Positions 1-33,479 of a stretch of 33,479 bases of DNA are shown piece by piece. The position numbers and the translations under genes were made by a program. Under the pieces are notes generated by a model. That model saw only the letters and a list, made by a program, of their open reading frames with translations, was not told the DNA's origin and did no database searches. Source of the stretch: Ruminiclostridium sp. (GTDB lineage Bacteria > Bacillota > Clostridia > Oscillospirales > Ruminococcaceae). Each line of letters begins with the position of its first letter. Within the stretch, counting starts at the first letter, position 1. The DNA lies in the NCBI GenBank assembly GCA_017479645.1, contig JAFVBZ010000042.1:1-33479 (forward strand), read 5' to 3'.

Positions 1-1573
1 ATTCGTGCAGACGCTTGATCTGTATATCAAATATGCTGTTCGGGTCGATCTCAACGCCCTCATGCTCCTTGATGTAGTTTGCAAGCTGCACCTTCTTCTC
101 GTGCTTTATGTCCATAAAGCGCTGAAGTTCATGCTTGTCGTCGGCAAACCACTTGAGTTTCTGGAGGTCTTCGAGATTGGTCATCCACTCGCTGCCCTTG
201 TTGAGCTCGTTGATAAGTGCGGAAAGCTCCTTGTTGCAAAGTGCAAGCCAGCGGCGTGGAGTGATGCCGTTCGTCTTGTTCTGGAACTTCTTCGGATAAA
301 GCTTGTACCACTCTTTCAGCGCGTCGTTCTTGAGTATCTCGGTGTGTATCTCCGCAACGCCGTTTACATAAGTCGAGCAGTAAATGGCCATTCTCGCCAT
401 GTGGATAAGGTCGCCCGCTACTATCTTCATCGGGTCGATATCCGGTTTGAACATACCCTCCTTGTACAGTTCGCCGATGAATGCCTCATTTATCTGGAGG
501 ATTATCTCATAAATTCTCGGAACAACTTCCTTGATTATGTCGGCGCTCCACTTTTCGAGTGCCTCTGCCATGATCGTGTGGTTTGTGTAGTTGAAGGTCT
601 TCTTCGCGATTTCGAGTGCATCGAAGAAATCGAATCCCTCCTCGTCAACGAGTATTCTGATAAGCTCGGGGATCGAGATAACGGGGTGGGTATCGTTGAG
701 CTGAATGGTGATCTTCTCGTAGAATTTCGCCATATTTCCGCCGGTGCGCTTGAACTTCTTCACAATATCCTGCACAGAGGCGGAGGAGAAGAAGTATTCC
801 TGCTTGAGACGGAGTATCTTGCCCTCGCGGGAATCGTCATTCGGGTAAAGCACACGGGAAATGTCCTCTGCCATACGCTGTTCGCGGCATGCTTCATCAT
901 ACTTCTGATCGTTGAAGAGCTTGAAATCGAACTCTTTCAGCGGTTCCGCCTGCCAGAGACGAAGCGTGCTGATATGATCGGTGCCGTATGCAACGATCGG
1001 CATATCGTAAGGAACTGCCTTTACTGTCTGGTCGCCGTAGGTAACTGTAACCGCGTCGGCATTCACGCGCTTGCTCCACGGATCGCCGTACTTTGTCCAG
1101 TCGTCTGCTTCCTCACACTGGTATCCGTCAACGATAGACTGCTTGAACAGACCGTATTTGTAACGTATGCCATAGCCGTCCAGCGGGAGATCGAGGGTTG
1201 CCGCGCTGTCGAGGAAGCAGGCTGCAAGTCTTCCGAGACCGCCGTTTCCGAGTGCAGCGTCCTCTATTTCCTCAAGATCGGCAAGATCCACGCCGACTTC
1301 CTTGAGCGCATCGGAAACTTCCTCCTCGATGCCGAGACAGAGAAGGTTGTTGTAGACAGCGCGTCCTACAAGGAACTCCATTGAGAAGTAGCAGGCACGG
1401 CGGGAGTTGAGATGCGCTTCCTTGCTCTTTGTCCAGTTGTCCGAGATCGAACGCATGACTGCGCAGGATACCGCGAAATGGATCTGCTGAGGGGTGGCTT
1501 CCTTTGCGGGAATGCCGTATTCCTCGGATAAAATGCTGTTGAACTGATTCAAAAATTCTGTTTTGTTGAACAT
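1..1573 (-). CDS. glgP: Glycogen/maltodextrin phosphorylase, N-terminal 524 residues (runs off left edge)
   Basis: Phosphorolysis of alpha-1,4-glucan ends to glucose-1-phosphate in the cytoplasm, using pyridoxal phosphate. The reading frame is open from an ATG at 1573 to the window edge with no stop. The protein starts MFNKTEFLNQ, and the family stretch ALGNGGLGRLAACFLDSAA lies near residue 125. The last visible residues, FDIQIKRLHE, match the conserved phosphorylase motif about two thirds along the protein, so roughly the last third, including the PLP lysine, is outside the window. The start is supported by an AAAGGA ribosome site about 10 bases upstream and a good promoter. It is transcribed alone, away from the bio genes. 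The family call is firm; glycogen versus maltodextrin preference cannot be read. Confidence 0.95.
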   Translation of the reverse strand, partial: MFNKTEFLNQFNSILSEEYGIPAKEATPQQIHFAVSCAVMRSISDNWTKSKEAHLNSRRACYFSMEFLVGRAVYNNLLCLGIEEEVSDALKEVGVDLADLEEIEDAALGNGGLGRLAACFLDSAATLDLPLDGYGIRYKYGLFKQSIVDGYQCEEADDWTKYGDPWSKRVNADAVTVTYGDQTVKAVPYDMPIVAYGTDHISTLRLWQAEPLKEFDFKLFNDQKYDEACREQRMAEDISRVLYPNDDSREGKILRLKQEYFFSSASVQDIVKKFKRTGGNMAKFYEKITIQLNDTHPVISIPELIRILVDEEGFDFFDALEIAKKTFNYTNHTIMAEALEKWSADIIKEVVPRIYEIILQINEAFIGELYKEGMFKPDIDPMKIVAGDLIHMARMAIYCSTYVNGVAEIHTEILKNDALKEWYKLYPKKFQNKTNGITPRRWLALCNKELSALINELNKGSEWMTNLEDLQKLKWFADDKHELQRFMDIKHEKKVQLANYIKEHEGVEIDPNSIFDIQIKRLHE

Positions 1574-1606
1574 CTGTAAGTTATCCTTTCATACAAGTGT
1601 TTTATT

Positions 1607-1635
1607 ATTATATCATATAAAAAAGAAAAAATCAA
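1607..1635 (-). promoter_or_regulatory. Sigma-A promoter of glgP
   Basis: On the minus strand TTGATT (1630-1635) and TATAAT (1607-1612) are separated by 17 bases, about 34 bases before the glgP start codon. Confidence 0.75.
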
Positions 1636-1671
1636 TAGAAAATGATAAAGCAGAACGAAGCTCCGCTGTTT

Positions 1672-2652
1672 TCAGCGCTCCGGCGCGGACACATCAAGTC
1701 CCAGCCCTTTAAGCATCTTTATATCGCCTTCTATGTCATTTCCGGAGGTGGTGAGCATATCGCCGGTTATTGTAGCGTTGGCGCCGGACAGGAATGCCGC
1801 AGACCCGGAATCCCGCATTATTATGCGCCCTGCCGCAAGCCGTATGTAGGCGGTGGGATCAATGAACCGGAATATAGCCGCGGTGCGCAGGATATCCTCT
1901 TCCGTGAGAGGAGTCTCGCTTTCAAGGGGAGTTCCCTTTACCGGGCGAAGCGCGTTTATCGGTATCGAGCCTATGCCAAGCTCCGCAAGCGTCAGAGCCA
2001 TATCCAGCCTGTCCTCCCATGTCTCGCCCATTCCTATGATACCGCCGGAGCATACGTTCAGCCCGCATTTCTGCGCCCGTTTTATGCAGGCGATCTTGTC
2101 ATCGAAGGTGTGTGTGGTGCAGATATTCGGGAAGTTCCGGCGGGAAGTCTCGATGTTGCAGTGATATGTGGTCACTCCGCTTTCCCGCAGTCTTGTGAAC
2201 TGCTCCTCCGTGAGAAGTCCGTGGGACGCGCAGAGTTTTATACCGCACTCCCGGCTCATTCTGCTGTAAGCGGATACCGCTTTCTCAAAGTCCTCATCGC
2301 TGAGTGTGCGTCCTGCAGTGACTATGGAGAAGCGATGCACGCCCTTGTCCGCGTTGTGGCGGCATTCGTTCACTATACTATCCTCGTCGAGGAACGGGTA
2401 TTCATCAATACCGGTGTGGTTATGGGCAGACTGTGCGCAGAATTTGCAGTTTTCCGGGCATCTTCCGCTTCTGCCGTTTACGATGCTGCAAAGATCGACA
2501 TGATCGCCGCAGAGAGCTTTTCTTATCCTGTCGGCATTCCTGCACAGCTCGCCCGTCTCCGCTTCTGTAAGGAATGTCAGATCATCATTCCGTGACAGCC
2601 TGCGTCCCGCGATGATCTCGTCAGCGATCGCCGGAATATTCGTGTTTGCCAT
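1672..2652 (-). CDS. bioB: Biotin synthase
   Basis: Radical SAM enzyme that inserts sulfur into dethiobiotin, the last step of biotin synthesis. The 326 residues match the usual family length. The radical SAM cluster motif CxxxCxxC is present as CPENCKFC (C65, C69, C72). Typical BioB stretches follow, such as YHCNIETS, GGIIGMGE and PINALRPVKGTPLE. It starts 15 bases after the bioY stop, so the two form a transcription unit. No bioA, bioD or bioF is in the window, so the cell may use imported dethiobiotin or have those genes elsewhere (inference). Downstream, before the glgP promoter, is only a weak imperfect hairpin. Confidence 0.96.
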   Translation of the reverse strand: MANTNIPAIADEIIAGRRLSRNDDLTFLTEAETGELCRNADRIRKALCGDHVDLCSIVNGRSGRCPENCKFCAQSAHNHTGIDEYPFLDEDSIVNECRHNADKGVHRFSIVTAGRTLSDEDFEKAVSAYSRMSRECGIKLCASHGLLTEEQFTRLRESGVTTYHCNIETSRRNFPNICTTHTFDDKIACIKRAQKCGLNVCSGGIIGMGETWEDRLDMALTLAELGIGSIPINALRPVKGTPLESETPLTEEDILRTAAIFRFIDPTAYIRLAAGRIIMRDSGSAAFLSGANATITGDMLTTSGNDIEGDIKMLKGLGLDVSAPER

Positions 2653-2667
2653 GTCTGTTACCTGTCC

Positions 2668-3210
2668 TCAATAATGGATAGTCTTTGCCAGTGCTTTTCT
2701 TATCGGTATAGCCATATACTGCGCCGCGCAGACGCTCAGTATATCCTTGACGGCGAACGGCAGTACCACCAGCACGATGCTCTGGATAAGGTCTATCTGC
2801 GCAAGGATAGCGTACTGCACCGCACCGCAGAGATAGCAGAGAGCAAGTCCGCCGATCGAGACCGCTATGCGAAGAGGCAGGTTCTTCATCCGGAGCCCGC
2901 AGAAAAATGCCATTACTATAAAGCCGAACAGGAATCCGCCGGTGGGTCCGAAAAGGACTGCAAATCCGCCTTTCATTCCCGCAAATACCGGAAGTCCCAC
3001 AGCTCCGATAAGCACATATACCGCAGTCGATACGGTTCCGGTGAACGCTCCGCCGACTGCCGCACAGAGTGCCACGCCGAATGTGTGGAGCGTGATCGGA
3101 ACGTTGGTGGGCAGCGGAACCGTGACCTGTGCGGAAACGGCGATTATTGCCGCGAAAAGCGCACACATAACGATCCTTAAAGTTTTGCTTTTTGTGTCTT
3201 TGATATCCAT
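2668..3210 (-). CDS. bioY: Biotin transporter BioY (substrate-binding S component)
   Basis: Integral membrane biotin-binding protein of the ECF transporter class; many clostridial BioY proteins share the ECF module encoded elsewhere. It has 180 residues with about six hydrophobic segments and the BioY signature FGPTGGFLFGF near residues 87-97. LPTNVPITLHTFGV near residues 33-46 is also typical. The start has GAGGAAGA upstream. No convincing promoter lies in the 118 bases between birA and bioY, so read-through from birA is likely. EcfA/EcfT genes are not in the window. Confidence 0.95.
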   Translation of the reverse strand: MDIKDTKSKTLRIVMCALFAAIIAVSAQVTVPLPTNVPITLHTFGVALCAAVGGAFTGTVSTAVYVLIGAVGLPVFAGMKGGFAVLFGPTGGFLFGFIVMAFFCGLRMKNLPLRIAVSIGGLALCYLCGAVQYAILAQIDLIQSIVLVVLPFAVKDILSVCAAQYMAIPIRKALAKTIHY

Positions 3211-3249
3211 TTAATCTTCCTCATTTCCCATTTATCTCACCAAAATATC

Positions 3250-3332
3250 GGGCGCAGCGTCACGCTGCCGCAGGTCAAGGGCGCGCAGCCCTTGTGCCGT
3301 CTGCAAAGACAGCGCGCAAGCGCTGCTGTCAC
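3250..3332 (-). repeat. Structured intergenic repeat, copy 1 (3' of birA)
   Basis: A chain of hairpins read on the minus strand begins at the birA stop codon. It contains GACAGC/GCTGTC (3325-3330 with 3308-3313), then CTGTCT-TTGC-AGACGG (3297-3312, with a U-G pair allowed only in the minus-strand RNA), then CAAGGGC/GCCCTTG (3276-3294). GCAGCGT/ACGCTGC follows near 3252-3268. The first two stems share bases and would be alternatives. The 18 bases at 3294-3311 recur exactly at 30754-30771. Confidence 0.7.
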
Positions 3333-4108
3333 AATTTGTTTCTGATATTTACCTCGCCGGAAGCGAGATAATTTACTTTTCCGTCCGAAGTGCGCACTTT
3401 AAGCCGCGCCTCGTCATCAATGCCGAGAACTTCTGCGGTGTGCAGTATCCCGCCTGCTTCGTACTCAATCGTTTTCCCGGTAAGCACCGAGCGCCGCCGG
3501 TACTCCTCCATATATGCCCTTGACGGGAGGGCATCATAGTAAGCGAAGAAACGTTCGAGCACCTTTGCCGCAAGAACAGGCCGCACAGAAGCACCGCAGC
3601 CAAGTGTTCCGGCTTTGTCCCGAAGCTCCGGCGGGAACTCCGTCTCTCCGGCATTTATCCCGATGCCAAGCACCGCATACCGCAGCGAACCGTCCGCCGC
3701 AAGCGAGGATTCGGTGAGTATTCCGCAGACCTTTCTGCCGCTGACGTAGATGTCGTTCACCCACTTTATCCCTGCGGTCTTGTCGGTTACGCTCTCAATA
3801 GCTTCCGCGGCTGAAACGGCGGCTGACGTTGTTATGGCAAGCGCGTCCGCCGTATCGAGACGCGGGCGCAGCAGCACACTCATATAAAGCCCGGAATCGC
3901 CGGGAGAGTAGAAGCTTCTGCCAAGTCTCCCCTTTCCTGCGGTCTGCGCTCCGGCGATCACTGCCGTACCTTCCTCCGCGCCCTTTTCCGCCAGCACCTT
4001 GATATCGTCGTTGGTGGAGCCGGTGACGGCTGCCGTGCGGATATCGAGCCTTTCCGGCATACCCGGCGAAAGTGCGCTGTAAACATCGCCGGCGGTGAAC
4101 ATACTCAT
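3329..4108 (-). CDS. birA: Biotin--[acetyl-CoA-carboxylase] ligase, no DNA-binding domain
   Basis: Activates biotin with ATP and attaches it to the biotin carboxyl carrier protein. The 259 residues contain the ATP/biotin loop GKGRLGRSFYSPG (near 59-71), the catalytic-core stretch KWVNDIYVSGRKVCGILTE (near 116-134) and the C-terminal SH3-like domain. The N-terminal winged helix of the E. coli and B. subtilis BirA type is missing, so this is a ligase and not a repressor. The start codon overlaps the stop of the transglutaminase gene in an ATGA junction. BioY and BioB lie downstream on the same strand, which groups biotin use, uptake and synthesis. Confidence 0.95.
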   Translation of the reverse strand: MSMFTAGDVYSALSPGMPERLDIRTAAVTGSTNDDIKVLAEKGAEEGTAVIAGAQTAGKGRLGRSFYSPGDSGLYMSVLLRPRLDTADALAITTSAAVSAAEAIESVTDKTAGIKWVNDIYVSGRKVCGILTESSLAADGSLRYAVLGIGINAGETEFPPELRDKAGTLGCGASVRPVLAAKVLERFFAYYDALPSRAYMEEYRRRSVLTGKTIEYEAGGILHTAEVLGIDDEARLKVRTSDGKVNYLASGEVNIRNKL

Positions 4109-6240
4109 TTCTTTCTGCGTTTCCTTTCCTCTTTGAGCTTTGCTTTATACGCAGCGGCAAATTCCGTGTAAACGGCGGAGCAATCCGCTTTCTCATCACC
4201 CTTTCCGCCATAGACGGAGCTTTCGTAATCCTCGACGAAGCCGTCAATATCCGTGCCGAAAAGTTCCCTGCTCTTTACGGCGGTATCTGTGGGAGTCATG
4301 GTGTTTTCGCTGCTGCCGGTATAGCGGTTTATCATCGAGTTGATCTTGTTATAGACAGCCGACTTCTGCGCCGCACCGCGCATAGCCTTCATTCTGCGGA
4401 CAAATTTCGCTTCCCTTACGCGCGGACGCATAAATGTTACGATGACCGCAGCGATCACGATAAGGGCTGCGGCAGCTCCGACGATAATGAATGTCATATC
4501 GAAGTAACCGCCGTCAACGGTGCTGCTGGTGGGATCGAAGTTCGTCCAGCCGTAGCCGTCGATCCAAACCTGCGTGAATGCGTGGGAGTCCCCGGTAGTA
4601 ACATACCAGTAACCGCCGTTCGACTCGTTCCGCTGGATCAGGAATCCCTCGCAGTACCTTGCTGTCATGCCGAGCTCCCTGCACATGAGCGTCATTGCCG
4701 TTGCGTAGGGAATGCAGGTTCCCCGCTTGGTGTTGAAGATGAAGTTGTCCGGGGAGGGGTCATTGGTCGTGAAGTTGAGGTCGTAGATATAGTCTCCCTT
4801 GCGGAAGAAATCGACGATTGCGGAAGCCTTCTCATAGTCGGTGTCCGCACCCGCGGTTATCTCCTCGGCAAGCGCCTTCACCCTCAGCCTTGCATCGGGC
4901 GACGAGAAGCAGGCATTCTTCGTTTTCTCCGAAAGAAGCACATCATTGTACTTCACAGCCTGCTCCTTCGCGCGCAGATATGACTGTGAAGCCGAACCGG
5001 AAGCCGAAAGCTCTTCCGCAAGCTCATCGGTGAACATCTCCGAAAAAGCCTTGTCGTATTCGTACTCTGCCCATGAGAGCTGATAGGAAGTCGCGGTGGT
5101 ATTTGTCTTGTTAAGAAAATACTCGTCATTCTCCGTGCGGTAGATCTTTTCGTCGGAATTGTAGAGAGATATATCCTGTAAGTTTTCCGGCGTATAAAGC
5201 GCTCTTATCTGACCGGAGACCGGACGCACCCAGCATTTGAACTCTGCCGGTTCCTCTCCGTCATATCCCGCTTCTTTGTAAAGGGCTGAGGGATCTTCAA
5301 ATTCGATGAACTTTTTCCAGTTGTTTGTACCGTCATTCGGATCGCCGTAGTATCCCCATGTATTCTCGGAAGCACTGTACAGATTGAAGCACTGGCGCTT
5401 AACGATATACGGATTTGCGCCGTAGAAATAGAATACCACGGTGTCGTCCGATGACGAAGATGTTGACGAGCTCTCGCTGAAATCGTCGAAATTTGCGTTT
5501 TCAGCCGCGCTTATGGTAACGCCGGTAACAAATTCGTCAAACTGCTCTCTGAACGGCGCAAATTCAAGCTTCGGCAGGAATGACGCAAGTATCGTGACTG
5601 CAAGAACGAACGCAAGGGAGGATATTGCGGTACCGCGGCTGAAGGAAGATGTTATCTGCTCCCCGCCGGCATTCGCGCCCCCTGTTTTTCCGGCATTTCC
5701 TGTCATTATGAAGAAGAACAGCGTCATCAGTATCACAGGGTATATTACCGGTATCACAGTAAACGTCTTTGCAAAAAGACAGAACGGACACAGGCATATC
5801 AGGAACAGGAAAAGCTTCCTGTACCGCACTCTTGTGAAGTAGTAAAGGCAGGAGATCAGTATAAACCCGATCAGTATCACCATTGCGAAAGTGCTTCCGT
5901 AATGCACCTGTGTGAACCGAGACGGTTCAAGCACCCATGATGACAGCTCCGCTATATTCCGGAAATCCACCAGCCGCAGCGCAAGCGTGTCGGAGACTAT
6001 TAGCATGATAACCACAACTATCGTGGTGAGCCATGTTTTCCCGGCTTTGCGCATAAGCTCATATACCGCGAAGATAAGCAGCGAGTACAGCAGCGAGACT
6101 GCCGTAAAAAGCAGCACTGCCTGACCCGAACCTGCGGAGTAGATATATGACGCCGCGCTCATTACCGCCGTGCTGAGCAGTACGGGTACGGTGTTTTCCG
6201 CCAAGAACGGCGGAAGCGTAAAGGATCTTGATTTGCTCAT
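4105..6240 (-). CDS. Membrane protein with transglutaminase-like (cysteine protease fold) domain
   Basis: 711 residues. The N-terminal 225 residues contain about seven hydrophobic helices. A large extracytoplasmic region follows (about 226-580), then one helix (about 583-603) and a charged cytoplasmic tail ending in lysines and arginines. The transglutaminase-core triad is visible as C509 in RGTCIPYATAMT, H553 in DSHAFTQVW and D569 in NFDPTSS. A serine-rich linker lies at 255-264. The ATG at 6240 is preferred over an upstream in-frame one, because an AGGTGA site overlaps the DUF58 stop 10 bases before it. The order MoxR - DUF58 - transglutaminase is a well-known conserved set. Its exact substrate is not known; envelope protein processing or cross-linking is an inference. 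Confidence 0.9.
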   Translation of the reverse strand: MSKSRSFTLPPFLAENTVPVLLSTAVMSAASYIYSAGSGQAVLLFTAVSLLYSLLIFAVYELMRKAGKTWLTTIVVVIMLIVSDTLALRLVDFRNIAELSSWVLEPSRFTQVHYGSTFAMVILIGFILISCLYYFTRVRYRKLFLFLICLCPFCLFAKTFTVIPVIYPVILMTLFFFIMTGNAGKTGGANAGGEQITSSFSRGTAISSLAFVLAVTILASFLPKLEFAPFREQFDEFVTGVTISAAENANFDDFSESSSTSSSSDDTVVFYFYGANPYIVKRQCFNLYSASENTWGYYGDPNDGTNNWKKFIEFEDPSALYKEAGYDGEEPAEFKCWVRPVSGQIRALYTPENLQDISLYNSDEKIYRTENDEYFLNKTNTTATSYQLSWAEYEYDKAFSEMFTDELAEELSASGSASQSYLRAKEQAVKYNDVLLSEKTKNACFSSPDARLRVKALAEEITAGADTDYEKASAIVDFFRKGDYIYDLNFTTNDPSPDNFIFNTKRGTCIPYATAMTLMCRELGMTARYCEGFLIQRNESNGGYWYVTTGDSHAFTQVWIDGYGWTNFDPTSSTVDGGYFDMTFIIVGAAAALIVIAAVIVTFMRPRVREAKFVRRMKAMRGAAQKSAVYNKINSMINRYTGSSENTMTPTDTAVKSRELFGTDIDGFVEDYESSVYGGKGDEKADCSAVYTEFAAAYKAKLKEERKRRKK

Positions 6241-6250
6241 ATATGTAATA

Positions 6251-7396
6251 TCACCTGATAAAGCGGATATCGTCTTCGTCTCTCGTGATCGTCCAGATAT
6301 TCTCTGCCGGCACCTCGCATCTCGGAGCAGAGGCGCACCGGCTGTCAAACCCGGACACGGCCGCGGCTATGTACGCGTCGCAGTGCGCCGTGAATATCAC
6401 CGTATGTCCGCTGTCCAATTCGGGAAGCCTTCCCACCTCGTCCTCCGAGAACTCGAAATCCGTAAGGCGGTAGCGTATATCCGAAACGTCGGACGGAGTA
6501 ACGACGGGTATCGTCTCCCAATGGCTGCCGAAGCGTATTTTAAGGCTGGAGGGCAGCTCGGTCTTTGCGAACTGCATCATCAGCGCCAGCATTCCCTCAA
6601 CAGCAAGCTGTTCCTCACGTCTTGCGGCAATTCTGTCCGATGCCTTCGAGCCTGCCTTGTCCAGCAGGAACGTCTGTTCCGCGCCGGAAGAGCCTTCGAG
6701 CCTGCGCACATAGAACTCCCCTCTCTTCGCGGAGAGCTTCCAGTTTATCAGCTTTAAGCTGTCGCCCGGCTCATACTTTCTGTGCTCATAGCCGGGTGTG
6801 CCGTTTACCGCAAAAAGCGACTGAGTGGTCTCCTCGCTGTCGTCGAATGCCGCGGCATCGGTACGGCTGCGCGCAAGCCCCTCCCGCCTGTCAACTTCGG
6901 GGATATCCGGATAGATCTTTATCTCCGCATTGGCTTTCAGGACAGTGATGCGGAAACTGCACAGACCGAGAAAGTCCGTGAGCACTATCGTACTGATGCC
7001 TATTCTGCCCTTGCCGAAGAACTCGGCATTGTAGTCCGCAGCAAGCTCCATGCTGCTGTGTCCGAATACCGCCGCGCGGATCTTCTGCGGCGAGGAAGTG
7101 GTGAAATGATAGCTGGAAAAAAGCTCCGCGGACACAAAAGAAGACGGCAGAAATCCGGAGTTTTCAAGCACCAGCTTTACCGACGCGATCTCGCCGCGGT
7201 TAAGTATATCGGCGCTTATCTGTATCCGCGCAGTGAGTTTCCGCTTCGTGTAAACACACAGCAGAAGCGATATCACCGCCGCCGATACAAGCGCGATTAT
7301 AAGATAGCTGCCGCCCGGCGCTTCAAGGAAAAGCGTATAGAGGACGGCAAGCGCTATAAGCAGCAGATATGTGATTATTGAACGTATATTGACCAT
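6251..7396 (-). CDS. DUF58 domain protein
   Basis: 381 residues with two N-terminal membrane helices (about 5-23 and 30-50) and a cytoplasmic or extracytoplasmic beta-rich region. The DUF58 signature is seen at 202-233: GYEHRKYEPGDSLKLINWK followed by LSAKRGEFYVRRLE. The family works with MoxR-type AAA ATPases in a poorly understood chaperone or maturation role. It sits 4 bases after the MoxR gene and 10 bases before the transglutaminase gene, so the three are translated together. The late tryptophan-containing tail has no recognisable motif. Confidence 0.9.
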   Translation of the reverse strand: MVNIRSIITYLLLIALAVLYTLFLEAPGGSYLIIALVSAAVISLLLCVYTKRKLTARIQISADILNRGEIASVKLVLENSGFLPSSFVSAELFSSYHFTTSSPQKIRAAVFGHSSMELAADYNAEFFGKGRIGISTIVLTDFLGLCSFRITVLKANAEIKIYPDIPEVDRREGLARSRTDAAAFDDSEETTQSLFAVNGTPGYEHRKYEPGDSLKLINWKLSAKRGEFYVRRLEGSSGAEQTFLLDKAGSKASDRIAARREEQLAVEGMLALMMQFAKTELPSSLKIRFGSHWETIPVVTPSDVSDIRYRLTDFEFSEDEVGRLPELDSGHTVIFTAHCDAYIAAAVSGFDSRCASAPRCEVPAENIWTITRDEDDIRFIR

Positions 7397-7400
7397 TTTC

Positions 7401-8324
7401 TTATTCCGTGGGTACGGGAGTGTTTTCGAGAATGTATCTCATCGCGGCAACGGTTATGCCGAATGTGGATTTGCCCTTAGGAGAGAGCATAAGCCTGTGC
7501 GCAAGCACCTCGCAGGCGATATCGCGGACATCTTCCGGGACTGCGTAATCTCTGCCGTTGATGAGCGCAAGGGACTTTGCCGCGGAATAAAGCGCAAGGC
7601 TTCCGCGGGGACTTGCGCCGAGCAGCGTGTATTCGCTCTCTCTTGTGGCGGTAACGATGCCGATTATATAGCGCTTCACGCTGTCGTTCACGCGGACTGC
7701 TTCCGCCTGTCTGCGCAGTTCCATGACATCATCAAGCGTCATTACCGGCTCAAGCTTCACGGCTTTTCCGTAATTTCCGCCGAGGAGCTGCATCTCCTCG
7801 CCCGGATCGGGATAGCCTATGGATATCTTCATCATGAATCTGTCCATCTGCGCTTCCGGCAGGTGGTAGGTACCGTATGTCTCCACCGGGTTCTGTGTCG
7901 CGAGAGCCATGAACGGCACGGGAAGCTTATGGGTAATACCGTCCGCGCTTATCTGCAGTTCCTCCATTATTTCGAGAAGCGCAGACTGGGCTTTCGGGGA
8001 GGCACGGTTTATCTCGTCCGCCAGCAGGAAGTTGCACATAGCGGCGCCGGGGCGGAATTCCGATTCGCCGGTCTTCGGATTTATCATCGTGAATCCGGTG
8101 ATATCGGAAGGCATAAGATCGGGGGTGAACTGGATACGGCTGCATGAGCCGCTCACGCTCTCGGAGAGGGCAGTTACAAGTCTTGTCTTTCCCACGCCGG
8201 GAACGTCCTCGATAAGAACATGACCGCCGGAAAGAAGCGCGGCTGTGAGTTTCAGTATAACGTCGCGCTTGCCGATTATTGACCTTTCTATATTTTCGGT
8301 CAGCAGTTTTATCTTTTCATTCAT
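7401..8324 (-). CDS. MoxR-family AAA+ ATPase
   Basis: 307 residues, a typical MoxR length. Walker A is VPGVGKT (41-47), Walker B LLADEIN (100-106), and the sensor stretch LATQNPVETYGTYHLPEAQMDRF is characteristic of the family. The C-terminal lid contains SPRGSLAL. MoxR proteins act as ATP-driven chaperones for a partner complex, commonly encoded next door with DUF58 or VWA proteins, as here. The start overlaps the end of the CBS gene by 8 bases (ATGAATGA). Confidence 0.95.
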   Translation of the reverse strand: MNEKIKLLTENIERSIIGKRDVILKLTAALLSGGHVLIEDVPGVGKTRLVTALSESVSGSCSRIQFTPDLMPSDITGFTMINPKTGESEFRPGAAMCNFLLADEINRASPKAQSALLEIMEELQISADGITHKLPVPFMALATQNPVETYGTYHLPEAQMDRFMMKISIGYPDPGEEMQLLGGNYGKAVKLEPVMTLDDVMELRRQAEAVRVNDSVKRYIIGIVTATRESEYTLLGASPRGSLALYSAAKSLALINGRDYAVPEDVRDIACEVLAHRLMLSPKGKSTFGITVAAMRYILENTPVPTE

Positions 8325-8736
8325 CGGTATTTTTCCTTTCCGCCTGTTCTTTCTCGTAGAAGTATTTGATTATGTCATGCCGGGTGACTATTCCTATGAA
8401 CTTTCCGCGGTCATCGGTCACGGGAACGAAGTTCTGCTCCATTCTAAGATACAGCAGCTCGTCCATATCCGCGCTTACAGTCACAGCCTTGTCACGCTTT
8501 GAGCGGATTATCTCCGACAGCGGCATCTTTTCCAGCGAACGCAGCGACCCGTTCTCACACATTGCCCAGAGGAAGTCGCCCTCGCTCACGGTCCCTGCAT
8601 ACTCGCCGGAAGCCGTTACCGCCGGGATAGCTGTATAGCCGTGTACCCGCATCTTTTCAAGCCCCTGCCGCACCGTTGCGTCGGAGCTTATGTATGTTAT
8701 CTCGTCTTTCGGACGAAGAAGAAACAGCAGATTCAT
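8317..8736 (-). CDS. CBS-domain pair protein
   Basis: 139 residues made almost only of two CBS motifs (about 8-60 and 74-130), with repeated G-x-V/I-S/T-x-x-D elements: GTVSEGDFLW and GIVTRHDIIKYF. CBS pairs bind adenine nucleotides and sense energy state. There is no attached enzyme or channel domain, so its partner is unknown. It overlaps the MoxR gene by 8 bases, which suggests coupled translation; it may regulate that ATPase or simply share its operon (inference). Confidence 0.9.
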   Translation of the reverse strand: MNLLFLLRPKDEITYISSDATVRQGLEKMRVHGYTAIPAVTASGEYAGTVSEGDFLWAMCENGSLRSLEKMPLSEIIRSKRDKAVTVSADMDELLYLRMEQNFVPVTDDRGKFIGIVTRHDIIKYFYEKEQAERKNTDE

Positions 8737-8768
8737 TCCATGCCTCCGCAGATAGTGATAAGCCGTTA

Positions 8769-9371
8769 TCAGAGTCCGGCTTTCTGGATTATCTCATCAG
8801 TCTTGCGGACAGCTTCCGCTTCCGCGTTTTTCATTATGCCTTCGATATCCGCGCCGGCGATATCCAGCCCCTCGGCGCTGACGAGCATAACGTTTTCGAT
8901 GCCGTACAGCGACTTTGCGAGCCACTTTACATATCCGTAGCCGAAGATATGACCGTCTTTTCCGACATTTCCGCCGGTCGTGGTCACATAGATGAGCGCC
9001 TTTGCCTTGCAGAGGCTTTCTACTGCACCTTCGGGGCTGTACCGGAATGTGATGCCGACAACGTTTATCTGTTCGATGTATGATTTGAGGGCAGCGGGGA
9101 ACGACATATCCCAGAACGGCGCAGCTATCACGATAACATCGGCATCTGCGAATGTCTTTGCGTATCTGAAAAGCGGGTTGGAAAAGTCCTTGTGTGATGT
9201 CGCGCTGTCCCTGCTCTCAAGGAAGAACTCAGTCGCCTGAGGAAAGATATACTCATAGATCTTCTCCTCGTTCACAGTTCCGTCGAGCTTGCCCAGAACA
9301 CAGTCTGCAAGTCTCTTTGTGCGTGACTCTTTGCGCGGAGCCGCGTTGATAAAAAGGATATTGTTCCGCAT
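8769..9371 (-). CDS. Flavodoxin-fold NAD(P)H oxidoreductase, FMN-dependent azoreductase type
   Basis: 200 residues, the usual AzoR/NQO size. It opens with a Rossmann-like strand NNILFINAAPRKESRTKR that would bind the FMN phosphate. It carries the family stretch PFWDMSFPAALKSYIEQI (85-102) and YVTTTGGN (near 128-135), which contacts the flavin ring in this fold. It probably reduces quinones or azo compounds with NAD(P)H in the cytoplasm. It is the first gene after a strong promoter and lies 32 bases before the CBS gene, so the series down to bioB could begin here. The ribosome site AAAGGAGG precedes the start. Confidence 0.88.
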   Translation of the reverse strand: MRNNILFINAAPRKESRTKRLADCVLGKLDGTVNEEKIYEYIFPQATEFFLESRDSATSHKDFSNPLFRYAKTFADADVIVIAAPFWDMSFPAALKSYIEQINVVGITFRYSPEGAVESLCKAKALIYVTTTGGNVGKDGHIFGYGYVKWLAKSLYGIENVMLVSAEGLDIAGADIEGIMKNAEAEAVRKTDEIIQKAGL

Positions 9372-9421
9372 TGCTGTCTGCCTCCTTTGACACGATAATG
9401 TGGTAATGGTTTGTACCTTAC

Positions 9422-9450
9422 ATTATACAATATCCCGGCGCTGTTGTCAA
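9422..9450 (-). promoter_or_regulatory. Sigma-A promoter of the azoreductase-led operon
   Basis: On the minus strand, perfect TTGACA (9445-9450) and TATAAT (9422-9427) with a 17-base spacer. It is back to back with the GH13 promoter, about 50 bases away. Confidence 0.9.
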
Positions 9451-9497
9451 GGCTGGGACCATATACCGCAAAAATGCCGCAGCGCCGATCAAAAGTA

Positions 9498-9527
9498 TTG
9501 ACTTTTCCTGCTTTTATACGGTATAAT
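9498..9527 (+). promoter_or_regulatory. Sigma-A promoter of the GH13 gene
   Basis: TTGACT (9498-9503), 18-base spacer, TATAAT (9522-9527). The -10 box covers an in-frame ATG at 9526, so that ATG cannot be the translation start. Confidence 0.85.
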
Positions 9528-9576
9528 GGAGGTGCGGAAAGTTATGCTCCGCAAACGCATTAAGGAGGACTTACAA

Positions 9577-11118
9577 ATGGCAAAAAGACCCGAATGGCTC
9601 GACAGCGCCGTATTCTACGAGATATATCCCCAGTCGTTCAAGGATACCGACGGCGACGGTATCGGCAACATAAACGGCATTACCGAAAAGCTCCCATATA
9701 TAAAGGAACTGGGCTGCACGGCTATATGGATGAACCCGTGCTTTGATTCGCCTTTCGGAGACGCGGGTTATGACGTTTCCGACTACTGCAAGGTGGCTCC
9801 CCGCTACGGCACAAACGATGATCTCGTGCATCTCTTCGATGAAGCACACAGGCTCGGCATGCACGTTCTTCTTGACCTTGTTCCGGGGCATACCTCATGG
9901 GAGCACCCGTGGTTCAAAGAGAGCATGAAAGCCGAAAGGAACGAATACACCGACCGCTATGTCTGGACAGACAGCATCTGGGAAAGACCGGAGGGTTACG
10001 GTTCGCTCCGAGGTATCTCCGAGCGCGACGGAAGCTGCGCAGTAAACTTCTTCACGCATCAGCCTGCGCTCAATTACGGCTGGTACAAGCCTTCCCGCCC
10101 CTGGCAGCAGGCTATGGATTCCGAGGGCGCGACAGCTACCCGCGAAGCTATGAAGGACGTTATGCGCTTCTGGCTGTCGAGGGGCTGCGACGGATTCAGA
10201 GTGGATATGGCAGGTTCGCTTGTCAAGAACGATGAGGACGGAAAAGGCACTATCGCACTCTGGCAGAACGTCCGCGCTTTCCTTGACGAAGAGTTCCCCG
10301 AAGCCGCAATGGTCTCGGAGTGGGGCGAACCGCGCCAGAGCCTTGCGGGCGGCTTTCACATGGACTTCCTGCTGCATTTCGGAGAATCCCATTACAACGA
10401 TCTTTTCCGCTGCGGCAAGCCTTTCTTCGGCGGAAAGGGCGATGCTTCCGCCTTTGTGGCAAAGTACATCGACAGCTACGAGCGCTCACAGCGCAGGGGA
10501 CTTATCTGCATTCCCTCCGGCAACCACGATATGGACAGGCTCGCGCGGCATATAAAGGGTGATGCCCGGAAACTCGCATTCGCGTTCCTGCTCTCGATGC
10601 CCGGTGCGCCGTACATCTACTACGGCGATGAGATCGGAATGAACTATGTGGAGGGGCTGAGATCGGTAGAGGGCGGCTACGGGCGCACCGGCTCCCGTTC
10701 GCCTATGCAGTGGGACAGCAGCGCGAATGCCGGATTTTCTTCCGCACCCGCAGAGAAGCTGTATATACCGATAGACCCCGATCCCGCAAGACCCACCGCG
10801 AAAGCGCAGATGAAGGACGCGGACTCGCTTCGCAGCGAGGTAAAGAAGCTTATCGGCGTAAGACAGGCGCACAAAGCGCTCCAAAGTCTCGGTGAGATAG
10901 AGTTCGTCTGCGACGGAGCACCGGGAAAGCCTCTCGCATATATCAGAAGCAGCGGTGACGAGCGGATACTCGTGATCGTAAACCCCACGGATAACACAGC
11001 GGATATCACTGTAAACGGCACACCGGGCGAAACGGTATATTCATTCGGCGGCGCTCCGGTCATTTCCGGAAACAGCGTCAGAATAAACGGCGGTTCCGCT
11101 GCATTTGTCAAAATATAA
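9577..11118 (+). CDS. GH13 family alpha-glycosidase (alpha-glucosidase / alpha-amylase type)
   Basis: 513 residues with a complete GH13 barrel. The N terminus AVFYEIYPQSFKDTDGDGIG is typical of oligo-1,6-glucosidase/alpha-glucosidase relatives. Catalytic residues are D210 (nucleophile, GFRVDMA), E248 (acid/base, VSEWGEP) and D318 (GNHDMDR). A C-terminal beta domain ends in GGSAAFVKI. There is no signal peptide, so it acts on imported maltodextrins or oligosaccharides in the cytoplasm, which fits the phosphorylase at the left edge. The ATG at 9577 is chosen because TAAGGAGG lies 8 bases upstream and the promoter excludes the earlier ATG. Exact linkage specificity cannot be assigned. Confidence 0.93.
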   Translation: MAKRPEWLDSAVFYEIYPQSFKDTDGDGIGNINGITEKLPYIKELGCTAIWMNPCFDSPFGDAGYDVSDYCKVAPRYGTNDDLVHLFDEAHRLGMHVLLDLVPGHTSWEHPWFKESMKAERNEYTDRYVWTDSIWERPEGYGSLRGISERDGSCAVNFFTHQPALNYGWYKPSRPWQQAMDSEGATATREAMKDVMRFWLSRGCDGFRVDMAGSLVKNDEDGKGTIALWQNVRAFLDEEFPEAAMVSEWGEPRQSLAGGFHMDFLLHFGESHYNDLFRCGKPFFGGKGDASAFVAKYIDSYERSQRRGLICIPSGNHDMDRLARHIKGDARKLAFAFLLSMPGAPYIYYGDEIGMNYVEGLRSVEGGYGRTGSRSPMQWDSSANAGFSSAPAEKLYIPIDPDPARPTAKAQMKDADSLRSEVKKLIGVRQAHKALQSLGEIEFVCDGAPGKPLAYIRSSGDERILVIVNPTDNTADITVNGTPGETVYSFGGAPVISGNSVRINGGSAAFVKI

Positions 11119-11136
11119 GAATACGGAGGATCAACA

Positions 11137-11709
11137 ATGAGAAAGAATCTGGGAGTACAGCCGGCGCTCTTCCCTATGCCGGTAGTGATCGTTGCGGCAT
11201 ACGGCGCGGACGGGAATATCTGCGCAATGAACGCTGCATGGGCGCAGATATGCGATATGGACAAGATCGCGCTGTTCATTGACTCGGATCACAAGACCAC
11301 AAAGAACATAATGGAAACAAAGGCATTCACAGTCAGCATAGCGGACGTGCCGAACATGGAAGCCGCGGATTTCTTCGGCATCGCCACCGGAAACAAGATG
11401 AGCGACAAGTTCGCGCGTTCCGGCTGTCATGCCGTTAAGAGCGAGTTCGTGAATGCGCCGATAATTACGGAATTCCCGGTAGCGCTGGAATGTGAGCTTG
11501 CCGAGGAGATCAACACGGAGAATATGCACGCTATCGTCGGCAAGATCGTAAATGTAAGCGCAGAAGAAAGCGTTGTGGGAGACAAGGACAAGATACTCCC
11601 CGAAAAGGTCAACGCGCTTATCTTCGATCAGTACAGAAACGGCTACTATTCCGTAGGCGAAAAAGCCGGACAGGCATGGAACGCCGGAAAAGGACTTATG
11701 AAGCAGTAA
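11137..11709 (+). CDS. Flavin reductase-like, FMN-binding split-barrel protein (flavoredoxin type)
   Basis: 190 residues. The opening LGVQPALFPMPVVIVAAYGADGNICAMNAAW and the KTTKNIMETKAFTVSIA stretch near 55-70 match the flavin reductase / flavoredoxin family. That family binds FMN and reduces flavins or transfers electrons. It lies 18 bases after the GH13 gene with its own GGAGG site, so both come from the promoter at 9498-9527. The functional link to the glycosidase is unclear. Confidence 0.88.
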   Translation: MRKNLGVQPALFPMPVVIVAAYGADGNICAMNAAWAQICDMDKIALFIDSDHKTTKNIMETKAFTVSIADVPNMEAADFFGIATGNKMSDKFARSGCHAVKSEFVNAPIITEFPVALECELAEEINTENMHAIVGKIVNVSAEESVVGDKDKILPEKVNALIFDQYRNGYYSVGEKAGQAWNAGKGLMKQ

Positions 11710-11719
11710 TACTATAACA

Positions 11720-11764
11720 AATTCACAATGCACAATGCACAATTTTGGAGCGCGCTCTGCGCGC
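11720..11764 (+). repeat. Heptad AT repeat plus GC hairpin, copy 1
   Basis: After the flavoredoxin stop come three 7-base units of the form ATTCACA/ATGCACA (11721-11741), then AATT. A perfect GC hairpin GCGCGC-TCT-GCGCGC follows (11750-11764). The same layout is seen at 30558-30616. Confidence 0.6.
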
Positions 11765-11842
11765 ATATCTGAATCGTGACGAAATTACATGATTTTGTCT
11801 GCGGTCAGATACTGATTCAGTATAAATCACGTCCGGACGCAG

Positions 11843-11881
11843 GATCCCCCTGCAAACGCTGACAGCGTTTGCAGGGGGATC
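11843..11881. terminator. Perfect 18-bp hairpin between converging genes
   Basis: GATCCCCCTGCAAACGCT (11843-11860), loop GAC, and its exact complement (11864-11881). It separates the plus-strand flavoredoxin gene from the minus-strand YidC fusion, so a bidirectional terminator is likely, although a clear T-run is missing on both sides. Confidence 0.65.
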
Positions 11882-11888
11882 GCTGTAT

Positions 11889-13925
11889 TTACTGCTTTCT
11901 GCGGCTGTTCAGTGAACGGATTATATACCGCCCGCACAGCTCGCTGCTTCTTCCGATATTGTAAACATGATCCTTGAATACTTCCTCGATGCGCTCGGCG
12001 TACTCCGCCTTTGCCGCGATCATTTCCGCTGCCGTTTCAGGTACGCGGTCAAGCTCGTCAAGCCCGATCACCTTTCCTATCTGGGTGCGCAGCGACTTAT
12101 TAATCGGCTCGATCTCAAGCTTAGTATATTCCAGGTTCATCACCTTCATCGGAGTGTCGATATACAAAACCGGACGTTTTGTGACGAACGCGTACTCCCA
12201 GGCAATATCAGACCAGTCGGTTATAAGAAGATCGGAGTCCATTACCGGATTGTTCTGCGAAAAATCGGTCTGTATCTCCACCATTTTCTCTGCGGCATAC
12301 TTTTCTTTCAGTGCAGTGAAACGCTCCGGCTCATGGCGCACATGCTGGGGGTGGGGGCGGAGGATTATCCTGTAACCGGTCTTTGTGAGCTCGTCGATGA
12401 GCTTTTCGGCGCACAGCTCCACGATGTTGTCCGCCTGCCAGGAGGGAGCGATTATTATCTGCGGCGGATCGTTCACCTTGTGCTCGGAGCTTTCGTATTT
12501 CTTAAGCATTTCGTCTATCAGCGGATATCCGGATTCAACGATCCGCTTTTCCGGAGTACCGAAGATGCGCTCACTTGCGCGGATCTCCTCATGCTGATCC
12601 CTTCCGGGGCAGAATATGGTGTTGAAGTAGTCAAGAGCGCCTTTGCGGTATGTAATGATACTTCCCATTCCGTGGCACGCAAAGACGTATTCGATATCGC
12701 TGCGGACGCGGGAACGCTTTATGTGGTACTTTTCGAGATCCGGCATGGTCATCACGCACATATCGCAGTCCAGCTTCATGAACAGCGGGACAAGATATCT
12801 GTCGCTTGCAGCGTAATACGGCACTATCTGCTCACGCTTGTCGGAGAAGATCTTATCTTCCGGATCGCTGGTGACATAGTGTATCGTAATATCGGAATGA
12901 TCGCAGATGTAGTCTATCATTCCGGAATAGTACTTGTAGAAGCCGTTCTGCTCGGAATAGAACACGAGCTGTTTGTTCTCCGCGACCGAAAAGCGCTTAT
13001 AATCCGCGGCTTCGCGCTTGCGGTACTTTGCAAAGACCTGCTCCTTTGCACGCTTTTCTTCCCTGGTGCGCATGAGCTTGTCGTAATCGACATACTTTTT
13101 CGGCGGTATCACAAGATTCGTGACCCACATAAGCGGTATGGCGAAGAGGTTTCCGAAGATCCAGTAAAGTCCTACTCCGCCGGGAACTATAAAGGCGAAA
13201 TATACCGAGAATGCAACCATAAACACGGTGGTCAGCACCTTGTTCAGCATTCCCTGTGCAAGCTGGAGCACATTTATCCGGTTCTGCGCAAAGCACAGAA
13301 GCCATGCGCTGAGTCCTGCGGCAAGCGGTATTATCAGAGTTACCGGCTCGGCAAAGTTCGGTACCGCGCCGAGATCAAGTCCGAGAAAGCTCATATCGAA
13401 GGAGCCGATACGGCTTATGATATCCGCCGGGAAACCGCTTACAGGAAAGCTTCCCGCCCTGATAAGCTCCATTATCTTCAGCTCGTAAAGGCTTCCGGCA
13501 TCGTTTATGCCGAGAGTATTGACAAGAACGTCCTGCATAGAGGATATGACGCCTCTGTCCATTCCGAGCATGAAGCTGAGCGGGCGGTAAACTACGCCGA
13601 CAAGTCCCAGAACGATCGGAATCTGGAGAAGCAGCGGGACGGTATCGAGGAACGGGTTATACTTGTATTCCTTGTAAAGCGCAAGCTGTTCGTCGGTGTA
13701 CTTATCCTTGTCGTCGATATACTTTATCTTGAGTTCGTTGAGTTTCGGCTGGAGCCGGACCATGCGTATCGAGTTCTTCTGCGTCATTATGCTCAGCGGA
13801 AAGAGCAGGAACTTTGTCAGAAGAGTGAACAGGATTATGCTTATGCCGCAGCTTCCGCATATCGCAAAGCAGAACTGCATTACATAGCCCAGTATGCCGA
13901 TCAGAAAATCTATTACCTGTTCCAT
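11889..13925 (-). CDS. YidC/Oxa1 membrane insertase fused to a TagF-like CDP-glycerol glycerophosphotransferase
   Basis: 678 residues in one uninterrupted frame. Residues 1-275 are a YidC/Oxa1 domain. It has a first helix around 25-46 with LLTKFLLFPL, a cytoplasmic hairpin 48-95 (KNSIRMVRLQPKLNELKIKY), NPFLDTVPLLLQIPIVLGL at 90-108, and the last helices with GLYWIFGNLFAIPLMWVTN at 252-270. A charged linker covers about 276-310. Residues 311-675 resemble the catalytic domain of teichoic-acid polymerases: CHGMGS (H418), SGYPLIDEM (465-473), APSWQADNIVE, RPHPQH (H525) and SDLLITDWSDIAWEYAF (564-580). The expected role is insertion of membrane proteins coupled to, or repurposed for, glycerol-phosphate or similar polymer synthesis at the inner membrane face (inference). 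It begins 2 bases after a small membrane protein gene. The insertase groove arginine is replaced by K37. Confidence 0.88.
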   Translation of the reverse strand: MEQVIDFLIGILGYVMQFCFAICGSCGISIILFTLLTKFLLFPLSIMTQKNSIRMVRLQPKLNELKIKYIDDKDKYTDEQLALYKEYKYNPFLDTVPLLLQIPIVLGLVGVVYRPLSFMLGMDRGVISSMQDVLVNTLGINDAGSLYELKIMELIRAGSFPVSGFPADIISRIGSFDMSFLGLDLGAVPNFAEPVTLIIPLAAGLSAWLLCFAQNRINVLQLAQGMLNKVLTTVFMVAFSVYFAFIVPGGVGLYWIFGNLFAIPLMWVTNLVIPPKKYVDYDKLMRTREEKRAKEQVFAKYRKREAADYKRFSVAENKQLVFYSEQNGFYKYYSGMIDYICDHSDITIHYVTSDPEDKIFSDKREQIVPYYAASDRYLVPLFMKLDCDMCVMTMPDLEKYHIKRSRVRSDIEYVFACHGMGSIITYRKGALDYFNTIFCPGRDQHEEIRASERIFGTPEKRIVESGYPLIDEMLKKYESSEHKVNDPPQIIIAPSWQADNIVELCAEKLIDELTKTGYRIILRPHPQHVRHEPERFTALKEKYAAEKMVEIQTDFSQNNPVMDSDLLITDWSDIAWEYAFVTKRPVLYIDTPMKVMNLEYTKLEIEPINKSLRTQIGKVIGLDELDRVPETAAEMIAAKAEYAERIEEVFKDHVYNIGRSSELCGRYIIRSLNSRRKQ

Positions 13926-13927
13926 TT

Positions 13928-14239
13928 TTACTTATCGGCTTCTTCGTCGTCGGAAAGCAGATCGTCCGCAGTGACTACGCCGCCGTGCTCGCCGTCGTTT
14001 GATATCGTGACAGGTGCATCTGCATTCTCATCTTCGGACTTTTTCTTCACCTTTCTCTTAAGCTTGTTGAAGATGATGCCGGCAGCGGTACCGCAGGCAA
14101 TAACGACTCCCACCACTATCTGTATGATATAGCTCGTTGTGGCGGGATCTATGTACGCAGACGCGTTCACCGCAAGCAGCAGTGAGAAGCAGCAGGCGTA
14201 AAATGCGGCGCCGGCAAGTTTAGCGGGATTTATTTTCAT
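13928..14239 (-). CDS. Small membrane protein with YIDPATTSYIIQ motif
   Basis: 103 residues. A hydrophobic N-terminal segment (about 8-28) ending VNASA looks like a signal peptide or first helix. The motif YIDPATTSYIIQ (29-40) follows, then a second helix (about 39-57), a basic stretch FNKLKRKVKKK and an acidic tail ending DDEEADK. I recall similar YIDP-motif small proteins near envelope polysaccharide genes in Clostridia, but have no assigned function for them. It is 2 bases from the YidC-TagF fusion, so the two are almost surely made together and may interact. The start has AAGGAAC upstream and a strong promoter. Confidence 0.85.
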   Translation of the reverse strand: MKINPAKLAGAAFYACCFSLLLAVNASAYIDPATTSYIIQIVVGVVIACGTAAGIIFNKLKRKVKKKSEDENADAPVTISNDGEHGGVVTADDLLSDDEEADK

Positions 14240-14299
14240 ATACGTTCCTTCTTTCGGTGTGATGATCTGTCTGACGACATAAGATCTTTAAAACAATTT

Positions 14300-14328
14300 A
14301 TTATATCACATTATTTAAAGAATGTCAA
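14300..14328 (-). promoter_or_regulatory. Sigma-A promoter of the YIDP protein / YidC-TagF operon
   Basis: On the minus strand, perfect TTGACA (14323-14328), 17-base spacer, TATAAT (14300-14305). Confidence 0.9.
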
Positions 14329-14396
14329 TCTTGACCGATCCGGTATGTTTTATCTCCGGTTCCTCCCTAATAAGGGAATTAAGGTATAATTCACAA

Positions 14397-14425
14397 TTGA
14401 CAAAACAAAGTAAATATTATATAAT
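14397..14425 (+). promoter_or_regulatory. Sigma-A promoter of the FtsX-type permease gene
   Basis: TTGACA (14397-14402), 17-base spacer, TATAAT (14420-14425), 34 bases before the start codon. It is divergent from the YidC operon promoter about 70 bases away. A short dyad TCCCT-AATA-AGGGA lies between them at about 14365-14378 and might be an operator. Confidence 0.9.
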
Positions 14426-14459
14426 AAAGAGTAAATCACTGCAAAGGAGAGAGGTTTGA

Positions 14460-17400
14460 ATGAAACAGGCACTTCATAAAAGCGCATTCAGAGAGATCCG
14501 TTCAACGATGAGCCGGTTTCTTTCAATATTCGGCATTGTTGCGATAGGAGTGGGCTTTTTCGCAGGCGTTAAAGCTGCTGCACCCGATATGCGCAAAACG
14601 CTGGACAGCTACTACAACGAAAAGCACCTTATGGATCTCCGCCTTGTTTCCACCTACGGTTTTGATGAAAATGACATAAACGCGCTGAAAGAGATACCGG
14701 GAGCTTCGGTCTATCCCTCCTACTACGTTGATGTGATCGCGGAATGCACCGGTAGGACTCCTGCAGCGGCAAGAATATACTCCATTTCCGACACGCTTGT
14801 AAACGAGATAAACGTATTGGAGATCACAGAAGGAAGAATGCCGGAGAACGAGCACGAGTGCCTTGTAAGTTCCGGCAAGCTTAACGGAGGACCGGCTGTC
14901 GGTCAGACTGTCACTATAACCGATAACAGCGGCAATCCGCCGGAGGATATGCTGAGCGTCTTTGAATACGAGATCGTCGGCAAGGTCATGTCCCCGATGT
15001 ACATTGACAAGACCAGCCGGGGAAGCACTTCCGTCGGCAACGGCTCAATAGAATCGGCTTACTATGTCCCGGAGGAAAATTTCACCGTAAAGTACAATAC
15101 CGAGGTATATCTGCGGTTCCCGGCACTCGATGAGTACAACTGCTACGAGTACGACTATAAGGAGCGCATACGCGAGATCACAGATGCGCTTGAACCTATT
15201 GCGGATACACGCTCGGAAGAGCGCTTTGTCGATATTAAGCAGGAAGCCGACGAAGAACTGAAAAAGGCTGAAAACAAGCTTTCCGACGCGGAAAAGGAAG
15301 CCGACGAGAAGATCGCCGACGGAGAAAGAGAACTTGACGATGCAAGGAAAAAGCTTAGCGACGCAAAGCAGGAGATCGACGACGGCGAACGCGAGATAAG
15401 CGAGAATGAGCAGAAGCTTGCCGACGGCAAGGAGGAGCTTGAAAAAGCAAAAAGCGATATTGCGGACGGCGAAAAGGAGATCGCGGAGAATGAACGCAAG
15501 CTTCAGGACGGAAAAGATGAGCTTGCAAAGGCAAGAAAAGAAATTGAGGACGGCGAAAAAGAGATCGCCGAAAATGATGAAAAGCTGAAAGACGCAGAAA
15601 AACAGCTTGATGACGCCAAAAAGGAGCTTGATGACGGAGAGCGCCAGATCGCCGAAAACGAGAAGAAGCTTGCCGACGGAAAAGCAGAGCTTGAAAAGGG
15701 CAAAAAAGAGCTTGAGGACAATGAAAAGCTTATCGCCGAAAATGAGAAGAAGCTTGCGGACGGAAAAAAAGATCTCGAAAACGGCAAAAAGGAGCTTGAA
15801 AAGGGCGAGAAGGAGATCGCTGAGAATGAGAAGAAGCTTAAAGACGGAAAATATGAGCTCGATAAAGCCAAAAGACAGATAGAAGAGGGCGAACAAAAGC
15901 TAAAAGACAGCGAAAAACTGCTGAAAGAAAGCAAGCAGAAGCTCGATAACGCAAAAGCTCAGCTCGATTACGGTCAGAGCCAGATAAGAGCAAACGAGAA
16001 GATGCTTGAAGACGGAAAGAAACAGCTTGAAACTGCCAAAAAGCAGATAGAGGACGGCGAAAAGGAGATCGCCGAAAACGAACAGCTTCTCGCCGACAGC
16101 AAGAAGCAGCTTGATGACGCACAAAGCCGGATACAGACAGGTGAAACTGCGATAAATTACCTGAACGGTCTTGTCGAAAAGGGCGAAGCCGCTCTCGACA
16201 AGCTCGAAGAGCTTCTGGAAAATGAAGAGGACCCGTCTTCGGAAAACAGGGAATATCTTAAAGAAAAGATCGCCGAAGCCAGACAGCAGCTCGCCGGTTA
16301 CAAGGAAAGACTTGCCGAAGAACAGGCTAAACTTGACGACGGAAAGGCACAATACGAAGAAGGTCTTGCACAGTACAATGCCGGAGTCGCACTGCTTGAA
16401 GCCGGCAAGGATGAACTGAGCAAGGCAAAAGCCGACTACGAAAAGGGCGTAAAGGATATCGAAAACGGCGAAAAACAGCTTGCCGACGCGAAAAAGCAGC
16501 TTGAAGACGGAAAGGCTGAATACGAAGCCGGTCTGATGCAGTACCTTGTAGGCGAGAACGAGTACAATAACGGCAAGACCGAGCTTTCCCTCGCAAAGCT
16601 CCAGTATGAAGCCGGTCTCAAGGAATACAACGAAGGTGCCGCACAGCTTGACAAAGCCAAAGAACAGCTTGAAGACGGCTGGGACGAATACAACGACGGC
16701 TTAAAAGAGATCGAGGACAGCGAAAAGCAGCTTGCCGAGGGTAAGGAACAGCTTTCGGACGGCTGGGATAAGTACAACGACGGCTTAAAAGAGATCGAGG
16801 ACGGCGAAAAGCAGCTCAAAGATGCAAAAGACAAGTACGAGGACGGAAAAGCCGAATATGAGAAAGGGCTTTCGGAATACAACGACGGAAAGAAACAGCT
16901 TGATGACGCGAAAGAACAGCTGAATGACGGCAAAGCCGAGTATGAAAAGGGTATGAACGAGCTCTTTGACGGTGAACGCCAGATAACGGACGCGAAGATA
17001 TCACTTGCGGACGGAAAAGCCGAGTATGCAAACGGACTGATAGATGTTTACGACGGTGAAAAGCAGCTGAACGACGCGAAAGAACAGCTTGCGGACGGTA
17101 AAGCCGAATATGAGGAAGGTCTGCAGAAGCTTGCGGACGGCGAAAAGGAACTCGAAGACGGCAAAGCCGAAGCAAGAGAGAAGATAGATGACGCAAAGCA
17201 GAAGCTTGCCGACGCAAAGGAAGAAGCCGAGAACCTTGACAAGCCGAAATGGTTCATCTTCTCGCGCACCGACAATCCCGGCTACTCCGAATACGGCGAG
17301 AACTCCGAAAGGATCAACAACATATCAAGCGTCTTTCCCGTATTCTTCATAATCGTGGCAATACTCGTCTGCCTCACAACGATGTCGAGAATGATCGAGG

Positions 17401-18911
17401 AGCAGAGAGTGCAGATAGGCACGCTGAAAGCGCTCGGCTACTCCGACGGCGATATCATGTTCAAGTATATGTTCTATGCCGTTTCCGCAACGGTAACAGG
17501 CTCGATAGCCGGCTGTCTTGTGGGAATGTTCCTGTTCCCGTATGCTATTATCACGGCTTACGGAATGCTGTATGACATTCCGAGACCGATAATTGAGCTT
17601 GATCCCGTAACAGGGCTTTTATCGACATTCATTTTTGCGGGCGCGATATCGGCTACGGTGATCTACACCGCCCACAGCTCGCTTAAAGAGGAAGCTGCCC
17701 AGCTGATGCGCCCGAAAACTCCGAAAACAGGAAAGCGGATACTGCTCGAACACATTCCGATCATCTGGAACAGGTTCAATTTCAGCGCAAAAGTTACTGC
17801 GCGCAATCTCTTTCGCTACAAGCAGAAGATGCTTATGACGGTGATAGGCATATCCGGCTGCACGGCTCTTTTGGTGACAGGATTTGCGCTTCACGACAGC
17901 ATAAACGATGTAGTCTCGAAGCAGTATGTTGATATCCTGCATTACGACGGCTCGGTGATATATGATGCGGATAAGCACCCGGAATCCGCAGATGCGGCGG
18001 AGAAGATACTTTCCGGATACGGCGATAATCTGCGGGTATATCAGAAAATGCTCACGGCAAGCGCAAACGGCAAAAATGTTGATATATGTATAGTTGTGCC
18101 GACGGATCCGGAGCTTTTCACACAGTTCAATCTCCTTCGCGACCGCCGTTCCGGCAAAGAATACACACTCGCTGACGGTGATATCTACATAGACGAGAAA
18201 TCCGCGCTGCTGCTGGGCAATGTCGGTCCCGGCGACAGCATAGAGATATTGCTGTCCGACACGGAGAAGCGCAGGGTGAAGCTCACCGCGCATTTCGAGA
18301 ACTACCCCGGTCACTATGTTTTCATGACAGAAAAGACGTACAGGAATATATTTGAAGAGGAGCCGAAGTACAACTCGATATTCTTCCGGCATAATATTGA
18401 AACGGAGCAGGAAGATGGTCTTGCGCGCCGGCTGCTGAATATAGACGGAATACTGAATGTAAAGTTCAATTCGGGAACCGAGGAATCTTTTGCAAGCATT
18501 CTCAGACCGCTGAATTACGTTATTGCGGTTATAATCGCATCTGCGGGACTTCTCGCATTCGTGGTAATGTACAATCTCACGAATATCAACATAACGGAGC
18601 GCATCAGAGAGATAGCGACGCTGAAAGTTCTCGGATTCTATGACGGAGAAGTTGACAGCTACATCTTCCGCGAGAATATACTCTTATCTCTTCTCGGCAC
18701 AGGAGTAGGGCTTATACTCGGCATCTTCCTCGCCAATTTCGTCATAGTTACGGCTGAAGTCGATCTCGTAATGTTCGGCAGAGAGATCTACCCGATGAGC
18801 TTCATTCTCGCCGCCGCAGTCACCATGCTCTTCTCGCTGCTCGTAACCGTCGCAATGCACAGCAGACTGAAGAAGGTAAATATGATCGAAGCGCTGAAGT
18901 CTGTGGAGTAG
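14460..18911 (+). CDS. Giant FtsX-family ABC permease with long heptad-repeat stalk
   Basis: 1483 residues. A first helix lies near 16-36 after RSTMSRFLSIFGIVAIG, followed by an extracytoplasmic MacB-like region to about 250. Residues 257-924 are unbroken heptads of the form xxx(L/I)xx(G/N/A/S), for example KKLADGK and EKEIAEN, which should form a long helical stalk outside the cell. The first FtsX domain follows at about 953-1080 (EEQRVQIGTLKALGYSDGDI). A linking region with another helix near 1123 comes next, then the second FtsX domain at 1350-1480 (ERIREIATLKVLGFYDGE, ending in MIEALKSVE). The ribosome site is AAAGGAGA. An ABC ATPase gene would be expected beside it, but none is present in the window. 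Possible roles are envelope stress, peptide or lipid handling, or cell-wall hydrolase control (inference). Confidence 0.92.
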   Translation: MKQALHKSAFREIRSTMSRFLSIFGIVAIGVGFFAGVKAAAPDMRKTLDSYYNEKHLMDLRLVSTYGFDENDINALKEIPGASVYPSYYVDVIAECTGRTPAAARIYSISDTLVNEINVLEITEGRMPENEHECLVSSGKLNGGPAVGQTVTITDNSGNPPEDMLSVFEYEIVGKVMSPMYIDKTSRGSTSVGNGSIESAYYVPEENFTVKYNTEVYLRFPALDEYNCYEYDYKERIREITDALEPIADTRSEERFVDIKQEADEELKKAENKLSDAEKEADEKIADGERELDDARKKLSDAKQEIDDGEREISENEQKLADGKEELEKAKSDIADGEKEIAENERKLQDGKDELAKARKEIEDGEKEIAENDEKLKDAEKQLDDAKKELDDGERQIAENEKKLADGKAELEKGKKELEDNEKLIAENEKKLADGKKDLENGKKELEKGEKEIAENEKKLKDGKYELDKAKRQIEEGEQKLKDSEKLLKESKQKLDNAKAQLDYGQSQIRANEKMLEDGKKQLETAKKQIEDGEKEIAENEQLLADSKKQLDDAQSRIQTGETAINYLNGLVEKGEAALDKLEELLENEEDPSSENREYLKEKIAEARQQLAGYKERLAEEQAKLDDGKAQYEEGLAQYNAGVALLEAGKDELSKAKADYEKGVKDIENGEKQLADAKKQLEDGKAEYEAGLMQYLVGENEYNNGKTELSLAKLQYEAGLKEYNEGAAQLDKAKEQLEDGWDEYNDGLKEIEDSEKQLAEGKEQLSDGWDKYNDGLKEIEDGEKQLKDAKDKYEDGKAEYEKGLSEYNDGKKQLDDAKEQLNDGKAEYEKGMNELFDGERQITDAKISLADGKAEYANGLIDVYDGEKQLNDAKEQLADGKAEYEEGLQKLADGEKELEDGKAEAREKIDDAKQKLADAKEEAENLDKPKWFIFSRTDNPGYSEYGENSERINNISSVFPVFFIIVAILVCLTTMSRMIEEQRVQIGTLKALGYSDGDIMFKYMFYAVSATVTGSIAGCLVGMFLFPYAIITAYGMLYDIPRPIIELDPVTGLLSTFIFAGAISATVIYTAHSSLKEEAAQLMRPKTPKTGKRILLEHIPIIWNRFNFSAKVTARNLFRYKQKMLMTVIGISGCTALLVTGFALHDSINDVVSKQYVDILHYDGSVIYDADKHPESADAAEKILSGYGDNLRVYQKMLTASANGKNVDICIVVPTDPELFTQFNLLRDRRSGKEYTLADGDIYIDEKSALLLGNVGPGDSIEILLSDTEKRRVKLTAHFENYPGHYVFMTEKTYRNIFEEEPKYNSIFFRHNIETEQEDGLARRLLNIDGILNVKFNSGTEESFASILRPLNYVIAVIIASAGLLAFVVMYNLTNINITERIREIATLKVLGFYDGEVDSYIFRENILLSLLGTGVGLILGIFLANFVIVTAEVDLVMFGREIYPMSFILAAAVTMLFSLLVTVAMHSRLKKVNMIEALKSVE
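16674..16841 (+). repeat. 84-bp tandem duplication inside the heptad stalk
   Basis: Two near-identical copies begin GACGGCTGGGA at 16674 and 16758, a period of 84 bases or four heptads. Both contain TACAACGACGGCTTAAAAGA. The low divergence indicates a recent expansion of the stalk. Confidence 0.8.
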
Positions 18912-18926
18912 CAGAGAGGTTTTGGC

Positions 18927-19038
18927 GAGAGATTTGAGAGAGATTTAAGAGAGATTTAAGAGATTAAGAGATTTTAGAGAGGGGGCGCCGCCCCCCAACC
19001 CCCCGCCAACCCCCTTTAAAAAAGGGTGCTGGACACCC
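18927..19038 (+). repeat. Purine-rich short tandem repeat and GC-hairpin region after the permease gene
   Basis: Three 11-base units GAGAGATTT(G/A)A run at 18927-18959, followed by shortened versions to 18976. A hairpin GGGGGC-GCC-GCCCCC (18981-18995) comes next, then C-rich sequence, then GGGTG-CTGGA-CACCC (19024-19038). No gene is seen in this 386-base gap. The compact hairpins may end permease transcription. The region 19039-19130 shows nothing recognisable. Confidence 0.6.
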
Positions 19039-19130
19039 TAAACTGATGCAGTATTTCAGAGCGCACAGCAGTGGACGAGTGCAGCAAGAAACGCAGTGGG
19101 GTTGGCGAAGATTCCATTCAGAACAAAAAG

Positions 19131-19167
19131 ATAACAGCTTGCAGAGACAATCACTGCAAGCTGTTAT
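19131..19167 (-). terminator. Terminator of the groES-groEL operon
   Basis: A perfect 14-bp stem ATAACAGCTTGCAG / CTGCAAGCTGTTAT (19131-19144 with 19154-19167) has a 9-base loop. On the minus strand it is followed by CTTTTTG, as in a rho-independent terminator. It lies about 130 bases after the groEL stop, beyond the structured repeat. Confidence 0.8.
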
Positions 19168-19236
19168 TAATTTGATGAATATAACTAACCGAGGTGGCGC
19201 ACCCGTCAATAGAAGAATGTCGCTACGCATTTCGCC

Positions 19237-19297
19237 GCGGCGCGTCCGCCGCAAAGGGGGCTGGCGCCGTCCGCGTAGGACAAAGCGCGTCAGCGCA
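19237..19297 (-). repeat. Structured intergenic repeat, copy 3 (3' of groEL)
   Basis: Read on the minus strand, directly after the groEL stop comes TGCGCTGACGCGCTTTGTCC and then TACGCGGACGGC. The hairpin TGTCC-TACGC-GGACG corresponds to TGTCT-TTGC-AGACG in the copies after birA and mrp, with a T-A pair changed to C-G. A further stem GCGGCG-CGTC-CGCCGC lies at 19237-19252. Confidence 0.6.
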
Positions 19298-20941
<1,644 letters not shown>

Positions 20942-20955
20942 TCATTTCCTTTCTT

Positions 20956-21294
<339 letters not shown>

Positions 21295-21334
21295 CTATAA
21301 GAAAATAAAAATATTAACGTAACTCACCGGGCAT

Positions 21335-21361
21335 TTAGCACTTGCCCGTTCCGAGTGTTAG
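21335..21361 (-). promoter_or_regulatory. Degenerate second CIRCE-like site
   Basis: TTAGCACTT-N9-GAGTGTTAG has the same 9-base spacing as CIRCE and three changes from its consensus. It shares its last four bases (21358-21361) with the perfect CIRCE and lies nearer to groES. Confidence 0.65.
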
Positions 21362-21384
21362 CACTCTTTTGCTCCGAGTGCTAA
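21358..21384 (-). promoter_or_regulatory. CIRCE operator (HrcA binding site)
   Basis: Perfect TTAGCACTC-N9-GAGTGCTAA, the HrcA repressor site, positioned just downstream of the -10 box of the groES promoter. Confidence 0.97.
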
Positions 21385-21395
21385 CCGATAATCAT

Positions 21396-21424
21396 ATTAT
21401 AGTCTTTTGCAGAAAAAAAATCAA
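21396..21424 (-). promoter_or_regulatory. Sigma-A promoter of groES-groEL
   Basis: On the minus strand TTGATT (21419-21424), 17-base spacer, TATAAT (21396-21401). CIRCE begins 11 bases after the -10 box, so HrcA would block initiation. Confidence 0.88.
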
Positions 21425-21472
21425 GTACTTTTTGATATTTTTTTATTTTTGTATCATCGTACTTGATTTTTT
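21415..21472 (-). terminator. Terminator of the ddl operon, overlapping the groES -35 box
   Basis: A 14-bp perfect inverted repeat (AAAAAATCAAGTAC at 21415-21428, its complement at 21459-21472) has a 30-base AT-rich loop. On the minus strand it ends in a T-tract. It is 42 bases after the ddl stop, and its 3' arm contains the groES -35 hexamer. Confidence 0.6.
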
Positions 21473-21513
21473 ATTAATATAAACACAATTTTGTGCATAT
21501 TGCACATATTTTC

Positions 21514-22710
21514 TTACATTTTTCCGCCCTTTGCGCCCTTTGAACCGCCGAAGCTTGCATTTTCAAGAATGTTTGTATCAAAGGAGAAGCTTATCGACTT
21601 ATTCTCACGCTCGCGCTTGAATGCAAGATTGATCATTCGGTCGAGAAGCTCGCTGTACTTTACGCCCACCGGCTCCCAGAGGTAGAAAGAAAGGCTTCCG
21701 GGGATAGTGTTGATCTCGTTGAGGTAGATCTTTCCTGTGCTCTGATCGAGCATAAAGTCGATACGGGAAACTCCGGAACAGCCCAGAGACCTGAATGCCT
21801 TTACCGCGAGAGTGCGGACTTCTTCCCGCATTTCCGGCGTGATATCCGCGGGGATCTTGCGCTTGAGCGAAGCCATGCCGCTCTTTCCGCCGGAGGACTT
21901 TGTACCGCCGACATACTTATCCTGATAGCTGAGGATCTCGTCGTTTGCCACCGGCTCCTCGCACTCGCTTGCTTCCGCATACTCATAATCTCCGAGCACC
22001 GAGCAGTTTATCTCCTTGAGATCGGTTATCGCGTTCTCGACAAGCACCTTTATCGAGAATGTGAAGGCGTAATCAAGTGCGTCCGCAAGAGCCTCACGAT
22101 CCTTTGCCTTGCGAATGCCTACGCTGGAGCCGAGATTTACGGGCTTCACGATCACGGGGTACTGTGTCCTTGACTCGATCATATCAAGCACCGCGTCCTG
22201 TGCGGAGGTATACTCCTTCACGTTTATGACGGTTCCGGGAAGCACCGGTATGCCGTTGTCCGCGAAAACGCACTTCATAGCGTACTTATCCATGCCGAGA
22301 GCGCTCGAAAGCACATCACAGCCTGCATACGGGATACCGAGGGTCTGGAGATATCCCTGGAGCGCTCCGTCCTCAACATTAGTACCGTGAACGACCGGAA
22401 GCGCCACATCTATCACCGCTGCCACATTATTGCCGAACTTCTTCATCGGGTAATTGAGAAGCTCGACAGTATTTCCGTTCCCGACGGGTATAACACGGCT
22501 GCTCTCTTTAAGGAGCGCCGGGATATTCCTGTACACTTCGATCTTGCCGATGTTCCCGCCTATGTAGAACTCGGTGTTCTTTGTGATATAGATCGGTATG
22601 ATCTCGTATTTTTCCGTATTCAGCGACCTGCATGCCTGGAGTGCGGATATGACCGACACCTCATGCTCAACGCTCTTGCCGCCGAAAAAAACTCCGACTC
22701 TGATCTTCAT
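21514..22710 (-). CDS. ddl: D-alanine--D-alanine ligase
   Basis: ATP-grasp enzyme joining two D-alanines for the peptidoglycan stem peptide. Seen are GGKSVEHEVS (10-19), VVHGTNVEDGALQG (106-119), the ATP-grasp loop VKPVNLGSSVGI (188-199), the omega-loop region SYQDKYVGG (261-269) and the magnesium ligands NEINTIPG (331-338). The SYQDKY tyrosine fits D-Ala-D-Ala rather than D-Ala-D-lactate ligases (inference from the family). At 398 residues it is a little long, with an insertion around 269-280 and a Gly/Ser/Lys-rich tail. It is the last gene of the operon with the MurF-like ligase, whose substrate it should supply. Confidence 0.96.
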   Translation of the reverse strand: MKIRVGVFFGGKSVEHEVSVISALQACRSLNTEKYEIIPIYITKNTEFYIGGNIGKIEVYRNIPALLKESSRVIPVGNGNTVELLNYPMKKFGNNVAAVIDVALPVVHGTNVEDGALQGYLQTLGIPYAGCDVLSSALGMDKYAMKCVFADNGIPVLPGTVINVKEYTSAQDAVLDMIESRTQYPVIVKPVNLGSSVGIRKAKDREALADALDYAFTFSIKVLVENAITDLKEINCSVLGDYEYAEASECEEPVANDEILSYQDKYVGGTKSSGGKSGMASLKRKIPADITPEMREEVRTLAVKAFRSLGCSGVSRIDFMLDQSTGKIYLNEINTIPGSLSFYLWEPVGVKYSELLDRMINLAFKRERENKSISFSFDTNILENASFGGSKGAKGGKM

Positions 22711-22741
22711 ACTTCTGTCCTTTCTTTTGTGTATGTAATGT

Positions 22742-23620
22742 TTATTCTGTCTCGGTTACGGCTTCTTCGCCTGCTGTTTCTCCGCCGATCGTATTCTTTA
22801 AGTGCAGTGTTACATAATCGCCGTATTTCAGATCGAAGTACTCCGCGTCAACCGGCACTTCAAAGCAGATGTTTCCCTCCGCCTTTATTCCGGGAGGCAC
22901 AGGGTCAGAGGACAGCTGCTTGCGGTCATTGTCCCACTGGGAATCGCACATTATCCCGTCCACAAGGCACATGATCTTTGCGTCGGGACGGTAATCCTCT
23001 TTTCCGGTGTTCTCTATTATTATATGAAACGAAACGTACTCATAGCCCTCCGACGGTTTGTACGGCCAGCGGTCAACGCTCTGATACCTGTCGCAGGTAA
23101 CGGAGTAATTGAGAGTCTGCGCAGGTTCTCCGAGTCCCGCAGTCACCTTTGTCTCGATCAGAGGCACAGAGATCTCGGGTATCTCCGGGATAGAGATATC
23201 CGGCATTTCCACCGGCGTTATGGAGATGCTGCTATGGGAAGTCGCTTCCTTTTCTCTTTTCGAGGAGCTGCTTTCGGCTTTTCTCTCGCTTGATACCGCA
23301 GCTATCGCAAATATCATAACGATAACGAACGTGACGCATACCACTATTACCGGCATCACGCAGCCTATCCCCATAGCCTTTGCAGCGGTCTGTACGGTCT
23401 TTGAGCTTGCGATAGAGTTTTTTATCATGTTCTTGTTCTCTATCTGCATTCTGTCGTTTTCAAGCTCTTTTTTCCGGAAATAGAGGTCATCTGCCCTGTC
23501 GAGCTTTTCTTTCTCGCTTATGACCTCCTGGTCATTCCCGTAAGCACCGCCGCAGTTCGGGCAGGATCTGTACTTGTCGGTATCTATCAGCGTACCGCAG
23601 TAATCGCAGGTTATCTTCAT
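22742..23620 (-). CDS. Zinc-ribbon, single-helix membrane protein with extracytoplasmic domain
   Basis: 292 residues. An N-terminal zinc ribbon (CDYC at 5-8, CPNC at 20-23) is followed by a charged helix with KKELENDRMQIENKN, one membrane helix at about 86-109, and a serine-rich then Pro/Ile-rich spacer. The C-terminal domain (about 165-278) has the look of a DUF4352-type immunoglobulin-like fold: YEYVSFHIIIENTGKEDY. The orientation should be ribbon inside and beta domain outside. It sits between the MurF-like gene (28 bases) and ddl (31 bases). No specific function is known; a sensor or scaffold for wall synthesis is possible. Confidence 0.82.
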   Translation of the reverse strand: MKITCDYCGTLIDTDKYRSCPNCGGAYGNDQEVISEKEKLDRADDLYFRKKELENDRMQIENKNMIKNSIASSKTVQTAAKAMGIGCVMPVIVVCVTFVIVMIFAIAAVSSERKAESSSSKREKEATSHSSISITPVEMPDISIPEIPEISVPLIETKVTAGLGEPAQTLNYSVTCDRYQSVDRWPYKPSEGYEYVSFHIIIENTGKEDYRPDAKIMCLVDGIMCDSQWDNDRKQLSSDPVPPGIKAEGNICFEVPVDAEYFDLKYGDYVTLHLKNTIGGETAGEEAVTETE

Positions 23621-23648
23621 ATCAATTCACTTCCTAATGTCATGCTGC

Positions 23649-25259
23649 TCAGAAATTGTCCGGCAGATCGTTTTCAAGCAGTATCACGCGCTTTCTTCCC
23701 GCCTGTATCGCATAGGCGGCTTTCATTGCTTCGCTCAGGTCAGCCGCAACGATGATGTGGTTCTCGGTAAAGCCCTTTGCAAGCAGTCCCTCTTTTATCG
23801 GCGGAGCCTGCTTCTCGCCCACAAGTATCGCTATGTCGCAGCAGCCCGCCGCAAATTCGCCCAGTTCCTTGTTCAGCTGGTATTCGCGCTCTCCCAGCTC
23901 TATCATTCCCGGCGTTGCCAATATTCGCAGCGCGTCCTCAAACATCGACAGCGTTTTCAGCGCCGCTCTCGCACCCGCAGGATTGGAGTTGAACGCATCG
24001 TCGATTATCGTTACCCCGTTGCCCTTGTCGAGTATCTGCATTCTGTGCGGTACTGCTTCAAGGCGCTTTACCGGATATACAAGTTCGTCAAAGCTGATGC
24101 CGAGTTCGTGTGATACGGCTATCGCGCCGAGGATATTCTGCACGTTGTGCTCTCCGAGGAGCTTGGTGGAGAACTGTTTTTCCTCGTCACCGTGATGCAC
24201 GGTGAATGAGGTGCCTTTTTCGGTGACTCTGATGCTGTCGGCGGTGTAATCCCACTTTCCGCCTTCAATGCCGTAGGTTATATGGTTCTTGTCGGTGCCG
24301 TGGTTTCTGATAAACTCGTTGTCATAGTTTAAGAAAACCGTTCCGTCAGTTACCGCGTCGGCTATCTCGAACTTCGTCTTTATGATGTTCTCAACGGAGC
24401 CGAAAGTTTCAAGGTGCTGTTCGCCTATTGAGGTTATAATGGAATGCTTCGGGTGAACGATGTCGCAGATCTCCTTGATCTCGCCTACGCCCTTTGCCCC
24501 CATTTCGCAGAGGAATATCTCGTGTGTGGCATTGAGACTGCCGCGGACTACCTTGACAACGCCCATTGTGGTATTGAAGCTGCCCGGCGTCATAAGCACA
24601 TTGTACTTTGCGGACAGGAGCCTTTCGAGGTAGAACTTTGTGGAGGTCTTGCCGTAGCTTCCGGTGATGCCGATGACGGTGGTATTCGGAAGCTCGCTTA
24701 TGATGCGCTTGGCATCATTGATGTAGTGCCTGTTTATCGCTTTTTCCACCGGCTTGTTTATAAGGTTCGCAAGACAGGGCATATAGACGCAGAACGACGG
24801 AAGAAGCGCTGCCGCTGCGAAATACAGTCTCCAGCTATAAAGGAAGATGAACGAGAGCGCGCATACCGCACCGTAAATAACGGTCATCGTCACGCACATT
24901 CTGATAACGCGGGGAGTGAACACAAGCTTCTTCTTTGCGGGCTTTTTAAGCGCAAGCAGCGCCGGTACCGCTCCGCAGAGCAGCAGGGCTGCACCGATAT
25001 ACGGCAGAAGATCGCAGAGAGTCCATATAAGGAAGTTCCCGTTCACATACGCAAGTACGGCAACTGCTGCCGCGGCGATGAAAAATACCCAAGCCCAGAC
25101 GCCGCGCCTGAATACGTCGAAACGGTTCTTGTGCCGCCACTCCAGATGCTCACGGGTGCTGTAGGAGTTGAGCTGGAACATGTGCATATAATGCACGAAA
25201 TTTATCGTAAAGTTCACGAGCAGAGCCGCGAAAAAAAAGATGTGTGCAAATACAGTCAT
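23649..25259 (-). CDS. MurF-like Mur ligase with N-terminal membrane domain
   Basis: 536 residues. Residues 1-168 contain about five hydrophobic helices (about 5-22, 53-71, 78-103, 117-140, 143-165). The Mur-ligase ATP site GITGSYGKTS lies at 197-206, followed by TPGSFNTTMG, CEMGAKGVGEI, TSIGEQHLETFGS and the C-terminal MurF signature IIDDAFNSNPAGARAAL. The usual MurF first domain, which binds the UDP-sugar peptide, is absent and its place is taken by the membrane segment. The reaction class (ATP-driven peptide bond to D-Ala-D-Ala) is likely. Whether it acts on UDP-MurNAc-tripeptide or on a lipid-linked precursor is open. The gene is 16 bases after an alpha/beta hydrolase and upstream of ddl. 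Confidence 0.88.
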   Translation of the reverse strand: MTVFAHIFFFAALLVNFTINFVHYMHMFQLNSYSTREHLEWRHKNRFDVFRRGVWAWVFFIAAAAVAVLAYVNGNFLIWTLCDLLPYIGAALLLCGAVPALLALKKPAKKKLVFTPRVIRMCVTMTVIYGAVCALSFIFLYSWRLYFAAAALLPSFCVYMPCLANLINKPVEKAINRHYINDAKRIISELPNTTVIGITGSYGKTSTKFYLERLLSAKYNVLMTPGSFNTTMGVVKVVRGSLNATHEIFLCEMGAKGVGEIKEICDIVHPKHSIITSIGEQHLETFGSVENIIKTKFEIADAVTDGTVFLNYDNEFIRNHGTDKNHITYGIEGGKWDYTADSIRVTEKGTSFTVHHGDEEKQFSTKLLGEHNVQNILGAIAVSHELGISFDELVYPVKRLEAVPHRMQILDKGNGVTIIDDAFNSNPAGARAALKTLSMFEDALRILATPGMIELGEREYQLNKELGEFAAGCCDIAILVGEKQAPPIKEGLLAKGFTENHIIVAADLSEAMKAAYAIQAGRKRVILLENDLPDNF

Positions 25260-25275
25260 AAGTTATGTCCTTCTG

Positions 25276-26049
25276 TCAGTAATCTATGCCGAGAAACGAC
25301 GAAACGACGCGCAGGAATGTGAACTGCTGGTCTATAAAGGCGAAATGCCCCGCGTTGTCGAGTGTCACAAGTCCCGCGTCCGGCATCTCCCGCTCCATGC
25401 GCTGACCGTCCTCAAGCGGTGCGGCGTCATCGTTCCTGCCCCAGATGAGCAGCGTTTCGGGCGTGCATTTCGGCAGCAGCGGCGAAAGATCCTCATTCAC
25501 CGTGTTCACCAGCACCTGCCGCATCATCGGGCTTGCCGCCCTGTAATCCGCGGAACCGTGCTTATTGCGCAGGTTTTCAAGTGCATTCGGGAACAGAGCT
25601 TTCATCGGCGCGCTGGAAAGTATCTTCTTCCCGCGCTGATAAGCCGCAGCCTTCTTCTTTGCTTCTTCCGAGGGTTCATGCCTTATCCCCGCCGCGCCGG
25701 TGAGTATTATCTTCGTCACCGTAATCGGCAGAGAGTCTCTTGCCATAAGTTTCAGCGTAACGCGTCCGCCGAAGCTGTGACCGAAGATGATGCAGTCCGT
25801 AACGCCGAGCTTTTCGCAGAAAGCGAGGACAAAGTCCGCATAATCGTCAACATGCCACGGCTCCGAGGGTTCGGGAGTTCCCCCGAAGCCCGGAAGATCC
25901 GGCGCAAGTACCCGGTACTTCTCCGCGATCCTGTCAATGACGGCAGAGTAAAGATCAACGCTCGTTCCCCAGCCCTGGAGCAGCAGGACGGTATCTCCCT
26001 CACCCTTGTCGATATAGTTAGTTTCTATGCCTTTTATATCAATAGTCAT
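25276..26049 (-). CDS. Alpha/beta hydrolase
   Basis: 257 residues with the full alpha/beta hydrolase plan: the LLLQGWGTS oxyanion strand near 22-30, the nucleophile elbow GHSFGG with S92, the acid around D207/D208 (LLIWGRNDDAAP) and H235 (NAGHFAF). There is no signal peptide, so it is cytoplasmic. The substrate cannot be told from the sequence. It is the first gene of the operon with the MurF-like ligase and Ddl, directly after the promoter, which hints at a role in the envelope or in precursor recycling. Confidence 0.9.
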   Translation of the reverse strand: MTIDIKGIETNYIDKGEGDTVLLLQGWGTSVDLYSAVIDRIAEKYRVLAPDLPGFGGTPEPSEPWHVDDYADFVLAFCEKLGVTDCIIFGHSFGGRVTLKLMARDSLPITVTKIILTGAAGIRHEPSEEAKKKAAAYQRGKKILSSAPMKALFPNALENLRNKHGSADYRAASPMMRQVLVNTVNEDLSPLLPKCTPETLLIWGRNDDAAPLEDGQRMEREMPDAGLVTLDNAGHFAFIDQQFTFLRVVSSFLGIDY

Positions 26050-26092
26050 TCTGTCCTCCGGAAGCCGAAGCCGAAAATAAACATACGATGAT

Positions 26093-26122
26093 ATTATACA
26101 CCCACATACGGGTATTTGTCAA
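26093..26122 (-). promoter_or_regulatory. Sigma-A promoter of the hydrolase - MurF-like - ddl operon
   Basis: On the minus strand TTGACA (26117-26122), 18-base spacer, TATAAT (26093-26098). The spacer holds a small dyad ACCC-GTATGT-GGGT. Confidence 0.85.
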
Positions 26123-26123
26123 G

Positions 26124-26162
26124 AAAAAACGCCCTCTCACCTCTGTAAGGGGTGGAGGGGCG
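26124..26162 (-). terminator. Terminator of the small-protein cluster
   Basis: On the minus strand an imperfect GC-rich stem (CGCCCCTCCACC with GGTGAGAGGGCG, two small bulges) is followed by TTTTTT. The T-run touches the -35 box of the next promoter. Confidence 0.75.
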
Positions 26163-26186
26163 CTGCGATATGCTGTTACCGCCTTG

Positions 26187-26261
26187 TCAGCAGCTTTCGG
26201 TGCCGTCCGTCTTCTTGTCGGAAGCGGCTGACTGCTGCTTGTTTTTCTTATTCTTTCCCAT
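26187..26261 (-). CDS. 24-residue Lys/Asn/Gln-rich small protein
   Basis: ATG at 26261 with GAAAGGAAG about 7 bases upstream, then codons for MGKNKKNKQQSAASDKK and TDGTESC, then TGA. It is short, hydrophilic, strongly basic at the start, and probably disordered. It lies between the 45-residue protein gene and a good terminator, so it closes the small-protein cluster. The strong ribosome site and position argue that it is real. The function is unknown. Confidence 0.6.
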   Translation of the reverse strand: MGKNKKNKQQSAASDKKTDGTESC

Positions 26262-26294
26262 TGTTATCTTCCTTTCGGCTCCCTCACGGAGCTC

Positions 26295-26323
26295 ATACTG
26301 CCGCGTTTCCGGTGCGGCAGTAT
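26295..26323 (-). other. Intergenic hairpin in the small-protein cluster
   Basis: ATACTGCCGC / GCGGCAGTAT, 10 bp with a 9-base loop, followed on the minus strand by a second short hairpin (GCTCC / GGAGC, about 26277-26293) just before the ribosome site of the 24-residue gene. It may attenuate or stabilise the transcript. There is no T-run on the minus strand. Confidence 0.5.
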
Positions 26324-26353
26324 TATTATCCGCATTCTGCCCGCAAATATTCA

Positions 26354-26491
26354 TTATGCGATAAGTATCGACAGAAGCGCAAGGATAAGCGTCTTATCCG
26401 CGTCCTGCTTATAAAGTATGTAGCACAGTCCGAGTATCAGCAGTGTGTCGCTGTCGGAAAAAAGTCCTCCGAGCAGCCCGCCGTCATTCAT
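26354..26491 (-). CDS. 45-residue hydrophobic protein
   Basis: It begins MNDGGLLGGLFSDSD and continues as one hydrophobic helix TLLILGLCYILYK, then a short charged turn and a second hydrophobic stretch ending LALLSILIA. Two short membrane segments are therefore likely. Its start overlaps the end of the preceding acidic protein gene by 8 bases (ATGAATGA), which argues for coupled translation and against a longer start further upstream. I do not recognise a named family. Confidence 0.75.
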   Translation of the reverse strand: MNDGGLLGGLFSDSDTLLILGLCYILYKQDADKTLILALLSILIA

Positions 26492-27152
26492 CTGCTGGAT
26501 CGTCCCCCTCCGATAGCCGTAACGCCTCCCCGCATTCTTCCTCTGCTTTGCGAAACGAGTCCTCGTCTTCACCGTCCGTCCCGCATGAGAAGTCCGGGAA
26601 ATCAGTGGTATCGGAGTCTTTCTCCCCTTCGGCAAGCTTTTTCATCATCTCTGTGTTCCGCGTCATTTCCTCAAGTATCTCTGCCGCTTTCCGAAGCCCG
26701 TCGTCGCGGTATTCCCCGCTCTTGATCTCGTCGGCGGTATATACGCCGTATTTCGTCTCCGCGCTGTCATCATCACTTTCTTCTGCATTCCCCGTCGTTA
26801 CAGCATCTTCCGGTGCTTCTTCTTCCACCAATTTGTCGGAATGTCCAGCCGGCGGTTTCTCATCCGGCACAGGTTCAATGTCCCCGACTGTCACAGCTTC
26901 GGACTGCTTTATTTCATCACTCTCCGGCTCCGCTGAAGAAACCGCCTCCTGCACGGTTTCCTGCACCTGTTCAACGGCTTCCGCAATGACGGGAGCAGGC
27001 GGTTCCGCCTCTTTTACCGGTTCCGAAGGAGCGACAGGAACTGTCTCCGCTCTCACCGACGAACGCTTCATCATACTCATCGCCGCGTTCATATACTCCT
27101 TCTGCCGCTTTTCAAGCTCAGAAGCGCTTATCGTTTCTTTCTTCCAATCCAT
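26484..27152 (-). CDS. Acidic, Pro/Glu/Val-rich low-complexity protein
   Basis: 222 residues. A short helical N terminus (SELEKRQKEYMNAAMSMMKR) is followed by about 110 residues of Glu, Pro, Ala and Val without clear structure. A helical C-terminal part comes next (YTADEIKSGEYRDDGLRKAAEILEEM), then an acidic tail. There are no membrane helices. GGAGG lies before the ATG. It is part of the small-protein operon, 24 bases after the 96-residue gene and overlapping the 45-residue gene. The function is unknown; a scaffold-like role is only a guess. Confidence 0.8.
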   Translation of the reverse strand: MDWKKETISASELEKRQKEYMNAAMSMMKRSSVRAETVPVAPSEPVKEAEPPAPVIAEAVEQVQETVQEAVSSAEPESDEIKQSEAVTVGDIEPVPDEKPPAGHSDKLVEEEAPEDAVTTGNAEESDDDSAETKYGVYTADEIKSGEYRDDGLRKAAEILEEMTRNTEMMKKLAEGEKDSDTTDFPDFSCGTDGEDEDSFRKAEEECGEALRLSEGDDPADE

Positions 27153-27176
27153 ATTATGACCTCCGTATATAGTTAT

Positions 27177-27467
27177 TCAGCCGAAAAGACCGCCCATGAA
27201 CCCGCTGTCCCGTAAAAGCGGCAGGAGACTGATAAGCTTCATCAGAGCCGCGGCGCGGTCGAGTTTCGCACGGTTCTCCGCTTTAAGGTGCGGACGGAGC
27301 GCATTCAGCAGCTCCGTGTTCTTGTCGTTCTCACCCAGCTTCGATACGATCTCGAGAAGCTTTATCAGCATCTCCGGGTCAATGTCCGGACCGCCGCCGT
27401 TCTCTCCGCCGCTGTCTCCTCCGAGTATCCCGCCGAGGATCCCGGAAATATCGTCAATATCTGCCAC
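27177..27467 (-). CDS. 96-residue helical protein with Gly-rich N terminus
   Basis: The N terminus MADIDDISGILGGILGGDSGG is Gly/Asp-rich. The rest is helical with the stretch TELLNALRPHLKAENRAKLDRAA (in part) and ends LLRDSGFMGGLFG. I recall clostridial proteins of about this size with the same ALRPHL...KLD pattern, always called hypothetical. It is in the middle of the small-protein operon. Confidence 0.8.
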   Translation of the reverse strand: MADIDDISGILGGILGGDSGGENGGGPDIDPEMLIKLLEIVSKLGENDKNTELLNALRPHLKAENRAKLDRAAALMKLISLLPLLRDSGFMGGLFG

Positions 27468-27516
27468 GGCTGTCAGTCCTTTCAGAACGGCAGTCCAGAT
27501 GCCCGGACAGGCGGCT

Positions 27517-27729
27517 CTACCGCCTGCCGTCCGTCATGTACTTTCTTCTGATCTCTTCCGTGAGCCTGCCGTCATTCATAGTTTTGTCGAACTTTTCCTG
27601 CTCCCTCGCTCCGAGAAAGCTCCGGAGCTCCGAAACATCACCGCTGTTCACCGCGTTTCTTATCTTTTCTTCCGGCAGCCCGGTCTTTCTGCTCGCGGCT
27701 GCGATAAGAACATCTAAATTGATCCCCAT
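27517..27729 (-). CDS. 70-residue helical protein, first gene of the small-protein cluster
   Basis: It begins MGINLDVLIAAASRKTGLPE and ends RRKYMTDGRR. It is soluble and probably a three-helix protein. A strong ribosome site (GAGGGGAGGG) lies before the start. 49 bases separate it from the 96-residue gene. I do not recognise a characterised family; the pattern DVLIxAASxKxG...ExxxxAxxSGD recalls other clostridial hypothetical proteins. Confidence 0.78.
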   Translation of the reverse strand: MGINLDVLIAAASRKTGLPEEKIRNAVNSGDVSELRSFLGAREQEKFDKTMNDGRLTEEIRRKYMTDGRR

Positions 27730-27808
27730 TCTTCTTCCCTCCCCTCAAAAGATATGCCGGAAAAGCTGCCGATATTCACACCGGCATTGAATTGTAAGAT
27801 GATAAGAT

Positions 27809-27833
27809 AAAATTGTCCAAAAACGACAATTTT
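27809..27833. promoter_or_regulatory. Palindrome between divergent genes, overlapping a putative minus-strand promoter
   Basis: AAAATTGTC-N7-GACAATTTT (27809-27817 with 27825-27833). On the minus strand the right arm includes TTGGAC, which with TACAAT 18 bases later may be the promoter of the small-protein cluster. It could be an operator or a small insulating terminator. Confidence 0.5.
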
Positions 27834-27846
27834 TTTCAAAAAACAT

Positions 27847-27875
27847 TTGACTTATTTCACAGCAGATGGTATAAT
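27847..27875 (+). promoter_or_regulatory. Sigma-A promoter of the phosphodiesterase - RluA operon
   Basis: TTGACT (27847-27852), 17-base spacer, TATAAT (27870-27875). Confidence 0.88.
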
Positions 27876-27923
27876 GTAATGGTAAATTATGGGCATGCCC
27901 ATACGGGAGAACAGGAGGTCATC

Positions 27924-28403
27924 ATGAAGATCATTGTAGTTTCGGACACAAACAAGGATTATCACAAGTATAAAGCCGTTGTTGAGAAGAATCTTGACGC
28001 GGATATGGTGATACATCTCGGCGACGGTGAGCATGAATTTGCCGACGTCAAGAGAGAATTCCCGGATATGACGTTCTATTACGTCCAGGGTGAGTGCGAT
28101 TACGGCAAGCATAAGGAGCTTGAAGTGATCGAAGCTGCAGGATACAAGATCCTCTGCGTTCACGGTCACGAACACAATGTCCAGGGAAGCCTTGACCCGA
28201 TCGTAAACGAAGCCAAGTCACGCGGCTGCAAGGTAGCTCTTTACGGTCATACCCACATGTACCGTACAGAATGCATAGACGGCGTTTATGTCATGAATCC
28301 CGGCGCGATCGACTCCCCCAGAGGAAAGAACAAGCCTTCCTACGGCGTTATCACTATCGACGGCAGCGGAAAGCTCATGATGAACATAGTCGCTCTCTCG
28401 TAA
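27924..28403 (+). CDS. YfcE/MJ0936-type metallophosphoesterase with altered metal ligands
   Basis: 159 residues, the usual size of this calcineurin-like phosphodiesterase family. Motifs in order are VSDTN (D8, N10), GDGEH (D34), GECD (E57), HGH (H80, H82) and GHTH (H109, H111). In the family the first is normally D-x-H and the third G-N-x-D, so two metal ligands are replaced (H to N10, N to E57). The enzyme may be active with a different metal set, or changed in function. The ATG at 27924 follows AGGAGG; an upstream in-frame ATG lies before the promoter and is excluded. Confidence 0.9.
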   Translation: MKIIVVSDTNKDYHKYKAVVEKNLDADMVIHLGDGEHEFADVKREFPDMTFYYVQGECDYGKHKELEVIEAAGYKILCVHGHEHNVQGSLDPIVNEAKSRGCKVALYGHTHMYRTECIDGVYVMNPGAIDSPRGKNKPSYGVITIDGSGKLMMNIVALS

Positions 28404-28426
28404 CATACCTGTATATTATATGCGCG

Positions 28427-28452
28427 CCTTCCATAAAGGTTCGCCGGAAGGA
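28427..28452 (+). promoter_or_regulatory. Hairpin with UUCG loop covering a ribosome binding site
   Basis: CCTTCC (28427-28432) pairs with GGAAGG (28446-28451). On the right arm follows GG-TTCG-CC (28438-28445), with five unpaired bases on the left. The paired GGAAGGA is the ribosome site of the gene at 28464. Confidence 0.5.
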
Positions 28453-28463
28453 ATTATTAAAAT

Positions 28464-28676
28464 ATGAACAAGCCTTATATCGTATGCCTTAAATACAATA
28501 TGTGGCGCAACGAGCTGTGGTTCTCCGCAGAAGATGATCCACGCACCGCCGAACAATGGGCAAAAGCTGTGGATATGCTGCCCTCGGTAAGCGAACGCTG
28601 CACCAACCCCAACCAGTTCATGGCGGAAGCTATCGAACATTTCGAGGAGCGCGGCTTCACGAGGATAATGCGTTGA
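28464..28676 (+). CDS. 70-residue protein of unknown function
   Basis: It begins MNKPYIVCLKYNMWRNELWF and ends EERGFTRIMR. It is rich in aromatic residues and soluble, with no motif that I recognise. The ribosome site GGAAGGA lies 11 bases before the ATG and can be hidden in a hairpin. The stop overlaps the start of the pseudouridine synthase gene (TTGA), so the two are translationally coupled. Confidence 0.75.
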   Translation: MNKPYIVCLKYNMWRNELWFSAEDDPRTAEQWAKAVDMLPSVSERCTNPNQFMAEAIEHFEERGFTRIMR

Positions 28677-29626
28677 TCCGAAAGCTCACTGTCGGGAAAA
28701 ACTCCGCCGGTCAGCGCCTTGACAGGTTCCTCTTAAAGACCTTCCCCGCAATGTCGCAGGGAGCGGTCTGTAAGCTTATCCGCAAGAAGGATATCAAAGT
28801 CGGCGGAAAGCGCACCGAGCCTGCATACAAGCTCTGCGAGGGCGACGAGGTCTCCGTGTATGCACCGGAAGAGATGCTGGCGGAAAAGCCAGTGAAAACG
28901 GCATCGGAAAACGCTCCCGATATCCGCGTACTCTACGAGGACGAGAATATCCTGCTCGCCGACAAGGAACCGGGACTGCTGGTACACGAGGACTCGGACG
29001 GAAACGGCAATACCCTTATTGCCGGGATCCAGCGCTATCTGCGCGAAAAGGGCGAGTACCGCCCGGAGGACGAGCTGTGCTTCGCTCCCGCCCTCTGCAA
29101 CCGGATTGACCGCAATACCGGCGGGATAGTCATTGCTGCCAAAAACGCGGAAAGCCTTCGCATACTCAATCAGAAGATACGCGACCGGGAACTCACAAAG
29201 CTGTATCTTTGCGCAGTATGCGGCGTGCTGGAGAAAAAGGAAGATACCCTTACCGCCTATCTTTACAAGAATGAGGCAGAGAACCGCGTTGTCATCTCCG
29301 ACCGCAAGACCCCCGAAAACCGCACGATCGTCACGAAATACCGCGTTTTATCCGTGAATGCCGACGGCGACAGCCTGCTTGAAGTCGATCTTGTCACCGG
29401 GCGCACCCACCAGATACGCGCTCACATGGCATATATAGGTCACCCGCTGCTCGGTGACGGGAAATACGGTTCAAACCGCGTGAACAAGGAAAAAGGCTAT
29501 AAATATCAGGCTCTTTACAGCTACAAGCTTACATTCCGATTCACCACCGATGCCGGCATTCTCTCATACCTCGACGGCAGGACGTTCACAGCGGATAATG
29601 TGTGGTTTCTCAACAAATTTCAATAA
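28673..29626 (+). CDS. RluA-family pseudouridine synthase with S4 domain, TTG start
   Basis: 317 residues. An N-terminal S4 RNA-binding domain (about 12-60: QRLDRFLLKTFPAMSQG) is followed by the pseudouridine synthase fold with NRIDRNTGG (catalytic D146; canonical HRLDxxTSG) and the later motif GRTHQIRAHMAYIGHPLLGD. It isomerises uridines in rRNA. An ATG start in this frame further upstream (28556) would lie wholly inside the previous gene. A TTG at 28673 overlaps that gene's TGA and has AGGA 8 bases upstream, and the protein then begins right at the S4 domain. The position in rRNA cannot be assigned. Confidence 0.92.
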   Translation: MIRKLTVGKNSAGQRLDRFLLKTFPAMSQGAVCKLIRKKDIKVGGKRTEPAYKLCEGDEVSVYAPEEMLAEKPVKTASENAPDIRVLYEDENILLADKEPGLLVHEDSDGNGNTLIAGIQRYLREKGEYRPEDELCFAPALCNRIDRNTGGIVIAAKNAESLRILNQKIRDRELTKLYLCAVCGVLEKKEDTLTAYLYKNEAENRVVISDRKTPENRTIVTKYRVLSVNADGDSLLEVDLVTGRTHQIRAHMAYIGHPLLGDGKYGSNRVNKEKGYKYQALYSYKLTFRFTTDAGILSYLDGRTFTADNVWFLNKFQ

Positions 29627-29632
29627 ACAGAT

Positions 29633-29678
29633 AAACGGTTACAATTTACAGCAAAACTGTAATATATTGTAACCGTTT
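29633..29678 (+). terminator. Rho-independent terminator of the RluA operon
   Basis: A long hairpin with outer stem AAACGGTTACAAT (29633-29645) pairing with 29666-29678 and inner stem TTACAG-CAAAA-CTGTAA (29646-29662), with a 3-base bulge. The right arm ends in a run of T. Confidence 0.88.
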
Positions 29679-29683
29679 TGTAA

Positions 29684-29713
29684 TTGCATCTGCCTTCTTA
29701 AATGTGATATAAT
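29684..29713 (+). promoter_or_regulatory. Putative promoter of the 193-residue membrane protein gene
   Basis: TATAAT (29708-29713) is perfect; a weak -35 TTGCAT lies at 29684-29689, 18 bases upstream. Confidence 0.6.
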
Positions 29714-29738
29714 GAAAAAAACGCAAAGGAGAAGGCAA

Positions 29739-30320
29739 ATGAACCGAGAACTTGAAATTATTCTTATCTTCGCGGTCATCTCCGCCGCGGTGCTTTCCGT
29801 CCTGATACCTTTGATACTCAAGAAATCAACCGGCAAGAACAGGCTTGTTGTCCGCGTTTTCTACATATCAGCGCCGCTTCTCATAGTGCTGTTATTCGCT
29901 TTTCATTTCATGTATGACGGCGTTATGCACATTGGCGCAGAAAGAGAAGGACTTCGCATAATGATGTCGTTCGATTACAAGGGAACGGCGGACGGATATC
30001 ATATACTCGTATCCCGCGGATTTCAGCGTGGTGCCACATATTTTCCGGAGACTTACTATGCCGTGCCGGAAGAAGGAAGAACAGCATTGCCGCTTACTGA
30101 TGAAGTTATAGTCTGGTATGACGAAAACGATGATCTGCCGAAACGGGACACACCAACGGAGCGTATCGGTCAATTCGACTGTCACTTATGGAAAGGCGCC
30201 AAAAAGCTTTATCCTGATCTCGGCGCCAACACCTTGATCTATGCCTTAATTGTAATTCCGACAGCAATACTTATATTCAGCATTACAGAAGCCATATATA
30301 TCACAGTAAAAAGAAAATAA
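29739..30320 (+). CDS. Membrane protein of unknown function, three predicted helices
   Basis: 193 residues. Hydrophobic helices lie at about 6-27, 38-58 and 165-189. The region between the last two (about 59-164) has mixed strands and few charges and should lie outside the cell. The ATG at 29739 is chosen because AAAGGAGAAGG precedes it; an in-frame ATG at 29712 lies within the -10 box. I do not recognise a family. It has its own promoter and is followed by a 63-residue gene. Confidence 0.8.
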   Translation: MNRELEIILIFAVISAAVLSVLIPLILKKSTGKNRLVVRVFYISAPLLIVLLFAFHFMYDGVMHIGAEREGLRIMMSFDYKGTADGYHILVSRGFQRGATYFPETYYAVPEEGRTALPLTDEVIVWYDENDDLPKRDTPTERIGQFDCHLWKGAKKLYPDLGANTLIYALIVIPTAILIFSITEAIYITVKRK

Positions 30321-30384
30321 TACCGCAATAAATAACCTGTAATCTCACCTGTTTTTTCGCAGATAATAACACCGGGGTGATATT

Positions 30385-30576
30385 ATGAACGACAAGAAAA
30401 AAGCCCGCGGTACTCACAACGAATTTCCGATGTATGACGATATGTGTCTCACCGGCACAGTCAGCAGCACGGACTGCACGGGAATGATACCCACGGGGAG
30501 CGTTGACAGCGCGGAGGAATTCGGCAGAAGCAACAGACTTCACAAATACTCGGAAAAAATGAATAATGAAAAGTGA
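30385..30576 (+). CDS. 63-residue protein with STDCTGMIPTG motif
   Basis: It begins MNDKKKARGTHNEFPMYDDM and contains STDCTGMIPTGSVDSAEEF. A Cys-Thr-Gly-Met/Leu-Ile-Pro motif of this kind is known to me from small clostridial proteins without assigned function. The ribosome site GGGGTGAT precedes the ATG. The last residues and the stop are encoded inside the heptad repeat that follows, so the original C terminus may have been changed. A terminator lies 60 bases later. Confidence 0.7.
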   Translation: MNDKKKARGTHNEFPMYDDMCLTGTVSSTDCTGMIPTGSVDSAEEFGRSNRLHKYSEKMNNEK

Positions 30577-30616
30577 ATAGTGAATAATGAATAATTGTGG
30601 TGTCGGCTGCGCCGAC
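30558..30616 (+). repeat. Heptad AT repeat plus GC hairpin, copy 2
   Basis: Five 7-base units of the form A(A/G)TGAA(T/A) (30558-30592), then AATT, then a hairpin GTCGGC-TGC-GCCGAC (30602-30616). It has the same architecture as at 11720-11764 but a different heptad sequence. Confidence 0.65.
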
Positions 30617-30637
30617 TGATCCGAATAAGCATAAAAC

Positions 30638-30669
30638 ACCGCACAGTGCCTCAATAAGCACTGTGCGGT
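30638..30669. terminator. Bidirectional terminator
   Basis: ACCGCACAGTGC / GCACTGTGCGGT, a perfect 12-bp stem with an 8-base loop. TTTTCTTTT follows on the plus strand and TGTTTTAT on the minus strand. It ends both the plus-strand 63-residue gene and the minus-strand Dus - SDR - Mrp operon. Confidence 0.88.
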
Positions 30670-30699
30670 TTTCTTTTATGTGACTTGAAAGTTCCGTTT

Positions 30700-30799
30700 T
30701 ACGGTCATACGGTCAAGCGGAACGCTTGCGCGGATCGAGCCTGCGTAAGGCTCGTGCCGTCTGCAAAGACAAGCGCGAATGCGCCGCTGCACTGCGCTC
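30700..30799 (-). repeat. Structured intergenic repeat, copy 2 (3' of mrp)
   Basis: Read on the minus strand after the mrp stop: GGCGCATTCGCGCTTGTCT, then TTGCAGACGG, then the stem CGAGCC / GGCTCG (30736-30754), then AAGCG-TTC-CGCTT near 30714-30726. It shares 18 exact bases (30754-30771) with copy 1 after birA. Confidence 0.7.
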
Positions 30800-31615
30800 T
30801 TACCCGAGCACCTTTGCCGCGAACTCGCCGAGTACGTCCGGGACGCTCTCGATATTGCCGCTGTCGCCGAGCTGGGCGAAAGAGGGGTTGATCGGGAGAC
30901 GGGCAACATTCTTTATGCCGTGCTTTGCGGCGATGTCGTCGATATGGCTGTCACCGAAGATATAATGCTTCTTGTGACATTCGTCACACTCGAACCAGCT
31001 CATGTTCTCCACGATGCCGAGAACAGGTATGTTCATCATTCCCGCCATCTTTACCGCTTTCTCGACAATCATTCCCACAAGCTCCTGCGGGCTCGTTACA
31101 ACGATTATCCCGTCAACCGGCAGAGACTGGAATACCGTCAGCGGAACGTCGCCAGTTCCCGGAGGCATATCCACGAACATATAATCCACCTTGTCCCAGA
31201 TGACATCAGACCAGAACTGCTTGATCACGCCGGCAATGACCGGTCCGCGCCATACCACGGGATCCGTCTCATTCTCAAGCAGCAGATTTACTGACATCAC
31301 GCGTATGCCGGTGCTCGTCTGCGCCGGAAAAAGCGCATTCTCCGTTCCCTGCGCACGTTCCCTGATGCCGAACAGCTTCGGCACCGACGGACCTGTAACG
31401 TCCGCGTCAAGTATAGCCGCAGTCTTGCCCTTGTTTCTTGCAGCATTCGCCATAAGCGCTGTGACAAGAGACTTGCCGACACCGCCCTTGCCCGAAACAA
31501 CGGCTATGACCTTCTTAACGTCCGAAAGCTCGTTCTGCGGTGCAAGCAGGCTCTCCGCCGTGCGGGAAGCGCAGTCGGCTCCGCAGGTCTCACAATTGTG
31601 TGTACATTCGCTCAT
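30800..31615 (-). CDS. mrp: Mrp/NBP35-family iron-sulfur carrier ATPase
   Basis: 271 residues. A cysteine-rich N terminus (C4, C8, C11, C15) as in NBP35-type proteins is followed by the deviant Walker A GKGGVGKS (42-49), DADVTGPSVPKLFG near 70-83, MPPGTGD and the bridging-cluster motif CxxC at C210 and C213 (WFECDECHKK). It assembles and transfers Fe-S clusters in the cytoplasm. It is the last gene of the minus-strand operon with the SDR and Dus genes, 39 bases after the former. Confidence 0.95.
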   Translation of the reverse strand: MSECTHNCETCGADCASRTAESLLAPQNELSDVKKVIAVVSGKGGVGKSLVTALMANAARNKGKTAAILDADVTGPSVPKLFGIRERAQGTENALFPAQTSTGIRVMSVNLLLENETDPVVWRGPVIAGVIKQFWSDVIWDKVDYMFVDMPPGTGDVPLTVFQSLPVDGIIVVTSPQELVGMIVEKAVKMAGMMNIPVLGIVENMSWFECDECHKKHYIFGDSHIDDIAAKHGIKNVARLPINPSFAQLGDSGNIESVPDVLGEFAAKVLG

Positions 31616-31654
31616 TTCTGTTCTCCTTCCGCCCCGGATACCGGGACTCTTGAT

Positions 31655-32545
31655 TTATCTGATTTCATTTATATCCTTCAGGTCGTCATACATACCGGAG
31701 ATAGCCTGCTCCAGCTCCTCCTCGCTCAGCCGAAGCTTCATATCCGCTCCCGTGTTCTCCGGGACCGGTATCTCCGGCTCATGCACCGTTCTCGAACGCT
31801 GCACCATTCCTGTCGCCGCAAGCATAACCTTTGTGGGCGCGACCTTTGCCGCCGCGGCAGTGAGCTTTGCATACAGGGACGGGATTATGATGAGCTGACC
31901 GTCGAACATCTTCTCTATCGCGTACTCCGCCGCCTGCATCTCGTTGAGACCGGCTACCGCAAATTCCGCTCCCGCTACCTCGTTGAACTCGGTGTTCACG
32001 GGTCCCGGACAGAATGCGCCGACATATACGTTTGAGCGCTCCGCACGAAGCTCTTCGTACAGCGCCTTCGTGAGCTGGAGCACATAGTTCTTCGACGCGT
32101 AGTAGGACGAGAACCACGGTCCCGCCATAAATCCCGCAAGCGACGCAACATTCAGTATATACCCGTAGTTGCGCTTCTCGAACTTCTGCAGGAACAGCTT
32201 CGTAAGGATATGCACAGCCTTGATATTTACGTCGATCATTTTAAGCTCACTGTCAAGATCGGTCTCGGTGAACTTTCCGAATACGCCGAATCCCGCATTG
32301 TTGATGAGTATGTCGATGTTCGCGCGCTCGACTTCCTCGTAAAGCTGTCTGCATTCGTCGGGATCCGCAAGATCGTGGCAGAGTATCTTCACCTTTACCC
32401 CGTAGGATTCCACAAGCTCGCGCTTGAGTTCAAGCAGACGCTGTCTGCGTCTTGCAACGATGACGAGATTGAACCCACGCTTTGCAAGTATCTTCGCAAA
32501 AGAACGTCCGAGTCCGGAGCTCGCACCGGTTATGAGTGCTATCAT
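31655..32545 (-). CDS. Short-chain dehydrogenase/reductase
   Basis: 296 residues. The cofactor loop TGASSGLG lies at 6-13, NNAGFG near 82-87, the catalytic S135 (VAS) and Y148/K152 (YYASK). The C-terminal extension of about 50 residues beyond the usual core contains a charged helix (SEEELEQAISGMYDDL). It is an NAD(P)-dependent oxidoreductase; the substrate cannot be read. The ATG at 32545 follows AAGGAAGG. A longer in-frame start exists but would overlap the Dus gene and has no motif support. It starts 14 bases after the Dus stop. Confidence 0.92.
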   Translation of the reverse strand: MIALITGASSGLGRSFAKILAKRGFNLVIVARRRQRLLELKRELVESYGVKVKILCHDLADPDECRQLYEEVERANIDILINNAGFGVFGKFTETDLDSELKMIDVNIKAVHILTKLFLQKFEKRNYGYILNVASLAGFMAGPWFSSYYASKNYVLQLTKALYEELRAERSNVYVGAFCPGPVNTEFNEVAGAEFAVAGLNEMQAAEYAIEKMFDGQLIIIPSLYAKLTAAAAKVAPTKVMLAATGMVQRSRTVHEPEIPVPENTGADMKLRLSEEELEQAISGMYDDLKDINEIR

Positions 32546-32559
32546 GTTGTTACCTTCCT

Positions 32560-33479
32560 TTATATATTGTTTTCTGTTTTTACGAGCTTTATCAGCCCGT
32601 AAAGATCGTCCGGTTCCGAAAGCTTTCCGCACATTCCGCGGTACTTTGCCGCTCCCGGCATTCCCTTGAGATAGAATGCCGCCTGCGCCCGCGCTTCCTT
32701 CATTCCGATATATCCGCCCTTGCATTTCACCAGCAGCTCTATCTGCTCCCGCATCACGTCAAGCCGCTCGTCAAGAGACGGTGCGGGTCTTGCCGGTCTT
32801 CCCTCAAAGAAGTCGTCGATATCCCGGAACAGCCACGGGTTTCCGTATGCACCCCGCGCTATCATAACAAGATCACAGCCGGTCTCGTCATACATGGAAA
32901 CACAGCTCTCTACGCTGTCAACATCGCCGTTTCCTATCACGGGTATCTTTACCGCCCGCTTCACTTCCGCTATTATGCTCCTGTCGGCTTTTCCGGTGTA
33001 CATCTGCGTTTTCGTGCGCCCGTGGACTGCCACAGCCGCCGCCCCGCATTCCTCCGCGATATGAGCGATCTCACAGGCATTTCTGTGCTCCTCGTCCCAG
33101 CCCGCGCGTATCTTCACCGTCACCGGTACATGCGCCGCTTTAACGAGTGCCTCCACCATTTTCCCGAACAGCGCCGGATCCTTCATCAGCGCACTTCCCG
33201 AGCCGTTTCCAGCAACTTTCGGTACGGGACAGCCGGCATTGAAGTCGATTATGTCCGGGGAGTACCGCTCCGCGATCTCAACTGCCGCCGGTACAAATTC
33301 CGGTTCACAGCCGAAAAGCTGTACTGCCGCCGGACGCTCTTCATCGGTAACGGTGAGAAGCTCCGCAGATTTGCGGTCGCTGTACGCAAGCCCCTTTATG
33401 CTCACCATTTCCCCCACCGCATAACAGGCGCCGAACCGCTTCGCCACAGTGCGGAACGCGGTGTCGGCAACTCCCGCCA
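32560..33479 (-). CDS. dus: tRNA-dihydrouridine synthase, 5' end outside window
   Basis: FMN enzyme reducing uridines in tRNA. 305 residues are visible. The frame stays open to the right edge with AGVADTAFRTVAKRFGACY, which matches the conserved APMAGVTDxxFR start of the family, so only about 10-15 residues are missing. Motifs are EMVSIKG, the catalytic cysteine in NAGCPVPKVAGNGSG (codon at 33229-33231), AVHGRTKTQMYTG and GNGDV. A GTG at 33447 could be taken as a start but lies inside the conserved domain. The subfamily looks DusB-like. Confidence 0.95.
   Translation of the reverse strand, partial: AGVADTAFRTVAKRFGACYAVGEMVSIKGLAYSDRKSAELLTVTDEERPAAVQLFGCEPEFVPAAVEIAERYSPDIIDFNAGCPVPKVAGNGSGSALMKDPALFGKMVEALVKAAHVPVTVKIRAGWDEEHRNACEIAHIAEECGAAAVAVHGRTKTQMYTGKADRSIIAEVKRAVKIPVIGNGDVDSVESCVSMYDETGCDLVMIARGAYGNPWLFRDIDDFFEGRPARPAPSLDERLDVMREQIELLVKCKGGYIGMKEARAQAAFYLKGMPGAAKYRGMCGKLSEPDDLYGLIKLVKTENNI

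Follow-up and report, generated by a model that had tools for sequence, protein, structure and literature searches.

The window, that is, the whole 33,479-nucleotide stretch of Ruminiclostridium sp. DNA that was analysed (contig JAFVBZ010000042.1), carries on its minus strand a gene, P0001, whose product joins a YidC core to a TagF-like phosphotransferase half (Table 1). The original prediction had placed both domains in one 678-residue frame, and this is confirmed by Pfam, an AF2 model and Foldseek. Both Pfam families score above cut-off in P0001: residues 27-270 match 60KD_IMP (PF02096; 118.3 bits against a curated cut-off of 35), and Glyphos_transf (PF04464) is matched partially, over profile positions 146-291 of 367 (51.5 bits against 22.1). 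The predicted structure shows the YidC fold with a cytosolic helical hairpin, for which Foldseek returns 3wo7 (TM-score 0.71 on target length for the YidC core) and 6al2. The catalytic half has the GT-B fold of TagF, its top structural match; by profile, Cps3D and TarL are its only clear solved relatives. Its residues His418 and His525 are invariant in alignments A1 and A2.

The stop codon of a small gene, YIDP (P0002), lies two bases before the ATG of the fusion. P0002 has a signal-like N-terminus, a YIDPATT motif, one hydrophobic segment, a basic stop and an acidic tail; no Pfam or NCBIfam model scores above cut-off on it. The YIDPATT-type motif is conserved in YIDP proteins, and the acidic tail carries TADDLL in the window's branch. 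YIDP proteins often open with a signal-like segment that stops before YIDPATT. A signal peptidase type gene lies beside YIDP at L057:7539-8111 (Pfam Peptidase_S26, E=6e-38), and the gene beside YIDP at L059:6626-7144 belongs to the same BLAST cluster.

Table 1. Coordinates of the fusion gene, its parts and the neighbouring YIDP gene in the window
Feature	Position	Strand	Basis
YidC-TagF-like fusion gene P0001, 678 aa	11889..13925	-	sequence, Pfam, AF2, Foldseek
YidC core, residues 1-280: N-terminal helix, cytosolic hairpin, transmembrane core	13086..13925	-	Pfam, AF2, Foldseek
Lys38 codon, positively charged residue of groove	13812..13814	-	alignment column counts
Charged helical linker, residues 281-315, cytosol expected	12981..13085	-	sequence; helices in AF2 model
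TagF-like GT-B phosphotransferase half, residues 316-678	11892..12980	-	Pfam, alignments, Foldseek
YIDP P0002, 103 aa, acidic tail VVTADDLLSDDEE	13928..14239	-	sequence features

The fusion recurs. Its frame is unbroken in the window, in 17 named records, one of which is cut, and at 13 other loci; pairwise identity among these 31 proteins never exceeds 90%. The 17 relatives from the species-genome scan share 53-73% identity with the window's protein; 16 are near full-length, and L011 begins at a contig edge. When the window and these 16 relatives are aligned, mean pairwise identity is 62% over residues 1-280 and 66% over residues 311-675. Within the YidC core, the same 17 rows reach 75% over residues 27-118, 72% over residues 191-280 and 39% in the outer loop. 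One member, at L104:6556-8964, is 802 aa long, with an N-terminus about 130 residues longer.

In the family survey, 10 of 148 genomes bear the YidC-TagF fusion, a firm count with all ten matches at E<=1e-156; at least three further family genomes carry a TagF-like half that lacks YidC, in a match list that ends at about E=1.5e-32. The fusion is missing from two other members of the window's genus in this survey, G015 and G132. In the class survey, the TagF-like profile has matches at E<=1e-3 in 70 of 391 genomes; most are weak generic relatives, and 14 of these genomes, the window's included, match strongly (E<1e-90). The phylum survey gave matches at E<=1e-30 in 6 of 398 genomes, again including the window's. 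In the window's genome (3.31 Mb in 275 contigs, 96% complete), rnpA and yidD adjoin a separate yidC, the stand-alone copy for which the original prediction had proposed a search, and the only Glyphos_transf match is the fusion itself.

Of the 148 family genomes, the 10 with the YidC-TagF fusion are also the ones in which free YIDP is found (E<=1e-6); the other 138 gave no match. Nine of the ten genomes supplied rows to the YIDP query, so the informative parts of this result are the absence from the 138 and the match in G136. Within the family surveyed, YIDP is defined as a phyletic partner of the fusion. YIDP is found at 27 of the 31 YidC-TagF loci, 26 times as its own gene and once, at L105, fused to a sulfatase-type enzyme; the gap to the fusion is 64 bases or less in 20 of these 27 (the fused L105 being among the 27). 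No YIDP was seen in the stretch examined at the remaining four (L006, L008, L011, L017).

A fourth component, an LtaS/sulfatase-type transferase, joins the TagF-like transferase, YidC and YIDP in what can be described as a module. Its layouts were mapped with our own HMMs on 49 loci: the window, the 17 named-record loci and 31 stretches around survey matches. Layout A (30 loci) has [YidC-TagF], in most cases with a separate YIDP and/or sulfatase. Layout B (19 loci, several sharing a genome, from 14 genomes) has [YIDP-TagF] and [YidC-sulfatase]. Layout C (one locus, L105) has [YidC-TagF] and [YIDP-sulfatase]; here the YIDP-sulfatase fusion adjoins YidC-TagF at L105:3781-8180 and forms a third permutation. 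YidC sits on both enzymes at none of the mapped loci, and YidC-sulfatase occurs at 0 of the 31 YidC-TagF loci. Among the 18 loci whose TagF-like gene lacks YidC, YIDP is fused N-terminally to that gene in 17, the eighteenth (L055) lying at a contig end, and YidC-sulfatase is present in 17; at the locus without it, L119, two YidC-sulfatase genes lie on the following stretch of its contig (L122). With L133, from another class, where YIDP-TagF occurs with YidC-sulfatase (L137), the pairing extends to 19 of 19 B-type loci. Both types occur in genome G348, where an A locus and a B locus sit on separate contigs (L102, L103). The expected topology fits the module: TagF-like halves come after the C-terminus of YidC or the basic stop of YIDP.

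Other searches agree with this mapping to differing degrees. Pfam places YidC and sulfatase in one chain in all eight chains scanned (L053, L054, L055, L107, L112, L118, L122, L137), with YidC above cut-off in eight and sulfatase in five; Sulfatase falls below cut-off in L055, L107 and L118 of layout B, as it does in L007, L020 and L059 of layout A. YidC together with Glyphos_transf is found by Pfam in L105, L061 and L104; in L064 Pfam shows YidC without Glyphos_transf, and the TagF-like half is recognized by our own profile only. A sulfatase-type gene is present at 20 of the 31 YidC-TagF loci by our own HMM (L105 counted in) and was not detected by it at the other 11 (the window, L006, L008, L009, L010, L011, L016, L017, L061, L062, L106). 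Of these HMM-negative loci, L061 has a sulfatase by Pfam and L062 by BLAST cluster only. A nucleotidyltransferase-type gene accompanies 14 of the 31 YidC-TagF loci (that of L102 being weak) and 6 of the 18 loci with a YidC-less TagF-like gene. The sulfatase, YIDP and nucleotidyltransferase HMMs were made from neighbours in the first locus set, where their matches arise by construction; those in L102-L120, L122 and L133-L137 do not. The YidC HMM includes rows from L102-L120, loci that an earlier YidC HMM, with some wrong-strand rows, had already detected. The cut L011 was left out of alignment A1 and both trees, and G837, a contig-edge fragment of the TagF-like half, out of the layout counts.

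At one locus of a different make-up (L134:2694-11724), PepM, Ppd, nucleotidyltransferase and PhnW-type genes are followed by an A-type TagF-like gene. Two sulfatase-family membrane proteins score above the Pfam cut-off there, and neither YidC nor YIDP was found across 13.5 kb, so not every such gene set depends on YidC.

The YidC cores of the two fusion types differ in the groove. The groove residue is Lys in all 30 YidC-TagF cores that have the position (31 aligned, L011 cut), including Lys38 of the window; ordinary YidC proteins have Lys (12) or Arg (9) in 21 of 21. It is uncharged in all 22 aligned YidC-sulfatase cores (17 Asn, 2 Gln, 2 Ser and 1 Thr), three later cores lying outside this alignment. 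The accessible part of one study describes the groove residue as strictly conserved, yet dispensable in some contexts, depending on a neighbouring residue (PMC8920935). Because of this context dependence, loss of insertase activity in layout B is not claimed. In a 73-row tree, the YidC-TagF cores form one clade (100/100) within ordinary YidC, with L033 as neighbour, a yidC that has Jag and TrmE genes downstream; the YidC-sulfatase cores form another clade (100/100) on a long separate branch. An AU test that forced both fused groups into one clade gave p=0.34, no rejection, so that one or two recruitments of YidC cores are both possible, and neither is claimed.

The partner enzyme keeps the residues that we take to be the catalytic Asp, the Thr/Ser nucleophile and the Asp-His metal ligands of a sulfatase-type enzyme. 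The Asp is present in 20/20 and 18/18 aligned rows, as are the Asp-His ligands, and the nucleophile position holds Thr in 18 and Ser in 2 of 20 rows in one set and Thr in 18/18 in the other. The nearest solved chain to the 20-row set without YidC is LtaS (2w5q, E=2.4e-12). The sulfatase half of a layout-B model lies near phosphonate monoester hydrolase, choline sulfatase, PbgA, EptC and LtaP among the matches listed; the YidC half of the layout-B protein was identified by Pfam and a profile search of solved chains. In the window the sulfatase is not adjacent, and three copies lie on other contigs of the genome. One of that genome's module-type sulfatases is located at L070:8281-10368 (contig C166), between FliI-type ATPase and FliJ genes (Pfam); this setting reads as a flagellar operon and may hint at flagellar modification.

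Neighbouring genes indicate which activated headgroups might be used. L007 encodes a LicC-type nucleotidyltransferase and a choline kinase domain in one chain, alongside a BCCT transporter. Phosphoenolpyruvate (PEP) mutase with cytidylyltransferase domains is found near the module at L058, L061, L111, L114 and L117, and at L133 and L134, PepM, Ppd and PhnW-type genes adjoin the TagF-like gene, above NCBIfam cut-offs. Of the 13 family genomes in which the module is known, 7 have PEP mutase above cut-off, compared with 8 of the remaining 135 (Fisher p=3e-5), a statistic that ignores kinship and in which the bearers number at least 13; among genomes >=90% complete and <=5% contaminated, the figures are 4 of 8 and 6 of 103 (p=0.002). 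LicD was absent from the sampled neighbours scanned. In its accessible text, one source gives a precedent for CMP-phosphonates (PMC6697681), and another, likewise seen in part, contrasts CDP-choline with phosphatidylcholine as the phosphocholine donor for surface modification (PMC10434233). In the window's genome, no PEP mutase was found at E<=1e-3, and the sole match to the LicC-choline kinase type (L007 as query) is a sugar-phosphate nucleotidyltransferase/phosphomannomutase-type chain. Glycerol-phosphate polymerase was considered and rejected for this genome, where the best TagD match in the 96%-complete assembly scores 20.6 bits against a cut-off of 165.4, although a TagD gene could still lie in the missing part; ribitol-phosphate polymerase was likewise rejected, the two IspD-profile matches being an IspDF bifunctional enzyme and a GlmU-like chain, neither of the TarI kind.

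The main finding is that YidC cores are common to inner and outer envelope transferases, a pattern wider than one fusion. That YidC is a dedicated part of the module is well supported and very probable. The original prediction had offered, as one option, an insertase repurposed as a membrane anchor or channel for polymer synthesis. This option gains strong support because YidC cores sit on either the presumed cytosolic-side or the presumed outer-side transferase within one module. The description as a teichoic-acid type glycerophosphotransferase is not supported: in the window's genome TagD is not above cut-off and the IspD matches are IspDF and GlmU-like, and the neighbours of related loci are of CMP-phosphonate/CDP-choline type. 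The other option of the original prediction, coupled insertion and modification of a membrane client, may still apply, with the small YIDP as a plausible client. Overall, the observation was real and unusual, and its interpretation partly right.

The fusion could quite possibly be the inner half of a transmembrane module that makes, moves and transfers a phosphodiester- or phosphonate-linked surface decoration. This proposal is built on the observed architecture, partner swap, co-occurrence, folds, catalytic residues and gene context. In a first step, the cytosolic TagF-like half, whose fold is seen and whose chemistry is proposed, would load a nucleotide-activated phospho-headgroup onto a membrane-bound acceptor; in relatives with such genes, the donor is probably CMP-2-aminoethylphosphonate or CDP-choline. 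In a second, the YidC core would serve as a scramblase or short conduit, its hydrophilic groove letting the loaded lipid pass across the bilayer, and YIDP would probably act together with it. In a third, the outer LtaS/sulfatase-type enzyme, recognizable by its fold and catalytic residues, would shift the headgroup to the final surface acceptor. The lipid-linked intermediate, the direction of passage, the scrambling and the nature of the acceptor are what the proposal would add to the observations.

Since the transferases are expected inside and outside the membrane and YidC sits alternately on either, the most economical interpretation is that YidC acts at the step that connects the two. To our knowledge, how headgroup-carrying lipids cross bacterial membranes for LtaS- or Ept-type enzymes is largely an open question. 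That YidC moves lipid here, rather than inserting protein or merely anchoring, is put forward as a hypothesis. The accessible part of a preprint reports that insertases including YidC scramble lipids in reconstitution and simulation, and raises as a new question whether lipid scrambling is a physiological task of insertases (PMC10491306). In its more specific and more tentative form, the proposal is that a branch of the YidC fold may be a dedicated translocator of a lipid-linked phospho- or phosphono-headgroup, in an assembly line with the TagF-like enzyme, the LtaS-like enzyme and YIDP. Evolution would then have made the reported scrambling activity of insertases a separate job.

It is somewhat unlikely that the YidC core is instead a dedicated insertase, which inserts or assembles YIDP or the many-helix sulfatase part, the fusion keeping insertase and client enzyme joined. 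YIDP resembles a single-span protein and is a plausible client: its gene stops just upstream of the fusion, and its free form occurs in the same 10 of 148 genomes. The A-type cores also branch within ordinary YidC and keep Lys38 in 30/30. However, layout B puts YidC and the client YIDP on different chains, a stand-alone yidC is already present in the window's genome, and the groove's positive residue is missing in all 22 aligned layout-B cores, although it can be dispensable according to the part of the source available (PMC8920935).

TagF-type enzymes are membrane associated, and a core that pairs with either of two enzymes could serve for docking. On this ground the YidC core might only keep the transferase at the membrane, docked to its partner and without transport; this is unlikely, since the core is conserved nearly like the catalytic half (62% against 66%), and YIDP gives the layout-B transferase a one-helix anchor, yet YidC is retained on the other enzyme. 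A TagF-type poly(glycerol or ribitol phosphate) polymerase with YidC as an incidental attachment is very unlikely. The structural match to TagF and the profile matches to Cps3D and TarL would fit such an enzyme, but the window's genome has neither TagD above cut-off nor a second IspD enzyme of the TarI kind, related loci have neighbouring genes for different activated headgroups, and the accessible text of one study already proposes a TagF-like enzyme, CD0244, outside polymer synthesis, for the Clostridioides difficile flagellin glycan with a non-glycerol headgroup (PMC10714395). An artefact of assembly or a missed stop, for which only the window's being one contig of a 275-contig assembly speaks, is regarded as refuted, as the same open frame stands across 31 loci with no two proteins above 90% identity.

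With known systems, the proposed module shares parts rather than the whole. Like YidC/Oxa1/Alb3 proteins (PF02096), its cores have the fold, hairpin and transmembrane core, and the YidC-TagF type has the groove's positive residue; unlike them, they carry a transferase presumed to work in the cytosol or outside, are additional to the normal yidC (in the window's genome) and, in the YidC-sulfatase type, lack the positive residue (22/22 aligned). The TagF-like enzyme differs from TagF/TarL/Cps3D (PF04464) in carrying YidC or YIDP at its N-terminus, in its 18% identity to TagF over the aligned part and in occurring, in the window's genome, without TagD above cut-off. The partner enzyme shares the catalytic Asp, Thr/Ser and Asp-His of LtaS/LtaP and phosphoethanolamine transferases (alkaline phosphatase superfamily) but is fused to a YidC core (layout B) or YIDP (layout C). 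LtaS-type enzymes are normally active without a fused YidC. With Lic-1 phosphocholine and Pnt phosphonate tailoring, some loci share CDP-choline/CMP-phosphonate type genes beside the module, whereas the module has a TagF-like and an LtaS-like enzyme with YidC, and the window's genome yielded none of these donor genes. The C. difficile CD0241-CD0244 system for the flagellin Type A glycan likewise combines a cytidylyltransferase with a TagF-like transferase, and a non-glycerol phospho-headgroup has been proposed for it; YidC or an outer transferase is not mentioned in the accessible part of that source (PMC10714395).

No account of YidC joined to a TagF- or LtaS-type enzyme was found in the titles and abstract beginnings of the open PMC literature. 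The pattern suggests that a YidC module was recruited to link both membrane sides of a surface-decoration pathway. If true, this would be a natural, genetically fixed tie of the insertase fold to surface-polymer enzymes on both membrane faces, and it would provide single-chain proteins in which headgroup-lipid crossing and insertase scrambling become testable.

The results also touch annotation: the label 'membrane protein insertase YidC' can cover a protein that belongs to a surface-decoration system. In the window, a 721-aa frame on the plus strand (11967-14132) is antisense to almost the entire fusion and a portion of YIDP. It was ruled out as coding, the domains and relatives sitting in the minus frame; it exceeds the true gene in length, so that a longest-frame gene caller would choose it. 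Farther along the plus strand (14460-18911), the window encodes a protein of 1483 aa which, judged from its sequence, looks like a permease whose membrane parts are separated by a very long charged repeat region.
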